Assembly (NCBI RefSeq): GCF_000420745.1
Contig: NZ_ATVN01000003.1
Span: forward strand, 62,001-126,000
Source of the DNA: Pseudorhodobacter ferrugineus DSM 5888
Lineage (GTDB): Bacteria > Pseudomonadota > Alphaproteobacteria > Rhodobacterales > Rhodobacteraceae
Direction of reading: 5' to 3'
Length of the DNA stretch: 64,000 nt
In this document: one piece after another, positions 1 to 64,000 of the stretch
Layout of the letters: every line of letters begins with the position of its first letter
Position numbering within the stretch: position 1 is the first letter of the stretch
The notes under the pieces: model-generated
Databases searched by the model: none
Seen by the model: only the letters and a program-made list of their open reading frames with translations
What the model was told of the DNA's origin: nothing
Translations under genes and position numbers: made by a program

Positions 1-2
1 GG

Positions 3-524
3 TTCCAAGACGCGCTGGCCGCCATTACGACCCTGACGACTGGCCCGCAAATCCTGATCGGCTCGTCGATGGGCGGCTGGATTGCCCTGCTTGTCGCCCT
101 CGCAATCCCTGACCGCATCGCGGGCCTCGTCGGCATCGCAGCCGCCCCCGATTTCACCGAAGACAGCATGTGGGCCAGCTTTACGCCGGCGCAAAAGGCC
201 GAACTGGCGCAGGGGCAGGTCGCCTTGCCCTCCGACTATTCTGATGACCCCTATATCATCACCAAGCGCCTGATCGACGAAGGGCGCACCCGCCTTGTCC
301 TGCGCACGCCCCTAAATTTGCCCTTCCCCGTCCGTCTGCTCCAAGGCACCGCCGACACGGATGTTTCCCCCGCTGTCGCCTTGCGTTTGATGGACCATGC
401 CCAAAGCCCCGATCTGCGCCTGACGCTGGTGAAGGACGCCGATCACCGCTTTTCCACGCCGGAATGCCTGTCCCTTATCACCGCCGCTACGGCCGATATC
501 CTTGCGAGAAGTGCCCATGCGTAG
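3..524 (+). CDS. alpha/beta hydrolase, 3' part (start before window)
   Basis: The frame is open from base 3, so the start codon lies upstream of the window; 173 residues are visible. The nucleophile elbow reads GSSMGGW with the serine codon at bases 66-68, and a late DADHRF segment supplies the likely catalytic histidine. These are hallmarks of the alpha/beta hydrolase fold, and the GSSMGGW form resembles small carboxylesterase/thioesterase-type members. It overlaps the next hydrolase gene by eight bases, so the two are probably co-transcribed. The substrate cannot be read from the sequence. Confidence 0.85.
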   Translation, partial: FQDALAAITTLTTGPQILIGSSMGGWIALLVALAIPDRIAGLVGIAAAPDFTEDSMWASFTPAQKAELAQGQVALPSDYSDDPYIITKRLIDEGRTRLVLRTPLNLPFPVRLLQGTADTDVSPAVALRLMDHAQSPDLRLTLVKDADHRFSTPECLSLITAATADILARSAHA

Positions 525-1497
525 TTTTGGAAAATTCATCGGGCGGGTGTTGCTCGGCCTTGTCGTCATCATCGGCCTGATCTTTGTCTTTGCGCCGAAA
601 GAGCCCGTAAACCGCAGCGCTGGCTTTGATGCAGGCACCCTTGGCGACGATCTTGACGCCTATCTCGCGAAATCCGAGTCGAAATTCACCGATATCGTCC
701 CTACCACTGAAAAAGAGATCATCTGGGCAGACGCAAAGGGTGCAAAGACCCCATTATCCGTCATCTATGTCCACGGATTTTCCGCGACGAAATTCGAAAT
801 TCGCCCCGTGCCCGACCAAGTCGCCGCGGCCTTGGGCGCAAACCTGTTCTACACCCGCCTTGCAGGCCACGGCCGCGGCACAGCGCCGATGGCTGAACCT
901 GATGCAGGCGATTGGATCACCGACCTGCGCGAGGCTCTGGCCATTGGACGCCGCTTGGGCGACCGCGTTTTGGTCATCTCTACCTCAACCGGTGGCACAT
1001 TGGCTGCCATCGCCGCCACCGACCCCGATATGGCCCGCGATGTCGCGGGCATGGTTTTTGTCTCGCCCAACCTTGGCATCGACAAAACCGCCTCGTTCAT
1101 CCTGAACCTGCCGCTCGTCCGCTACTGGGGCCCGGTTGTGGCAGGGCAGGAATGCAGCTTTGACACCCGCAACGCCGACCATCAACGCCTGTGGACCACC
1201 CGCTACCCCACCGTTTCCGCCATCCCGATGGAGGCGCTGGTCCAACACGCCCTGACGCTGGATTACACCAAGGCCATTGTGCCCGCGCTGTTCATCTATG
1301 CTCCGGATGACCGTGTGGTCCAACCCGCTGTGACGGCCGAAATCGCGGCCCAATGGGGCGCGGCAAGCGAAACCTATCACCCAACCCTGACGGATGCCGA
1401 TGACCCATATCATCACGTCATCGCGGGCGATATCATGAGCCCAAATCAAACCGCGCCCACCGTGACCCGCATCCTTGAATGGGCCAAAGGCTTGTAA
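517..1497 (+). CDS. membrane-anchored alpha/beta hydrolase
   Basis: This 326-residue protein starts with a basic tip and one hydrophobic helix (roughly residues 8-25), so it is probably anchored in the membrane with the hydrolase domain in the periplasm. An HGFSATKFE segment forms the oxyanion region, STSTGG is the nucleophile elbow (first glycine replaced by serine), APDDRVV carries the acid and YHHV the histidine. The ATG at 517 was chosen over an upstream TTG at 502 because it overlaps the previous stop compactly and begins the signal-anchor directly. It is likely an esterase or lipase-like enzyme of unknown substrate. Confidence 0.82.
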   Translation: MRSFGKFIGRVLLGLVVIIGLIFVFAPKEPVNRSAGFDAGTLGDDLDAYLAKSESKFTDIVPTTEKEIIWADAKGAKTPLSVIYVHGFSATKFEIRPVPDQVAAALGANLFYTRLAGHGRGTAPMAEPDAGDWITDLREALAIGRRLGDRVLVISTSTGGTLAAIAATDPDMARDVAGMVFVSPNLGIDKTASFILNLPLVRYWGPVVAGQECSFDTRNADHQRLWTTRYPTVSAIPMEALVQHALTLDYTKAIVPALFIYAPDDRVVQPAVTAEIAAQWGAASETYHPTLTDADDPYHHVIAGDIMSPNQTAPTVTRILEWAKGL

Positions 1498-1503
1498 ACA
1501 CAG

Positions 1504-2214
1504 ATGAATGACCCGCTTATCCTTGTCCCCGGCCTGATGTCCGATGCGCGGCTGTTCGGCCCGCAAATCGTGGATCTGTCGCGCGAACGGGCGGTTATGG
1601 TGGTCTTGCCGCATCCCGGGGCGACGATAGAGGATATGTCGGCCAATCTGCTTGCCGCAGCGCCCGCGCGCTTTGCCATTGCGGGGCTTGGTCTTGGCGC
1701 GCATGTGGCACTTGATGTGATGCGCCGCGATTTGGCCCGCGTGACCAAGGTGGCCTTCCTGTCCGCCGACCCCTTGGGCGAAACCCCCGAGGCTGCCGCC
1801 GCCCGCGAAAAACGCATGATCCTTGCGCGCACCGATCGTCTTGCACAGGCGATGGCCGCCGAACTGCCCGCCAACGCGCTTGCGCCCAGCTCAAACCGCG
1901 ATGAGATCATGACCTTGGTCGAAGACATGGCCTTTGCGATGGGCGAAGAGGTGTTCATCGCGCAGTCCCGCGCCCTTCAACGCCGCCGTGACCAGCAAAA
2001 AACCCTGCGCCGTGCTGCCATTCCAGCCCTTATCCTTGCCGGTGCCAAAGACGGGTTGGTGCCCGTGCGCAGGCAAAGCTTTATGGCCGAGCTTATGCCA
2101 ACGGCCCGCGTGCAAGTCATTGAAAACGCAGGTCACCTTTTGCCGTTAGAATGCCCCGAGGCTGTCAGCAAGGCGTTGATAAGCTTTTTCAACGGCCCGC
2201 TGATCCTGCGCTAA
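1504..2214 (+). CDS. alpha/beta hydrolase-fold protein lacking the serine nucleophile
   Basis: The 236-residue protein has the alpha/beta hydrolase layout: an N-terminal LVPGLMSD oxyanion region, a nucleophile-elbow position, an AGAKDGLVP acid loop and an ENAGHLLP histidine loop. The elbow reads GLGLG instead of G-x-S-x-G, so glycine (codon GGT, one base from AGT serine) sits where the nucleophile should be. Acid and histidine are kept. It starts seven bases after the previous hydrolase and is probably in the same transcript. It may be a non-catalytic member or use different chemistry; the fold call is firm, the activity unknown. Confidence 0.8.
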   Translation: MNDPLILVPGLMSDARLFGPQIVDLSRERAVMVVLPHPGATIEDMSANLLAAAPARFAIAGLGLGAHVALDVMRRDLARVTKVAFLSADPLGETPEAAAAREKRMILARTDRLAQAMAAELPANALAPSSNRDEIMTLVEDMAFAMGEEVFIAQSRALQRRRDQQKTLRRAAIPALILAGAKDGLVPVRRQSFMAELMPTARVQVIENAGHLLPLECPEAVSKALISFFNGPLILR

Positions 2215-2313
2215 AGCGTTTCGCGTTTTACTTGGATTATCTTGTATCTCATAACGCGTTGAAATCTTTGATTTCAGGCAGCTTTATGTGATTCAGGTTT
2301 AACGCGAAACGCT
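2215..2313. repeat. 13-bp inverted repeat enclosing a second hairpin
   Basis: AGCGTTTCGCGTT at 2215-2227 is matched by its exact complement AACGCGAAACGCT at 2301-2313, and weaker complementarity continues inwards. A smaller GAAATC/GATTTC hairpin lies between the arms around 2261-2276. The element directly follows the hydrolase stop codon and lies between converging genes. A half copy with the core AACGCGAAACGC occurs near 11099-11110, which points to a dispersed palindromic repeat rather than a plain terminator. It has no T-tract. Confidence 0.6.
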
Positions 2314-2336
2314 ATAAAGCAGCCCAATTTCGCAAG

Positions 2337-2365
2337 AAAAAGCCCCCGACATCGCTGCCAGGGGC
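2337..2365 (-). terminator. Rho-independent terminator of phaZ
   Basis: Read on the minus strand, GCCCCTG and CGGGGGC form a seven-pair stem with one G-U pair, followed by a run of five T. It lies 24 bases past the phaZ stop codon. Confidence 0.7.
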
Positions 2366-2388
2366 CAAATACACAGAAGGCCTAAACC

Positions 2389-3669
2389 TTAGGACGCGGC
2401 TTTCGCGGCCTTTGTCTTGACTGTTGCAGGCTCAATTTCACCCGAATTTGCATCAATAAACGCCAAGACCAACGGGCGAATGTTCAAGCGCCAGCTTTTA
2501 CCTGCGAAAATCCCGTAATGCCCTGCACCTGGCTCCAGATGGCTGGCTTTTTTGCTGTCGGGCAGGCCGGTACACAGGGCAAGTGCTGCCACGCACTGAC
2601 CTGGGGCGGAAATATCGTCCTTCTCGCCTTCAACCGTTTTCACGGCGACTCGGGTAATCGCGCCCATGTCGACCTTCTTGCCGGCCACCACGAATTCGTT
2701 TTTCGCAATCTCGCCGTTTTTGAAAATCCGCTCTACCGTGGACAAATAAAACTCGGCAGGCATATCCATTACGGCCAGATATTCATCATAAAACCGGTTA
2801 TGCGCATCGTGGTCCGACGCCTCGCCCCGTGCCACGCGCAAGATCTGCTCTTTGAAGGCTTTGCCATGCCGCTCGGCATTCATCGAAATAAAGCTCTGCA
2901 ACTGCAACAGGCCCGGATACACCATCCGCCCCGCACCCTTGTACATAAAGCCAACGCGCTGGATCGCTGTTTGCTCTAGCTGGCCCATCGTCACGCGGCG
3001 GCCAAAATCGGTCACATCGGTGGCGGCGGCGTCAGGGTCTACCGGCCCGCCGATCAAGGTCAGGCTGCGCGGCTGCGCGTCGGGGTCCTCGGCCGCCAGA
3101 TAGGCGGTCGCGGCCAAAGTCAAAGGTACGGGCTGGCACACGGCAATCACATGGGTGTCAGGCCCAAGTTCGCGCATGAAATCAACCAGATACAGCGTAT
3201 AATCTTCGATATCGAACTTGCCTGCCGATACCGGAATATCGCGCGCATTGTGCCAGTCGGTCACAAACACATCGCAGTCCGGCAGCAGGCTTGTCACGGT
3301 TGACCGCACCAATGTCGCGTAGTGTCCCGACATCGGGGCCACCAACAAAACACGGCGTTTCATCGGCGCGCGGCGGCGCACAAAAAACTGGATCAGGTTG
3401 CCAAACGGGCGCTCGACCACATTCTTTACATCGATCAAATGGTCCTGCCCGTCAGGCCCGGGAATCGACCGGATGCCCCAGTCAGGTTTGTCCACCATCC
3501 GCGCAAACGACCGTTCGGTCACTTCGCCCCAGGCGGCGGTCATTTTGACCATGGGGTTCATCGACAAGGCGAATGCAGGATACGACGCCATCGCCTTGGC
3601 CGTAGCACCCATCCACTCATTCGTGTTACGCATACTTTCCATCAGGTCGTAGGTCATCATATACTTCAT
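2389..3669 (-). CDS. phaZ: intracellular polyhydroxyalkanoate depolymerase
   Basis: PhaZ breaks down stored PHB granules in the cytoplasm to hydroxybutyrate units. The 426-residue length and the N-terminal MKYMMTYDLMES start match the intracellular depolymerase family of alphaproteobacteria. The nucleophile is the family's cysteine box (VCQP, Cys178), with a late GAGHYGIF segment supplying histidine. The gene is divergent from phaC across a 98-base gap that contains a PhaR-type operator, so storage and mobilisation may share control. It ends in a clear terminator. Identification is strong from length, motif and context. Confidence 0.95.
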   Translation of the reverse strand: MKYMMTYDLMESMRNTNEWMGATAKAMASYPAFALSMNPMVKMTAAWGEVTERSFARMVDKPDWGIRSIPGPDGQDHLIDVKNVVERPFGNLIQFFVRRRAPMKRRVLLVAPMSGHYATLVRSTVTSLLPDCDVFVTDWHNARDIPVSAGKFDIEDYTLYLVDFMRELGPDTHVIAVCQPVPLTLAATAYLAAEDPDAQPRSLTLIGGPVDPDAAATDVTDFGRRVTMGQLEQTAIQRVGFMYKGAGRMVYPGLLQLQSFISMNAERHGKAFKEQILRVARGEASDHDAHNRFYDEYLAVMDMPAEFYLSTVERIFKNGEIAKNEFVVAGKKVDMGAITRVAVKTVEGEKDDISAPGQCVAALALCTGLPDSKKASHLEPGAGHYGIFAGKSWRLNIRPLVLAFIDANSGEIEPATVKTKAAKAAS

Positions 3670-3732
3670 GTCAGCTCCAAGGCCTTCAGGGTTACGGCGC
3701 GTCGGTCGTGATTACGGAACACGGCCAATATG

Positions 3733-3743
3733 CTGCGTTGCAG
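3733..3743. promoter_or_regulatory. PhaR operator upstream of phaC
   Basis: CTGCGTTGCAG fits the CTGC-N3-GCAG pattern described for Rhodobacter-type PhaR binding. It lies 24 bases before the phaC start in the phaZ-phaC divergent gap. Matching elements precede phaP and phaR in this window. Confidence 0.7.
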
Positions 3744-3767
3744 CGAATATAGGGGGGGAATATTAAT

Positions 3768-5582
3768 ATGGCAACAACTCAGAATGAAGACGAGGCCCGC
3801 GTCGCACGTTTGACGGCCAATCTGGAAAAGGTTGAAAACCTGTCCAAACGCCTGACCGCCGCCCTTGCGCACCGCAAAGACGCCGATCCGGCGCTGTCGG
3901 GCCCAGGCCAAGACGTCTATATGAAGGCCGCGACGGCCTATGTCGCCGAGATGATGCAAAATCCCTCCAAACTTATCGAGAATCAGGTCAGCTATTGGGG
4001 CAAGACGCTGAAGCATTACGTTGATGCCCAGCATGTCCTGCTTAAGGGCGAAATTAAGGCCCCCGCAGATCCAACCCCAAAAGATCGTCGCTTTTCCAAT
4101 CCGTTGTGGGAAGAGCATCCGTTTTTTAACTATCTCAAGCAACAATATATGCTGAATTCGGAAATGATTTCGAACACTGTGGATGGTTTGGAACACATGG
4201 ACCCCGCCGATAAAAAGCGGGTCGAATATTTCACCCGTCAAATCGTCGATATGTTGGCCCCCACCAATTTCCTTGGCACCAACCCCGATGCCTTGGAACG
4301 CGCGGTCGCCACCGATGGCGAAAGCCTTGTGGCAGGCCTTGAAAACCTGGTCCGCGATATCGAGGCTAATCAGGGCGATCTACTGATCACGCTCGCCGAT
4401 AAACAAGCCTTCAAGGTCGGCGAAAACATCGCAACCACCCCCGGTTCGGTTGTGTACCGCAACAAGATGATGGAAATCATCCAATACAGCCCCACCACCG
4501 AAACCGTGCATGAGATTCCGCTGCTGATCTTTCCACCGTGGATCAACAAGTTCTACATTATGGATCTAAAGCCCCAAAACAGCCTGATCAAATGGGTGGT
4601 GGACCAAGGGTTCACGCTTTTTATCATCTCTTGGGTCAACCCCGATTACACCTATGCCGATGTCGGCATGGACGATTATATCCGCGACGGCTACCTGCGC
4701 GCGATGGCCGAGGCGCGGCGCATCTGCGGCACCAAACAGGTCAACGCTGTCGGCTATTGCATCGCGGGCACGACCCTCTCGCTTACCCTTGGCCATCTTG
4801 CCAAAGCGGGCGATGACACCGTTAAATCCGCCACTTTCTTCACCACCCTCACCGATTTTTCCGATCAAGGCGAGGTGGGCGTGTTCCTGTCGGATGATTT
4901 TATCGACGGCATCGAACGCCAAGTTGCCACCGATGGTATTCTAGATAAAACCTTCATGTCGCGCACATTCTCCTTCCTGCGCTCCAACGACCTGATCTAC
5001 CAACCCGCCATCAAAAGCTACATGATGGGCGAGGCGCCGCCCGCGTTCGATTTGCTGTTCTGGAACGGTGACGGCACCAACCTGCCCGCGAAAATGAGCA
5101 TCGAATACCTGCGCGGCTTGTGCCAAACCGACGGTCTTGCCCGTGGCGTGTTTCCAGTGTTTGGCGAACCCGTGCATCTGGCCGACATCAAAACCCCGAT
5201 CTGCGCCATCGCCTGCGAAACCGACCATATTGCGGCATGGAAAAGCAGCTTTAACGGCATCAAGCAATTCGGCAGCACCGACAAAACCTTTATCATGGCG
5301 CAATCCGGCCATATCGCAGGCATCATCAGCCCGCCCAGCAAGCAAAAATACGGCCATTACACCAATGACACCCCCATGACGACGCCTGAGTCGTTTTTGG
5401 AAGGGGCGACCTTCCACAAGGAAAGCTGGTGGCCGCGTTGGGGTGCTTGGTTGGCCAAACAATCCGGGGAAATGGTCCCCGCCCGTGCGCCGGGTGGATC
5501 AGAAAACCCGGTTTTGGCACCGGCCCCCGGCACCTATGTCGGCGCCACGCCACAGGAAAAGTCTGCCAGCGCAGAGGCTTAG
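3768..5582 (+). CDS. phaC: class I poly(3-hydroxyalkanoate) synthase
   Basis: PhaC polymerises (R)-3-hydroxybutyryl-CoA into PHB at the granule surface. The 604-residue length fits class I synthases. The lipase-like box GYCIAG carries the catalytic cysteine at residue 331; ETDH gives Asp486 and SGHIAG gives His515, matching the Cys-Asp-His triad spacing of the family. An N-terminal PhaC-type domain of roughly 110-280 residues precedes the alpha/beta hydrolase core. The ATG at 3768 follows a G-rich ribosome site (AGGGGGGGAA). phaP and phaR follow on the same strand. No key residue is missing. Confidence 0.97.
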   Translation: MATTQNEDEARVARLTANLEKVENLSKRLTAALAHRKDADPALSGPGQDVYMKAATAYVAEMMQNPSKLIENQVSYWGKTLKHYVDAQHVLLKGEIKAPADPTPKDRRFSNPLWEEHPFFNYLKQQYMLNSEMISNTVDGLEHMDPADKKRVEYFTRQIVDMLAPTNFLGTNPDALERAVATDGESLVAGLENLVRDIEANQGDLLITLADKQAFKVGENIATTPGSVVYRNKMMEIIQYSPTTETVHEIPLLIFPPWINKFYIMDLKPQNSLIKWVVDQGFTLFIISWVNPDYTYADVGMDDYIRDGYLRAMAEARRICGTKQVNAVGYCIAGTTLSLTLGHLAKAGDDTVKSATFFTTLTDFSDQGEVGVFLSDDFIDGIERQVATDGILDKTFMSRTFSFLRSNDLIYQPAIKSYMMGEAPPAFDLLFWNGDGTNLPAKMSIEYLRGLCQTDGLARGVFPVFGEPVHLADIKTPICAIACETDHIAAWKSSFNGIKQFGSTDKTFIMAQSGHIAGIISPPSKQKYGHYTNDTPMTTPESFLEGATFHKESWWPRWGAWLAKQSGEMVPARAPGGSENPVLAPAPGTYVGATPQEKSASAEA

Positions 5583-5598
5583 GTCTGACCCACTGATA

Positions 5599-5674
5599 TT
5601 GCAATGCAGCACTGACCCTAGGTCATGCTGCATTGCAGAAAAATCTTGCAATGCCGCACTGCAGCATGTATAAC
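5599..5674 (+). promoter_or_regulatory. phaP promoter with clustered PhaR operators
   Basis: A perfect CTGC-N3-GCAG site (CTGCATTGCAG, 5628-5638) is flanked by two copies of a related element, TTGCAATGCAGCACTG at 5599-5614 and TTGCAATGCCGCACTG at 5646-5661. The second copy overlaps a good promoter: TTGCAA at 5646-5651, a 17-base spacer and TATAAC at 5669-5674. Bound PhaR would cover the spacer, so binding should block phaP until PHB titrates PhaR away. That mechanism is known for PhaR-PhaP systems; its operation here is inferred. Confidence 0.72.
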
Positions 5675-5724
5675 TACTTCATCAAATAACCGCGGAACAG
5701 CTTCCGCCGAGATGGAGACTTAAA

Positions 5725-6174
5725 ATGACCAAGACCCCAGATATGACGAAAATGGTTCAGGACATGATGGCTGCTTTCCCAGTGGACAACGCTGCATTCC
5801 AAAACGCATTCAAAACCCAAGCTGCTATGGCCGAAAAAATGGCCAAAGTAACTTTGGAAGCGGCTGAAAAGTCGACCGAGATTTCCTCGAAGTGGGCAAA
5901 AGACACTATCGCCAAGGTTTCCGGCGTTGCAACTGCCAAGGCAGACGCTGCCGAGTACACCAAAGCTGCAACCGATTTTGCTTCGGCTGCGTCCGAAATG
6001 GCTGCTGAAAACATGGCTGCTTTCGCTGAAGTTGCGAAAAAAGTTCAGATGGAAACTGTTGAGCTGATGCTGGCTGCTGGCAAAGACGCAACCGAAGAAA
6101 CTTCGGCTGCTGTGAAAAAAGCAACTGCTGACGTTCAGGCTGCTGCGAAAAAAGTAGCTGCTGCTGCAAAGTAA
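5725..6174 (+). CDS. phaP: phasin, PHB granule-associated protein
   Basis: This 149-residue protein is rich in Ala, Lys and Glu, predicted to be helical, and ends in an AAKKVAAAAK tail, as phasins do. Phasins coat PHB granules and control their size and number. It sits between phaC and phaR, with its own PhaR-repressed promoter upstream and a strong terminator downstream. Its codon use is biased to a few codons (GCT, AAA, GAA), consistent with high expression. The start at 5725 follows a GAGATGGAGAC ribosome site. Confidence 0.93.
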   Translation: MTKTPDMTKMVQDMMAAFPVDNAAFQNAFKTQAAMAEKMAKVTLEAAEKSTEISSKWAKDTIAKVSGVATAKADAAEYTKAATDFASAASEMAAENMAAFAEVAKKVQMETVELMLAAGKDATEETSAAVKKATADVQAAAKKVAAAAK

Positions 6175-6289
6175 TAAAGCGGTTTGCGCGCAATCTGAAT
6201 AAGATTGTGTGCAAACCAAGACATGCGCCGAATTCGTTTTTGGCGATATGCGGCTGCGAACCGATCGCTCCCTGCTCAGGTTCTGCGCC

Positions 6290-6329
6290 AAGGGCGGGCT
6301 TCTTACGAAGCCCGCCCTTTTCTTTTTTT
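6290..6329 (+). terminator. Rho-independent terminator after phaP
   Basis: AAGGGCGGGCT (6290-6300) pairs with AGCCCGCCCTT (6309-6319) in an 11-bp stem with an eight-base loop, followed by a long T-rich tract. It separates the phasin transcript from phaR. Confidence 0.92.
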
Positions 6330-6349
6330 CTGCACTGCCCTAAGGTTTT

Positions 6350-6360
6350 CTGCACAGCAG
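6350..6360. promoter_or_regulatory. PhaR operator upstream of phaR (autoregulation)
   Basis: CTGCACAGCAG matches CTGC-N3-GCAG and abuts a TATATC hexamer that could be the -10 box. It lies 31 bases before the phaR start, suggesting that PhaR represses its own gene. Confidence 0.65.
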
Positions 6361-6391
6361 TATATCTGCGCAACAAACCAACGGGTGTACC

Positions 6392-6970
6392 ATGGCCGAA
6401 ACTGACAAGCCGCTGCTGATCAAGCGCTATGCAAGCCGGCGCCTTTATAATACCGAAACCTCGGATTATGTGACGCTCGAAGATATCTCTGGCTTTATCC
6501 GCAACGGGCGCGAGGTCCAGATCATTGATCTGAAATCCGGCGACGATCTGACGCGCCAATATCTTTTGCAAATCGTCGCCGAAAACGAAAGCAAGGGCCA
6601 AAGTGTTTTACCTACCAATGTGCTGAATGATCTGGTGCGCAGTTATGCCACGGGTGTCACATCCGTGGTGCCGCAGTTTTTATCCGCGTCCTTTGATATG
6701 CTGCGCGACAGCCAGTCTAAAATCGTGGAAAATCTTACCAAGGTGCCCAACCCGATGGCCGCAGTTCCGGGCTTTGATGCCATGCGCAAGCAGCAGGAAA
6801 TGTTCTTGAAATCCATCATGGGCGGTGTTCCCGGTTGGCCAGGGCCTGCGGGTGCCGACAAGCAAAATGAAGCGCCAGCCCAAGCCAAAGAAACCGCCGC
6901 AGAGCAGAATGAGCTGAACGAGATCAAGGCCCAATTGGCCGAGCTGCAAAAGAAGCTGTCCAAGCTCTGA
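6392..6970 (+). CDS. phaR: PHB synthesis repressor
   Basis: The 192-residue protein opens with the PhaR DNA-binding domain (KRYASRRLYNTETSDYVTLE, residues 11-30, extending to about 67), followed by the PHB-accumulation regulatory region and a Q/E/K-rich C terminus. In relatives PhaR binds DNA when PHB is scarce and is titrated onto growing granules, releasing phasin synthesis. Three CTGC-N3-GCAG operators in this window lie before phaC, phaP and phaR itself. The ATG at 6392 starts a typical MAETDKP N terminus. Confidence 0.95.
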   Translation: MAETDKPLLIKRYASRRLYNTETSDYVTLEDISGFIRNGREVQIIDLKSGDDLTRQYLLQIVAENESKGQSVLPTNVLNDLVRSYATGVTSVVPQFLSASFDMLRDSQSKIVENLTKVPNPMAAVPGFDAMRKQQEMFLKSIMGGVPGWPGPAGADKQNEAPAQAKETAAEQNELNEIKAQLAELQKKLSKL

Positions 6971-6978
6971 TCGGTGAC

Positions 6979-6997
6979 GATTTTTCGTTGAAAAATC
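6979..6997. terminator. A/T-rich hairpin between convergent phaR and oxidase genes
   Basis: GATTTTTC (6979-6986) and GAAAAATC (6990-6997) form an eight-pair stem with a three-base loop; a second TTTTC/GAAAA hairpin follows at about 7003-7015. It lies between converging genes and may act as a weak two-way terminator. There is no classical T-tract. Confidence 0.4.
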
Positions 6998-7041
6998 AGA
7001 GTTTTCGACGAAAATTCACGGCTGGCCGCGTCAATCTCAGA

Positions 7042-8325
7042 TCAGACACCCAGCCGGTCGCGCATCCCGTACCATGTCATCGCTGCCACCAGCAGCGGCC
7101 AGCGTAGCGCGGTGCCGCCGGGGAAACGCGGCTGGGGCAGGGCGGCCATCACATCAAACCCGCCCGCTTGCCCCTGCACCGCCTGTGCCATCAGCTTGCC
7201 CGCCAGGGTCGCCATCGCCACCCCGTGCCCGGAATAGCCCGAGGCCGAAAACACCCTTGGATGCGCCCGAAGAAAACACGGCATCCGGTTCATTGTAATC
7301 GCCAGCGTGCCGCCCCAAGCATAATCAATCTTGACGTCCCGCAATTGCGGATACACCTCAAGCATCGGTTTTCGAACGGTTTTCACCACATCGGGGAATT
7401 TGTAGCCATAGCTTTCGCCGCCGCCAAACAGCAACCGTTTGTCATCTGACAGGCGCCAGTAATTGACCACAAACTTGCTATCGGCCACCGCGATATTTTC
7501 CGCCAAAATCCCCGCCGCGCGGTCGCCCAAGGGTTCCGTCGCCACGATGAAATTGTTGATCGGCATCACCCGTGCAGCGACCTTGCGTTCCAGCCCGCTC
7601 AAGTACCCGTTGCCCGCCAAAATCACATGGTTGCAACTGACGCGGCCATGCGCGGTCAAAACCTCGCTGCGCAGATTGTGCTGGATGTGATGCACCTCGG
7701 ACCGTTCATAAATCCGCGCGCCTGCTGCCACCGCCGCTTGGGCAAGGCCAATCGCAAAGTTCAGTGGGTGCAAATGCCCTGCACCCTTGTCCAAATCGCC
7801 GCCCTTGAACGCCGCAGACCCGATCAACCCCTTGGGCAATGCCTCAATCTGGGTGTAATCATACTCGCGCGCCAATTTCTCGCGGTACGTCTCGGCATGG
7901 CGCACCTCTGCGTCCGAATAACACGCATGGGCCACGCCCGCATGAAACGGCAGCCCCATCTCCTTGGCCAAATCACGCACCAGCGACTTGGCTTCCTCGC
8001 CCATGTCCCACAGCTTGCGCGCCGTCTCACGCCCCGCCATTTTCTCCAGCGCGTCTTGCTCCAGCCGCTGGCCAGACCCGACCTGTCCGCCGTTGCGCCC
8101 CGACGCGCCAAAGCCCACCCGCTGCGCCTCGACCACCACGACATCCAGCCCTGCTCGCGCCAAATGCAGCGCCGCCGAAAGCCCAGTATACCCCGCGCCG
8201 ACAATGCAGACATCCGCACTGACCTGTCCCTTTAAGGGCGGAAAAGCGGCAATCTTGGTCGCCGTGGCCGCATAATAAGAGGCGGGGTATTCCCCCGCCT
8301 TATCGTTCACATGCAAAAGGTTCAT
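7042..8325 (-). CDS. puuB: FAD-dependent amine oxidase, PuuB type
   Basis: The protein of 427 residues has a Rossmann FAD motif (VGAGYTG, about residues 42-48) and the GRNGGQ segment typical of the gamma-glutamylputrescine oxidase group in the DAO family. Such enzymes oxidise a gamma-glutamylated amine to the aldehyde, releasing H2O2 and ammonia. The start at 8325 was chosen because it forms a four-base ATGA overlap with the upstream ligase stop; a start 30 bases earlier is possible. The adjacent glutamine-synthetase-like ligase supports an amine-glutamylation pathway. The exact amine is unknown. Confidence 0.8.
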   Translation of the reverse strand: MNLLHVNDKAGEYPASYYAATATKIAAFPPLKGQVSADVCIVGAGYTGLSAALHLARAGLDVVVVEAQRVGFGASGRNGGQVGSGQRLEQDALEKMAGRETARKLWDMGEEAKSLVRDLAKEMGLPFHAGVAHACYSDAEVRHAETYREKLAREYDYTQIEALPKGLIGSAAFKGGDLDKGAGHLHPLNFAIGLAQAAVAAGARIYERSEVHHIQHNLRSEVLTAHGRVSCNHVILAGNGYLSGLERKVAARVMPINNFIVATEPLGDRAAGILAENIAVADSKFVVNYWRLSDDKRLLFGGGESYGYKFPDVVKTVRKPMLEVYPQLRDVKIDYAWGGTLAITMNRMPCFLRAHPRVFSASGYSGHGVAMATLAGKLMAQAVQGQAGGFDVMAALPQPRFPGGTALRWPLLVAAMTWYGMRDRLGV

Positions 8326-9677
8326 ACGTTCAACAACAGATGTTCTCGTTCCCACGGGCTGATAACCTGTTGAAACTCTTTATATTCGTTGCGCTTGACC
8401 GAATCGTAAACCTTACAGAACTCGGACGTCAGCACCTCGCACAGCGCTGTGTCTTCCTCTAACAAGTCCAGCGCATCGCCCAGCGTATAGGGCAGGTCGG
8501 TTTCAATATTATAGGCGTCGCCCGTGCATTCCGCGCGCGGCATCTTGCCCTCCATCAACCCCAGATAGCCACAGGCAAGGCTGGCCGCCAACCCAAGGTA
8601 AGGGTTGCAATCCATCCCCGCCAAACGATTTTCCACCCGCCGCGCCTCGGGCCCCGAAATTGGCACCCGCAGCCCCGTGGTCCGGTTGTCACGTCCCCAT
8701 TCCAGGTTGATCGGTGCTGCAAAATCCGGCACGTAGCGGCGATAGCTGTTCACATAAGGCGCAAGCAACGCCACCGCCCCCGGTAAATGGTTCTGCATTC
8801 CCGCGATGAAATGCATGAACGCATCCGTCTCGTCACCATTGGCGGCCGAAAAGATGTTCTTGCCTGTCTTAATATCCACCACCGAATGGTGAATATGCAT
8901 CGCCGACCCCGGCTCTCCTTCAATCGGCTTGGCCATGAAGGTGGCGAAACAATCGTGCCGCAGCGCCGCCTCACGGATCAGCCGCTTAAAGAAAAAGATC
9001 TCATCGGCCAACCGCACCGGATCACCATGCGCCAGATTGATCTCCACCTGACCCGCGCCGCCTTCTTGCAAAATCCCGTCAATCTCCATGCCCTGCGCCT
9101 CGGCAAAGTCATAGATATCGTCGATCACCTTGCCGTACTCATCCACCGCACTCATCGAATAGGCCTGCTTGCCCGCAGCCCTTCGCCCTGACCGCCCCAT
9201 CGGCGGCAACACCGGCATGTTCGGGTCCAAATTCCGCGCCGTCAGGAAAAACTCCATCTCGGGCGCGACCACGGGGGCCCAACCTTGCGCCGCATACAAC
9301 TCCATCACGCGCTTCAACACATTGCGCGGCGCAGTCGGGATGGGATCACCCTGCTGGTCAAACGCATCATGGATCACCTGCACCGTCACATCCGCTGTCC
9401 AAGGCGCGGCTGTCGTGGTGGTATAATCCGGCACCAACACCATATCCGGCTCGGTAAACAACCCTGACGGGTTATCGGCCCATTCGCCGGTAATCGTTTG
9501 CAGGAAAATCGAGTTCGGCAGGAAGTAATTCGCCTGCGTCGCAAACTTGGACGCGGGCATCGCCTTGCCCCGCGCAACCCCTGCAATATCGGCGATAATG
9601 CACTCCACCTCATCAAGGCGCCGCCCCGCGATATAATCGCGCGCAGCATCAGGCAAATTATCGGTCCATTTCGTCAT
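8322..9677 (-). CDS. puuA: glutamine synthetase-family ligase (gamma-glutamylamine synthetase, PuuA-like)
   Basis: The 451-residue protein has the glutamine synthetase catalytic fold, with EMEFFLTAR, GQVEINLAHGDP and MHIHHS segments contributing the metal and glutamate sites, and NRTTGLRVP near the ATP/phosphate region. Members next to a PuuB oxidase glutamylate amines such as putrescine rather than ammonia. It starts 24 bases after the amidotransferase stop and overlaps the oxidase start by four bases, so the three genes form one leftward operon. A second, clearly different homologue lies at 12.6-13.9 kb. Family is certain; the amine substrate is inferred. Confidence 0.82.
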   Translation of the reverse strand: MTKWTDNLPDAARDYIAGRRLDEVECIIADIAGVARGKAMPASKFATQANYFLPNSIFLQTITGEWADNPSGLFTEPDMVLVPDYTTTTAAPWTADVTVQVIHDAFDQQGDPIPTAPRNVLKRVMELYAAQGWAPVVAPEMEFFLTARNLDPNMPVLPPMGRSGRRAAGKQAYSMSAVDEYGKVIDDIYDFAEAQGMEIDGILQEGGAGQVEINLAHGDPVRLADEIFFFKRLIREAALRHDCFATFMAKPIEGEPGSAMHIHHSVVDIKTGKNIFSAANGDETDAFMHFIAGMQNHLPGAVALLAPYVNSYRRYVPDFAAPINLEWGRDNRTTGLRVPISGPEARRVENRLAGMDCNPYLGLAASLACGYLGLMEGKMPRAECTGDAYNIETDLPYTLGDALDLLEEDTALCEVLTSEFCKVYDSVKRNEYKEFQQVISPWEREHLLLNV

Positions 9678-9701
9678 CGGAACGCTCCGGTCAAAAGTAC
9701 A

Positions 9702-10382
9702 TCAGCCCCTTGGCTGCTTGAAAAACGCGGCAATCTGCCCCGCCATGCTGTCACTGTCCAACGGCGTATCCAACTTGGCCGTTGCCGCCTTCAACAGCGC
9801 ATCGGGAACCAACCCCTTGCCCCGCGTCTTCATCAACCCGTCCACAAACGCAGGCCGAAACTCGGGATGCGCCTGCACGGTAAACACACGGTCATCATAG
9901 ACCAGCGCCGCATTGGCACAAAACGCATTGCGACCTGCCACTTGCGCCGCAGCCGGCTTTTCAATCACCTGATCTTGATGCCAGGCATTCAACCGCACGG
10001 TCTTGCCACCAAAATCATACTCGGTCGGCCCCACGGCCCAGCCTTTGGTGAACTTCTCAACCCGGCCTCCCATCGCCTGCGCTATGATCTGGTGGCCGAA
10101 ACAAATCCCTACCATCGGCACATGGGCCGCAAAGGACGCGCGGATAAAATCCTCCAACGGCGGTATCCACGCATGGTCCTCATAGGCACCAAACTTTGAT
10201 CCCGTAATCAGCCACCCGTCACAGGCCTGCACATCGGGGGGAAAAACCCCATCCAGCACCCGAAACGTCTGAAAGGTGAACCCATGCCCCTCCAACAGGC
10301 GCTCAAACATGTCTGGATAGTCCCCCATCTCACCTGAAAGCTGTTCAGGCGAGACACCAGTTTGCAAAATGCCGATAAGCAT
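9702..10382 (-). CDS. class I glutamine amidotransferase (possible gamma-glutamyl hydrolase)
   Basis: This 226-residue protein carries the class I GATase triad: the GICFGHQ nucleophile elbow with cysteine, and a QAHPEF segment with the His-x-Glu pair. It resembles the stand-alone GMP-synthase-like GATase group. As first gene of the operon with a PuuA-like ligase and PuuB-like oxidase, it could remove the gamma-glutamyl group at the end of the pathway, as PuuD does in E. coli, though PuuD belongs to a different GATase subfamily. The start at 10382 has a GGGAC ribosome site; an upstream start at 10424 is less likely. Confidence 0.78.
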   Translation of the reverse strand: MLIGILQTGVSPEQLSGEMGDYPDMFERLLEGHGFTFQTFRVLDGVFPPDVQACDGWLITGSKFGAYEDHAWIPPLEDFIRASFAAHVPMVGICFGHQIIAQAMGGRVEKFTKGWAVGPTEYDFGGKTVRLNAWHQDQVIEKPAAAQVAGRNAFCANAALVYDDRVFTVQAHPEFRPAFVDGLMKTRGKGLVPDALLKAATAKLDTPLDSDSMAGQIAAFFKQPRG

Positions 10383-10517
10383 GACGTCCCTTTTTGTTGA
10401 TACGCAAACCCTACCCTTACGCACGGGGGGGCGGCAAGGGGGGAAAACGGTGCGGTCAGCCCTTGCTCCCGCGTAACAGCTGCGCCACCATGCAGGTCAC
10501 AACCAAAAGGAACCGCC

Positions 10518-10835
10518 ATGATAGACATCAGCGCCAGCAAAGTCGTCCAAGTCATCTTTCAAGCCCGCGAAGGCCATATCGCCGCCGCCGAACTGACCGC
10601 CTTCATCGAAAACCTGAACGAAGATGAACAGGCCCATCTGACCGCCATCGCATGGGTCGGGCGCGGCAGCTTTGACGCGGAAGATTACGCCGAGGCGGTG
10701 ATGACCGCGCGTTCTGAGAAAACCACGCCAACATCCGACTATCTGATGGGCATGCCGCATCTGGCCGAAAACCTCGAGGCGGGGCTCGATGCAATGGGCA
10801 TAGATGTCGACGGCGAAGAAGAGGACTTGCTGTGA
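10518..10835 (+). CDS. DUF3775 family small acidic protein
   Basis: The 105-residue protein is acidic, with a conserved-looking core containing LNEDEQAHLTAIAWVGRG and a very acidic C terminus (DGEEEDLL). This matches the DUF3775 family common in Rhodobacterales, whose role is unknown. There is no signal peptide or membrane segment, so it is cytoplasmic. It overlaps the next reading frame by four bases (GTGA), suggesting translational coupling with the small secreted protein. Confidence 0.75.
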   Translation: MIDISASKVVQVIFQAREGHIAAAELTAFIENLNEDEQAHLTAIAWVGRGSFDAEDYAEAVMTARSEKTTPTSDYLMGMPHLAENLEAGLDAMGIDVDGEEEDLL

Positions 10836-11067
10836 TCCGCACAGCCGTAGCCTTTTTGCTGACCCTGTCGCAGCCCGCGATGGCCGAGGTGTGCTTGGGC
10901 AAAAACGTCCGCATCGGCGGGCATGACGCATCAAACCAAACCTTCACCAAACAAAAGCGCGGCGAATATATCATCCATGAAGATCAACCCAAAATGCCGG
11001 CTGCGTATGGCGCAAAAACAAGGACGGATCGAAAACCAAAGTTTGCCATTTGAAGAAACAGAAATGA
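10832..11067 (+). pseudogene. small secreted protein gene with an apparent frameshift
   Basis: A GTG start overlaps the DUF3775 stop (GTGA) and opens a signal peptide ending in QPAMAEVC. The frame runs through GGHDASNQTFTKQKRGEYI and stops at 11053. From about 10999 a frame shifted by one base reads GCVWRKNKDGSKTKVCHLKK and stops at 11067; its Cys pair and basic composition look like the natural C terminus. One extra A in the A4 run at 10991-10994 would join the two. The gene is therefore probably broken, or the sequence has a one-base error. Function is unknown. Confidence 0.55.
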
Positions 11068-11144
11068 CATCCAAGGCGTCTAGATCTTCGGTCGCCTAAC
11101 GCGAAACGCCTGATTTCATCTTTGCCCAAATATTCAAAAAGGAT

Positions 11145-11197
11145 GGTGGGTTAACACCCACCCTACACCCTTTGCGTAGGGTGGGTGTCAACCCACC
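11145..11197. repeat. inverted pair of a 22-bp palindromic repeat
   Basis: Two 22-base arms (11145-11166 and 11176-11197) are complementary at 21 of 22 positions, with a nine-base loop. Each arm contains its own small palindrome (GGTGGGT/ACCCACC) and ends or begins with CCCTAC/GTAGGG. The same 22-mer with one change recurs at 59069-59090. The pair lies between a small gene and the converging GST gene, and could also stop transcription. It looks like a REP-type dispersed element. Confidence 0.7.
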
Positions 11198-11213
11198 ACT
11201 CCGCGCGCCGTGG

Positions 11214-11810
11214 TCACGCACCCACCCAAACCGCCCGCTTTTCCATGATCGCGCCAAACCGGTCTGATGTCTCAAATCGTGCCAACCAGGCCTGCACGCG
11301 CGGCCAAGGCTGTGCGGCAAACCACGCCGTATCAATATGGGCAAACTGCCGTACAAACGGCAGCAGCGCATAATCGGCAAGGCTGGCCCGCGCGAACATC
11401 CAATCGCCCAGCTGCGCCTCCAAATCGTCAAAAAACCGCACGGCTTCGGCGCGCGCCGCCGCCACCTCGGTGGCCTCATGGCGGACGGCATATTTCACGC
11501 GGTCCAAACTGCGCTTGAACGGCCCGTCGGCCCGCGCAATCCAGTCCCACCCCTCGTCCGGCATGTCCAACCAGCCCTCAGGGTCGTTCTGGCGCAGCGC
11601 CCACAGCATGATGTCCAAACTTTCGTCAATCACGCCTTGATCGGTCACCAAACAGGGCACCGTCCCGCTGGGTGACGCGGCCAAAAACGCCGCAGGCTTG
11701 TCGCGCAGCAAAATCTCGCGCCACTCCACCGCAACCCCCGTCACGGCAATCGCTAACCGTGCCCGCATCGCATAGGGGCAGCGGCGAAAGGAATAAAGGA
11801 TCGGGGTCAT
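11214..11810 (-). CDS. glutathione S-transferase family protein
   Basis: The 198-residue protein begins with a thioredoxin-like GST N-terminal domain: SFRRCPYAMRAR includes a redox Cys-Pro, and SPSGTVPCLV provides the cis-Pro glutathione contact. An all-helical C-terminal domain follows from about residue 90. Such proteins conjugate or reduce glutathione-linked substrates in the cytoplasm. It stands alone between a repeat and a 117-base gap. The substrate is not predictable. Confidence 0.85.
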   Translation of the reverse strand: MTPILYSFRRCPYAMRARLAIAVTGVAVEWREILLRDKPAAFLAASPSGTVPCLVTDQGVIDESLDIMLWALRQNDPEGWLDMPDEGWDWIARADGPFKRSLDRVKYAVRHEATEVAAARAEAVRFFDDLEAQLGDWMFARASLADYALLPFVRQFAHIDTAWFAAQPWPRVQAWLARFETSDRFGAIMEKRAVWVGA

Positions 11811-11927
11811 GCAAGGCCTCCCTTAGTCACAATCAGCGAATGCCGGTTTCATTGTCCCGAAAGCAGCGCGTCACGCGTTGTGACCGGCTTGCTGCCGCCA
11901 AGGTCACACCCGGCAGGTCACATATTT

Positions 11928-12479
11928 TCACAAACACGCGGCCGCCAGCAAACCCGCAGGCCGCACCTCGGTTGCGACATAGCGCTGCATCTCGCCAACC
12001 CAATTTTTGGCCTTTTGCGCGTTTTCAGGTGCAGGGCCAGCACTGGCAAACTGCTTTTCCAACCCGACCAAGGTGAAAAAGAAAAAGCTCTGCTTGTCTC
12101 CCATCGCGCCTGCCTCTTTGCCCTGATCCGGGCGCGCGATCGCCAAAAGATTACTTTTGCGCAAGGCGTCGATGGCATGGTCGCGCAACGCGCCAAAGCC
12201 TGGCCCAAAGTTTGCAACAGCGTCTTGGGCTTCGGCAATACCCCAAAATCCCACTTGCGCCAAGACAAAGGCTTGTTGGTCTGGATAGGGCGACATGGCG
12301 CGGGGCAGGCGGCCAAGCCGTTCCACATCCCGCATAAAGCGCCCCTCCGCACTACAGGCTTCGCCTTCAATCAGGTTCAAAACCTCTAGGTTGGACAGGC
12401 AGCCGTCCTTGGCAAAGGCCGCGCCACTCAACGCTGCGGCGACTATCACGGCCCATATGAGAAGAATGCGATTGTCCAT
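11928..12479 (-). CDS. secreted protein of unknown function
   Basis: The start at 12479 gives 183 residues, with a clean signal peptide (hydrophobic stretch of about residues 6-21, ending SGAAFAKDGC). The mature part is mostly helical with two N-terminal cysteines (DGC, EAC) and a C-terminal AAACL. No family is recognised. A TTAA-N7-TTAAC element lies 36-51 bases upstream of the start and could place the gene under CtrA. The upstream extension to 12602 is rejected because it lacks the signal peptide at its N terminus. Confidence 0.65.
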   Translation of the reverse strand: MDNRILLIWAVIVAAALSGAAFAKDGCLSNLEVLNLIEGEACSAEGRFMRDVERLGRLPRAMSPYPDQQAFVLAQVGFWGIAEAQDAVANFGPGFGALRDHAIDALRKSNLLAIARPDQGKEAGAMGDKQSFFFFTLVGLEKQFASAGPAPENAQKAKNWVGEMQRYVATEVRPAGLLAAACL

Positions 12480-12514
12480 ACCCAGCCTTTGGCCCTTGTG
12501 TCCGCATCCGCAGG

Positions 12515-12530
12515 TTAAAATCGGGTTAAC
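12515..12530 (-). promoter_or_regulatory. CtrA-type box upstream of secreted protein gene
   Basis: TTAAAATCGGGTTAAC matches TTAA-N7-TTAAC, the consensus of the alphaproteobacterial cell-cycle regulator CtrA. It lies 36 bases upstream of the leftward gene starting at 12479. Binding is predicted, not shown. Confidence 0.5.
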
Positions 12531-12606
12531 AAAAACACATAAATTAAATGATATCAACGGCTTGTAAATATGTCCGCGCGCGAACAAACACGCGAACACC
12601 AAGGTT

Positions 12607-13944
12607 TCAAACCGTATCCAGATACAATTCCAGCTGCTCTTCGGGGCTCAACTCTGCCAGATAATGCATCTCCTGGCGTTTTGTCAGGGCATAATTCCGG
12701 ATCAAATCGCGGCTGAAAATACGGGGCATGATGTCTGATTTTTCAAAAGCCTCAATCGCGGTTCCCCAATCGGTCGGAATCTGTCCCAACCCATCCTGGG
12801 CATAGGCATTGCCTGTCACGGCAGGGGGCGGCTCCACCCCGTCTTCGATCCCGTTCAGGGCCGCGCCCAAAATCACGGCCAGCATCAAATAGGGGTTCAC
12901 ATCCCCCCCAGCGACCCGATGTTCAATTCGCCGCGCCCCGGGTGACCCCGCCGGAATCCGGATTGCCGCAGTCCGGTTTTCATAACCCCAACAAATCGCG
13001 ACCGGGGCATGGGCATCGGGGACCAATCGTTCATAACTATTGCCATGGGGGGCGAAAAGCAGGGTTGAATCGTTCATCGCTTCCAAACAGCCCGCCACAG
13101 CATGGCGCAGCGCAGCGGTTCCTTTTGGCCCGCCCGAGTCGAAAATATTGTCGCCTTTCTCGTCCAAAATTGAGAAATGGGTGTGCAGGCCAGACCCCGA
13201 ATATTCTGGGTAAGGCTTGGCCATAAAGGATGCCGCAAACCCATGCCGCCGCGCCAGCCCTTTGACCAGCATCTTGAACAGCCATGCATCATCCGCCGCC
13301 CGCAAGGCATCATCACAATGCATCAGGTTAACTTCGAACTGCCCGAGGCCGGTTTCCGAAGTTGAGGTGTCGGCGGGAATATCCATCGCCTCACAGGCGT
13401 CATAAAGATCGGTAAAGAACGTATCAAACGCGTCCAGCGCACGGATTGACAGGGTCTCGGCAGCCTTGCGGCGCTTGCCTGAACGGGGCGAAGCGGGGAC
13501 TTGCATCTTTTTGCCGCTATCGTCAATCAGGAAGAACTCTAGCTCCATCGCACAAACCGGGGTCAGCCCCCTCGCCTTATAGCGCGCCACAACGGCGGCA
13601 AGCGCCTGACGCGGGCAGCCGTCATAAGGCTGTCCATTTTCGCGAAACATCCAGATCGGCAGCAAGGCCGTCGGCGCCTCGAGCCACGGCATCGGCATGA
13701 ACCCGCGTTCGGTAGGCTTCAAAACCCCGTCTGCATCGCCTTGTTCAAACACCAACGGGCTGTCATCAATATCCTCGCCCCAAATGTCGAGGTTCAGCAC
13801 TGAAAAGGGAAATCGAATACCGTCCTTGACCGCCTTGTCAGCAAAGCGCGATGGGATGCGTTTGCCCCGCGCCTGTCCGTTCGAATCTGCCGCAGCCACA
13901 CGGATCGTGCGAACCTCGGGATGTTTCCTCAGCCAGTCTTTCAT
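12607..13944 (-). CDS. second glutamine synthetase-family ligase
   Basis: The 445-residue protein has the glutamine synthetase fold, with an MELEFFLIDD metal-site segment, QFEVNLMHCDD, HTHFSILDEKGDN and ENRTAAIRIP motifs. It is clearly paralogous to the ligase at 8.3-9.7 kb but differs throughout. It is the last gene of a leftward operon, three bases after an ABC permease, so it probably glutamylates the compound that this transporter imports, such as a polyamine or other amine. True glutamine synthetase (GlnA) is unlikely given context and sequence. Confidence 0.82.
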   Translation of the reverse strand: MKDWLRKHPEVRTIRVAAADSNGQARGKRIPSRFADKAVKDGIRFPFSVLNLDIWGEDIDDSPLVFEQGDADGVLKPTERGFMPMPWLEAPTALLPIWMFRENGQPYDGCPRQALAAVVARYKARGLTPVCAMELEFFLIDDSGKKMQVPASPRSGKRRKAAETLSIRALDAFDTFFTDLYDACEAMDIPADTSTSETGLGQFEVNLMHCDDALRAADDAWLFKMLVKGLARRHGFAASFMAKPYPEYSGSGLHTHFSILDEKGDNIFDSGGPKGTAALRHAVAGCLEAMNDSTLLFAPHGNSYERLVPDAHAPVAICWGYENRTAAIRIPAGSPGARRIEHRVAGGDVNPYLMLAVILGAALNGIEDGVEPPPAVTGNAYAQDGLGQIPTDWGTAIEAFEKSDIMPRIFSRDLIRNYALTKRQEMHYLAELSPEEQLELYLDTV

Positions 13945-13947
13945 GTC

Positions 13948-14775
13948 TCACCTGATGATTTGCGGGCGCAGTTTGATCTTGCTCCGCTCGTTTGACGGCA
14001 AATGCCGGTTCAGCCGCCGGTTTATGGCCCCAAAAATCCAGATCAATGCGAGCGTCAGCAATATGAAATAGAAGGCAACGATGGGGTAAGGCGTAAAAGG
14101 GTTAAACGTTTTGTCCACAAAGTAGCTGGCATAATACAGCGCATCACCGCGTTGCCCAAAGGCCGGAAAGCCCGAGAAGAACACCAGCGTGGTGGCATGA
14201 AACAAGAAGATCGCCTCGTTCGTATAGGCGGGCCAAGCCAGCCGCATCATGGTGGGCCATTGAATGCGCATAAACCGTGACCATCCCGAAATGCCGTAAG
14301 CATCTGCAGCCTCGAGATCACCCTTGGGGATGGATCGCAGGGCACCATAGAAAATCTCGGCGGAATAGGCGGCGGTGTTCAAAAACAGCACGATCAGCGC
14401 GCCTGCCCAAGCCCGCGATAGCCAGCTGACCTCGAATACTATGCCAAAAAGGTCGATCCCTTCGCGTGGCAGCAAAACCAGTGCCTCGTATGCCAGAAAG
14501 AACTGGATGAACAAAGGCGAGCCGCGAAAGACAAAAATGAACCATTCGGCAGGCTTGCGCGCCACGGCATGGCGCGATGCCTTGGCCAGTGCCAGTGCAT
14601 TGGCGAACACAAACCCACAAAGCAAGGCAAACACGCCGAAATAGACGTTCCAGATCAGGCCCGACCCGATCAGCGTGAACTGCTGGCACAGCGAAAAATC
14701 GGTTTTAGGCAACAGCCGTTCACCAATCCCGATAGAGCGCAGGCCGTAATCGGCAATCGTTTGCAGGCAGCTCAT
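13948..14775 (-). CDS. polar amino-acid-type ABC transporter permease (HisM-like)
   Basis: This 275-residue inner-membrane protein has several hydrophobic helices and the permease EAA loop (LEAADAYGISGWSRF), placing it in the His/Glu/Arg/opine family. It overlaps the preceding permease gene by four bases and is followed by the ligase gene. With the partner permease it should form the membrane channel of a binding-protein-dependent importer. The substrate is unproven; the ligase suggests an amine or basic amino acid. Confidence 0.88.
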   Translation of the reverse strand: MSCLQTIADYGLRSIGIGERLLPKTDFSLCQQFTLIGSGLIWNVYFGVFALLCGFVFANALALAKASRHAVARKPAEWFIFVFRGSPLFIQFFLAYEALVLLPREGIDLFGIVFEVSWLSRAWAGALIVLFLNTAAYSAEIFYGALRSIPKGDLEAADAYGISGWSRFMRIQWPTMMRLAWPAYTNEAIFLFHATTLVFFSGFPAFGQRGDALYYASYFVDKTFNPFTPYPIVAFYFILLTLALIWIFGAINRRLNRHLPSNERSKIKLRPQIIR

Positions 14776-15653
14776 GTCGCGGCCTTTCGTTGGGCTTCGC
14801 CTGCTGCTGTGGCTTGCCCATGGCTAAGACGGTTTTGCACGCGTGTCAGCACCACTTCGGAAAATTTGGTCATCGCAAGGTAAAACACGAGCAGCGCAAG
14901 AAAGTAATAAAGCCGCCAATCGGGGTGGGGAAAGGCATAGACGGCGGTTTTGGCACCGCCCAATTCACGGGCCCAATAGACGATATCCTGCACACCCAGC
15001 AAGAACAGCAAAGGCGTAGCTTTGATTAAAATCATCCATAAATTTGACAGACCGGGCAGGGCATAGACCCACATCTGCGGCACCAACACGCGGCGAAACA
15101 CCTGTCCGTGGTTCATGCCATAGGCTTCGGCTGTTTCAAGCTGCGCGCGGGGCACGGCCTGCATGGCGCCATATAAAACATTCGCCGCAAAGGCGCCAAA
15201 AACCAGCGCAAAGGTGATGACAGCCAGCACAAAGCCGTAGATCGAATGCCAAACCTGTGGCGACGAATTCTGTGGCACCTTGGCCTGAGGGCAAACCCGA
15301 AATTCCAACCCGTTGCGGATGGGATCTGTCCAATCGGGGCAGCGTACCTGATGCACCAGCCATTCGATGCTTTGGTCCAAGGCGATGACAAAGAACAGGA
15401 AAAACACAATATCGGGAATGCCGCGCACCATCGCGGTATAGCCTTTGCCAAGGATACGCAGCGGCAAATGCGGCGACCGCGCCAGCATTGCTCCGCCAAA
15501 GCCAAAGGCCAAAGCTGTGGGGGCGGTAACGACCAAAAGGGTGAGGACCGTCAGAAACGACCAATAGAAATCAATATGCTTACCCGTGGTGAGGTAGCAC
15601 GACAGCCAGTTCAGGCCTTGCAAGGACGAAGGGTCGACACAGCTTGAAAACAT
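14772..15653 (-). CDS. polar amino-acid-type ABC transporter permease (HisQ-like)
   Basis: The start at 15653 gives 293 residues with multiple membrane helices and an EAA loop (LETAEAYGMNHGQVF). It is somewhat longer than typical HisQ proteins because of an inserted hydrophilic loop around residues 115-145 (GLEFRVCPQAKVPQN region). It lies between the binding-protein gene and the second permease, overlapping the latter by four bases. A start 36 bases upstream is possible but adds an unusual N terminus. Confidence 0.86.
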   Translation of the reverse strand: MFSSCVDPSSLQGLNWLSCYLTTGKHIDFYWSFLTVLTLLVVTAPTALAFGFGGAMLARSPHLPLRILGKGYTAMVRGIPDIVFFLFFVIALDQSIEWLVHQVRCPDWTDPIRNGLEFRVCPQAKVPQNSSPQVWHSIYGFVLAVITFALVFGAFAANVLYGAMQAVPRAQLETAEAYGMNHGQVFRRVLVPQMWVYALPGLSNLWMILIKATPLLFLLGVQDIVYWARELGGAKTAVYAFPHPDWRLYYFLALLVFYLAMTKFSEVVLTRVQNRLSHGQATAAGEAQRKAAT

Positions 15654-15730
15654 GAAAATCCGATAAGGGCAGCACCTACCTTTTTGCAAAACGGTGCAAA
15701 GCGGCGGGCGCTGCCCAAGATTGTGTCAAA

Positions 15731-16453
15731 TCAGTAGGTGGCAACCTTGTCGCCAAACCACTTTACGATCAAGGTGTTCAGCGATCCGTCGGCCTTCATC
15801 GTTGCGATTGCCGCATCAAATTTGTCGCGCAATTCGGTGTCGGATTTACGCAGACCCATGCCCACGCCATCACCGATTTGCACTTCTTCACCCGCCCAGG
15901 CGAATTGTCCGCCGGACTGCTCCAGAATTGGCACCAGATAGTCCTTGTCGGCAAACACGGCGTCTGCTTCGCCGTTGCGTACAGCGGCTACGGTTTCATC
16001 CGGGGTCGCAAATTCAACTAGGGTTGCTCCGCTTGCGGCCACATGCGCCGACTGCACTGTGCCGGTTTGTGCCGAAACCACACCGCCCATTACATCGGTG
16101 TCCGCGCTCAGCGCCATGTAGGCAGAGGTTGCGGGGGGAATGTAGTTTTGGGTAAAGGCAAGCACCTCGGCGCGTTCTGCCGTAATATTCATGCCCGCAA
16201 TGATAACGTCATAGTTGCCGGACTGAAGGTTTGGGATGATGCCATCCCAATCGGTTGTGACCCATTCGCAGGTCAGGGCCGCCAGTTCGCACAGCTTGTC
16301 GCCGACTTCACGTTCGAAACCGTCAACTTCGCCGGCATCATTGATAAAGTTGTAGGGGGGGTAGGCGCCTTCAGTCCCCAAGCGGATGGTTTGTGCGGAT
16401 GCCGCGCCAGCCGTCAGGGCCAGCAGTGCAGTTGTCAGGATAAGTTTTTTCAT
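15731..16453 (-). CDS. periplasmic amino-acid-type substrate-binding protein
   Basis: The 240-residue protein opens with a signal peptide (MKKLILTTALLALTAGAASA) and then the family-3 binding-protein pattern TIRLGTEGAYPPYNFINDAG. GFEREVGDKLCE and DWDGIIPNLQSGNYDVI are typical of HisJ/ArgT/LAO-like proteins. It captures the ligand in the periplasm for the neighbouring permeases and ATPase. It lies second in the operon, 39 bases after the ATPase gene. Confidence 0.93.
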   Translation of the reverse strand: MKKLILTTALLALTAGAASAQTIRLGTEGAYPPYNFINDAGEVDGFEREVGDKLCELAALTCEWVTTDWDGIIPNLQSGNYDVIIAGMNITAERAEVLAFTQNYIPPATSAYMALSADTDVMGGVVSAQTGTVQSAHVAASGATLVEFATPDETVAAVRNGEADAVFADKDYLVPILEQSGGQFAWAGEEVQIGDGVGMGLRKSDTELRDKFDAAIATMKADGSLNTLIVKWFGDKVATY

Positions 16454-16492
16454 TGATAGCTCCCTAGTGTAAACGTGATGGTTCTTTGTGCC

Positions 16493-17299
16493 CTAGCCGC
16501 CAGCGGAAAGGAAGCCACGCAAACGCTCTGTCTGCGGGTTTCCAAACACGGCACTGGGGGGGCCTTCTTCTTCTGTAACGCCTTGGTGCAGGAAAACGAC
16601 GTGGTCAGACACATCGGCGGCAAGCCGCATATCATGCGTGACCAGCAGCATGGTGCGACCCTCTTCGGCCAAAGCTTTGATCACCTTGACCACCTCTTGC
16701 TCCAACTCGGGGTCCAGCGCCGAGGTGGGTTCGTCAAACAGCAAGGCGCGGGGTTCCATGCACAGCGCGCGGGCAATGGCGGCGCGTTGTTGTTGGCCGC
16801 CCGACAGCATCGCAGGCCAGGCATCGGCCTTGTCGCCAATTCCCACCTTGTCCAGATAGTGCCGCGCCTTGGCTTCAACCTCTTTCGGGTCGCGTTTCAG
16901 AACGGTGACGGGGGCCTCCATGACGTTTTGCAGGATGGTCATATGGGACCAAAGATTGAACTGCTGAAACACCATCGACAGGTTCGTGCGGATGCGCGTC
17001 ACCTGCGCACGGTTGGCGGGGTGTCGGTTCAGCCCTTCGCCGCGCCATTGAACGGCCTCGCCTTCGAATTTGATCACGCCTTGCTGGCTGTCTTCCAGCA
17101 AATTGCAGCACCGCAGCAGCGTCGATTTGCCCGAGCCCGACGACCCGATCAGCGAAATCACATGCCCCTTGGGGGCAACCATATCGATGCCCTTAAGCAC
17201 CTCAAGTTGGCCATAGCTTTTGTGCAGATCCCGGATTTCGATGACCGGAGTGTCCGTGTCAGCGTTTTCAGGTGTGGAAAGGGGGGCGGTTAAGGTCAC
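16493..17299 (-). CDS. polar amino-acid-type ABC transporter ATP-binding protein (HisP-like)
   Basis: The nucleotide-binding subunit has Walker A GSSGSGKST, signature LSGGQQQRAA, Walker B ALLFDEPTSALD and the H-loop VTHDM. The GTG start at 17299 gives 268 residues, close to the family norm; a TTG at 17404 would add 35 residues unlike the family and is disfavoured. It is the first gene of the leftward transporter-ligase operon. It energises import by the two permeases. Confidence 0.9.
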   Translation of the reverse strand: MTLTAPLSTPENADTDTPVIEIRDLHKSYGQLEVLKGIDMVAPKGHVISLIGSSGSGKSTLLRCCNLLEDSQQGVIKFEGEAVQWRGEGLNRHPANRAQVTRIRTNLSMVFQQFNLWSHMTILQNVMEAPVTVLKRDPKEVEAKARHYLDKVGIGDKADAWPAMLSGGQQQRAAIARALCMEPRALLFDEPTSALDPELEQEVVKVIKALAEEGRTMLLVTHDMRLAADVSDHVVFLHQGVTEEEGPPSAVFGNPQTERLRGFLSAGG

Positions 17300-17427
17300 A
17301 AAGGCTCGCTGATTAGGTTTTCGCCGCAAAGTAGGGCGTATTATGAATGGGTTTGCAACGGGGATTGTGCCAAAGCGTTGCGTCAACGCGGCCAAATCGA
17401 CCAATTCTTACATCGGAAAGGCAGCAC

Positions 17428-17865
17428 TCACATGCGCGAGGCCTTTTGGCGGGCAAGTGCAGATTGCTGATCCGTCAATCCCAACAGGTTGGCGACAAGC
17501 CGCATCAATTGGTCTTCGGCTGCATCGCGGCTGTCATCGGCAAGTGCGACCGACCACATCGCCTGAACCAGACCTGACCGTTCCTCAAGCGCCGTGCCTT
17601 CCTTTATCGCGCGGGTAAAGCGGACCGTATCAGGGGCTTCTTGCTCCAATACCTCTGCCTGCAGACGCATTTCGGCGGCGGCAGCTGGGGCAAGGCCGTG
17701 GCGCGCGCCCAAGACCTTGTCGATTCGTGCAATCTCAACCGGTGAATAGTCGCCATCGGCGCGGGCCAATCGCACAAGCAAAGCCGCCAACGCCAAATCG
17801 GCATCGGGTTCTGGCAAACGATCGGTTTTCGGGGCCGTCAGGCGGCGGATCAAGGCGTCAAACAT
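17428..17865 (-). CDS. TerB-like protein
   Basis: The 145-residue helical protein carries a TerB-type core: LAALLVRLARADGDYSPVE near residues 27-45 and a second acidic repeat ALADDSRDAAED near 107-118. This is the tellurite-resistance TerB fold, present in many proteins of unknown role. It is a single leftward gene, divergent from dprA. No tellurite-resistance neighbours are present, so a specific resistance role should not be assumed. A second TerB domain occurs in the gene at 45.6-46.3 kb. Confidence 0.78.
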   Translation of the reverse strand: MFDALIRRLTAPKTDRLPEPDADLALAALLVRLARADGDYSPVEIARIDKVLGARHGLAPAAAAEMRLQAEVLEQEAPDTVRFTRAIKEGTALEERSGLVQAMWSVALADDSRDAAEDQLMRLVANLLGLTDQQSALARQKASRM

Positions 17866-18016
17866 CAGAATGGTATAAGCACTTTAGCCCCGCCTGCCAA
17901 TCACGAGATGCGGAGCCGATAAAAAATTCGTACAAAATGTGCGTTTTTCGGTTTCGTTCATAACCCGTTAACCTTGGTTGGTGAATGCTTGAAGGAGTTA
18001 ACCCGAAAGCTGCCCA

Positions 18017-19186
18017 ATGGATTCGGACCTTTTTGATCATGCTCGCGCGGCCCCAGCTGTTTTGTCAGACAGCCAGCGCATGGACTGGTTGCGCCTTATC
18101 CGTTCGCGGCGGGTCGGGGCCGTAACCTTTCATCGGTTGATTGCTGAACACGGCTCTGCGGCAGCGGCGCTTGACGCGCTGCCTGAAATCGCAGCAGCGG
18201 CAGGCGTAAAGGACTATTCGACTTGCGCCGTGGAAGTTGCCGCACACGAGGCGTCTTTGGCCCGCATCGCTGGCGCAAAAATGATCTGCTGGGGCGAGCC
18301 TGGGTATCCTGAGGCGCTGTATGATCTGCCGGATGCGCCGCCTGTGATCTGGGCCATTGGCAATGTTGACCTGCTCAATCGCCCCAGCGTGGCAATGGTG
18401 GGCGCGCGCAATGCGTCCAGCCTAGGGCTGCGCATGGCCACCCGCTTGGCCGAAACCTTGGGCGAAAAGGGCTTTGTCGTAGTGTCCGGCCTTGCACGTG
18501 GCATTGATGCGGCCGCGCATAAGGCCGCACTGGCATTGGGCACCATCGCGGTACAGGCCGGAGGTGTAGACGTGATCTACCCCGAGGAAAACGCCGTGCT
18601 CGCCGCCGAGATTGCGGCAAAAGGCTGTAGGATTTCCGAACAACCCATGGGGCTTACCCCTCAGGCCCGCCATTTCCCGATGCGGAATCGGCTGGTGTCG
18701 GGCCTGTCGCGTGCCGTTGTGGTGGTTGAGGCTGCGGCGCGGTCCGGCAGCCTGATCACTGCGCGCAATGCCTTGGACCAAGGCCGTGATGTGTTGGCTG
18801 TACCGGGCCATCCCTTTGATGCCCGCGCCGCTGGATGCAACATGCTGATCCGCGATGGCGCGACCTTGGTGCGCAGCTCATCAGACGTAATTGAAGCTAT
18901 TGGAACCGGATTGCCGCACATGCGCGCCGAACCCACGCGCCCCGATCCTGTAGTCCAGCCCCACCAGCCCTTGCCAGGGCCGGTTCCCGCCCGTCGCCCC
19001 TTGGCTGATATGGCGCAGATCCATAGTCAAATCCTCGCCCGCCTTGGCCCCAGCCCCTTGGCCGAGGATCAATTGATCCGTGACCTAGCTATGCCCCCCA
19101 GCCGGATAACCCCTGAACTGTTGGCCTTGGAACTGGAAGGCAAGGTTTTGCGTCAGGCCGGTGGATTGCTGTCGCGGGTCGATTGA
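18017..19186 (+). CDS. dprA: DNA-processing protein DprA
   Basis: DprA binds incoming single-stranded DNA and loads RecA during natural transformation and, in Rhodobacterales, uptake of gene-transfer-agent DNA. The 389-residue protein has a helical N-terminal region, the Rossmann core with MVGARNASSLG and SGLARGIDAAAHKAAL, and a C-terminal winged-helix-like domain (about 330-389). Two TTAACC half-sites lie upstream (17968 and 17998), but not at CtrA spacing. The start at 18017 follows GAAAGCTGCCC; topA lies downstream on the same strand. Confidence 0.94.
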   Translation: MDSDLFDHARAAPAVLSDSQRMDWLRLIRSRRVGAVTFHRLIAEHGSAAAALDALPEIAAAAGVKDYSTCAVEVAAHEASLARIAGAKMICWGEPGYPEALYDLPDAPPVIWAIGNVDLLNRPSVAMVGARNASSLGLRMATRLAETLGEKGFVVVSGLARGIDAAAHKAALALGTIAVQAGGVDVIYPEENAVLAAEIAAKGCRISEQPMGLTPQARHFPMRNRLVSGLSRAVVVVEAAARSGSLITARNALDQGRDVLAVPGHPFDARAAGCNMLIRDGATLVRSSSDVIEAIGTGLPHMRAEPTRPDPVVQPHQPLPGPVPARRPLADMAQIHSQILARLGPSPLAEDQLIRDLAMPPSRITPELLALELEGKVLRQAGGLLSRVD

Positions 19187-19372
19187 AGGCCCCAGAAATC
19201 TGAGGGTTACAGGCAAAAGCCCGAATTGCAGCCGAACCTCCCCTTGTGGACGCCCGAAAAAAAGGCAATCAGGTCAAGCGCTTTGGGTTTGCCGCATGCC
19301 TCCATTGACATTGGCCCCCATCCGCCCACATCTTGCCCCGCCACCATAGGGTCCGCAAATAAAGAGGTTTTC

Positions 19373-22090
19373 ATGGCTGTTGTCGTTGTAGAGTCCCCCG
19401 CCAAGGCCAAGACAATTAACAAATATTTGGGCTCGAACTATACAGTTCTCGCGTCCTTTGGCCACGTGCGTGATTTGCCCCCCAAGGATGGATCGGTCGA
19501 CCCTAACGACGAATTTGCGATGAAATGGGAAGTGGCGGCAGATAGTAAAAAGCATATCAAGGCAATCACCGATGCGCTGAAAAGCGACAATGAACTGATC
19601 CTCGCGACCGACCCTGACCGCGAAGGCGAGGCGATTTCGTGGCATCTGCAAGAGGCACTGGCCAAAAGCATCAAGAAAGATACCAAGGTCAGCCGCGTCA
19701 CCTTTAACGCCATCACCAAGGCGGCTGTGACCGAGGCGATGAAAAACCCGCGCCAGATTGATGTGCCGCTGGTCGATGCCTATCTGGCCCGCCGAGCGTT
19801 GGACTATCTGGTGGGGTTCACCTTGTCGCCCGTGCTGTGGCGCAAGCTGCCGGGTGCGAAATCGGCGGGCCGTGTGCAATCGGTCTGCCTGCGCCTTATT
19901 GTGGAACGCGAGATGGAGATTGAGTCCTTTCGTGCCCGTGAATTCTGGGGCGTGAACGCCCGCCTGACCACACCGCGCGGGCAGGAATATGATGCGCGTT
20001 TGACGGTGCTTGGTGGCAAGAAATTGGACAAATTCGACATTTCCAACGTCGAAGCAGCCGATCTGGCGGTCCAAGCTGTCAGTTCTCGAACATTGATCGT
20101 GCAATCCGTTGAGGCAAAGCCAGCATCGCGCAACCCGTCCGCGCCCTTTATGACCTCGACCTTGCAGCAAGAGGCGAGCCGCAAGTTCGGGATGGGCGCC
20201 AAGCAAGCGATGGGTGCGGCACAGCGTCTTTATGAGGGGGGCCATATCACCTACATGCGAACCGACGGCATTGATATGGCGCCTGAGGCTGTGACTGATG
20301 CGCGCGCCACGATTGCGGACCGGTATGGTGCGAAATACGTGCCTGAAACCCCACGTGTTTACAAAAACAAAGCCAAAAACGCGCAAGAGGCGCATGAGTG
20401 CATCCGCCCCACTGATATGTCCAAAGCCGCCGATGATCTGCGGTTGGATGGTGAGCAGAAAAAGCTCTATGACTTGATCTGGAAACGCACGATTGCCAGC
20501 CAGATGGCGGCGGCGCGGTTGGAGCGGACGACTGTTGATGTGAGCAGCAAAGATGGCCAAGTCGTGCTGCGCGCGACGGGGCAAGTGGTGCTATTTGACG
20601 GGTTTTTGAAGCTGTATGAAGAAGGCCGCGACGATGAGGATGGCGACGAAGGCCGCCTGCCGCAAATCATGCAAGGTGAGGCCGCCGAGTTTGTGAAAGG
20701 CGCGTTTGTCGAGGCCTTTGCCAAGGCAGCCTCTGCCAGTGATGATGTGATCGAAGGGTCTGCAACGCGGGTGCCTTCGGCTGTGACCAATGCGGGCAAG
20801 TCGGTACTGGGGGCGCAACATTTCACCCAGCCGCCGCCGCGTTACACCGAGGCGACCTTGGTCAAACGGATGGAAGAGTTGGGGATCGGGCGGCCATCGA
20901 CGTATGCCTCGATCATGACCACGATTGTGGACCGCGAATATGTTCGCAAAGACAAAAACCGCCTGTTTCCCGAGGATAAGGGGCGGCTGGTCACGGCGTT
21001 TTTGTCGAATTATTTCCGTAAATATGTGGAGTATGATTTCACCGCTGACCTTGAGGGGCAGCTTGATGACGTGTCGGCCGGCGACCGCGATTACAAAGAA
21101 GTGTTGGCGCGGTTCTGGCGGGATTTCTCGGCGGCGATTGCCGAGACAGCGGACTTGCGGATTGGCGAGGTGCTCACCAAGATTGATGAGTTTCTGGCTC
21201 CGCATCTTTACCCCCCCCGCGCCGATGGGTCGGATCCGCGGGTTTGCCCTGTCTGTGGCGAGGGCCGCTTGCATCTGAAAACGGCGCGGTCTGGTGGGGC
21301 GTTTATCGGCTGCGGAAGCTACCCTGAATGTCGGTATACTCGCCCGATTTCGGTTGCTGGCGGTGAAGAAGGTGTTGCGATCTCTCCGGATGGGCAGGTG
21401 CTGGGTGTCGATGATAACGGCGAGCAGATCAGCCTGCGGACGGGGCGATTTGGCCCCTATGTTCAGCGGGGCGAGGCCACGGAAGAGGTTCCGAAACCGC
21501 CGCGGGCCAGCCTGCCGAAAGGGTGGGGGCCGGAAGCGATGACGCTGGAAAAGGCGCTGACCTTGCTGTCTTTGCCGCGCCAGATTGGGCCGCATCCTGA
21601 GGATGGGGAAATGGTTGAGGCCGCGATTGGGCGGTATGGACCTTATGTGAAGCATAACAAAGTCTACGCGAACCTGCCCGATGTGGAGGAGGTTTTCACG
21701 ATCGGGATGAACCGCGCCGTTGAGGTTTTGGCGAATAAATATTCTAAGGCGCGGGTTGCGGCGGAGCCGATTAAAGATTTGGGTGAGCATCCTGAAGGCG
21801 GGCCGATGGCTGTGATGCCGGGCCGATATGGGCCTTATATTAAATGGGGCAAGGTGAACGCGACGGTTCCGAAAGAGATCGAGCCGGCAGAGGTATCAGT
21901 CGAGCAGGCAATTGAATTGTTGAACGAGAGGGCGGCGAAAACGGGGACGAAAAAGAAAGCCCCCGCCAAGAAAGCGGCCACCAAGAAAGCCACCCCCAAG
22001 AAAGCCGCAGAGAAAAAGCCCGCTGCAAAGAAACCGGCGGCGAAAAAGGCCTCGGCTAAGAAGGCCGCAGCGAAAAAGACCGAGGAATAA
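19373..22090 (+). CDS. topA: DNA topoisomerase I
   Basis: TopA relaxes negative supercoils. The start at 19373 (MAVVVVESPAKAKTI, Toprim domain) follows an AAAGAGG ribosome site and gives 905 residues. The catalytic tyrosine is Tyr294 in TYMRTDG. A four-cysteine zinc segment (CPVCGEG...CGSYPEC) lies near residues 625-655, followed by repeated C-terminal FGPYV/YGPYV units. The last 45 residues are a Lys/Ala-rich repeat (PAKKAATKKATPKKA style), a histone-H1-like DNA-binding tail. The dprA-topA order is common in bacteria. Confidence 0.97.
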   Translation: MAVVVVESPAKAKTINKYLGSNYTVLASFGHVRDLPPKDGSVDPNDEFAMKWEVAADSKKHIKAITDALKSDNELILATDPDREGEAISWHLQEALAKSIKKDTKVSRVTFNAITKAAVTEAMKNPRQIDVPLVDAYLARRALDYLVGFTLSPVLWRKLPGAKSAGRVQSVCLRLIVEREMEIESFRAREFWGVNARLTTPRGQEYDARLTVLGGKKLDKFDISNVEAADLAVQAVSSRTLIVQSVEAKPASRNPSAPFMTSTLQQEASRKFGMGAKQAMGAAQRLYEGGHITYMRTDGIDMAPEAVTDARATIADRYGAKYVPETPRVYKNKAKNAQEAHECIRPTDMSKAADDLRLDGEQKKLYDLIWKRTIASQMAAARLERTTVDVSSKDGQVVLRATGQVVLFDGFLKLYEEGRDDEDGDEGRLPQIMQGEAAEFVKGAFVEAFAKAASASDDVIEGSATRVPSAVTNAGKSVLGAQHFTQPPPRYTEATLVKRMEELGIGRPSTYASIMTTIVDREYVRKDKNRLFPEDKGRLVTAFLSNYFRKYVEYDFTADLEGQLDDVSAGDRDYKEVLARFWRDFSAAIAETADLRIGEVLTKIDEFLAPHLYPPRADGSDPRVCPVCGEGRLHLKTARSGGAFIGCGSYPECRYTRPISVAGGEEGVAISPDGQVLGVDDNGEQISLRTGRFGPYVQRGEATEEVPKPPRASLPKGWGPEAMTLEKALTLLSLPRQIGPHPEDGEMVEAAIGRYGPYVKHNKVYANLPDVEEVFTIGMNRAVEVLANKYSKARVAAEPIKDLGEHPEGGPMAVMPGRYGPYIKWGKVNATVPKEIEPAEVSVEQAIELLNERAAKTGTKKKAPAKKAATKKATPKKAAEKKPAAKKPAAKKASAKKAAAKKTEE

Positions 22091-22202
22091 TGAGAAATGT
22101 CCGCGTGCGGTCATTTCTATAAGTCATTGATACAGTTGTGGTTTCAGTTTTCTGTTAACTGAATTTTAAGGTGTTCGCGTGGGGCACATTCTACTGTGCT
22201 GT

Positions 22203-22224
22203 GGCGGGGTGAACCCCGACCCAC
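22203..22224. repeat. 22-bp palindromic repeat unit (CGGGGTGAACCCCG type)
   Basis: CGGGGTGAACCCCG forms the core, and the unit closely matches the one at 59137-59158 (about 20 of 22 bases). It lies between the converging topA and protease genes. It belongs with the other CCTAC-ending palindromic units in this window. Confidence 0.5.
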
Positions 22225-22239
22225 GGGGCCAAGCCGCCA

Positions 22240-23664
22240 TCAATAGCACTGTATTAACATTGTAAAGCCCGTTGCTTTTTCAGCAATTTCTTCGGGCGCA
22301 AGGGCTGCGCCCGGTTGGGCGATCATTGGGTCTATTCCGTTTGACCCCATAAACAGCTTGGCTATTTCACCCCGAATGGCGAAGTTCACGTTCTGTGGCG
22401 TGTCGCCAAACCGATCATTGATGTTGTCACTGTTCAGTTTTGAGACCACAACGGCGACGACACTGCCGTCAGCCGCCAAAACGGGGCCGCCCGAGTTTCC
22501 GGATTGAACCGGTGCGGTTATCTGAAGCTGCGTTGCATCCCCCGTAACACCTTTGAGGCTGGACACCGCCCCACGTGTCACGTTGACCCCACCAAGCACG
22601 CTGGACAGCGGATAGCCCACCACCGTTACGTCAGAGTTCAACCTCGCAGGGCCTTGGGCAAAGGCGGCGACATTCGGGGCGGTGGGGAGGGCTACCGAAA
22701 GCAGAGCAAGATCAAAATCAGCCGAGGTATCAAGGACCGTTGCTGTATTTTGCCCGATTCGCAGCGTGCTGCACCCGTCAATGACATGCGCGTTGGTCAG
22801 TACATGCCCTTGAGCAGACACATAAAAGCCGGTGCCTGTCGATTTTACCGCAGAGTTTGTTGCGGGTGCCAGTGTCGGTGCGGGGAGGGCAGGTGCTGCA
22901 GTCGCCCCGCTTTGCGTGTTGACCTGAGCCAATATCTCCTCGACCAGATTAGCAAGCCTACCGCCAGTTGGAAGGGAGATTGCAGAAGCACGGCCCTTGG
23001 TTATCGAGGCCGCAACGGCCATCATCGTGGGTTCATCCGAGCGATTGGCAGACAGGACGATTGTGGACCAAGCCCCAGCAGATTGAAGCGAGCGCACGTA
23101 AAGCACGGTGCCATCGCGTAGTTGGGCAGAGGTGATCCAAGTAGCATCGTGCCGCAAAGTATAGGCTTGATCTGACCATTGTGGGCGCAATTGTGCATAG
23201 CTGTGGACCGATCGCATTTGGGTGGTATCGCCAATGTTGATCGAATAGGCGAGGCTGCTTTTGGTGTGGTTGAAGCTGACGAAAAGGTCGGTGCCGCTTG
23301 TGTCTGACATGGCAGAGGTGGGCACAAGAAAGGACAAGCCCAAAACATCCCAATACTGCTGTTTCCAGCCGTTTTGCGCGAATTGATCACTGACTGAAAT
23401 TACCAAAGCGGCTGAATGGGCGTTCAATGCAGGAAAAAAGTCGAACTTTTTTCGGGCATAACGATCCAGCGCGTCTTGGCTGCGGTTGCCCCAAGCCCCA
23501 TCCAAAAGCCCATTGTAAAGCCTTTCAAAGGCGAGGGCCGTTTGTAAAAAGCGCTGTTCGTCAGTGTCGAACAGGTCCGCGCGTAATGGGTCAAATAAGG
23601 GTTGGGCGGCAGTTGGAACGGGCGTGAACAATAGGGCGACCAGCACAAGACGAATGCGAAACAT
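22240..23664 (-). CDS. secreted trypsin-like serine protease (S1C)
   Basis: The start at 23664 gives 474 residues. A signal peptide (cleavage near PTAAQP, residue 20) is followed by a peptidoglycan-binding-like segment (LNGLLDGAWG-type, residues 37-72), a domain of unknown role, and a C-terminal trypsin domain. The catalytic triad is His293 (TNAHVIDGC), Asp318 (DFDLALL) and Ser391 (SGNSGGPVL). There is no PDZ domain, unlike DegP/HtrA. It probably acts in the periplasm on misfolded or cell-wall-linked substrates. It ends convergently with topA. Confidence 0.86.
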   Translation of the reverse strand: MFRIRLVLVALLFTPVPTAAQPLFDPLRADLFDTDEQRFLQTALAFERLYNGLLDGAWGNRSQDALDRYARKKFDFFPALNAHSAALVISVSDQFAQNGWKQQYWDVLGLSFLVPTSAMSDTSGTDLFVSFNHTKSSLAYSINIGDTTQMRSVHSYAQLRPQWSDQAYTLRHDATWITSAQLRDGTVLYVRSLQSAGAWSTIVLSANRSDEPTMMAVAASITKGRASAISLPTGGRLANLVEEILAQVNTQSGATAAPALPAPTLAPATNSAVKSTGTGFYVSAQGHVLTNAHVIDGCSTLRIGQNTATVLDTSADFDLALLSVALPTAPNVAAFAQGPARLNSDVTVVGYPLSSVLGGVNVTRGAVSSLKGVTGDATQLQITAPVQSGNSGGPVLAADGSVVAVVVSKLNSDNINDRFGDTPQNVNFAIRGEIAKLFMGSNGIDPMIAQPGAALAPEEIAEKATGFTMLIQCY

Positions 23665-23738
23665 CCCGAACCCTTTCCAGTATTTGGCCCAAGATTGCGC
23701 GTAGCAGGCGGACTGTAAAGAGCTTTGCCGCAGTGCCC

Positions 23739-24770
23739 TTATGCGCCTCGCGGGTTCACCAGCCGCCCCATCACATGTGCCGCCGTGAGCGTGCCGATGC
23801 GCGCCCCCCTTTCGGTGACGGCGATTTCGATGGCACCGTCGCGGATCAGTTCCATGATCTGAATGACAGGGGTTTCGGCGTCGCGTTCGGTGGTCGCCGT
23901 GCTTGGCCCTGCTTGCATGACATCGCGGGCTGTGAGGACGGAAAGCGGGTTCATATGGGCGACGAAATCGGCGACATATTCCGACACGGGGTTGGCGATA
24001 ATCTCGCGGGCGGTGCCGCATTGCACGATGCGACCACCCTCCATCAACGCGATGCGGTTGCCGATTTTGAACGCCTCATCCAGATCATGGCTTACGAAAA
24101 CGATGGTGCGTTTCAGGCGGGTTTGCAGTTCTAGCAGCTCGTCCTGCAACCGTGCGCGGATGAGCGGGTCGAGGGCGGAAAAGGGTTCGTCCATCAGCAA
24201 AATCGGCGCATCGGTGACAAAGGCGCGGGCAAGGCCCACGCGTTGCTGCATGCCGCCCGAAAGTTCGCCCACCTTGCGGTCGGCCCATTGGGACAGGTTT
24301 ACCAGTTCCAACTGCGCCTCGACTGCCGTGCGGCGCTGGGCGGGGGATTGGCCTGCAAGCTCTAAGCCAAGGCCAACGTTTTCGCGCACGGTGCGCCACG
24401 GTAGCAGGCCGAATTGCTGAAACACCATCGCGATATTGGACAGGCGCAGGCGGCGCAGGGTGGCGGTATCGGCATGGGTCACCGAGGTCATTTTATCGCC
24501 GTCTTTGACGCGGACTTCGCCACGCACAACAGGGTTTAACCCGTTGACACCGCGCAAGAGGGTGGATTTGCCCGAGCCGGACAGGCCCATCAGCACAAGA
24601 ATTTCGCCCGTTGCCACATTGAGCGTGCAGTTGTGAACGCCCAGAACTTGGCCCGTGGCGGATTGAATGTCGGGGCGCGATTGGCCTTGGTCCATCAGGG
24701 GCAAGGCGACATCAGGGCGGTCGCCAAAAACGATAGAGACATTGTCGAATTCTACAGCATTCTGAGTCAT
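23739..24770 (-). CDS. choV: choline ABC transporter ATP-binding protein
   Basis: The 343-residue ATPase has Walker A GLSGSGKST, signature LSGGMQQRV and Walker B LLMDEPFSALD. A C-terminal CBS-like segment (about 280-343) is typical of osmolyte importers of the ProV/ChoV group. It overlaps choW by four bases (ATGA), which fixes the start at 24770; the much longer upstream frame runs through choW and is spurious. It energises choline uptake, with choW and choX forming the rest of the importer. Confidence 0.93.
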   Translation of the reverse strand: MTQNAVEFDNVSIVFGDRPDVALPLMDQGQSRPDIQSATGQVLGVHNCTLNVATGEILVLMGLSGSGKSTLLRGVNGLNPVVRGEVRVKDGDKMTSVTHADTATLRRLRLSNIAMVFQQFGLLPWRTVRENVGLGLELAGQSPAQRRTAVEAQLELVNLSQWADRKVGELSGGMQQRVGLARAFVTDAPILLMDEPFSALDPLIRARLQDELLELQTRLKRTIVFVSHDLDEAFKIGNRIALMEGGRIVQCGTAREIIANPVSEYVADFVAHMNPLSVLTARDVMQAGPSTATTERDAETPVIQIMELIRDGAIEIAVTERGARIGTLTAAHVMGRLVNPRGA

Positions 24771-25621
24771 TTTTTGGCCATCCCCAGCATGACGCGCAAG
24801 ACGGTGGCCAGCGCCACGATGACAAAGCCGGATTCGAACCCAAGGTCGGGTTTCATCCGGTTCAGGCCGTTCAGCACGGGTTGGCCAAGCCCGCCTGCGC
24901 CAACCAGCGTGGCGATGACGACCATCGACAGCGACAGCATAATGGTTTGGTTCAGGCCCATCATGATTTGCGGAAAGGCCGAAGGAAGTTCGACCTTGAG
25001 CAGTTTTTGCATGGGCGTGGCGCCGAATGCGGTCGCTGCCTCGGTCAGTTCGGTGGGAGTGGAGGAGATGCCGAGATGTGTGAGGCGGATTGAGGCGGGC
25101 AGGGCGAAGATGACGGTGGCGATAAGGCCGGGGACCTGGCCAAGCCCGAAAAAGATAACGGCAGGAATGAGATAGACGAAAGGCGGCAAGGTTTGCATGA
25201 GGTCGAGGACGGGTTCGATTGCCGAATAGACCCATTTGCGGCGGGCGGCGAAAATGCCGGTGGGCAGGCCGATCCCCATGCACACGATGCAGGACACAAG
25301 GATCAGGGCGAGGGTTTCGATCGTGCGGTCCCAGTAGCCTTGGTTGATGATGAACAGCATGCCGGCCGCGACGATGGCGCATTTTTTGACGTTGCGTTGC
25401 AGGGCGTAGGTGATGGCGGCGAACAGCAATGTCATGCCGAGGGGGCCAATGGTTTCGATGGACCATGTGACGCCGTCGATGATGCCGTTCAGCCCGTCCG
25501 AGATGAGGTCGAAGAGCCAGGATGCGTTTTGTTTCAGCCAGTTGACGCCGCTTTGGGCCCATTCACCCATCGGGATTTTGAAGGCGGTCAGCGTGTCGAT
25601 AAGGGGGGTGAGCAGGGCCAT
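24767..25621 (-). CDS. choW: choline ABC transporter permease
   Basis: The 284-residue protein has about six membrane helices and a binding-protein-dependent permease loop (LTEAATAFGATPMQKL). It matches the ProW/ChoW family, which imports choline or betaine. It lies between choX (with a transcription hairpin between them) and choV (four-base overlap). The divergent betIBA operon indicates choline as substrate. Confidence 0.92.
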   Translation of the reverse strand: MALLTPLIDTLTAFKIPMGEWAQSGVNWLKQNASWLFDLISDGLNGIIDGVTWSIETIGPLGMTLLFAAITYALQRNVKKCAIVAAGMLFIINQGYWDRTIETLALILVSCIVCMGIGLPTGIFAARRKWVYSAIEPVLDLMQTLPPFVYLIPAVIFFGLGQVPGLIATVIFALPASIRLTHLGISSTPTELTEAATAFGATPMQKLLKVELPSAFPQIMMGLNQTIMLSLSMVVIATLVGAGGLGQPVLNGLNRMKPDLGFESGFVIVALATVLRVMLGMAKK

Positions 25622-25650
25622 TTGGATCCTCGGGGCGGATGGTCGGCAAG

Positions 25651-25678
25651 AAAAAGGCCCCGGGTTACGCCGGGGCCT
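25651..25678 (-). terminator. attenuating terminator between choX and choW
   Basis: Read leftward, AGGCCCCGG and CCGGGGCCT form a perfect nine-pair stem with a six-base loop followed by five T. It lies just after the choX stop, so it should end many transcripts and leave the binding protein in excess over permease and ATPase. Confidence 0.85.
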
Positions 25679-25685
25679 GATGGAG

Positions 25686-26618
25686 TTAGTTGGCGAGTGC
25701 GGCCGTGACAGCCGCTATCGCATCGCCGCCGTCGCGTGTGGTGACACCGTCCAGCCAAGCGGTCAGCGTGTCGGGATTGGCGGCAAGCCATGCCTTGGCT
25801 GCGGCCTCGGGGGATTCGCCTCTGTCAAGGATTGCGCCCATGATTTCGTTTTCCAGTTTCAGCGAAAACTCGAGGTTCTGGAGCAATTTGCCGGTGTTGG
25901 CGCATTCGGTCACATAACCCGCGCGGGTGTTGGTGGCCACGGTGGCACCGCCCAGATCGGGGCCAAAGAAATCATCTCCGCCGGGCAGGTAGGTCATGGC
26001 GATATTGGCGTTCATCGGGTGAGGTTCCCAGCCGAGGAAAACGATAGGTTCATTGCGTTCCTCTGCGCGCGTGGCTTGGGCAAGCATGCCTTGTTCGGAG
26101 CTTTCCACGACTTCGAACCCCTTCAGGCCAAAGGCATCGCCGTCGACCATATCCAAGATCAGGCGGTTGCCGTCATTGCCGGGCTCAATGCCGTAAATCT
26201 TGCCATCCAGCGCGTCGCGCGCCTGTGCAATTGAGGCGAAATCGGTGATCCCAGCAGCGACCCCTGCGGCATTTGTGGCCAGCGTATACTTGGCGCCTGT
26301 CAGGTTGGTGCGCACGGTATCCACGGTTTTCGCCTCACGGTAGGGGGCGATATCGGCCTCCATAGTGGGCATCCAATTGCCAAGGAAAACGTCGATATTG
26401 CCTTCGGCCATTGAGGCGTAGGTGATTGGCACCGACAAAACCTTGGTTTCGGTTTCATAGCCAAGCGCCTGAAGAACAAGCGACGTTACGGCGGTGGTGG
26501 CGGTGATGTCGGTCCAGCCTACATCAGAAAAAGTGACTTTGTCGCAATTGGCGGCGGCGGGGCCTGCAAGGATAAGTGCGGCGGCGCTGGCCAGAAGGCT
26601 GAGTTTGATCGTGGACAT
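25686..26618 (-). CDS. choX: choline-binding periplasmic protein
   Basis: The start at 26618 (MSTIKLSLLAS) gives 310 residues with a signal peptide ending at GPAAANC. The mature protein has the OpuAC/ProX type-II fold, with VTFSDVGWTDITATTAV and FLGNWMPTMEAD segments typical of ChoX. It binds choline in the periplasm for choW-choV. It heads the leftward operon and is divergent from betI across a 94-base gap that holds a palindromic operator. The longer upstream frame overlaps that control region and is rejected. Confidence 0.94.
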   Translation of the reverse strand: MSTIKLSLLASAAALILAGPAAANCDKVTFSDVGWTDITATTAVTSLVLQALGYETETKVLSVPITYASMAEGNIDVFLGNWMPTMEADIAPYREAKTVDTVRTNLTGAKYTLATNAAGVAAGITDFASIAQARDALDGKIYGIEPGNDGNRLILDMVDGDAFGLKGFEVVESSEQGMLAQATRAEERNEPIVFLGWEPHPMNANIAMTYLPGGDDFFGPDLGGATVATNTRAGYVTECANTGKLLQNLEFSLKLENEIMGAILDRGESPEAAAKAWLAANPDTLTAWLDGVTTRDGGDAIAAVTAALAN

Positions 26619-26652
26619 AAGGTATCCCCTTGTTGATTGCGGTTTTTTGTTG

Positions 26653-26666
26653 ATTGACGAGTCAAT
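26653..26666. promoter_or_regulatory. BetI operator candidate in choX-betI gap
   Basis: ATTGACGAGTCAAT is an inverted repeat with six-base arms around GA, centred between the divergent choX and betI starts. BetI is a choline-responsive TetR repressor that binds between bet genes in other proteobacteria, so this is the natural candidate for its site. The exact match to a published BetI consensus was not checked. Confidence 0.55.
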
Positions 26667-26712
26667 AAACGTCACAATAGCCGGTATAGCAAGTTTTTTA
26701 TGGAATCCTGCA

Positions 26713-27321
26713 ATGCCCAAGCTTGGAATGGAGCCTATCCGAAAGACCGCTTTGGTCAAAGCGACGATTGTTGAAATCGGGCGCGCGGGGTCTTTGGATG
26801 TGACCGTGGGACAGATTGCCAAGCGGGCGGGGATGTCGACCGCGCTGGCGCATCATTATTTCGGCGGCAAGGAGCAGATCTTTTTGGCGGCAATGCGACA
26901 CATCCTGTCGCTGTACGGGGCTGAAATTCGCGGGGCGCTGGCGACTGCGACCACCCCGCGCGCGCGGTTGGAGGCGATTGTGCTGGCGTCGTTCAGCCCC
27001 GCCAACTTTCGCCGTGAGGTGGTGAGTGCCTGGCTGAACTTTTATGTGCTTGCCCAAACGGTGCCGGGGGCGCGGCGGTTGCTTTCGGTGTATCAACGCC
27101 GCTTGCACGCCAACCTGTTGCACGCGTTGCGCCCCATTGTCGGCGGGCGGGCCGAAGAAATTGCGCTGTCTTTGGGCGCTTTGATCGACGGGGTTTACCT
27201 GCGAGAGGCGCTGAGTGCGGGGCCATCGGATGGCAGGGCATCGGCCAAGGTGGTGCAGGACTTTTTGGCCGCAGAACTTTTGCGATTTGACATGACACAA
27301 CAGAAAGGGGCCGACCTATGA
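26713..27321 (+). CDS. betI: choline-responsive TetR repressor
   Basis: BetI represses choline uptake and oxidation genes until choline is present. The 202-residue protein starts with the family signature [11 protein letters not shown] and a TetR helix-turn-helix (about residues 28-50, [20 protein letters not shown]), followed by a helical ligand domain. The ATG at 26713 gives the usual BetI N terminus; upstream in-frame sequence overlaps choX and is rejected. It overlaps betB by four bases. Confidence 0.95.
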
Positions 27322-28760
27322 TCGCGCAACCCAAAGCGAGCCATTTTGTAAATGGCGATTGGATGGAAGACACAGACGGTGCGGTGATCGAGGTGATTTA
27401 TCCCGCCACGGGCGCGGTGATTGCCACACTGCACGAGGCGACGCCTGCGGTGATTGACGCGGCGCTTGCGGGGGCCAAGGCCGCGCAAGGCGCATGGGCG
27501 GCGAAGAAGCCCGTTGAGCGGGGCCGGATTTTGCGGCGCGCGGCGGATTTGATCCGCGAACGCGGCGATGCGCTGGCGCGGTTGGAAACGCTGGATACGG
27601 GCAAGCCTTTGCAAGAAACGCTGGTGGCGGATTGGCCATCCGGAGCGGATGCGCTGGAGTATTTTGGCGGGTTGGCCCCGACTGTGACAGGCGAGACGAT
27701 CCCGCTGGGCGGCGATTTTGCCTATACCCTGCGTGAGGCGCTGGGCGTATGTGTGGGGATTGGCGCGTGGAATTACCCGAGCCAGATTGCTTGCTGGAAA
27801 TCAGCCCCTGCCTTGGCGATGGGCAATGCGATGGTGTTCAAACCATCCGAGGTGACGCCTTTGGGCGCGCTGGAGTTGGCCGCGATTTTCATTGAGGCGG
27901 GGTTGCCTGCGGGGCTGTTTAATGTGGTGCAAGGTCGTGGGGCAGTGGGTGCGTCATTGGTGACGGACGCACGTGTGGACAAGGTATCGCTGACCGGATC
28001 GGTGCCTACGGGGCGCAAGGTTTATGCAGCAGCGGCCGAGGGCATTCGCAATGTCACGATGGAATTGGGGGGCAAATCGCCGTTGATTATTTTCAACGAT
28101 GCCGATTTGGACAGCGCGGTCGGGGCGGCGATGATGGCGAATTTCTATTCGGCAGGGCAGGTCTGTTCCAACGGGACGCGGGTGTTTGTGCAAAAGGGCA
28201 TCAAGGCCGCGTTTTTGGCGCAGTTGAAGCTGCGGGCGGAAAAGATTGTGCTGGGCGATCCGATGGATATGGCGACCCAGATGGGGCCGTTAGTATCGGC
28301 TGTGCAGGTGGACAAGGTGATGAGCTATGTAAACGGGGCCGTGACCCAAGGGGCGCAGTTGGTTACGGGCGGTGGGCGGGATGGCATGTTTGTGCAACCC
28401 ACGGTATTTTCCGATGTGACCGATGACATGGTGCTTGCCTGTGAAGAGGTGTTTGGGCCGGTGATGGCTGTTCTTGATTTTGTGGATGAAGATGAGGTTG
28501 TAACCCGCGCCAATGACACGGATTTTGGGTTGGCGGCGGGGGTTTTTACCGCTGATTTGGCCCGTGCGCACCGCGTTATTGGCGCGTTGCAGGCGGGCAC
28601 GTGCTGGATCAACACCTATAACCTGACGCCGGTGGAAATGCCGTTTGGCGGGTCGAAACTTTCGGGTGTTGGGCGTGAAAACGGCAAGGCGGCGCTGGAG
28701 TATTACAGCCAGATCAAGAGCGTTTATGTCGGTATGGGGCCGGTTGACGCGCCGTATTGA
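27318..28760 (+). CDS. betB: betaine aldehyde dehydrogenase
   Basis: BetB oxidises betaine aldehyde to glycine betaine with NAD(P)+. The 480-residue protein has the ALDH signature: general base Glu249 in [10 protein letters not shown], catalytic Cys283 in AGQVCSNGT, and cofactor region [10 protein letters not shown]. It is the second gene of betI-betB-betA and overlaps betI (ATGA). A long perfect hairpin separates it from betA. Confidence 0.96.
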
Positions 28761-28779
28761 GTTGCTCTTGGGGGCTTGC

Positions 28780-28834
28780 GCCAGTGTTTTGGCGTGGCTC
28801 CCGCCCACCCACCCCGCCACGCCAAAACACTGGC
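28780..28834. repeat. perfect 19-bp inverted repeat between betB and betA
   Basis: GCCAGTGTTTTGGCGTGGC (28780-28798) and its exact complement (28816-28834) flank a 17-base C-rich loop. The RNA hairpin would be very stable but has no T-tract, so it more likely stabilises or processes mRNA, or is a dispersed element. A related string (CAGTGTTTTGGGCGGTGGC, 59110-59128) occurs elsewhere in the window. Confidence 0.75.
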
Positions 28835-28869
28835 TGGGGCGGACCTTTGACGCGAAAGTTTGGACGGAT

Positions 28870-30516
28870 ATGCAGGCGGATTATGTGATTGTTGGGGCAG
28901 GGTCCGCGGGCTGTGCGATGGCGTACCGGTTGGGCGAGGCGGGGGCTTCGGTTATCGTCATCGAGTTTGGCGGTACGGATGCGGGGCCGTTCATTCAGAT
29001 GCCGGCAGCGCTGTCCTATCCGATGAACATGGGCCTGTATGATTGGGGGATGTCGAGCGAGCCCGAGCCGCATTTGGGCGGACGGTCGCTGGTCACGCCG
29101 CGCGGCAAGGTGATTGGCGGGTCATCGAGCATCAACGGCATGGTCTATGTGCGTGGCCATGCCCGCGATTATGACCATTGGGCCGAAGCGGGGGCGGATG
29201 GTTGGGCTTATGCGGATGTGCTGCCCTATTTCCGCCGGATGGAGCATTGGCATGGCGGCGCGTCTGAATACCGCGGCACCGATGGGCCTTTGCACATTAC
29301 AAGAGGACCGCGCGATAACCCCTTGTTTGATGCCTTTATTTCGGCAGGTGAACAGGCCGGATACCCTGTGACGCCAGATTATAACGGGGCGGCGCAAGAG
29401 GGGTTTGGCCCGATGGAGGCCACGATTTACAAAGGGCAGCGTTGGTCGGCGGCGAATGCTTATTTGAAGCCTGCCGTGACGCGCGGGAACGTGACTGTGG
29501 TGCGCGGGTTGGCGCGTAAGGTGGTGATGAAGAACGGGCGCGCCGTTGGGGTAGAGCTGTCGCGCGGCGGCAAGGTTGAGGTGATCTTGGCCGCAAAAGA
29601 GGTGATCTTGGCGGCGTCGAGTTTGAATTCGCCCAAGCTGTTGATGCTGTCGGGGATTGGGCCCGCGGCGCATTTGGCCGAACACGGAATTGATGTTGTG
29701 GCGGATAGGCCGGGGGTTGGCAGCAATTTGCAAGACCATCTGGAGGTTTACATGCAGTTTGCCAGTAAGCAGCCGATTACCCTGTACAAATATTGGAACC
29801 TGTTGGGCAAAGCGCTGATCGGGGCACAGTGGTTGTTTACCCGCAAGGGTTTGGGCGCGTCGAACCAGTTTGAGGCTTGCGGGTTTATTCGCAGTAAGAA
29901 GGGTGTGGAATACCCTGATATTCAGTATCATTTCCTGCCGATCGCCGTGCGCTATGATGGTAAGGCGAGTGCTGAAGGCCACGGGTTTCAGGTGCATACT
30001 GGCCCGATGCGCAGCCCGTCGCGGGGCACGGTGCGCCTGCGGTCAAGTGACCCTGCGGCGAAGCCTGTCATCCGGTTCAACTATATGTCTGACCGCCAAG
30101 ATTGGGAGGATTTCCGCGCCTGCATTCGCCTGACGCGCGAGGTGTTTGCCCAAGCTGCGATGGAGCCGTTTGTGAAGCATGAGATCCAGCCGGGGGCAGG
30201 CGTGCAGACGGACGCCGAGATTGACGCGTTTATCCGTGAACATGCGGAAAGCGCCTATCACCCGTGCGGGACGGCGCGGATGGGGCGGCGCGATGATCTA
30301 ATGGCGGTGGTGGACGCTGAGTGTCGGGTGATCGGGGTAGAGGGGTTGCGGCTGGCCGACAGCTCGATCTTTCCGCGCATTACCAACGGAAATTTGAACG
30401 GACCGTCGATTATGGTTGGCGAAAAGGCGGCAGATCATATCTTGGGGCGCGTGCCTTTGGCGCCGATGAATTTGGCGCCTGAAGTGAATGAGAATTGGCG
30501 CGCGGCGCAGCGGTAA
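28870..30516 (+). CDS. betA: choline dehydrogenase
   Basis: BetA is a membrane-associated FAD enzyme of the GMC family that oxidises choline to betaine aldehyde. The start at 28870 ([18 protein letters not shown] motif at residues 9-14) gives 548 residues; the upstream in-frame extension overlaps betB and is rejected. GMC signatures [16 protein letters not shown] and [14 protein letters not shown] are present, and [12 protein letters not shown] carries the active-site histidine. It completes the two-step pathway to glycine betaine. Confidence 0.96.
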
Positions 30517-30529
30517 CTGGGGGGTAAGG

Positions 30530-30565
30530 TTAACTGAGCTTAACTAAGGTTAACCAATAGTTAAC
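30530..30565 (+). promoter_or_regulatory. CtrA-type box within a helically phased TTAAC array
   Basis: TTAAC occurs at 30530, 30540, 30550 and 30561, about one DNA turn apart. The last pair, TTAACCAATAGTTAAC (30550-30565), fits TTAA-N7-TTAAC, the CtrA consensus. It lies 43 bases before the nuclease start at 30608. The earlier pairs have six-base spacing. Confidence 0.55.
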
Positions 30566-30607
30566 AAAACCCTTGATTTGCCGCCGGTTTGGGCGGAATA
30601 CGGGGGT

Positions 30608-31105
30608 ATGTTAACACTTCGTACCGCTCTTGTTCTGATTTTGGCCCTTGTCACTCCAGCCCATGCTCTAACCCTTTCTGGGCAGGCGCGGGTCGTTGAT
30701 GGTGACAGTCTTGTGGTGGCGGGCGAGCGGGTCCGGCTGTTCGGGATTGACGCGCCCGAGCTGAAACAGCGCTGCGATGTGTCGGGGCGCAACTGGGCCT
30801 GTGGTGCGTGGTCCAAAGAGACGCTGGCCAAGATTGTCGGGCAAGGCGTCTTGCGCTGCGAGGCGCTGGAGCGTGACCGCTATGGCCGCATGGTGGCGCG
30901 CTGTATGGTTTCGGGGCGTGATGTCTCGGCACAGATGGTGCTTGCGGGGGCGGCGACTGCCTATCTGCGCTATTCTCGTGATTACACGGGCGCCGAGGCA
31001 CAAGCCAAACGTGAGGCGCGGGGGCTTTGGTCGGGGGCTGTGACGGCGCCGGATGCCTATCGCAAAGGTCGCGAAACGCGGTACGGCGGCGCCTGCGGGC
31101 TGTAG
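30608..31105 (+). CDS. secreted staphylococcal-nuclease-like nuclease
   Basis: The ATG at 30608 gives 165 residues with a signal peptide ending at TPAHA. The SNase (OB-fold) domain keeps Arg43 and Glu51 in RLFGIDAPE and the ERDRYGRMV segment with the second arginine, so the active site looks complete. It should cleave DNA or RNA outside the cytoplasm. The frame stops at 31105, and the family's usual C-terminal extension continues in another frame to 31262, implying a frameshift at a GGG run (31097-31099). A possible earlier start at 30578 lacks a clean signal peptide. Confidence 0.82.
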   Translation: MLTLRTALVLILALVTPAHALTLSGQARVVDGDSLVVAGERVRLFGIDAPELKQRCDVSGRNWACGAWSKETLAKIVGQGVLRCEALERDRYGRMVARCMVSGRDVSAQMVLAGAATAYLRYSRDYTGAEAQAKREARGLWSGAVTAPDAYRKGRETRYGGACGL

Positions 31106-31262
31106 GATCAAAGGCAATATCAGCGCAAAGGGCAAGCGGATTTACCATATGCCTGGCCAGCGCGATTATTACGCGACACGGATTGCGACGGGCAAGGGTG
31201 AGGCGTTTTTCTGTACAGAAGCCGAGGCGCGGGCGGCGGGATTTCGGGCCGCAAAACGCTAG
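31053..31262 (+). pseudogene. detached C-terminal extension of the SNase-like protein
   Basis: From about base 31100 the frame encodes CRIKGNISAKGKRIYHMPGQ and then a YATRI...AFFCTEAEARAAGF segment, the C-terminal extension often fused to SNase domains in alphaproteobacteria. Removing one G from 31097-31099 would join it to the nuclease frame as GACGCRIKGN. A separate ATG exists at 31053, but the residues before CRIKGN look like a shadow of the nuclease frame. Either the gene is broken or the base call is wrong. Confidence 0.55.
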
Positions 31263-31274
31263 GGCTCGACCATT

Positions 31275-31323
31275 TTGATCCGTGTCAAAGCGGGGCTGAG
31301 CGGCGTGGGCCATACTTGGGAAT
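31275..31323 (+). promoter_or_regulatory. FNR/FnrL-type class II promoter
   Basis: TTGATCCGTGTCAA (31275-31288) matches TTGA-N6-TCAA. A CATACT -10 hexamer lies at 31311-31316, predicting transcription from about 31323, which places the box centre at -41.5, the standard class II activator position. It would control the YdcH-type gene starting at 31348. Confidence 0.65.
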
Positions 31324-31347
31324 ACGTAAATAACCAAGGAGCATTTT

Positions 31348-31584
31348 ATGTCGCATACCCCGCACGAATTGGCTGAAGAATTCCCGATATATGTGGAGAA
31401 AATGCACAAGCTGAAGCTGGAAGACGCGCATTTTGCCAAGCTGTTTGATGCCTATCATGAGGTGAACCGGGCCGTGCATCGGGCCGAAACCGACCTGGAG
31501 CCCACGGATGATGCGCATGAAACAGCGTTGCGCAAAGAACGTGCCCGCCTGAAAGACGAGATTTACGCGATGTTGTCGGCCTAA
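31348..31584 (+). CDS. YdcH family (DUF465) small protein
   Basis: The 78-residue protein is a helical hairpin, rich in charged residues, with LEDAHFAKLFDAYHEVN and LRKERARLKDEIYAML segments that define the YdcH/DUF465 family. The role is unknown. A strong ribosome site (AAGGAG) precedes the ATG, and an FNR-type promoter lies upstream, suggesting induction at low oxygen. It ends convergently with pccR, eight bases apart. Confidence 0.88.
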   Translation: MSHTPHELAEEFPIYVEKMHKLKLEDAHFAKLFDAYHEVNRAVHRAETDLEPTDDAHETALRKERARLKDEIYAMLSA

Positions 31585-31591
31585 CTGGCGG

Positions 31592-33001
31592 CTAGGTGGT
31601 AAAGGTGTCGGGGCCGATGCCGTAAGGCACGACCCCGCGCCTGTCCGGATCGACCGAAAGTTGCTTTTCCAAGGGTGGGACAGACCGTTGGTGGCAATCG
31701 GGGCGTTCACAGATGCGGCAGGAAATGCCGATGGGTTCAAATCTGCCGCGCAGATCCAGACCATCGGCATAGACCAGTTTTGGCGCATGAGCGATTTCAC
31801 AGCCCAATCCGATGGCATAACGCTGTACGGGCGCGCCAAACGCGCCGCCAGATTTTGACACATCGCGCGCAAGGCAAACATAGCGCACCCCATCGGGCGT
31901 TTCGGCCAGTTGGCGCAGGAAACGGCCCGGTGTTTCAAAGGCTTGATGGACGTTCCACAGCGGGCAAGCGCCGCCGAAGCGCGCGAATTGAAAGCGGGTG
32001 GCGGAATGGCGTTTGGTAACGGTGCCAGCCTGATCGACCCGCACGAAAAAGAACGGTACGCCTTTGGCCCCCGGGCGTTGCAAGGTGGACAGACGGTGGG
32101 CGACCTGTTCGATGGAGCTGTCGAAAAGGTCGGACAGACGCTCTAGGTCGTGGCGCTCACGGTCTGCGGCCTCAAGAAACGCGGTGTAGGGCATGATGGC
32201 CGCACCCGCGAAATAGTTCGCAAGACCGATTTTCGCGATCCCGCGCGCCTGCGGGCTGTGAAATTGCGCAAGGTCCAGCGTTGCCTCGAACAAATCATTT
32301 TGGGTAAGCAGGGCGACTTGATGCAGCAAGTGAAAGCGGCGGGTGGCACCTGTTACGCGCGCCGATAGGGCCAGATGCTTGGTTTTCGGGTCAAAGCGGC
32401 GGATGTCTGTGGTGTTCGAAAGGGTCAAGTCTATGCAAAGGCTTTCGAGGGTAGCAAGGGCGGTGCTTTCAATCGGGATATCAGGGCCTTGCAGCGTGGC
32501 GTAGCGTTCCGCTGCGCGGTCAATGGCGTCTATGTAATTGTCGCAATAGTGAAAGAAATCGCGCACCTCTTCCCACGGAGAGGGGGACAGAGACGCCTCA
32601 TTCCGGCCCAAGGCATCATCGAAGCTGGCAAGGCGTTCATGGCTTTGGCGGTAGGCGCGGTGCAGGTCCAAGAACGCGCGGGCAAGGGCCGGGGCGTTGG
32701 AGGCGGCAAGGCGCAGGTCTGCCAAAGGGGGCGGTGTTGTGAAGACGGGGTCGGCCAATGCCTCACGCATGTCGGTGACCATGCGTTCGCTGTCGCCTGT
32801 TGTCAGCTCGGTTACATCCAGCCCAAATTCCTGCGCGAGGCCCAGCACCACACCTGCCGAAATGGGGCGGTTGTTGTTTTCCATCTGGTTCAGGTAGGGC
32901 AGGGATACATCAAGTTTTTGCGCAAACATCTTTTGCGTCAGGCGCAGCCGCGCGCGCAATTCGCGCAGTTTTACGCCGGCATAAAGTTTTTGCGTGGCCA
33001 T
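31592..33001 (-). CDS. pccR: short-chain acyl-CoA regulator of propionyl-CoA assimilation
   Basis: The 469-residue protein has an N-terminal XRE helix-turn-helix (about residues 8-60, LRLTQKMFAQKLDVSLPYLN), a central ImmA/IrrE-like region and a cysteine-bearing C-terminal domain (SCRICERPDC). This is the short-chain fatty acyl-CoA regulator family, whose studied member PccR controls pccB in Rhodobacter sphaeroides. pccB lies about 1.5 kb away on the other strand. TTTGCAAA sites occur just upstream of this gene and of pccB, supporting self-control and control of pccB. The start at 33001 follows AAGGGGC. Confidence 0.88.
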   Translation of the reverse strand: MATQKLYAGVKLRELRARLRLTQKMFAQKLDVSLPYLNQMENNNRPISAGVVLGLAQEFGLDVTELTTGDSERMVTDMREALADPVFTTPPPLADLRLAASNAPALARAFLDLHRAYRQSHERLASFDDALGRNEASLSPSPWEEVRDFFHYCDNYIDAIDRAAERYATLQGPDIPIESTALATLESLCIDLTLSNTTDIRRFDPKTKHLALSARVTGATRRFHLLHQVALLTQNDLFEATLDLAQFHSPQARGIAKIGLANYFAGAAIMPYTAFLEAADRERHDLERLSDLFDSSIEQVAHRLSTLQRPGAKGVPFFFVRVDQAGTVTKRHSATRFQFARFGGACPLWNVHQAFETPGRFLRQLAETPDGVRYVCLARDVSKSGGAFGAPVQRYAIGLGCEIAHAPKLVYADGLDLRGRFEPIGISCRICERPDCHQRSVPPLEKQLSVDPDRRGVVPYGIGPDTFTT

Positions 33002-33015
33002 TGTTTGCCCCTTGA

Positions 33016-33043
33016 TTTGCAAACCGTACGGTGGCTTTGCAAA
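33016..33043. promoter_or_regulatory. paired TTTGCAAA sites upstream of pccR
   Basis: Two perfect TTTGCAAA palindromes (33016-33023 and 33036-33043) have centres 20 bases apart, about two DNA turns, just upstream of pccR. The same octamer occurs before pccB. TTTGCAAA pairs have been described for PccR, though with a different spacer as I recall it. Confidence 0.65.
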
Positions 33044-33052
33044 CCCGTGGCG

Positions 33053-34270
33053 TCAAGCGCCTTTGATCTGGTTTTCGCGGCGAATCACCCACAAAATACA
33101 CAGATACGAGGCGAGGGAGGTGAGCAGCATCAAAAGGATCAGCGGCATCGGCCCCGTTTCAGGATCCAAAAGAAAGCCCGCAAGCGCAGACAAGGCCGCA
33201 CCAACCCCGATAAGGAATGACCCGCCAAGCCCTGCCGCCGAACCTGCCAGTTTAGGGCGCACCGACAGCATACCCGCATTGGCGCTGGGCGACAGTAAGC
33301 CATTGCCAAGGCCCACAAAAATCATCAATCCAAAGAACAAGACGGGCCCCGAAAGGCCTGCAAGTTCCAGCAACGCAAGGGCCGCCATGCCAAGAGTTGA
33401 GGTCAACGCGCCCGCAATCACCATGCGGTTTACGCCATAGCGCACAGCGTAGCGGCCCGAGAAGAAGTTGCCCGCCATATAGCCCAAAGCAGGTGCGCCG
33501 AAGTAAAGGCCAAGGGTTGCGGCATCCATTTTGAAAAACGTGGTGCCGATGTATGGCGCGCCACCTAGATAGGCAAAGAATGCGCCGGAGGCAAAGCCAG
33601 CAGCCAGGCAATAGCCCCAAAACCGCTGCGAGGTGAGCAGGTCGGGGTATTGGCGAAACTGCGCAGTCATGCTGGTGGCGCGGCTGGTCGTGGTTTCGCC
33701 CATGTCAAAGTAGACCACGACGCACATCGCAGCCCCCGACAGCATCATCATCATGAAAGAGGCCTGCCAGCCGAAGGCGCTGTCGAGTAGGCCACCGATA
33801 ACTGGGGCGATCATTGGGACCATCGCCATGCCCATCTGTACATAGCCGATCATCGAGGCGGCTTGGTCTTGGGGGACCATATCGCGCACCGCGGCACGCG
33901 ACAGCACAAAGCCGGAGGCGACAACCGCCTGCACGAGGCGGCAGGCGAGAAAGATGCTGTAATTGGGCGCAAGCAGCGACCCTGCGCAGGCCAGCGTAAA
34001 AATTATTGCAGCGGCCAGCATAACGGGACGTCGGCCAAAACGGTCGGATATCGGGCCGACAAACAGTTGCAAGAGCGCGGTTGTGGCGAGGTAGAGCGAC
34101 AATGACAGCTGCATCACCGCGTAATCGACCCCGAAATATGCGGCCATTGAGGGCAGCGACGGGAGAAATACGTTTAGTGACATCGCAGCGACGCCAGCGA
34201 GCAGCACGAGTGTGGTTAGATGCGGGGCGGTGGTCCGGTCAAAATAGCGGACAGTCGGTCTTATGCTCAT
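33053..34270 (-). CDS. Bcr/CflA-family MFS exporter
   Basis: The 405-residue protein has about twelve membrane helices and MFS signatures: GPISDRFGRRPVML between helices 2 and 3, and an RLVQAVVASGFVLSRAAVRD helix-4/5 region characteristic of Bcr/CflA multidrug exporters. It is likely a proton-driven exporter in the inner membrane. It is transcribed leftward between pccR and the divergent pccB, so it may be co-regulated with them, but nothing shows its substrate. The pccR regulatory sites lie in the short gap after its stop codon. Confidence 0.85.
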   Translation of the reverse strand: MSIRPTVRYFDRTTAPHLTTLVLLAGVAAMSLNVFLPSLPSMAAYFGVDYAVMQLSLSLYLATTALLQLFVGPISDRFGRRPVMLAAAIIFTLACAGSLLAPNYSIFLACRLVQAVVASGFVLSRAAVRDMVPQDQAASMIGYVQMGMAMVPMIAPVIGGLLDSAFGWQASFMMMMLSGAAMCVVVYFDMGETTTSRATSMTAQFRQYPDLLTSQRFWGYCLAAGFASGAFFAYLGGAPYIGTTFFKMDAATLGLYFGAPALGYMAGNFFSGRYAVRYGVNRMVIAGALTSTLGMAALALLELAGLSGPVLFFGLMIFVGLGNGLLSPSANAGMLSVRPKLAGSAAGLGGSFLIGVGAALSALAGFLLDPETGPMPLILLMLLTSLASYLCILWVIRRENQIKGA

Positions 34271-34347
34271 TACCTTTGGCTACGCCGATCTGTCTGGTCT
34301 GTCCATGCCAGAAATGGTTGGCGCGTGTCGGCCGCTAGAGTTCATTC

Positions 34348-34392
34348 GCAAGTTTGCAATTTGCAGTATTTTTATACCAATATGTTTGCAAA
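34348..34392 (+). promoter_or_regulatory. TTTGCAA-type sites upstream of pccB
   Basis: GCAAGTTTGCAATTTGCAG (34348-34366) and a perfect TTTGCAAA (34385-34392) lie in the bcr-pccB divergent gap. They resemble the paired sites before pccR and are candidate PccR-binding sites for activation of pccB. GCAAGTTTGC also recurs inside the 3' end of pccB at 35928-35937. Confidence 0.6.
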
Positions 34393-34463
34393 TTTTCTGA
34401 ATTTTGCTTTCCCAATGGGCCTGCCCCCGTTAGATTGCGTCAAAATACTGGGGGAGGCCTACG

Positions 34464-35990
34464 ATGAAAGATATCTTGCAGCAGCTGGAAGACCGCCGTG
34501 ATGTGGCCCGTCAGGGTGGCGGCGAGCGCCGTGTGGCGGCGCAGCATTCCAAGGGCAAGTTGACCGCGCGCGAGCGGATCGAGCTGTTGCTGGACGAAGG
34601 ATCGTTCGAAGAATTTGACATGTTCGTCGCCCACCGCTGCACCGATTTCGGGATGGAAAAAGATCGGCCTGCGGGCGACGGGGTGGTGACGGGCTGGGGC
34701 ACGGTGAATGGCCGGATGGTCTATGTGTTTTCGCAGGACTTTACGGTTATGGGTGGGTCTGTTTCCGAAACTCACGCGCAAAAGATATGCAAAATCATGG
34801 ACATGGCGATGCAAAACGGCGCGCCGGTTATCGGGATGAATGATTCCGGTGGTGCGCGCATTCAAGAAGGTGTGGCTAGTCTTGCCGCCTATGGCGAGGT
34901 GTTTCAGCGCAATATCATGGCGTCGGGCGTGGTGCCGCAGATCAGCTTGATCATGGGGCCATGCGCGGGCGGCGCGGTGTATTCGCCCGCGATGACCGAC
35001 TTTATCTTTATGGTCAAAGATTCGTCTTATATGTTCGTGACAGGCCCCGATGTGGTGAAAACCGTGACGAACGAGGTGGTGACAGCCGAGGAATTGGGTG
35101 GGGCGTCGACCCACACCAAGAAAAGTTCGGTCGCCGATGGCGCCTATGAAAATGATGTCGAAGCGCTGGCCGAAACGCGCCGCCTGATCGACTTTTTGCC
35201 TTTGTCAAACCGCGAGAAGGCACCGACCCGGCCGTTCTTTGATGATCCGGCGCGGGTGGAACAAAGCCTTGATACGCTGATCCCCGACAACCCGAACCAG
35301 CCGTATGATATGAAGGAATTGATCCTGAAGCTGGCGGATGAAGGCGATTTCTTTGAAATCCAAGCGGCTTTTGCGGGCAACATCATCACCGGCTTTATCC
35401 GGATTGAAGGGCAATCCGTGGGTGTTGTTGCCAACCAGCCAACGGTTTTGGCGGGCTGTTTGGATATTGATAGCAGCCGCAAGGCCGCGCGGTTTGTGCG
35501 GTTTTGCGATGCGTTCGAAATTCCGATCCTGACGCTGGTGGATGTGCCTGGGTTCCTGCCCGGCACTTCACAGGAATATGGTGGGGTGATTAAACACGGC
35601 GCGAAACTGTTGTTTGCGTATGGCGAGGCGACTGTGCCGAAAGTGACGGTGATCACCCGCAAGGCTTACGGCGGTGCCTATGACGTGATGGCGTCCAAGC
35701 ATCTGCGCGGCGATTTCAACTATGCCTGGCCCACGGCAGAAATTGCGGTGATGGGGGCCAAAGGGGCGACCGAAATCATTTATCGCGGCAAAACCGCCGA
35801 GGAAATTGCCGAGCGTACATCGGAATATGAAGCGCGTTTTGCCAACCCGTTTGTGGCGGCCGAAAAAGGATTTATCGACGAGGTGATCATGCCGCATTCC
35901 ACACGGCGGCGTATTGCACGGGCATTTGCAAGTTTGCGTGGGAAGAAGCTTACAAATCCGTGGAAAAAGCACGATAACATTCCGCTATAA
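34464..35990 (+). CDS. pccB: propionyl-CoA carboxylase beta chain
   Basis: PccB is the carboxyltransferase subunit that moves CO2 from biotin to propionyl-CoA, making (S)-methylmalonyl-CoA. The 508-residue length, the [19 protein letters not shown] region and the two crotonase-like halves ([12 protein letters not shown] and [15 protein letters not shown]) fit the acyl-CoA carboxylase beta family. Its start follows a GGGGGAGGCC ribosome site. PccA lies 2 kb downstream, separated by a block of small genes, an unusual arrangement. The upstream TTTGCAA sites suggest control by PccR. Confidence 0.97.
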
Positions 35991-36011
35991 CCTTTGGAAG
36001 CGGAGCGCCTT

Positions 36012-36107
36012 ATGCCCAAGACGATCGACATCACGAAAGAAGCTGACATGGATCGGCTGGGCAGGGCGTTGCTGCCCGCGCCTTTGCTGCGAAAGGCCAA
36101 AGCATGA
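36012..36107 (+). CDS. 31-residue small protein of unknown function
   Basis: The reading frame MPKTIDITKEADMDRLGRAL and onwards ends in a basic ...LRKAKA tail. It starts 21 bases after pccB behind a GGAAGCGGAG ribosome site and overlaps the next gene's start by four bases (ATGA), which is typical of real coupled genes. It is too short to assign a family. It may also act only as a leader that couples translation of the following gene. Confidence 0.45.
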   Translation: MPKTIDITKEADMDRLGRALLPAPLLRKAKA

Positions 36108-36481
36108 CGGGGGCAACACAGGCAGCAGCCGTTGCCGAAACTGCAGTACAGATGTTTGGTGTGCCGTCAGGGCAGCCCGTGACGTTGCAAGATTTGTTCT
36201 GGGAAGAGGGCGACAATCTGGTGTTGCGCGTGCGGTTTTTGACCCCGCAAATTGCGCGAGACGCTGGTACAGTGGATTATGACACGGCGACCAAGGACAT
36301 GCTGCATCTGTGCGACACGGTTGTACGGCCACAGGTCGAGGCGGGAGAGGATAAGCCGGATCAGATTATCATATCTTTTTCCGATATCGAGGTGCCGTTT
36401 GGCGAAGCAGACCCCGCTGCCACGCAGTTTTTCGAGGCCTATCGCATCGAAAATGGGGCCTGTATATGGGAGGTGTACTGA
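36104..36481 (+). CDS. uncharacterised 125-residue protein (DUF6497-like)
   Basis: The protein begins with a helix-forming MTGATQAAAVAETAVQMF and continues with GQPVTLQDLFWEEGDNLVLRVR and an acidic SDIEVPFGEADP segment, ending ENGACIWEVY. It resembles the DUF6497 family of Rhodobacterales, whose function is unknown; that assignment is from memory and not verified. There is no clear signal peptide in this frame. It is coupled to the 31-residue frame before it and lies in the pccB-pccA interval. Confidence 0.7.
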   Translation: MTGATQAAAVAETAVQMFGVPSGQPVTLQDLFWEEGDNLVLRVRFLTPQIARDAGTVDYDTATKDMLHLCDTVVRPQVEAGEDKPDQIIISFSDIEVPFGEADPAATQFFEAYRIENGACIWEVY

Positions 36482-36695
36482 TGAAACCGCTATATATGGT
36501 AGCAACAGGCAAAAACTCGCCGCTTCGTGATGTAGGCAAGCCACAGGGTGTCTTCTTGTGTAAAGACCTATGTCTTTCGTATCGGGGACAGGCTATTGTT
36601 TCTGAAGGCCGAACCCAAGCGGCCGATACCTTGCATTGGGGACGCTTTGCGGAACAGTCCGCGGAGTCAACCCCACAAAAAACCAGGAGTCGAGG

Positions 36696-36836
36696 ATGTC
36701 CACGAGCGCAAAAACAATTATCGCCCTTTGCACTGTTGCCTTTATGGCAGCTTGCGGCGGCGCAAAGCAGACTGAAACTGTTTACGTTGAAGAAGCTGTT
36801 TCGCAAGAGCCAGTCTACACCGGCAAATACAAGTAA
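36696..36836 (+). CDS. small lipoprotein
   Basis: The 46-residue product has a signal peptide with lipobox FMAAC (acylated Cys about residue 20) and a short acidic mature part ending in YTGKYK. An AGGAG site precedes the ATG and a strong terminator follows eight bases after the stop. Lipoprotein processing would anchor it in the periplasm or outer membrane. It belongs to a family of tiny Rhodobacterales lipoproteins of unknown role. The 214 bases before it hold a hairpin (36649-36662) but no convincing gene. Confidence 0.75.
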   Translation: MSTSAKTIIALCTVAFMAACGGAKQTETVYVEEAVSQEPVYTGKYK

Positions 36837-36843
36837 TATTTGG

Positions 36844-36885
36844 GGGCGGGCCGGTGGCGCGCTTGGCGCCATGCCCGCCCTTTTT
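36844..36885 (+). terminator. Rho-independent terminator after small lipoprotein
   Basis: GGGCGGGC (36844-36851) pairs with GCCCGCCC (36873-36880), with an inner TGGCGC/GCGCCA stem, followed by five T. Confidence 0.88.
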
Positions 36886-36929
36886 CTATCTGGAACCGCC
36901 TTTGCACCCGTCCAGATCGGGGGTGCAGC

Positions 36930-37331
36930 ATGATCAAGCATCGTGGGTTCCCCGGACGTCTGCCATCCACTGATTATCAATTTGTGATCCGCCGCGCCAA
37001 CAAGGCCGGTGCGACCAAGATCATCAAGCGCGAGCGGTATCGCGACCGTGCGAATGTGGACCGCGCCGCCGATGAAGGGTTCATGAAAGCGCTATGGACG
37101 CAGTTCGGCGAAGAGCCGTTCGAACGCGGCAATCTGGATGCGGGGCGGATATCGTGGCTGTTTGGCCGCGAAGTCGTTGCCGCCCAAGATCCATTTGACC
37201 CCGAAGACTATGAAGCGTTGTTGAAAATCAACGTGAAAGTCGCTGAAATTTCGTTCCCCAAGGTCTTTGCACCGGACGCCCCACCGCTTGAGGTGGACGA
37301 CTGGGCCGATTGGGATGATGAGGACGAATAG
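36930..37331 (+). CDS. uncharacterised acidic 133-residue protein
   Basis: The start at 36930 gives a basic N-terminal half (RRANKAGATKIIKRERYRDR) and a strongly acidic C terminus (DWADWDDEDE). No signal peptide or membrane segment is seen, and no family is recognised. It lies in the pccB-pccA interval after a terminator, so it probably has its own promoter. The mixed charge pattern is common in small nucleic-acid-associated proteins, but that is only a guess. Confidence 0.65.
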   Translation: MIKHRGFPGRLPSTDYQFVIRRANKAGATKIIKRERYRDRANVDRAADEGFMKALWTQFGEEPFERGNLDAGRISWLFGREVVAAQDPFDPEDYEALLKINVKVAEISFPKVFAPDAPPLEVDDWADWDDEDE

Positions 37332-37611
37332 GCATGAACCCGCGCATCCTTAGCAGAGAGCGGCGAGGTCTCGCCTGCGCCTTTGGGCCGGTTTCAATGC
37401 CGGTCTGGCAAAGGGTGCGCACTATATTTTTATGGTTTACCAAAGGGTTGAATGGGGCCTGTTTCGCAGGGAACAGGGCGGGTAAGGCCGTCTTGACGGG
37501 CCGCGCGGTTTGGGCAAAAATTGACGTGATGATCGCGGATTTCCCCTTTTATTCTTGGGCAAAGCCGTTAGAATCGGACGGAATAAAAACCCAAAATAGA
37601 GGCTTTGCAGT
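37332..37611 (+). other. 280-base gap with structured segment, no convincing gene
   Basis: No plausible coding frame with a ribosome site was found. A nested hairpin (CCTTTG at 37380-37385 with CAAAGG at 37409-37414, around inner CCGG/CCGG) is followed by an A/T-rich stretch, which could be an RNA structure or weak terminator. The gap must also hold the promoter of the lipoprotein at 37612. Confidence 0.35.
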
Positions 37612-37845
37612 ATGCGTAAATCAATTCTTCTTCTTGCCACAGTGGCCGCTTTCGGTCTTGCTGGCTGCGTTTCCAACAACCCGAATTCGCCAACCAATAA
37701 CGCCGCTGTGCGCACAATTGGCGGGGCCGCAGCAGGGGCCGTTATTGCCGACGCAACGGGCGGCAGCAAAACCAAAGGCGCGCTGGTTGGTGCCCTTATC
37801 GGTGGCGTTTCGTGCGGCCTGCCGGGCTTGCCCCAGTGCTACTAA
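37612..37845 (+). CDS. glycine-zipper lipoprotein
   Basis: The 77-residue protein has a lipoprotein signal with lipobox GLAGC (Cys about residue 19) and then glycine-zipper segments (IGGAAAGAVIADATGG and GALVGALIGG), like OsmB/YmgG-type outer-membrane lipoproteins. A Cys pair lies at the C terminus (SCGLPGLPQCY). It lies immediately upstream of pccA but is separated from it by a terminator, so it is likely independent of the carboxylase. Confidence 0.82.
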   Translation: MRKSILLLATVAAFGLAGCVSNNPNSPTNNAAVRTIGGAAAGAVIADATGGSKTKGALVGALIGGVSCGLPGLPQCY

Positions 37846-37890
37846 TTCCGGGCTGACGGCTGCGCGCAAGCGCGGCGTCACCATCGTTTC

Positions 37891-37926
37891 AAGGCCATTC
37901 GGGGTAGTCCCCCGAGTGGCCTTTTT
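37891..37926 (+). terminator. Rho-independent terminator before pccA
   Basis: AAGGCCA(T)TCGGGG pairs with CCCCGA(G)TGGCC in a long stem with one bulged position, followed by five T. It isolates pccA from the lipoprotein gene, so pccA needs its own promoter within the following 42 bases or earlier read-through. Confidence 0.85.
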
Positions 37927-37967
37927 GCATTTCCGCGCCGACGGCGCGTTTCCAAAAGGGGGCTGCC

Positions 37968-39971
37968 ATGTTTAATAAGATCCTTATCGCCAACCGTGGT
38001 GAAATTGCCTGTCGGGTTATCAAATCGGCCCGCGCGATGGGCATCAAAACCGTGGCGGTTTATTCGGATGCAGATCGCAATGCCTTGCATGTGCGCATGG
38101 CGGATGAGGCGGTGCATATTGGTCCGGCACCCGCCAACCAATCCTATATCGTGATTGACAAGATCATGGACGCCATTCGCCAAACGGGGGCCGAAGCGGT
38201 GCATCCGGGCTATGGATTTTTGTCCGAGAATATGAACTTTGCTGCCGCGCTGGAGGCTGAAGGCGTGGTGTTCATCGGGCCGCCTTCCTCCGCGATTGAG
38301 CAGATGGGCGACAAGATTACATCCAAAAAGCTGGCGATGGAGGCGGGGGTTTCCACCGTGCCCGGCTATATGGGGATTATTGAGGATGCCGATGAGGCCG
38401 TAAAAATCTCGGGTGAAATTGGCTATCCGGTGATGATTAAGGCCAGCGCGGGCGGTGGCGGCAAGGGCATGCGGATCGCGTGGAGCGAGTCAGAGGTAAA
38501 GGAAGGGTTTGAGTCGTCCAAGAACGAGGCGGCGAATTCCTTTGGCGATGACCGGATTTTCATTGAGAAATTTGTGACCCAACCGCGCCATATTGAAATT
38601 CAGGTGCTGGCCGACAAGCATGGCAATTGCGTTTATTTGCACGAACGCGAGTGTTCGATCCAGCGGCGGAACCAAAAGGTGATTGAGGAAGCGCCAAGCC
38701 CGTTCTTGGATGAGGCGACCCGCAAGGCGATGGGCGAGCAGGCCTGTGCTTTGGCGCAAGCCGTGGGCTATACCAGTGCTGGGACGGTGGAGTTTATCGT
38801 CGACGGTGCGCGCAATTTCTATTTCCTGGAAATGAACACGCGTTTGCAGGTGGAACACCCTGTGACCGAGCTGATTACCGGCGTTGATTTGGTCGAACAG
38901 ATGATCCGCGTGGCGCATGGTGAGGCGCTGCCGTTCAAGCAAAGCGATTTGAAAATCAACGGCTGGGCGATGGAAAGCCGGCTTTATGCCGAAGACCCGT
39001 ATCGCGGGTTCTTGCCTTCCATTGGCCGCCTGACCCGTTACCGCCCGCCGGTTGAGGGAACCACGGCGGCAGGGGGCATTGTGCGCAACGATACCGGCGT
39101 GTTTGAAGGCGGCGAGATCAGCATGTTTTATGACCCGATGATCGCCAAGCTGTGCACTTGGGGGCCAACGCGGGAGCAGGCGATTGAAGAAATGCGGCTG
39201 GCGCTGGACACGTTCGAGGTGGAAGGGATCGGGCATAACCTGCCGTTCTGTTCGGCCGTGATGGACCATCCGCGTTTTGTGTCGGGCGATATTACGACGG
39301 CGTTTATTGCCGAGGAATATCCAGACGGGTTTGCCGGCGTGACGCTGGACGAGGCGCTGTCGCGCCGTGTTGTGGCGGCGGCGGCGGCAATGAACCGCGT
39401 GGCCGAAATTCGACGCACGCGTATTTCGGGCACGATGGACAACCACGAGCGCAAAGTCGGGACAGATTGGAACGTGGCCCTGCAAGGCGGGTCACATAAC
39501 GTGACGATTGCAGCCGATAAGGGCGGGTCCACTGTGCGCTTTGCCGATGGGGCAGAGATGCGGGTGGAAAGCGACTGGACGCCGGGGCAACCGCTTGCGC
39601 GCCTTACGGTCGATGGTGCACCCTTGGTGATGAAGGTCGGCAAGGTGCCGTCGGGCTTCCGGCTACGGCTGCGTGGGGCGGATTTTACCTGCCATGTGCG
39701 CACCCCGCGTCAGGCCGAACTGGCGGGTTTGATGCTGGAAAAGGTGGCACCCGACACGTCGAAATACCTGCTTTGCCCGATGCCCGGTTTGATTGTAAAA
39801 ATCAACGTGGGCGTTGGCGATGAGGTGCAAGAAGGCCAAGCGCTTGCCACGGTCGAGGCGATGAAGATGGAAAACATCCTGCGCGCCGAGAAAAAAGGCG
39901 TCATCAAGCTGATCAAAGCCACTGCGGGCGAAAGTCTGAAGGTGGACGAAGTGATTATGGAGTTTGAATGA
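37968..39971 (+). CDS. pccA: propionyl-CoA carboxylase alpha chain
   Basis: PccA carboxylates its own biotin with ATP and bicarbonate. The 667-residue protein has the biotin carboxylase domain (ANRGEIACRVI near residue 10, ATP-grasp KASAGGGGKGMRI, metal/ATP motif FLEMNTRLQVEHPVTE), the BT linker region and a C-terminal biotinyl domain with Lys633 in VEAMKMEN. It works with pccB. The two are not adjacent here: small genes and two terminators lie between them. Confidence 0.97.
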   Translation: MFNKILIANRGEIACRVIKSARAMGIKTVAVYSDADRNALHVRMADEAVHIGPAPANQSYIVIDKIMDAIRQTGAEAVHPGYGFLSENMNFAAALEAEGVVFIGPPSSAIEQMGDKITSKKLAMEAGVSTVPGYMGIIEDADEAVKISGEIGYPVMIKASAGGGGKGMRIAWSESEVKEGFESSKNEAANSFGDDRIFIEKFVTQPRHIEIQVLADKHGNCVYLHERECSIQRRNQKVIEEAPSPFLDEATRKAMGEQACALAQAVGYTSAGTVEFIVDGARNFYFLEMNTRLQVEHPVTELITGVDLVEQMIRVAHGEALPFKQSDLKINGWAMESRLYAEDPYRGFLPSIGRLTRYRPPVEGTTAAGGIVRNDTGVFEGGEISMFYDPMIAKLCTWGPTREQAIEEMRLALDTFEVEGIGHNLPFCSAVMDHPRFVSGDITTAFIAEEYPDGFAGVTLDEALSRRVVAAAAAMNRVAEIRRTRISGTMDNHERKVGTDWNVALQGGSHNVTIAADKGGSTVRFADGAEMRVESDWTPGQPLARLTVDGAPLVMKVGKVPSGFRLRLRGADFTCHVRTPRQAELAGLMLEKVAPDTSKYLLCPMPGLIVKINVGVGDEVQEGQALATVEAMKMENILRAEKKGVIKLIKATAGESLKVDEVIMEFE

Positions 39972-40019
39972 GGTGACAGGGCTGTTCGAAGATCACTCAC
40001 ATATTAAACATGGGCAAAT

Positions 40020-40034
40020 GTTCACATTTTGTTC
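40020..40034 (+). promoter_or_regulatory. LexA (SOS) box upstream of Y-family polymerase
   Basis: GTTCACATTTTGTTC is a perfect GTTC-N7-GTTC, the LexA operator of alphaproteobacteria, directly followed by TATAGT, a plausible -10 box. It lies 38 bases before the polymerase start, indicating DNA-damage induction. Confidence 0.85.
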
Positions 40035-40072
40035 TATAGTAAGATCTTCGCAATCAACTGAGTCGTGGGCTT

Positions 40073-41305
40073 ATGTCGCGCAAGGTGTCTACTCTGTTCT
40101 TCGATATGAACAGCTTTTACGCATCGGTGGCCCAAGCCGTCGAACCCGCTTTGATGGACAGGCCCGTCGGCGTATTGACCACGGATGCGCCGAACGCGGC
40201 CTGTATCGCAGCCAGTATCGAGGCCAAGCGCTGCGGTGTGAAGATGGGAACACGGCAGGACGAGGCGCGCCAACTTTGCCCCGGGATCGTGTTTCGTCCG
40301 GTAAAGCACGATGTTTGCGTGACGTTTCATCATGCAATTTTGCGGGCGGTCGACACCGTGCTACCGGTGGATCGGGTGTGGTCTATCGACGAGTGTTCCT
40401 GCCGTTTGACCGGATCGCAACAAGACCTGACAACGGCGTTAGAGATTGGCCGCAATTTGCAACGCGCGATTTTGCGGCTGGTTCATCCCGCCTTGCGCAG
40501 TTCGGTCGGGGTGGCGCCGACCCGTTTGCTGGCGAAACTGGCGGCGGGATTGGAAAAGCCGGGGGGGCTGCATTGGCTGCTGCCCGAGATTTTACCAGAT
40601 CGGATCGCCCATCTGGCGATGGACGACTTGCCCGGTGTTTCCGGGCGGATGCGCGCGCGTCTAGAGGCGGCGGGCATTATGGATGTGGCCACGCTGTATG
40701 CGCTGGACGCCAAACAGGCCCGTGCAATTTGGGGCAGTGTTACGGGCGAACGGTTTGTCCGCGAATTGCGCGGCGAGGATGTCGAGTGGCCACAGACCAA
40801 GCGCGGTATGATCGGGCATGGTCAGGTGTTGACGGCGAGGAACAAAACCGTGGAGGGCGCGCGGTTGGTGGGACGGCGGTTGTTGGTCAAGGCCGCGGCG
40901 CGGTTGCGGCGCGAGGGATTTTACGCGGGCAGCCTGCATGTCGGGGTGAAATGTGCCCGCGCGGGTCATTTGTCATATGGCGGAGAAATCGGTTTTACAC
41001 AGGACACGATTTTTCTGTTGGAAACCTTCGACAGATATTGGGCAAGGTTTCCAAGATATTGGCCGCTGGCTGTCAACGTCAATCTGGGCGGATTACTGCC
41101 CGAGGCAGAGTATATGCCGGATATTTTTGCCGTGCCCGAGGCTATGGCGCGCAGTCGCAACTTGAATGCGGCTGTCGACCGTCTGAACCAGCGGTTCGGG
41201 CAAGATACAATCCGTTACGGTCAATTGCCGCCACATCATGTGCCATATACGGGGGCAAAAATTGCCTTTGGACGGATCCCCGATTTCGAGGATTTTCGAG
41301 AGTAG
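40073..41305 (+). CDS. Y-family DNA polymerase (DinB paralogue), SOS-regulated
   Basis: The 410-residue protein has the Y-family palm motifs: FFDMNSFYASV (first metal aspartate), and SIDECS with the second Asp/Glu pair where DinB normally has SIDEAY. An HhH-like LPGVSGRMRARLEAAG thumb segment follows. The C terminus ends PDFEDFRE, with no obvious beta-clamp motif. It should carry out error-prone translesion synthesis. A perfect LexA box lies upstream. It is an alphaproteobacterial DinB paralogue rather than the standard DinB or the ImuB of dnaE2 cassettes. Confidence 0.88.
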   Translation: MSRKVSTLFFDMNSFYASVAQAVEPALMDRPVGVLTTDAPNAACIAASIEAKRCGVKMGTRQDEARQLCPGIVFRPVKHDVCVTFHHAILRAVDTVLPVDRVWSIDECSCRLTGSQQDLTTALEIGRNLQRAILRLVHPALRSSVGVAPTRLLAKLAAGLEKPGGLHWLLPEILPDRIAHLAMDDLPGVSGRMRARLEAAGIMDVATLYALDAKQARAIWGSVTGERFVRELRGEDVEWPQTKRGMIGHGQVLTARNKTVEGARLVGRRLLVKAAARLRREGFYAGSLHVGVKCARAGHLSYGGEIGFTQDTIFLLETFDRYWARFPRYWPLAVNVNLGGLLPEAEYMPDIFAVPEAMARSRNLNAAVDRLNQRFGQDTIRYGQLPPHHVPYTGAKIAFGRIPDFEDFRE

Positions 41306-41312
41306 CGCGCGG

Positions 41313-41750
41313 CTACCGCCCTGCCGGAAACCGTTCCAACAACTCCTGTCGGGCCATTGGAAATTTGTCGATGGCGCGGGTAATTTCGCGTACATCCCAC
41401 GGGCGGGGTTTGCGGATTTCAATCTCGCCATCCTTGTCCAACAGCACCAGAGAAAACCCACGGGGCCGCAGTTTTTGGCGGAAAAAGCTGGCGGCGGCGG
41501 GGTTGGTATCGACGATCACCACCACATCGCGGTCGGCCAGCGCCTGCGGCTGTTCGGCCAGATATTCCAGCTGTGTGGTGACGGACGGGTCATTGGGGCT
41601 GTCGGCAAACACCACAATGGGGCGTTTGAGCCACAGAAATTCGGCCATCGTGACACCCGGCGCGTCAATCACGACCAGTGGCGCGTTGTCCTGTGCGGCG
41701 GCGCTAAACGGCAGAAATACTGCCAGAACAAGAATTTGAAGTCGTTTCAT
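41313..41750 (-). CDS. secreted DUF4174 protein
   Basis: The 145-residue protein has a signal peptide ending at FSAAAQD and a mature part ending with [19 protein letters not shown], typical of the DUF4174 family. The fold resembles thioredoxin-like proteins but lacks a CxxC motif. It converges on the polymerase gene with seven bases between them. Its function is unknown. Confidence 0.8.
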
Positions 41751-41845
41751 GCGGTCTCCTTACCCTTGATATAGGGTGTCTTGGCCGTAAACCAAAGCAA
41801 GATCGTCAAAGGATGTGTCCTTTGGCCAAAGTGAAGGAAAAACTC

Positions 41846-43975
41846 ATGACGGATGCGACAAAAACCTGGAGCGAGTTGGCGCAAAAAGAGCTGAAAGGCC
41901 GCGATCCGGCGAGCCTTGAATGGGAGACGCTGGAAGGGATCCGCGTGAAGCCTTTGTACACCGAGGCCGATGTGGCGGACCTGCCGCATATGGGCGGGGT
42001 GCCGGGTGTGGGGCCGTTTACGCGCGGGGTGCGGGCAACGATGTATGCGGGGCGCCCGTGGACCATCCGGCAATATGCGGGGTTTTCGACCGCCGAGGCA
42101 TCGAACGCGTTTTATCGCAAGGCGCTGGCGGCGGGGCAGCAGGGCGTGTCGGTGGCGTTCGATTTGGCCACCCATCGTGGGTACGATTCAGACCATCCGC
42201 GGGTGGAAGGTGACGTCGGCAAGGCTGGTGTGGCGATAGATTCTGTCGAGGACATGAAGCTGCTGTTTAACGGTATCCCGCTGGAAAAGATCAGTGTTTC
42301 CATGACAATGAACGGTGCTGTGATCCCGATTTTGGCGAATTTCATCGTGACCGGCGAGGAACAAGGCGTCAGCCGCGATTTGCTGTCGGGGACCATTCAG
42401 AACGACATTTTGAAAGAGTTCATGGTACGCAATACCTATGTGTATCCGCCCGAACCCTCGATGCGGATCATCGCGGATATTATCGAATATACATCCGCCG
42501 AGATGCCGAAATTCAACTCGATCTCAATCTCGGGTTATCACATGCAAGAGGCCGGCGCGAATTTGGTGCAGGAATTGGCCTATACGCTGGCGGACGGGCG
42601 CGAATATGTGCGTGCGGCGATTGAACGCGGCATGGATGTCGATGCCTTTGCGGGGCGATTGTCGTTTTTCTTTGCCATCGGGATGAATTTTTTCATGGAG
42701 GCGGCCAAGCTGCGCGCGGCGCGTTTGCTGTGGCACAAGATTATGACCGAGTTTGGGGCCAAGAAGCCGGGCAGCCTGATGCTGCGCACACATTGCCAAA
42801 CTTCGGGTGTCAGTTTGCAAGAACAAGACCCCTATAACAACGTGGTTCGCACGGCCTATGAGGCGATGGCGGCGGCACTGGGTGGCACGCAAAGCTTGCA
42901 TACCAATGCGCTGGATGAGGCGATTGCGCTGCCGACCGAATTTTCGGCGCGGATTGCCCGAAATACCCAGTTGATTTTGCAAGAAGAAACTGGCGTGACA
43001 CGGGTCGTCGACCCGCTGGCTGGCAGCTATTATGTGGAAAGCCTGACCGCGCAATTGGCAGACGAGGCGTGGAAGCTGATTACCGAAGTCGAGGAAATGG
43101 GCGGCATGACCAAAGCTGTCGCCACCGGCATGCCTAAGTTGCGGATTGAGGAATCTGCAGCGCGCAGGCAGGCCATGATCGACCGTGGGCAAGAGGTGAT
43201 TGTCGGGGTCAACAAATACAAGCTGGACAAACAAGACCCGATCGACATTCTGGATATCGACAACGTAGCGGTGCGGGAAAGCCAGATCGCGCGGCTTACA
43301 GCGATGCGCGCCACCCGTGATCAAGCCGCATGTGATGCGGCGCTGCATGAACTGACCCGCCGCGCGCGCGATGGGGGTAATTTGCTGGAAGCGGCGGTTG
43401 ATGCCGCGCGCGCGCGGGCATCGGTAGGGGAAATCAGTATGGCAATGGAAGAAGTGTTTGGCCGCCACCGCGCCGAGGTGAAAACGCTGGCGGGCGTCTA
43501 CGGCGCTGCATACGAAGGCGATGCAGGCTTTGCTGCGATCCAGAAGGATGTGGAGGATTTTGCCGAGGCCGAGGGCCGCCGCCCGCGTATGCTGGTGGTA
43601 AAAATGGGCCAAGACGGGCATGACCGTGGTGCCAAGGTCATCGCCACGGCCTTTGCCGATATCGGCTTTGACGTGGATGTGGGGCCGCTGTTCCAAACCC
43701 CAGAGGAAGCGGCGCAGGATGCGATTGACAATGATGTGCATGTCATCGGCATTTCATCCCAAGCGGCGGGCCATAAAACCCTTGCACCGAAACTGGTGCA
43801 GGCGCTGAAGGCGGCGGGGGCGGGGGATATTCTGGTGATTTGCGGTGGGGTCATTCCACAGCAAGACTACCAATTCCTCTATGATGCGGGTGTCAAAGCA
43901 ATTTTCGGCCCCGGCACCAACATCCCCGAAGCCGCTAAGGACATCTTGCGCTTGATTCGCGCAGCGCGGGCCTAA
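41846..43975 (+). CDS. scpA: methylmalonyl-CoA mutase
   Basis: This adenosylcobalamin enzyme converts (R)-methylmalonyl-CoA to succinyl-CoA, the last step of propionyl-CoA assimilation. The start at 41846 (MTDATKTW) gives 709 residues: an N-terminal TIM barrel with the CoA-binding channel ([19 protein letters not shown]) and a C-terminal B12 domain with the DxHxxG motif at Asp590, His592 and Gly595 (DGHDRG). It is a single-chain enzyme. The matching epimerase was not found in the window. A terminator follows at 44077-44098. Confidence 0.97.
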
Positions 43976-43978
43976 ACC

Positions 43979-44009
43979 AAAAAGCGCGGCCATATAATAC
44001 CGGCCGCGC
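43979..44009 (-). terminator. leftward terminator between mutase and secreted protein
   Basis: GCGCGGCC (43984-43991) and GGCCGCGC (44002-44009) form a perfect stem. Read leftward it is followed by five T, so it ends the transcript of the gene at 44119-44505. Confidence 0.75.
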
Positions 44010-44076
44010 CCCTTCGCCCGCGTCCAGCTTTCTGTTCGGCAAAAATATCTTCAGGGGGTGAGGGGCGCAGCCCCGA

Positions 44077-44098
44077 GGGGGCGCGAGCGCCCCCTTTT
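44077..44098 (+). terminator. rightward terminator after methylmalonyl-CoA mutase
   Basis: GGGGGCGC (44077-44084) pairs with GCGCCCCC (44087-44094) in a tight stem followed by four T. Confidence 0.8.
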
Positions 44099-44118
44099 GC
44101 TGCCAAACCAAAATGTTC

Positions 44119-44505
44119 CTAAAGCTCGATCTGCCCTTCGGGCTTTTGATCCAGCGGCGGGTTCGTATCGGGCGCTGGTAGGTCAGGCGGTGGCGGCGCG
44201 CCAATTTTACGGCGGATGATGATATCGCCGTTGTCCAACCGTTCGGGCGGGTCGTAATTTTGCACGTCGCCAACCAGCTCGGCGAGTTGCCGTGCCATCG
44301 GTTCCAGATCTTTCATCGCTTTGGCCATTTCGTCCAAGGCGGGTTCCATGTCTTGCATCAGCCCGTCAAACAGCAGGCGAAAGCCGCGTTCCATCAGGCT
44401 GAAACCTTCCTCGCGGTCGGTTTGCGCGTCTTGCGCAAGCAAGGGTGAGGGAGATGCCAGCGCAAGGGTCAGGCACAGCACGCAAGGGGTGAATATCTGT
44501 TTCAT
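44119..44505 (-). CDS. secreted helical protein of unknown function
   Basis: The start at 44505 (MKQIFTPC) gives 128 residues with a signal peptide ending LLAQDAQ. The mature part is helical (EEGFSLMERGFRLLFDGLM and MEPALDEMAKAM repeats), with a Pro-rich C terminus. Similar Roseobacter proteins are often labelled AAA+ ATPase, but no Walker motif is visible here, so that name is not used. The cellular role is unknown. Confidence 0.7.
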   Translation of the reverse strand: MKQIFTPCVLCLTLALASPSPLLAQDAQTDREEGFSLMERGFRLLFDGLMQDMEPALDEMAKAMKDLEPMARQLAELVGDVQNYDPPERLDNGDIIIRRKIGAPPPPDLPAPDTNPPLDQKPEGQIEL

Positions 44506-44547
44506 ATGCCCAATATGGGGGGGAAGTCTGTTCATTACCAGCCCCGA

Positions 44548-45615
44548 TCATGCGCCAAAATGCAGGTCCAACGTCACAGGAAAATGGTCCGATGCCGTCA
44601 GCAACGCCTCTCGCAATTCGGGTATGCGCCAACAATCGGGGTCATCCATCGGGTGCCAGATGCGCCAGACGGGGGCGGCGGGGGCCAGATTGGGCGACAC
44701 CAGAATGAAATCCAGCAAGGCCTGAAAGTAGCGATTTTTGTCCGGGTCATAAAACCGCGCCGACGTGGGGGCGACGCCAAGTTTGCGGCCCAAGATCATT
44801 TCGGCATGCGGTTCCATAAGCTGGAGATCGACGGGACCATCGGCGCCGATCACAATTTCAATCCCCGATTTACCAAACAGTTTTTCGTATTCGTCCAAAC
44901 CGGGACCATCGTTGAAATCGCCCAACACAATCAGCCCTTCACCTTGTGCCAGTTGCGCGTCCACCCGCGCGCGCAGCCACATGCACTGCGCAAGTTGCTT
45001 GCGGCGGTTTTCAATCGCGATGCGCGACACCTCGGCAGGGTTGCGCGCCCCGTGCGGGGATTTGGACTTGGCATGGACCCCGATCAACCGCACGTCTTGC
45101 CCCGTCAGGCGGTCGTGCAACGCCACCTCGAGCGGGGGTTTGGAAAAGCGGATGCGTTCGGGGCGGGCATCGACGTTCAGGTCATGGCGAAAAACCCCGT
45201 CAAAGCGTGGGACGCCTTGGGTGCCTGTCGCCTCGCCCAGTGGGGAATGGCTGGCGGCCAGGCGGTCAGGATCGTACATAAACGCAATCTCTTGTTCGGT
45301 TTCCGAGGTGAATCCGTGCAGCGCGCGGGTGGTGCGCAAGCCGAAATGGCGGGCAAAGGTTTCAAGTGCCGTAATGGTGCTGCGGTGGGATCCGGTATCG
45401 GGGGCCTCGATAATCATCACGCCGTCTGCGTCCATTGCGGTAAATACGATGCCAAGCGCCGCAAGCTGTTCGGCGCGGGTTATCCCATAGCGGGCAGAGC
45501 GACCATTATCCCCCATAAGCCGGCCCGCATCATCAAACAAGCCGTTGAACCATTCGACATTATAGGTCGCAAGACGCAGCTTTTTTGGGGGGGGATCAGG
45601 CGGCACGTTTGCCAT
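44548..45615 (-). CDS. endonuclease/exonuclease/phosphatase family protein
   Basis: The 355-residue protein begins LRLATYNVEWFNGLF, the EEP-fold start with a metal-binding Asn, and later has VLGDFNDGPG and a final SDHFPVTLDL, which are the family's signature Asp/Asn and His motifs. It lacks a signal peptide and is cytoplasmic. Family members act on DNA, phosphoesters or lipids; the exact role is not clear. It overlaps the preceding TerB-J gene by 20 bases. Confidence 0.84.
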   Translation of the reverse strand: MANVPPDPPPKKLRLATYNVEWFNGLFDDAGRLMGDNGRSARYGITRAEQLAALGIVFTAMDADGVMIIEAPDTGSHRSTITALETFARHFGLRTTRALHGFTSETEQEIAFMYDPDRLAASHSPLGEATGTQGVPRFDGVFRHDLNVDARPERIRFSKPPLEVALHDRLTGQDVRLIGVHAKSKSPHGARNPAEVSRIAIENRRKQLAQCMWLRARVDAQLAQGEGLIVLGDFNDGPGLDEYEKLFGKSGIEIVIGADGPVDLQLMEPHAEMILGRKLGVAPTSARFYDPDKNRYFQALLDFILVSPNLAPAAPVWRIWHPMDDPDCWRIPELREALLTASDHFPVTLDLHFGA

Positions 45616-46294
45616 TTATCTCGGCCCATGCAGCGTTGATGTCGATCATTCGGCGACTGGCCAGTTCGACCGCCTCGGGCGGGACACCTCGCGCGATCAG
45701 GCGGTCGGGGTGGCTATCGCGCACAGCTTGTTTCCAGGCGGTGCGGATGTCGTCCAGCGACGCACCGGGTTGGATGCCCAGCACATCATAAGGATCGCGC
45801 GGCGCGCCATCAACAAAACGTGCCCGCAAAGACCGGAAACACGGGTCACCAAGGCCAAAGATTTGTGCCACCTCGGCCAGAAACTGATCCTCGTTCGGGT
45901 GGTATTCGCCGTCGGCCATCGCGATGGTGAACAGCCCTTCCAGCAGGTCGATCAGGGTTTGGCGTCCTTCATCGGGGAACATGCCAGCGATTTTGCGGGC
46001 ATAGGCATCAAACCCCGCAACATCCTGCCGCGCGAGGTTAAAGACGCGGGCGGCGTTGGCCTCTTCCTCGGGGGGGATGGTGAACAGCTGACGAAAGGCG
46101 GTGACTTCGTTGCGGGTGACTTGCCCGTCAGCCTTGGCCATTTTTGCGCCCAAGGCGATGACCGCGATGGTAAACCCGACGGACCGTTCGGGGCTTTCCA
46201 TTTCCGACCCACGCAACCGGTCAAAAATCGCCGACAGGCCTTCGCCAGAGGCGAGGGCGGAAATTGCGTCATTGATGCGGGTCCAGATCGACAT
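45596..46294 (-). CDS. DjlA-like co-chaperone with TerB and J domains
   Basis: The 232-residue protein has a TerB-type core (AVIALGAKMAKADGQVTRNE and AMADGEYHPNED) and a C-terminal J domain with the essential HPD motif (RDSHPDRL). This is the DjlA layout, without the N-terminal membrane anchor of E. coli DjlA. It would stimulate DnaK ATPase. The start at 46294 is close to the GNAT gene stop, with a short gap between them. Confidence 0.88.
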   Translation of the reverse strand: MSIWTRINDAISALASGEGLSAIFDRLRGSEMESPERSVGFTIAVIALGAKMAKADGQVTRNEVTAFRQLFTIPPEEEANAARVFNLARQDVAGFDAYARKIAGMFPDEGRQTLIDLLEGLFTIAMADGEYHPNEDQFLAEVAQIFGLGDPCFRSLRARFVDGAPRDPYDVLGIQPGASLDDIRTAWKQAVRDSHPDRLIARGVPPEAVELASRRMIDINAAWAEINGKRAA

Positions 46295-46325
46295 GGGGGC
46301 AGTTTACCTTGAAAATACGGCGCTG

Positions 46326-46817
46326 TCAGGTCAGGAATTTCTGCATCAGATGCAGATCCAACCATCGCCCGAATTTAAATCCGACCTCGCGCAAGGTGAC
46401 GACATGGGTGTATCCCATCGCGGCGTGAAAGGCATGGCCTTGCGCATTTTCGGCTGTCACTCCGGCAAAAATGGAATGGGCACCGCCGGCGCGGGCGTGA
46501 TCCTCGATCGCGGTTATCAGGGCACGGCCGATGCCGTGACCACGGGCGTCGGGGCCTAAAACGATGGTGTGTTCCATGCAGCGCGCATAGCCGATGCCGG
46601 CACGAAACTGGCCATAGCTGGCAAATCCATGCACGCGCCCCGCATCTTCGGCCACCAGAAAGGCATGGCCTGCGGCAGCTTTGTCTGCAATCATTTGCGC
46701 CAAATCTTCGGCGGTTTTTTCGACGGCGTTAAGGGTGACAATCGTATCGCGGATCACCGGATTCCAAATGGCGAGCAGGGCGGCGATATCGGCGTGGGTC
46801 GCAAAGCGGGTGGTCAT
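46326..46817 (-). CDS. GNAT-family N-acetyltransferase
   Basis: The 163-residue protein has the acetyl-CoA motif VLGPDARGHGIGRALI (motif A) and is closest in style to the phosphinothricin-acetyltransferase subgroup, with its N-terminal IWNPVIRDTIVT pattern. It acetylates an unknown amine in the cytoplasm. It overlaps the VOC gene by four bases, indicating co-transcription. Confidence 0.85.
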   Translation of the reverse strand: MTTRFATHADIAALLAIWNPVIRDTIVTLNAVEKTAEDLAQMIADKAAAGHAFLVAEDAGRVHGFASYGQFRAGIGYARCMEHTIVLGPDARGHGIGRALITAIEDHARAGGAHSIFAGVTAENAQGHAFHAAMGYTHVVTLREVGFKFGRWLDLHLMQKFLT

Positions 46818-47428
46818 TCCAGCACGCGCGGGCCATGCGGGGTGGTGAAGGTGGCACGCATCGCCTTTTGGTGGCCTTGGGTGATGCGGACGCGGCTGTC
46901 GGTGAGCGTAGCCTTTAGCGCCGCTGTCAGCGCGTCTGCGTCGGGCGTGGCGATTTCCAACAGGTCAAGCCGCACCCCCATATCGGGCAAGCGTTGCGCA
47001 GGATGGGCGGCCCCTAGCCACTGGATCAGCGCGGGGTGCGTGTCACCGCAGGGCAGACGGCCAGTGGCAGGAATGGCCATGCGCCAGCGTAGGTCGCCGC
47101 GTGCAAGGTCCACGGGCGCGCCGATGCCTTGGGGCATTGAGGCCAAACTTGCCTCCAGATCATCGCTGGCGACGATCCAGTTGGTCAGGCGGGGTTTGCC
47201 ACTGAAATTGTCCAAATCGAACCACCGCGGATGGGGTGGTTTGGGCGCGGTTGGGTCAATCGTTATGACCTCAAGGTAGATATCCCCCAATCCCAACAAT
47301 CTGTTATGGGTCGACATTAACGCGTGCACACCGCCCGGGGCCAATGCCACGCCAAGTGCGTTTTCAACCCATTCGGTGCCTTCTGCCAAGCTGGTGGCAG
47401 AAACGGCGAGGTGATCAAGCGTCAGCAT
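46814..47428 (-). CDS. VOC/glyoxalase-like domain protein
   Basis: The 204-residue protein starts with LDHLAVSATSLAEGTEWVEN and HNRLLGLGDIYLEVITID, patterns of the vicinal-oxygen-chelate (Glyoxalase_3-like) family. Function and metal are not predictable. It overlaps ppx by 14 bases and the GNAT gene by four, so it is translated within the same leftward run. Confidence 0.8.
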   Translation of the reverse strand: MLTLDHLAVSATSLAEGTEWVENALGVALAPGGVHALMSTHNRLLGLGDIYLEVITIDPTAPKPPHPRWFDLDNFSGKPRLTNWIVASDDLEASLASMPQGIGAPVDLARGDLRWRMAIPATGRLPCGDTHPALIQWLGAAHPAQRLPDMGVRLDLLEIATPDADALTAALKATLTDSRVRITQGHQKAMRATFTTPHGPRVLE

Positions 47429-48989
47429 GGGCGGGGCCTTCGATAACTTCGGGTGTGGCGCGCAGGGCGGCGGCGAGCGAGTTGAAACGGGCTTGCGTTA
47501 CCTCGCCAAACAGGTCACGGCCCAACGGCGTTAGCGTCAGTTCCAGCACACGTTTGCGGGGCAACCAGCGCAGCGACCCCGCCGTTTCGGGGCCAATGGC
47601 CGAAAACATCGCGCCAAAACGCATGGCTTTGCCCAGCACCTCGGCTTGTTGGATTTGCTCTTCGGTCAACAGTCTGAACAATGGTTCAAGCCGCGAGCCG
47701 GTGCGACTGTTTTTATAGCGGTGCAGCAAGGCGAGGCCCAAAAACACGCGGCCCGGATGGTCAAGCCCGCCAAGATTGGCGCGGGTGGCGTTGTCAAAAC
47801 ATACCTCGGCGCGGTAATCGGGATGGGCGCGCCATGTGGTGTCGTGGAGCAGACAGGCGGCTTTGATTAGGCGGGTTTCGTCATCCGTTGCGGTTTTGAA
47901 CAGTGGGAGCAGGAAGGTGTACAGCTTTTTGCCAAACCCCGGCAGGCGGGCCGAAGTGATTTCGGTTGCGCGGGCGGCTTCAATCAACGGATCGCGGGAC
48001 CGTAGTTTTTCGTGCATTTGTTCATAGAGCAGCCCTTCACGGATACCGTAGGACGACACGTCGATTTCGCGGGGTTTGAAAATGCGGATCAATTCGCGCA
48101 ACACTTCGCCCGCCAAGGGGACCAACGCCATGCGTTCGGCGCCTGTACCCGTGCGGGCGCGCAAGATGGCCGGATCATTGGCCGCGATCCAGTCGAGCGT
48201 ATCGAGAACCGATTGCGGGGTCATGCGGTATTCGTGCAAAACTGTCAGCGGGTAATTGCGTCTTTCCATATCCAGCCGCGCGATGACTCGCCACGAGCCA
48301 CCAACAAGGTAGATTTTGTCGCCATCCGGTTCCAGCTTGGCTTTCAGCTTTTTCAGCACGCGGTCGATCAGGGCTTTGCGTTTTTCCACGCCACCTTCGA
48401 CCTGTTGCAAACGAAAGGGGCCTAGCGGTGAGGTGGCGCGTTTGCCAACTTTGCCACCTTCGATGCGCGCCAGTTCCATCGAGTTGCCGCCGATATCGCA
48501 GACGATGCCCCGCGCGCCGGGCCAGCCGAGCAGTACGCCTTGGGCCGACAATCGCGCCTCTTCTTCGCCGTCGACGATCCAGAGTTTCAGGCCGGTTTGT
48601 TCCAACACTTGGGCGGCAAATGCGGGGCCATCGGTGGCATCGCGCACGGCGGCTGTGGCCACGCAGATCAGTGGCGATATCCCCATCCCTTTGGCCAGAA
48701 TGGAAAATCGCTTCAAGGCGATTAGCGCGCGTATTTTGCCTTCGGGGTTCAGCATGCCGGTTTCGGCCAGCCCTTTGCCCAAACCCGCCATCAGTTTTTC
48801 ATTGTAAAAATAGGCGGGCGAGCGCGCGGCCCCGTCAAACACCACCATCCGAACCGAGTTGGAACCAACATCGACTACGCCCACACGGCTGAGGGCGCGA
48901 ACCGACGGGTCATCAAACAATGAGCGACCAAAGGGGCCACCATCCTCGACCGGCGTTGCGTTGGGTTTCGGCTTTTTGGCTGGGGCCAT
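47415..48989 (-). CDS. ppx: exopolyphosphatase (Ppx/GppA family)
   Basis: Ppx degrades polyphosphate from its end. The start at 48989 (MAPAKKPKPN) gives 524 residues, with the phosphate-1 motif VGVVDVGSNSVRMV and a phosphate-2 GNSME segment of the actin-like ATPase core, plus a C-terminal HD-type region (LLHDTTWRAHPDY). It lies directly downstream of ppk, so synthesis and breakdown of polyphosphate are encoded together. An upstream start (49046) would run close to ppk and adds nonconserved residues. Confidence 0.92.
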   Translation of the reverse strand: MAPAKKPKPNATPVEDGGPFGRSLFDDPSVRALSRVGVVDVGSNSVRMVVFDGAARSPAYFYNEKLMAGLGKGLAETGMLNPEGKIRALIALKRFSILAKGMGISPLICVATAAVRDATDGPAFAAQVLEQTGLKLWIVDGEEEARLSAQGVLLGWPGARGIVCDIGGNSMELARIEGGKVGKRATSPLGPFRLQQVEGGVEKRKALIDRVLKKLKAKLEPDGDKIYLVGGSWRVIARLDMERRNYPLTVLHEYRMTPQSVLDTLDWIAANDPAILRARTGTGAERMALVPLAGEVLRELIRIFKPREIDVSSYGIREGLLYEQMHEKLRSRDPLIEAARATEITSARLPGFGKKLYTFLLPLFKTATDDETRLIKAACLLHDTTWRAHPDYRAEVCFDNATRANLGGLDHPGRVFLGLALLHRYKNSRTGSRLEPLFRLLTEEQIQQAEVLGKAMRFGAMFSAIGPETAGSLRWLPRKRVLELTLTPLGRDLFGEVTQARFNSLAAALRATPEVIEGPAHADA

Positions 48990-49053
48990 CAGGGTTCTCT
49001 TTGGGTTGCTTGCGCGGGTTGTGCAGCGCGGCGTCGGAAAGGTCAACTTGTGG

Positions 49054-51240
49054 CTAGTTTGTGGTGTCGTCCCGACTGTGGGTCAATTTCGGCACATCCT
49101 TGGCACCTGCCGAGCCGCGGCCCGATAGCGAGGGGTTTTCCATGAAGAAACGGTGGCAATTGAACAGTTGCCCGTCCGATGCCGACAGGTTGCGTTTGTA
49201 ATCGCCGCAGGGGCCCAACAGCCAGCTTTGCGCCTCATCCGCCATGTTGGCGGCCATGATCTGGCTGACGATTTGCGCCTTAACGGTGGGGTTATGCGCC
49301 TCGACCAGCGTTTCTACGCGGCGGGTCAGGTTGCGGCCCATCCAATCGGCGGAAGAAAAGAAAACCCGCGCCTTTTTGGACGGCAAGCCATGGCCATTGC
49401 CGAAACAGACGATACGCGAATGTTCCAAGAACCGCCCCACCACTGATTTGACGCGAATATTATCGGACAACCCTTTGATGCTGGGGCGCAGCGCGCAGAT
49501 GCCGCGTACAACAAGGCTGATGTTCACGCCGGCGCTCGATGCCGCATAAAGCGCATCAATGATATCGGGATCGACCAAGGAATTGACCTTGGCCCAAATC
49601 TCGGCGGGTTTGCTTGCCTTTGCATGTTCCGTCTCGGCTGCAATCATTTCAAGGAGGCGGGGTTTAAGCCCCGATGGCGCGATGGCAAGGTTTTCCAAAC
49701 CTTCGGGCTGTACATAGCCCGACAGGTAATTGAAGACTTTGGTTGCATCGCGGCCCAAGGGGCCATCGCAGGTAAAAAAGGACAGATCGGTGTAAATCCG
49801 TGCGGTGATGGGGTGGTAATTGCCCGTGCCGTAATGGGTATAAGTGACCAAATTGTCGGCTTCACGCCGCACCACGGTGCTGATTTTTGCGTGGGTTTTC
49901 AGGGTCATAAATCCGTAAACCACATGTGCACCTGCGCGTTCAAGGCGGCGCGACTGGCGAATATTGGCGGCCTCGTCAAAACGAGCTTTCAGTTCGACCA
50001 GGGCGGTGACCGATTTGCCCGCCTCGGCCGCTTCGCACAAAGCACTAACGATGGGGCTGTCATTGCTGGTGCGGTAGAGGGTTTGTTTGATTGCCAAGAC
50101 ATCGGGGTCGCGGGCGGCCTGTTCCAAAAAACGGATGACCATGTCAAAGGTTTCATAGGGGTGGTGCAGCAGCATGTCCTTTTGCCGGATCGCCGCGAAC
50201 ATATCGCCTTCATGGTCCTGCACCCGTTCGGGAATGCGGGGGGTGAATTTGGGCCATTGCAGGTCTTTGCGGCTGTCGAGTACCAATTCCTTTAGGTCGG
50301 CCACGCCCAAAAGGCCGCGCACCTCGACCATATCCTCATCCGTCACATGCAGTTCTTGCATGATCAGGGCGCGCAGTTCCGGCGGCGCACCGGCGCTGAT
50401 TTTCAGGCGGATCACCTCGCCGCGACGGCGGCGTTTCAGGGCAGTTTCGAACTCGCGGACGAGATCTTCGGCCTCATCTTCGACTTCCAAATCGCTGTCG
50501 CGCAGCACGCGGAAAGTGCAGTGGCCGCGGTCGGTATAGCCGGGGAACAGCATGCCGAGATGGAGGAGCAGCAGATCTTCGAGCAGCAAAAACCGGTTTT
50601 CGCCGTCTTTGGCGGGCAAGGGCACAAAGCGGGTGATTTGCTGGGGGATCGGCAAAAGCGCGAGCAATGCGCGGTGATCGCTGGCGCGTTCCAGTTCCAG
50701 CGCAAGGCAAAAGCCGGTGTTGGGGATAAAGGGGAAAGGGTGTGCGGGGTCGATCGCAAGCGGCGAGAGAACCGGAAACACCTTGTTTATAAAGTGGTTT
50801 TCAAGATGTTTCAGGTCGCGCGTGGTCAGTTTGGAGCGGCTGACGATGGTGATGCCTTGCGCGTCCATTTCCTTTTTCAGCTTGTTGAACACGGCTTGCT
50901 GGGTTTGCAGCAAGCGCCGCGCGTTGTCATTAATCAGGGTTAGCTGTTCGCCTGCGCTGCGCCCGTCGACCGAAATAGACGCCTTGCCGCTGCGTTTCAG
51001 CGCGCGTAGGCCCGCCACGCGGACGGTATAAAATTCGTCCAGATTGGTGGCGGAAATGGACAGGAAACGCAGGCGTTCCAGCAAGGGGACGGTCGGATTT
51101 GACGCCTCTTCCAGCACACGCCAGTTAAACGCCAGCCAACTGAGCTCGCGGTTGAAAAAGCGGCGCGGGCCTTTGACCTCGGCGTCCGGCAGTTTTTGCG
51201 CAGCGGGGAAGGGGGAAGAGAGAAAATCTGCCTGTGTCAT
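49054..51240 (-). CDS. ppk: polyphosphate kinase 1
   Basis: Ppk1 makes polyphosphate from ATP, reversibly. The 728-residue protein has the N-terminal FFNRELSWLAFNWRVLEEA signature and the catalytic phospholipase-D-like half with the autophosphorylated histidine in KTHAKI, plus YGTGNYHPITARIYTDLS. No key residue is missing. It sits between hda and ppx in an order commonly seen in alphaproteobacteria (permease-hda-ppk-ppx). Confidence 0.97.
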   Translation of the reverse strand: MTQADFLSSPFPAAQKLPDAEVKGPRRFFNRELSWLAFNWRVLEEASNPTVPLLERLRFLSISATNLDEFYTVRVAGLRALKRSGKASISVDGRSAGEQLTLINDNARRLLQTQQAVFNKLKKEMDAQGITIVSRSKLTTRDLKHLENHFINKVFPVLSPLAIDPAHPFPFIPNTGFCLALELERASDHRALLALLPIPQQITRFVPLPAKDGENRFLLLEDLLLLHLGMLFPGYTDRGHCTFRVLRDSDLEVEDEAEDLVREFETALKRRRRGEVIRLKISAGAPPELRALIMQELHVTDEDMVEVRGLLGVADLKELVLDSRKDLQWPKFTPRIPERVQDHEGDMFAAIRQKDMLLHHPYETFDMVIRFLEQAARDPDVLAIKQTLYRTSNDSPIVSALCEAAEAGKSVTALVELKARFDEAANIRQSRRLERAGAHVVYGFMTLKTHAKISTVVRREADNLVTYTHYGTGNYHPITARIYTDLSFFTCDGPLGRDATKVFNYLSGYVQPEGLENLAIAPSGLKPRLLEMIAAETEHAKASKPAEIWAKVNSLVDPDIIDALYAASSAGVNISLVVRGICALRPSIKGLSDNIRVKSVVGRFLEHSRIVCFGNGHGLPSKKARVFFSSADWMGRNLTRRVETLVEAHNPTVKAQIVSQIMAANMADEAQSWLLGPCGDYKRNLSASDGQLFNCHRFFMENPSLSGRGSAGAKDVPKLTHSRDDTTN

Positions 51241-51295
51241 GGGGTCGGCTTATGCAAAAGGAATGTAAAGACCATGTGACAGCTTTGCGCGGGCG

Positions 51296-51967
51296 TCAGG
51301 GATTGTCCAGCACCGTTGCGGCCAAAGCGCGGGTAACGCCCGTGCCACGTGCCAAAGCGGCGGTATCAAGGGCTGCCACCAGCGCGCGGGCGGCGGCAAA
51401 GCTGCGGTCCATACGGGGCAGGACATAGGCGATCAGGGCGGGGGTGACGGTAATTTGGCGGTCGGCGAACAGCTTGACCAGCACCGCAGACAGCAGCGCA
51501 TCATCTGGCGGATCAAGCCGCGTGACGGGGGCGGCCTGTACGCGGCTGGCCAGATCGGGCAGGGTAAAGCCCCAATCGCGCGGCGCGGTGGCGGCGGTCA
51601 TCAGCAGGGCGGCCCCTGTTGCGGCGAGCATGTTGTGCAGATGAAACAGCGCGGTTTGGGCGATGGGGTCGCTGCCAAGGGTTTCGCAATCCTCGATCAC
51701 CACCGCAGGTTGGGTTGCGAGTGTTGGGATATCGGCATGGTCTAAGGTGCTTGCGGCATGTACCTGCGCACCGGATGCGGCGGCCCAAACATGGGCAAGA
51801 TGGGTTTTGCCCGCAGCGGGTGGACCTGTCAGCACCATCTTGCTACCCGGCCAGGTGCGCCACGCATCTAGTGCTGCCAAGGCCTGCGCATTGGTGGATG
51901 ACACGAAAAAATCCTCTCGGCCCCGCGCCGTGCGGTGGGGCAGATCAAAGGCGAGTTGTTGGGTCAC
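51296..51967 (-). CDS. hda: DnaA-related replication regulator Hda
   Basis: Hda is a DnaA-like AAA+ protein that promotes DnaA-ATP hydrolysis and limits over-initiation. The 223-residue length fits, with Walker A TGPPAAGKTHLA and Walker B VVIEDCETL. The GTG start at 51967 makes a four-base GTGA overlap with the upstream permease gene, which decides the start; the longer frame into the permease is rejected. The N terminus TQQLAFDLPH holds the beta-clamp binding motif typical of Hda. Confidence 0.93.
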   Translation of the reverse strand: MTQQLAFDLPHRTARGREDFFVSSTNAQALAALDAWRTWPGSKMVLTGPPAAGKTHLAHVWAAASGAQVHAASTLDHADIPTLATQPAVVIEDCETLGSDPIAQTALFHLHNMLAATGAALLMTAATAPRDWGFTLPDLASRVQAAPVTRLDPPDDALLSAVLVKLFADRQITVTPALIAYVLPRMDRSFAAARALVAALDTAALARGTGVTRALAATVLDNP

Positions 51968-53043
51968 TTGCCATCGTCCTGCGACGGGGTTTTGCCAACA
52001 CCTTGGTACAAAAGGCTTTCCTGATACTTCTCGATGGCCCAGCGAGTCAGCACACCGATGGACGCGGCCACGGGAACTGCAACCAGCATACCGACAAAAC
52101 CAAAAGCAGACCCGAAAGCAGACAGCGCGAACAGCAGCCAAACGGGGTGCAGGCCAACGGAGTTGCCAACAAGGCGGGGCGTGATCACGTTGCCCTCAAG
52201 GAATTGCCCAAAGGCAAAGATGCCCGCGATGATGCCTATGGATGCCCAATCACCCCAGAACTGGAACAGCGCAAGGCCAATCGCCAGGGCCCCGCCAACC
52301 AGCGCGCCGACATATGGGATAAAGGTAATCGCGCCGGCAATAGCCCCCACCAGCAGGCCAAAATCCAGCCCTGCCAGCATCAAAGCCACCGAGTAGAAAA
52401 CGCCCAAGGCGATGCAAACGCTGAGTTGTCCGCGCACGAACGCCGCCAGCACCTTATCAATCCGGCCTGCAAGGTCACGCACCACCGGCGCATGGTCACG
52501 CGGCAGCAGCGCATCAATCCGAGCAATCATATTGTCCCAATCCAGCAGCAAATAAAACGCGACAACAGGCACAACCACCAGAAATAGCAGCGCGTTCAAC
52601 ACACCCAAGGCACTGGTAAACAACGTCTTTGCCGCCTCGGTTCCCCACGCGCGCAAATTGTCGCCAATGGACAGGATGCTGCGGCGAATAACGCTGTTTT
52701 CATCCAACAGATCGGGGAAACGTTCAGTCAGAAAGGTTTGCAGTTTGCGGAAAATGGTCGGGGTCGCCTCGATCAACCCGCCCAGCTGTGACGCAAGGGA
52801 CGGGATGACGGCCAGCACCAAAAGAACGCCAATCAACAGGACCGACAGCGAGATGATCGTGGTCGCCAGAACACGGCTAAGGCCAAGGCGTTCCAGCCTG
52901 TCGGCTATGGGATCTAGGAAATAGGCAATCGCGCCGCCCACCAGAAAGGGGGCAAGCACTTGGCCCAAGGCCCAAAGCGCCACAAGGAACACCGCCGCCG
53001 CGATGCCCCAATAGGTTAGCTGTTGTTTCACAGAAAGTGCCAT
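51964..53043 (-). CDS. AI-2E-type (PerM) membrane transporter
   Basis: The 359-residue protein has about seven membrane helices and the PerM/AI-2E exporter pattern (PFLVGGAIAYFLDPIADRLE near the N terminus). The substrate of most members is unknown. It overlaps hda by four bases. It is transcribed away from proS. Confidence 0.88.
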   Translation of the reverse strand: MALSVKQQLTYWGIAAAVFLVALWALGQVLAPFLVGGAIAYFLDPIADRLERLGLSRVLATTIISLSVLLIGVLLVLAVIPSLASQLGGLIEATPTIFRKLQTFLTERFPDLLDENSVIRRSILSIGDNLRAWGTEAAKTLFTSALGVLNALLFLVVVPVVAFYLLLDWDNMIARIDALLPRDHAPVVRDLAGRIDKVLAAFVRGQLSVCIALGVFYSVALMLAGLDFGLLVGAIAGAITFIPYVGALVGGALAIGLALFQFWGDWASIGIIAGIFAFGQFLEGNVITPRLVGNSVGLHPVWLLFALSAFGSAFGFVGMLVAVPVAASIGVLTRWAIEKYQESLLYQGVGKTPSQDDGK

Positions 53044-53224
53044 GTCGCCCCCGTTGCGTTATCAGTGACACATTGCCTATTGGCCCCCGTAATTCAAGGC
53101 CTTGGCGGTTTTTGGCCCATGTTTATTGCGGCAATCCGCGCGCCGCCCCGTGTTGCGCCCTTGCTTGCTCCAACGGTTTTGCCTACACAAACGCGAAACC
53201 CATTTTGCCCAAAAAGGTGCTCCC

Positions 53225-54562
53225 ATGCGGCTGACACGCTATTTCCTGCCCGTTTTGAAAGAAAACCCTGCCGAGGCGCAGATTGTCAGCCACCGCTATA
53301 TGCTGCGTGCGGGCATGATCAAGCAACAGGCGGCTGGGATTTATTCATGGCTGCCGCTAGGTTTCAAAGTGCTGAAGCGCATTGAAGAGATCGTGCATGA
53401 AGAACAGGCGCGCGCGGGGCATATTCCGCTGCTGATGCCCACCTTGCAGCCTGCGGATTTGTGGCGTGAAAGCGGGCGCTATGATGATTACGGGCAAGAA
53501 ATGCTGCGGATCAAGGACCGTCAGGGCCGTGATATGCTTTACGGTCCGACCAATGAGGAAATGATCACCGACATTTTCCGCGCCCATGTTGGCAGCTACA
53601 AAGACTTGCCGCTGACGCTGTACCACATCCAGTGGAAATTCCGCGATGAGATGCGGCCACGCTTTGGCGTGATGCGCGGGCGCGAGTTCCTGATGAAGGA
53701 CGGCTACAACTTTGATCTGACCAAAGAGGATGCGCTGCACGCCTATAACCGCCATCTGGTCAGCTATCTGCGCACCTATGAACGCATGGGGCTGCAAGCC
53801 ATTCCGATGCGCGCGGATTCTGGCCCGATTGGTGGCGATGATACGCATGAGTTTCTGGTTCTGGCCGAAACGGGCGAGTCCGAGGTGTTTTATGACAGCG
53901 CTGTGACCGACATCAGCCTTGGCGCGCGTGATATTGCCTATGACGACAAGGCGCAGTGCCAAGCGGTGATGGAAGAGTTTACCTCGCTTTACGCCCGCAC
54001 GGACGAGACGCATGACGAAGCCGCCTTCAACGCTATCCCCGAAGAGCGCCGCAAATCGGCGCGGGGGATTGAGGTTGGGCAAATTTTTTACTTTGGCACC
54101 AAATATTCCGATGCGATGGGGGCCAATGTTGTCACCCCCGATGGCGGTAAGGTGCCTGTGCATATGGGCAGCCACGGGATTGGCGTGTCGCGCCTGCTGG
54201 GTGCTATTATCGAGGCAAGTCATGACGAAAAGGGCATCATCTGGCCCGAAGGTGTGACCCCGTTCCATTGTGGGATTGTGAACCTGAAGCAAGGCGACGC
54301 CGATGTGGATGGTGCCTGCGAAGGTATTTACAAGGCGCTAAAAAAGGCCGGCCTTGACCCGCTGTATGATGACCGCGACGACCGCGCGGGCGCCAAGTTT
54401 GCGACGATGGACCTGATCGGTTTGCCGTGGCGCATTACGGTTGGCCCGCGCGGATTGAAAAACGGCGTGGTCGAACTGACCAGCCGCCGCACGGGCGAAA
54501 GCGTAGAGATGACAGCCGAAGCGGCTGTGGCGCGGGTTGTGGCAATTTACGCCGGTCTCTGA
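53225..54562 (+). CDS. proS: prolyl-tRNA synthetase
   Basis: ProS charges tRNA-Pro. The start at 53225 ([19 protein letters not shown]) follows an AAAAAGGTG site and gives 445 residues, the short alphaproteobacterial form that lacks the large editing (INS) domain. Class II motifs are present: motif 2 [14 protein letters not shown] and motif 3 [15 protein letters not shown] terminator follows 27 bases after the stop. Confidence 0.97.
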
Positions 54563-54588
54563 GGCAGGCGCGATAGGGTTAGAAAAAG

Positions 54589-54623
54589 CGGCGTGGTTCC
54601 TGTAGCGGGGGCCGCGCCGTTTT
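54589..54623 (+). terminator. Rho-independent terminator after proS
   Basis: CGGCGTGG (54589-54596) pairs with CCGCGCCG (54612-54619) with one G-U pair, followed by four T. Confidence 0.7.
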
Positions 54624-54692
54624 CGACTTTGACAGGCCGCAGGAATTAGGCGACCCTGGCCGCCAAGACCGGCGCTGTAGACCGGCCAAGGC

Positions 54693-55202
54693 ATGAGGCA
54701 GATGATGATTGGCAAAGCGCTGGCGCTTGCGGGCGGCATGGTGGGGGCTGTGGCCTGTTCGCAATACCCCGAGTTTTCGCAGCAATACATTCAACGGTTG
54801 GCGGGGCAGGTCGATGCGCTGTCAATAATCGTGGCCGATTTTGACCGCAGCGCAGGGGCAAGCGGACTGACCCGCGTCGCGGCGTTGGACCAATTGCAAG
54901 GCACGCCGTTTCTGGCTGCCCGCCATGTCGATATGAAAAACGCCTTTGCCCGTTTTGACCGGCTGTCGAACAACCTGACATTCCTGCGCCTTGCCACACC
55001 GCTGGAACGGATTGTCATGCGGCACCGTTTGGCCGATCCTGATACATTCAATGCGACTTGGGCCGATTTTCGCCCCGCACTGCCGTTAACGGTTGCGGGT
55101 GCTGTGGCAGGCGGCGCGGGGTTTATCGGCGGTTGGGGGGCGGTTGCCTTGATCCTGTCACTGCTGCTTTGGCCGTTCCGGTGGCGCAAGGCCGCGCACT
55201 GA
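54693..55202 (+). CDS. DUF2937 membrane protein
   Basis: The 169-residue protein has N- and C-terminal hydrophobic helices (residues about 5-21 and 132-160) and the SQYPEFSQQYIQRLAGQVDAL segment typical of the DUF2937 family. The topology suggests an inner-membrane protein with a periplasmic or cytoplasmic helical middle. It lies upstream of the Lol transporter genes on the same strand, and its role is unknown. Confidence 0.82.
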   Translation: MRQMMIGKALALAGGMVGAVACSQYPEFSQQYIQRLAGQVDALSIIVADFDRSAGASGLTRVAALDQLQGTPFLAARHVDMKNAFARFDRLSNNLTFLRLATPLERIVMRHRLADPDTFNATWADFRPALPLTVAGAVAGGAGFIGGWGAVALILSLLLWPFRWRKAAH

Positions 55203-55283
55203 CACAGCCGTGGCTTGACCTTACCCCGCATTTCCCGCAGTTTCCGCCCAAGTTTTCCAAGACCTCCCCAAGGAGCACGCCCT

Positions 55284-56564
55284 GTGAGCACCCCCCCGTT
55301 TGCGCCGTTTGAATGGATGATCGCGTGGCGCTATTTGCGGGCCAAGCGGGCCGAGGGCGGCGTGTCGGTGATGACATGGATAAGCCTCATCGGCATCACC
55401 TTGGCGGTGTTCGCGCTGATTGCCACGCTGTCGGTGCGCGCAGGGTTTCGGGCGGAATTTGTCGATACAATCCTTGGGGCCAATGCCCATATCAGCGTCT
55501 ACGGCGCGCAGCATCAGGCAAGCGATGGCCGCACCATTCGCGGGTTTGAGGATTATGACGCGGTCGCGGCCAATATTGCCGCTGTGCTAGGTGTGACCCG
55601 TGCTGCGCCCATGATCCGTGGGCAAGTTATGGCCACGGCAGCTGACCGCAGTTCGGGCGTTGAGGTGTACGGGATGCGCGGCGATGATGTCCGCGCCATT
55701 CCGCGCGTGGGGACGGGCGCCGATGCTTACGGCGCGCTGGACCGTTACGACGAAGGGATCGCGATCGGATCGGGGATTGCGCGCGAATTGGGGGTGACGG
55801 TGGGCGACCGCATTCGCCTGATTTCGCCGAATGGGGTAAAAACTGCCTTTGGCACAAGCCCGCGTGTTTCGGCCTATGAGGTGGTTTATGTGTTCACCGC
55901 TGGGCGCTATGACATTGACCGTACACGGATTTACATGCCACTGGCCGCCGCCCAAGACTACTTTAACCGCGAAGGATTGGCGGATGAGATCGAGGTTATG
56001 GTCACGACCCCCGAAGCGGTGGATGACCTGTCAATCGAGGTGATGAAAGCAGGCGGGCAATATGCCAATATCTGGACATGGCGCGACAGTTCGGGCGGTT
56101 TTTTGCGGGCGCTGGATATCGAAGACAATGTGATGTTCATCATCCTTTCGATCCTTGTACTTATTGCTGCTATGAACATCGTGTCGGGGCTGATTATGCT
56201 GGTCAAAAACAAGGGCCGCGATATCGGGATTTTGCGTACGATGGGGCTTACTGAAGGGTCGGTTTTGCGGATATTTTTTATCTGCGGCGCGTTTACCGGC
56301 ATCATCGGCACGGCGCTGGGCGTGGTCTTTGGTTGTGTGTTCGCGATCTATATCGACCCTATTTTCAGCTTTGTGAATTATGTCGCAGGCGGAGGGGTTT
56401 GGGACCCGTCGATCCGTGGCATCTATGCGTTGCCCGCGAAATTGCAGTTTGGCGATGTGATGGCGGCGGTGTCGTTATCTTTGGGCCTGTCGTTTGTTGT
56501 TACCATCTTTCCGGCGCGGCGCGCGGCCAGGATGAACCCTGTCGAGGCGTTGCGCTATGAGTGA
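55284..56564 (+). CDS. lolC: lipoprotein-releasing ABC transporter permease LolC/LolE
   Basis: The permease helps release outer-membrane lipoproteins from the inner membrane to LolA. The GTG start at 55284 follows AAGGAGCACGCCCT and gives 426 residues. An N-terminal helix ([20 protein letters not shown]) is followed by a large periplasmic domain and three C-terminal helices with FtsX-like [18 protein letters not shown]. Only one permease gene is present, as in many alphaproteobacteria where it acts as a homodimer. lolD overlaps its end by eight bases. Confidence 0.93.
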
Positions 56565-57237
56565 GATTATGCTGTCATTGGAAAGTGTTACTAAGGCCTA
56601 TAACAAGGGCAAACCCGCCGAGGTGCAGGTGCTGCGCGGCGCATCGCTGACCGTGGCACGAGGCGAAGTGGTAGCGCTTGTGGCCCCATCGGGCGCGGGC
56701 AAATCGACTTTGCTGCATATCGCGGGTTTGTTGGATACAGCCGATAGCGGGGAAATGCGGCTGGGCGGCACCGATTTGGCAGGCCTGTCCGACCGCGCGC
56801 GGACCGAGGCGCGGCGGCGCGATGTGGGGTTCATCTATCAATTCCACCACCTGCTGCCGGAATTTACCGCATTGGAAAACATCGTTTTGCCGCAGCTTGC
56901 GAATGGTGCTCCGCGCAGCAAGGCCGAGGCCCATGCGCTGGCCTTGTTGGACAAGGTCGGCGTTGGCCATCGCGCGCAGCACCGCCCTGCGGCATTGTCG
57001 GGGGGCGAGCAGCAGCGCGTTGCCTTTTGCCGCGCCTTGGCCAATGGCCCGCGCCTGTTGCTGGCGGATGAACCCACGGGCAACCTTGACCCCGCGACAT
57101 CCGACCAGGTGTTTGGCGCGCTGATGGATTTGGTGCGCGACACCGGCCTGTCGGCGCTGATTGCCACGCATAACATGGAGCTTGCCGCGCGCATGGACCG
57201 GATTGTGCGGCTCGACGCGGGGCGGGTGGTTTTGTAA
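56557..57237 (+). CDS. lolD: lipoprotein-releasing ABC transporter ATPase LolD
   Basis: The 226-residue ATPase has Walker [10 protein letters not shown], signature LSGGEQQRV and Walker [13 protein letters not shown], with [15 protein letters not shown] in the LolD-type Q-loop region. It powers lipoprotein extraction with the overlapping permease gene. Length and motifs match the family. Confidence 0.94.
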
Positions 57238-57321
57238 CGGCCTCACGGCCGCCTCAAGCACTTGTGTGCCCTGTTACAGCGATTGGGTGCTAGGCAGGGT
57301 AAACGATTTTTGAGAGGTCAT

Positions 57322-57987
57322 ATGACACGTTCCATCCTGATCGCCGGTCTTTTGGCCGCAACGCTTGCCCCCGCCTTGGCCCCCACACAGGCCTTTGCCG
57401 AAGGGGTTTCATTCGACAAATCCTGGACCACGCAGCGGTTCTCGCTGTTTTCATCCAATAAATACGGGTTCAACGGCAATGCGATGTCGATTGCATCGGA
57501 TGGGTCGGTATCGCTGGCCTATGCCCGCGTAAAACCGGGGCTTTGGGGGGCAAAGGCGGCGAAATGGTCTTGGGCCGTTAACCAGTCTGTGCCGGCCACC
57601 GATCTGGCAAAAAAGGGCGGCGACGACCGCAATGCATCCCTGTATTTCGTGTTCTTGCCACAGGCCGAGGCTGAGGCTTTGGGGGCCAAAGCCGATGTGC
57701 GCAAGTTGCTGACATCCGAGTCGGCACGGGTGCTGGTCTATGTGTGGGGCGACAATCGGGGGCGTGGCACAGTGTTGGCCAGCCCCTACTTGGGCACGCG
57801 CGGCAAGACGGTGTTACTGCGCGCGGCGGGCACGGGCAAGTTTTCGGAAAGCGTGAACCTGGCCGCCGATTACAAGCGGGCCTTTGGCGGCACGGCGGGA
57901 GCCTTGGTCGGGCTGGCCGTATCTGCGGATTCGGATGATACAAAAACCGCCATCCGCGCGTCGATTTCGGGATTGTCGTTGAACTAA
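57322..57987 (+). CDS. secreted DUF3047 protein
   Basis: The start at 57322 follows GAGAGGTC and gives 221 residues, with a signal peptide ending QAFAEG. The mature domain has the DUF3047 pattern: FVFLPQAEAEALG, ARVLVYVWGDNRGRGTVLAS, and a final GLAVSADSDDTKTAI. It is a periplasmic beta-rich domain of unknown function. It follows lolD, but a gap suggests its own promoter. Confidence 0.85.
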   Translation: MTRSILIAGLLAATLAPALAPTQAFAEGVSFDKSWTTQRFSLFSSNKYGFNGNAMSIASDGSVSLAYARVKPGLWGAKAAKWSWAVNQSVPATDLAKKGGDDRNASLYFVFLPQAEAEALGAKADVRKLLTSESARVLVYVWGDNRGRGTVLASPYLGTRGKTVLLRAAGTGKFSESVNLAADYKRAFGGTAGALVGLAVSADSDDTKTAIRASISGLSLN

Positions 57988-57992
57988 GGGCG

Positions 57993-58979
57993 CTAGGCCC
58001 TGCGCGGGGCTTCAAACCCGACCCACACCGACAGGCCCGCACGTTTTGCCAGCCAGATCAGCACCAAGGGCCCAAGCAACCCCGCGACTGTGCCCAGCAG
58101 CATATGCGGGGCAAGGTCGCTGACGCCAAGGGCGCGCAAAACCACCCGTGTGGCTGCCGAAAAGATCACATGTGTCAGGTAAATCGGCATGGTGTATTGC
58201 CCCAAACGGGCCAGCCACGCGGTAAGGTTTGCAAAGAGTGGCAGGTTGGCCCAGACCATCACAAAACCCGCCGTGGCAAGGGCTGTGGCCAAGGTTCCAA
58301 GCCACGGTCCCCCCGCAGTGGCGCCAGCGGCAACCAAGGCCTGCGCTGCGCCAAAGGCCAGAATGCCGGGCAAGATCAACCCCTTGCGCAGCAACGCGCC
58401 GTGGCCTGCCAGCATGGCAAACGCGATGCCCGCAAAAAACGGCGGCAGATAGATGACCGTGTTCCACAGGCTGTCAAACGGGCTGACATTGATCCATCCC
58501 GCGCGCGCGGCCACGGCCAAAGCGGCCATCACCAGCAATTGCGCGGGCCTTGGCAGGCGGGCCAGCGCCCATGCGATGACGTGCAAGATGAACAGGGTGT
58601 ACAGGAACCAGAAGATCCCCACGGGTGGCAGGACTGACAGCACAACCTCGGCTGCGGAATAAACATGGCCCTTGATCGGGATGCCTGCGGCCGATTTCAG
58701 GCCAGCATCGATCCAGCCCCACAAAAGCATGGGCCACAGCAGCAGAATGGCGCGGTTTTGCAAAAAGTCGGGCCAAGGGCGGCGGGCCGAGAAGAAGAGG
58801 CCGGACAGAAAGAAAAACACCGGCATGTGAAACAGGTAAATCGCGGCATCAATGCGGGCAAACAGCGCCGCATCGGGGATCATCCCCGCTGTGTTCAGCC
58901 CGCGCCATGTGTGGCCAATGATGACAAAGATGATGGCCACAGCCTTGACCACATCAAACCCCGTTAACCGCTGCGACAT
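57993..58979 (-). CDS. membrane acyltransferase family 3 protein
   Basis: The start at 58979 (MSQRLTGFDVVKAVAIIFVI) gives 328 residues with about ten membrane helices and the acyltransferase-3 N terminus, including the conserved His (IGHTWRG) of the active site. Members acetylate or succinylate cell-surface glycans. The specific acceptor is unknown. It converges on the DUF3047 gene. Confidence 0.85.
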   Translation of the reverse strand: MSQRLTGFDVVKAVAIIFVIIGHTWRGLNTAGMIPDAALFARIDAAIYLFHMPVFFFLSGLFFSARRPWPDFLQNRAILLLWPMLLWGWIDAGLKSAAGIPIKGHVYSAAEVVLSVLPPVGIFWFLYTLFILHVIAWALARLPRPAQLLVMAALAVAARAGWINVSPFDSLWNTVIYLPPFFAGIAFAMLAGHGALLRKGLILPGILAFGAAQALVAAGATAGGPWLGTLATALATAGFVMVWANLPLFANLTAWLARLGQYTMPIYLTHVIFSAATRVVLRALGVSDLAPHMLLGTVAGLLGPLVLIWLAKRAGLSVWVGFEAPRRA

Positions 58980-59068
58980 TGACGCCTCAAATACACATAT
59001 TCTGCATGGGGTCATGGCGGGTGCGGGGGGCGTTTGTCAAAGGGAAAATCGTGCGGGTGGTGACGGGT

Positions 59069-59158
59069 GGTGGGTTGGCACCCACCCTACGGCTGTGGGG
59101 GTGGGTGGTCAGTGTTTTGGGCGGTGGCTGAAAGGAGTCGGGGTGAACCCCGACCTAC
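59069..59158. repeat. cluster of palindromic repeat units upstream of the acyltransferase
   Basis: One unit (59069-59090) is nearly identical to the arms at 11145-11197, and a second (59137-59158, GTCGGGGTGAACCCCGAC core) matches 22203-22224. Both end in CCTAC. Between them, CAGTGTTTTGGGCGGTGGC (59110-59128) resembles the betB-betA hairpin arm. The region from 58980 to 59165 appears to be a repeat patch rather than coding sequence. Confidence 0.6.
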
Positions 59159-59165
59159 ACGCCGA

Positions 59166-59297
59166 TCACTTGATCTTTTTGCCTGCGATGGTGGTCGCGT
59201 CCTTGCCCGCATTGGAATTGGCGGTGGCGAGGACTTTGACAACTTCTTTCTTGGGCTTTTTGGTTTCTTTGTTGCCTTTGTTTTTCTCTTTGGACAT
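59166..59297 (-). CDS. conserved very small basic protein
   Basis: The 43-residue product begins MSKEKNKGNKETKKPKKEV and ends TTIAGKKIK. Lysine-rich, Asn/Gly-rich small proteins of this kind recur in alphaproteobacteria without known function. The start at 59297 follows a GGATACCCCC stretch on the minus strand; longer in-frame extension upstream is non-conserved sequence. It is embedded in the repeat patch. Confidence 0.6.
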   Translation of the reverse strand: MSKEKNKGNKETKKPKKEVVKVLATANSNAGKDATTIAGKKIK

Positions 59298-59448
59298 GGG
59301 GGTATCCTTCCGGATAGAGGCCGCTAAGGCGGATGCCGGGGCGGTGGTCGCGCAAGGCTTTTCTGCGCGGCAGGGGGCTTGACCCTGTAAGGAGAAGGCT
59401 AGGCTTGTTGACCCGCGTGCGCAAGCGGGAGTGAGGGGGACGGGCGAT

Positions 59449-59472
59449 GGTGCGCTTAAGCGCACCCTACGG
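59449..59472. repeat. palindromic repeat unit (GGTGCGCTTAAGCGCACC type)
   Basis: GGTGCGCTTAAGCGCACC is a self-complementary 18-mer followed by CTACGG. It shares the palindrome-plus-CCTACGG design of the 59069 and 11145 units. Confidence 0.6.
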
Positions 59473-59500
59473 CCTTGGCCACCGTAAAGACAGTATCCAC

Positions 59501-59810
59501 TCAGGGGCCGTCCAAATTCAGACAAATATAGAGGGCCGTGAAAAAGACTTCATCTCTCCTGAAACGAACAAAGTGAGCAATGTTGCCGTTATCGTCGAGA
59601 ACGACTGCATTTTTGGCCACGTTCTTCAAGAGCCCAGCGAAAGTGGCGGGGTTCTTCGATATATCCAAAAGTTTAGCGGCCTCAAATTCTGAAAGACTAC
59701 GGTAAGAGCCACCCTTCGCAAGCACATCCGCGATGCAATTTTCCTGCTGTGTTGCAAGACTTGGGCTGGCAGTTAAGACGATGATAATAAAACTAGCAAA
59801 AAGTCGATAC

Positions 59811-59818
<8 letters not shown>
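59501..59818 (-). CDS. secreted orphan protein of lower G+C
   Basis: The start at 59818 overlaps the parE stop by eight bases and gives 105 residues with a signal peptide (hydrophobic core of about residues 5-19, ending SLAT). The mature part is EAAKLLDISKNPATFAGLL-like, helical, with two cysteines. No family is recognised. Its base composition is visibly poorer in G+C than the flanking parE, suggesting recent acquisition. Confidence 0.6.
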
Positions 59819-61766
<1,948 letters not shown>

Positions 61767-61951
61767 GCGCTGCTCGATTCTTTTGGGGGCGTCTTTGAGG
61801 CAGGATTAGACCATCTGGCGACGAGGGGCGCAAGACTTAGGGGGATTGGCAGTGTGGTGAGGCCAGAGTGAGTATTTGGGCAAAGATGAAGCAGGGGTTG
61901 AGGCGGGGTGAGTGCAGCGCTAGGTTTAGCGAAATTGAACTGGGGGACGCG

Positions 61952-62842
61952 ATGCGGATTTTGTTTACGGGTGGCAGCGGCAAGGCGGGGCGACATGTGA
62001 TCCCCTATCTGATTGCGCAGGGGCATCGGGTGTTGAATGTGGATTTGACGCCGCTGGATGTGCCGGGCGTGGGCAACCTGATCGCGGATATTACCGATTC
62101 TGGTCAGATGTTTAACGCGCTGACCAGTTATGCCGGTTTTGACGAGTTGGAGCCTGGTACGGGGGTGCCGCGTTTTGACGCTGTGGTGCATTTTGCCGCC
62201 ATCGCGCGGATTTTGATTGCGCCGGACAATGAGACGTTTCGGGTCAATACCATTGGCACCTATAACGTGATCGAGGCGGCGGTGAAGCTGGGCATCCGCA
62301 AAGTGGTTATTGCGAGTTCGGAAACCACTTACGGCATTTGCTTTGCGGATGGTGTGGTGAATCCCGATTATTTGCCGCTGGATGAGGATTATGACGTGAG
62401 CCCGATGGACAGTTACGGGTTGTCAAAGGTGGTGAACGAGGCCACTGCGCGGGCCTTTGCCAAGCGGTCGGGGGCGGATATTTACGCGCTGCGGATTGGC
62501 AATGTGGTGGAGCCGCAAGACTATGCGCAAGATTTCCCGCGCTATTTTGCGGACCCTGCGCTGCGGCGACGGAATTTCTTTTGCTATATTGATGCCCGCG
62601 ATTTGGGGCAGATTGTGGATCGGTGTTTGGCGGTTGATCGGTTGGGCTATCAGGTGTTCAACGCGGGCAATGATGAGAACGGGATGAATTTGGACAACGC
62701 CGAATTGCTGGAGCGGTTCTTTGCGGGCGTGCCGGTGACGCGGAAATTGGCCCCGCGCGAGGCGTTGTTTTCGAATGTGAAAATCCGCGAGGTATTGGGA
62801 TTTCGCGAGGAACACCGTTGGCAGGATTATGTGGAGGGGTGA
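61952..62842 (+). CDS. NAD-dependent epimerase/dehydratase family protein
   Basis: The start at 61952 (MRILFTGGSGKAGRHV) gives 296 residues with an NAD-binding GGSGKAG motif and the extended-SDR active site SSET with Tyr-x-x-x-Lys (YGLSK). It acts on a sugar nucleotide or related substrate; the exact reaction is unclear. It is a single rightward gene following a TGGGGGAC ribosome site. Confidence 0.86.
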   Translation: MRILFTGGSGKAGRHVIPYLIAQGHRVLNVDLTPLDVPGVGNLIADITDSGQMFNALTSYAGFDELEPGTGVPRFDAVVHFAAIARILIAPDNETFRVNTIGTYNVIEAAVKLGIRKVVIASSETTYGICFADGVVNPDYLPLDEDYDVSPMDSYGLSKVVNEATARAFAKRSGADIYALRIGNVVEPQDYAQDFPRYFADPALRRRNFFCYIDARDLGQIVDRCLAVDRLGYQVFNAGNDENGMNLDNAELLERFFAGVPVTRKLAPREALFSNVKIREVLGFREEHRWQDYVEG

Positions 62843-62857
62843 GGGGCCTAAACTTTT

Positions 62858-63214
62858 TCAACTTTTTTTCAAGAGCTTGGCAATCTCCAACCACCCGCAA
62901 AGGCCAATGACACCTACAGTCCAGATTGTGAGTATAGCAAGTAACACTACTATCGCTATGAGCGTCATATTTGCAGCTTCTATGGGGATTATGTTGCATT
63001 GGGTAACCCCCCCGATGGCGTCTCCAGAGCAAAGCGCCCCAGTAGAATAGGTCACCAAAAACATCAGTAAAACCAATATGAAAACGACTTTTACAGTTCG
63101 CCTCAAAATGCAAACAACACGCGGAATACTTGAATATCTTGCCCAAAGTAGTGCCAACGCTGCCGGTGACACGCCAACCGCGAACGCCGTGGCTAGCGGC
63201 AAAATATCTGTCAT
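62858..63214 (-). CDS. small membrane protein of lower G+C
   Basis: The start at 63214 (MTDILPLATAFAVG) gives 118 residues with about three hydrophobic helices (residues 4-25, 40-57 and 80-110). No family is recognised. It is A+T-richer than its neighbours, converges on the epimerase gene and may be horizontally acquired. Confidence 0.55.
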   Translation of the reverse strand: MTDILPLATAFAVGVSPAALALLWARYSSIPRVVCILRRTVKVVFILVLLMFLVTYSTGALCSGDAIGGVTQCNIIPIEAANMTLIAIVVLLAILTIWTVGVIGLCGWLEIAKLLKKS

Positions 63215-63240
63215 CGACCAACTCCCGCCAACATCTTGCC

Positions 63241-63900
63241 CTATGCTGCTTCCGCATTCCGCCGCGCCATCATGTCCACAAACGCCGGACGCGCTTGGCA
63301 GCGGGCTAGCCATGCGAATGTTTTTGGATAGGCCGCGTGCAGCGGTTTGTGGGGTTGGGAATAGCGCAGGCATTCGGCGACCATGATATCGGCCACGGTG
63401 AAGCGGTTGCCGATCAGGTATTCATGTGTGGTCAGGTGGGTTTCCAGCCGTGCCAGCGGGCGTGACAGCCTGTCAACGGCGGCGGCGATTTTGGCGGCAC
63501 CGTCGGGGGTGTCGGCCAGCCCGTCGGCATAGGTGTAGATGATATCAATGCCCGGCAGGTCAATGGAAATGCCGCCAAACAAGGCCCATTGCTCAGCCAA
63601 GGCCAATTCATTCGCATCTAGCGGCCCCAAATCGCCGCCGTATTGGCGTGCAAGACAAAGTGTGATTGCCAAGGATTCCGTCAGCACCAGATCGCCATCA
63701 ACCATTACGGGTACCGCTGATTGGGGGCTGATTTTCAGGAACTCCGGCGACAGGGTGTTCAAGGGCGCATCTGCCGCCGTTGGGTCGGCCAGGCGGTAGC
63801 TTTGTACTACGGGAACATGGGAAAATTCTGTTCCAGCCTCGGCCAAGAGCCATAGGGGGCGGGTGGCGCGCGAGCGTAGGACGCCGTAAATCGTGGGCAT
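63241..63900 (-). CDS. glutathione S-transferase family protein
   Basis: The 219-residue protein begins MPTIYGVLRSRATRPLWLL, a GST N-terminal domain, with a VPVMVDGDLVLTESLAI cis-Pro and glutathione-contact segment, and a C-terminal helical domain containing NRFTVADIMVAECLRY. It is distinct from the GST at 11.2 kb. The substrate is unknown. Confidence 0.87.
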   Translation of the reverse strand: MPTIYGVLRSRATRPLWLLAEAGTEFSHVPVVQSYRLADPTAADAPLNTLSPEFLKISPQSAVPVMVDGDLVLTESLAITLCLARQYGGDLGPLDANELALAEQWALFGGISIDLPGIDIIYTYADGLADTPDGAAKIAAAVDRLSRPLARLETHLTTHEYLIGNRFTVADIMVAECLRYSQPHKPLHAAYPKTFAWLARCQARPAFVDMMARRNAEAA

Positions 63901-63982
63901 TTTGACCTCATGTCACTTGGGATTTCGGTCGAGTGTTGCGGATTGTCCGACTTTGCACAAGGGGGCCTAGAGATGCGACACT

Positions 63983-63996
63983 TTGACAGGGATCAA
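63983..63996. promoter_or_regulatory. FNR/FnrL-type box at window end
   Basis: TTGACAGGGATCAA fits TTGA-N6-TCAA with the TTGAC-N4-ATCAA form preferred by FNR-type regulators. The gene it controls lies beyond the window, upstream of the GST gene on the other strand. Confidence 0.6.
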
Positions 63997-64000
63997 AGCG

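Follow-up and report, generated by a model that had tools for sequence, protein, structure and literature searches.

A conserved small-gene insert between pccB and pccA centres on a near-universal Rhodobacteraceae protein that is probably independent of the carboxylase

Introduction

In Pseudorhodobacter ferrugineus, the two subunit genes of propionyl-CoA carboxylase (PCC), pccB and pccA, are separated by a run of small open reading frames (ORFs), here designated A to E, and the question is whether these serve the carboxylase, form a unit of their own or have simply gathered at this position. An earlier note on this DNA, which lies within a window of 64,000 nucleotides (the whole stretch analysed), had described five small genes with two lipoproteins and two terminators, and had suggested that they could form an envelope or carboxylase-accessory unit not yet described. 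In the reading preferred here, the block is an insert that has been conserved within the pcc locus and does not belong to the carboxylase. Its constant member would be D, a protein belonging to the core gene set of the family Rhodobacteraceae and parked at this position, surrounded by small genes that would vary with the lineage, namely B (whose leader resembles an export signal in many relatives), the two lipoproteins, C and E, and whatever occupies the slot after pccB. The housekeeping function of D would be independent of the carboxylase, and the pcc locus would provide it, as we infer, with nothing but expression. That D is a carboxylase-independent core protein of the family is considered probable, its activity being one that we infer only. 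Two things are new here, the D family and an RNA-like element found between D and E in relatives, beyond the window. The position of D between pccB and pccA invites its annotation as a carboxylase factor, and the evidence from gene loss argues against such an annotation.

Organization of the interval between pccB and pccA

The features of the locus are collected in Table 1. In the ORF listing of the window, A to E all lie on the plus strand between pccB and pccA, and the positions and lengths given in the earlier note (31, 125, 46, 133 and 77 residues) were confirmed, together with the coupling of the first two ORFs through an ATGA overlap and their closeness to pccB, the stop codon of which precedes the start of A by 21 nt. 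The count of five genes stands for B to E and fails for A, which appears to be a deletion remnant and not an intact gene; the block is, as judged from its sequence, composed of four genes and one scar.

Table 1. Coordinates of the features of the pcc locus in the window
Feature	Coordinates	Strand	Evidence
ScfR-family regulator gene, PccR-like, 5' of the locus	31592..33022	-	Pfam ScfRs PF09856, 1.6e-69 over 31592-32998
pccB, carboxyltransferase subunit	34464..35990	+	Carboxyl_trans, 1e-197
A, 31 codons, putative internal-deletion remnant of a methyltransferase-like gene of ~253 aa	36012..36107	+	both DNA ends align to the intact gene in G073
B, DUF6497 protein, 125 aa	36104..36481	+	PF20107, 1.5e-40, 138.3 bits, cut-off 24.3
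C, 46 aa, lipoprotein-like, C-terminus EPVYTGKYK	36696..36836	+	HMM matches in 89/120 loci, partly overlapping those of E
Terminator-like hairpin between C and D	36842..36882	+	-34.4 kcal/mol, z -3.27
D, 133 aa, undescribed near-universal family	36930..37331	+	found in 388/390 genomes of the order
E, 77 aa, glycine-zipper-like lipoprotein	37612..37845	+	PF13441, 3.9e-05, under the curated cut-off; HMM matches in 112/120 loci, partly overlapping those of C
Intrinsic terminator 3' of E	37891..37923	+	-28.3 kcal/mol, z -6.9
pccA, biotin carboxylase/carrier subunit	37968..39971	+	PCC_BT, 6.8e-40

The origin of A is indicated by G073, a genome of the same genus, in which the same interval carries a gene for a protein of 253 residues that weakly matches methyltransferases; this protein begins with MMPTPIDIAKEA and ends with LLRKAAA, and its gene overlaps B in the same way as A, the translation of which is MPKTIDITKEADMDRLGRALLPAPLLRKAKA. 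The 5' and the 3' DNA of A each align to this gene with a score of 35, a value reached in none of 2000 shuffles (maximum, 26). Because a genome of the same genus holds the intact methyltransferase-like gene at this position, with both ends aligning, A is read as a deletion scar, a putative remnant of an internally deleted gene whose coupling to B would have been inherited. The two ends of A thus match those of a gene related to the Class I SAM methyltransferases (Methyltransf_23 and kin), the whole middle of which is missing; an intact SAM methyltransferase catalytic domain is absent from A, where just the two ends align over 31 codons, and the intact relative in G073 itself falls just under the Pfam methyltransferase cut-off (25.7 versus 27). 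A search for the methyltransferase-like gene elsewhere in the genome of the window gave no match, an empty answer that, coming without a positive genome, shows little. As a coding gene in its own right, A was discarded, since no HMM homologue was obtained apart from weak matches in four other loci at a loose threshold.

The slot directly after pccB, in which the window has nothing but A, is variable in general, occupied by the methyltransferase-like gene in some lineages (5 of the 120 loci compared) and by many other ORFs elsewhere, including a cluster present in 57 genomes, one example of which looks RidA-like. The idea that RidA-like genes are common at this position was rejected, as a short RidA-like string occurs in just 4 of the 120 loci, that is, in a few at most.

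The remaining small genes are better defined. B is a clear member of DUF6497, far above the gathering cut-off, for which no mention was found in the literature searched; B is not wholly undescribed, and for D no described family was found. Inspected by eye, the leader of B resembles a signal peptide in many of 18 genomes, unlike that of the window and of near relatives such as G073, G046 and G062. The two lipoproteins of the earlier note are C and E, both of which carry lipobox-like signals (...AAC or ...AGC, by eye). C has no Pfam match, and E shares with the glycine-zipper lipoproteins (PF13441, PF05433) a signal of the lipoprotein type and a stretch resembling a glycine zipper, although all its Pfam scores remain under the curated gathering cut-offs, both for PF13441 (23.7 versus 28.9) and PF05433 (22.5 versus 24.2) and for the further families PF13488 (20.2 versus 25) and PF13436 (15.9 versus 27). 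Among the 120 loci, HMM matches were obtained for D in 119, for B in 101, and for E and C in 112 and 89, respectively, the last two sets partly overlapping because both proteins are lipoprotein-like.

Both terminators were also recovered as hairpins 3' of C and of E (z -3.3 and -6.9), their folding energies being equalled by one of 200 and by none of 200 shuffles, respectively. A simple terminator scan returned only two sites, the hairpin after E and a weak 5-pair hairpin inside B, versus 4.3 expected in shuffles, and by itself constitutes no evidence.

Published work on related bacteria says little about the block. The main text of the essentiality study PMC5513736 does not name the R. sphaeroides locus tags considered here; the available parts of PMC9275681 contain nothing on the locus, and those of PMC12632250 map insertions at the pcc locus and name no block gene in the text.

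Distribution and conservation of protein D

In a first sample of 121 genomes of the order, representing 58 genera, all of one family, D was matched in 120 and pccB in 119 (E <= 1e-180). Both genes lie on one contig and strand in 117 genomes, with D 33 to 2307 nt 3' of pccB (median, 1103); the four others were G050, with the two genes on different contigs, G006, in which a contig end cuts pccB, G081, which lacks pccB, and G110, which lacks D, and the 120 loci fetched are the 117 plus G006, G081 and G110. The conservation of the block beside pccBA, which the earlier note had proposed to check, is borne out for D, located between pccB and pccA in all 118 loci that hold the three genes, usually together with B, C or E, and the gene order B-C-D-E recurs among the 120 loci. 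In a larger set of 390 genomes, D was found in all but G110 and G511, two members of one genus, and in 138 of 139 genera. D thus occurs in 388 genomes, and the searches yielded for it neither a family or function nor a relative in structure; it represents a gap in the parts list of the order. Its sequence is also well preserved, with 25 invariant positions among 119 sequences.

A scan of GTDB returned at least 582 relatives of D; among the 80 matches listed, most are named Rhodobacteraceae or Roseobacter-group, some are metagenome-assembled genomes named to class only, and one, with the title Nocardioides marinus, probably comes from a contig that is mislabelled. In the class, a sample of 289 genomes gave four matches, the own-family genomes among those listed, suggesting that D was confined to one family; this was overturned by a phylum-wide sample in which 30 of 398 genomes hold D, 27 of its own family and three of f160, another family of the class. 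This distribution is similar to that of the Rhodobacterales 'signature proteins', of which Gupta and Mok (2007, PMC2241609, as far as the portion available goes) describe 29 as order-specific, many of them hypothetical; D may or may not be among them, and differs in its presence in the three f160 genomes.

Searches for known relatives gave no usable signal. The D of the window has no Pfam match at E <= 1, no NCBIfam match and no PDB sequence match, and 60 D proteins compared with Pfam at E <= 1 matched only three unrelated families, each in one or two of the D proteins, with E values of 0.099 to 0.23. Models of defence systems gave no match to D, and those of phage families a single one (E 0.019) for the D of the window and none for a near-consensus D, which was taken as no signal.

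The f160 genomes are informative about the position of D. In two of them, G945 and G907, the D homologue is located between pccB and pccA, starting about 33 nt after pccB in G945, and starting about 1 kb after pccB and ending 37 nt before pccA in G907; no pccB or pccA match was found in the 19.5 kb fetched around the third, G1012, and no B, C or E match in the 19.5 kb fetched for any of the three. The G945 and G907 proteins keep 19 of the 25 invariant residues (pairwise dN 0.099, dS 0.833). Such an arrangement may mean either that an intact locus was transferred as a whole or that D is truly linked to PCC.

Gene loss and the relation of D to the carboxylase

At E <= 1e-150, pccB is absent from 5 of the 390 genomes, G081 and G531 of one genus and G483, G525 and G553 of another, and as only two genera are concerned the independent losses may be fewer than the genomes. 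All five also lack mcm (E <= 1e-60), and the identity of their best pccA-like protein does not exceed 56%, versus 73-75% in the controls G110 and G511. Nevertheless, all five keep D plus matches to C and E, and three keep a match to B, none being found in the other two. In G525, the block has fragments resembling pccB and pccA on its flanks, and in G081 C-D-E adjoins a betaine-aldehyde/choline dehydrogenase-like (betA/betB-like) pair and a TerB/DnaJ-like gene (names assigned by eye). Between G081 and G531, D shows a dN of 0.031 and a dS of 0.764 (NG86), with a dN/dS of about 0.04, and between G525 and G553, a pair for which separate pcc losses are possible, a dN of 0.163 and a dS of 0.827. Each of the four pcc-less D proteins scored (G483 being left out) retains all 25 invariant residues, and D appears, from these sequence comparisons, to be under selection in the absence of PCC. 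In the opposite direction, G110 and G511 have pccB, pccA and mcm and are the only genomes among the 390 without D; no B, C or E match was found in the fetched locus of either. Since PCC is kept without D, D is dispensable for having PCC.

Among the alternatives to D as an independent core protein, the one that survives best, although still unlikely, takes C, D and E for a single module of the envelope, in which D would be the partner of the two lipoproteins on the cytoplasmic side. Consistent with it, all five pcc-less genomes retain the three genes together, two of them without a match to B, and in G081 the three lie beside the betA/betB-like genes. Nevertheless, a C match precedes D in 84 of the 120 loci, as counted from gene-order patterns, and is missing there in the other 36, an E match is missing in 8 (each number including one D-less locus), none of the three f160 homologues is accompanied by a C or E match in the 19.5 kb fetched, and a terminator separates C from D. 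Because terminators follow both C and E, the three genes need not be one operon. The envelope part of the earlier proposal is partly supported, by the lipoprotein-like C and E and by the leader of B in many relatives, but D, the most conserved member, has no evident signal peptide.

A rather improbable alternative is that D is an accessory subunit or regulator of propionyl-CoA carboxylase, comparable to the actinobacterial epsilon subunit beside the beta subunit. The retention of D at the pcc locus in 117 of 117 pcc-bearing genomes with both genes on the same contig and strand and in two of three f160 homologues suggests some carboxylase link, in agreement with the constant position of D in the 118 loci, with its being the sole block gene found with pccB-pccA in the two f160 genomes, and with a smallest pccB-D distance of 33 nt; the f160 loci keep this reading alive. 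In the sections of PMC3305630 available, SPO_PG022, a gene after pccB in Ruegeria pomeroyi, is co-transcribed with SPO1094 (pccB) and SPO1095, so that in that species transcription of pccB can include the beginning of the interval, and the part seen of PMC13118682 places the actinobacterial epsilon gene directly 3' of the beta gene. D resembles this AccE/PccE subunit (PF13822) in being encoded by a small gene beside that of a carboxylase beta subunit; however, no Pfam match to the epsilon family was obtained among 60 D proteins at E <= 1, and D, by contrast, persists without PCC in 5 of the 390 genomes, with purifying selection in the tested pair, while PCC occurs without D in 2. A crystallised PCC chimera of the Ruegeria pomeroyi alpha and Roseobacter denitrificans beta subunits, as described in the accessible part of PMC10148081, also weighs against this reading. 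The evidence from gene loss in both directions leaves the reading as a carboxylase-accessory unit, the other half of the earlier proposal, disfavoured.

In an improbable variant, D would be a factor serving biotin-dependent acyl-CoA carboxylases as a class, in their assembly, biotinylation or regulation, which would account both for the linkage to pcc and for the survival of D after the loss of PCC, each of the five pcc-less genomes having two to four biotin-carboxylase homologues. Against this variant, the two D-less genomes have four such homologues each, orthologous PccA included, and D was found only in one family plus three genomes of another, whereas biotin carboxylases are far wider in distribution, being close to universal. 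Finally, a chance accumulation of unrelated small genes in an insertion-tolerant region, which would fit the variable slot after pccB and the decaying remnant A, is very improbable for the block as a whole, given also the 25 invariant residues of D and the recurrent order B-C-D-E; it is already largely refuted for D by its near-universal presence and by its sequence conservation in the pcc-less genomes, and may hold for A and in part for B.

Predicted structure of protein D

Returning to D as a core protein, its structure was predicted from 60 sequences (pLDDT 84.5) and from 119 sequences headed by a near-consensus D (pLDDT 94.5, pTM 0.87). The first 41 residues, with a median net charge of +8, would form an extended, almost invariant basic arm, in which the second model has almost no helix or strand despite its high confidence there, followed by a small domain of helices and strands. 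Comparison of both models with the PDB by Foldseek gave nothing better than E 3.3, and comparison with viral structure models nothing better than E 1.3. By VIA, the best neighbour of the first model was a MarR chain (Z 4.4, rmsd 4.0, 72 residues aligned) and that of the second a mitoribosomal chain (Z 4.0, rmsd 4.1, 71 residues aligned), with a MarR chain at Z 3.8, all of them under the level that the tool calls meaningful. The assignment of D to a known fold was abandoned, as nothing usable was obtained from Foldseek against the PDB, VIA, viral models or PDB sequences.

The VIA neighbours are mostly what we take to be winged-helix proteins, and the basic arm together with these faint winged-helix-like neighbours leads to the guess that D contacts nucleic acid. 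On these models, D might tentatively be viewed as a protein that contacts DNA or RNA and perhaps acts in association with ribosomes or with transcription. This guess derives from charge and from structural similarities whose scores, up to Z 4.4, are uninformative by the standard of the tool itself.

An RNA-like element between D and E in relatives

In the D-E gap of relatives, GTTACCCTTCCCCTT is followed by a hairpin and usually by a T-run. Within 450 nt after D, the core of this element occurs with up to two mismatches in 61 of 119 loci and with up to four in 84, versus 0.1 and 7.0, respectively, expected from single-base shuffles of the same stretches. The exact 14-mer was found in 28 of 32 genomes, 27 of which had been chosen for holding it in the D-E gap; it lies at the gap in those 27 and only elsewhere in G081, G029 has one further copy beyond that in its gap, and the reversed 14-mer, used as a control, occurs in none of the 32. 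Across 64 aligned sequences, in which the invariance of the core is partly due to the selection of rows, the 8-pair hairpin is 88.5% paired, versus 69.3% in shuffles, and 112 cells are changed on both sides, versus 34.3; none of 500 shuffles reaches either measure, and the hairpin surpasses all six slid versions on both. A covariance model recovered more diverged copies among 37 sources that had no close match or were otherwise of interest. In the window, the same model found no element in the D-E gap, its sole match being at 6292-6327 (E 0.31); in G073 the element scored E 0.41, and no match at E <= 1 was obtained in the five pcc-less and the two D-less loci.

Rfam gave no match at gathering in the window, and in ten relatives at E <= 1 four matches, none of them at the gathering score or at the coordinates of the element; no literature connecting the motif with Rhodobacteraceae and small RNA was found. 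Two further features were considered and dropped: an upstream hairpin, since the 62 nt upstream fold at a mean of -19.3, little lower than the -17.9 of a control stretch, and an unpaired core, since at least 12 of its 14 bases are unpaired in only 27 of 68 predicted folds.

This conserved RNA-like element offers a concrete candidate for a new family of small RNAs. A more far-reaching view, which is possible and still doubtful, is that D is the first member of a new family of proteins, whose fold might itself be undescribed and which would have a core, carboxylase-independent job in nearly all Rhodobacteraceae-type bacteria. In many of these, a new, mostly single-copy small RNA would lie between D and E, its conserved ACCCUUCCCC core preceding an intrinsic terminator, and the protein and the RNA would together make up a module of regulation that is parked at pcc. 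As regards the extent of the element, in G005, G056, G027, G076 and G091 it is located about 1.7 kb after D, from which it is separated by a gap containing an opposite-strand porin-like ORF, yet only 130-151 nt before E, and is therefore not simply the 3' end of D.

The intergenic regions of the block

In relatives, the gap between the genes for D (the unclassified protein of 133 residues in the window) and E (the glycine-zipper-like lipoprotein) contains a conserved GTTACCCTTCCCCTT core together with a covarying terminator hairpin, a candidate small RNA. Of the 27 scanned genomes with the element in this gap, 26 have no further copy. In the window, the GTTACCCTTCCCCTT element was not detected. 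The same gap exceeds 1.5 kb in six loci, all of which carry a porin-like ORF (identified by eye), and a related ORF also follows D in two more loci. Near the gap before pccA, two loci contain matches to the Rfam ftsZ-DE RNA, at 49.1 bits in L122 and 32.1 bits in L133, both below the gathering score of 72.2.

Features of the compared loci
Feature	Locus	Coordinates	Position	Strand
Methyltransferase-like gene	L133	323-1081	between pccB and B	
RNA-like element	L077	2260-2327	D-E gap	
RNA-like element	L068	1615-1682	D-E gap	
Porin-like ORF	G005, G027, G056, G076, G091, G097 (L067, L088, L116, L136, L150, L156)		D-E gap	opposite
ftsZ-DE-like match	L122	2776-2843		
ftsZ-DE-like match	L133	2948-3014		
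pccB-matching fragment	L193	3790-4138	flanking block	
pccA-matching fragment	L193	6322-6889	flanking block	
B (DUF6497)	window	36104-36481		

Variation in gene content

The interval between pccB and B includes a methyltransferase-like gene in 5 of the 120 loci, and that of L133 is the intact counterpart of the window's 31-codon scar, A. Protein B, inspected by eye, has no evident signal peptide in the window's genus and some near relatives and has one in many other genomes; its location may possibly have changed between these lineages. In the genus devoid of D (L181 and L195), the pccB-pccA interval, inspected by eye, is occupied instead by a RidA-like gene and a membrane-like protein of 88 residues. 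The contig L243 also has a D gene, with 83% identity to the near-consensus query; its record bears the title Nocardioides marinus and is probably mislabelled or contaminated. At L193, the block is intact and flanked by carboxylase gene fragments, the pattern expected from a recent loss of the carboxylase.
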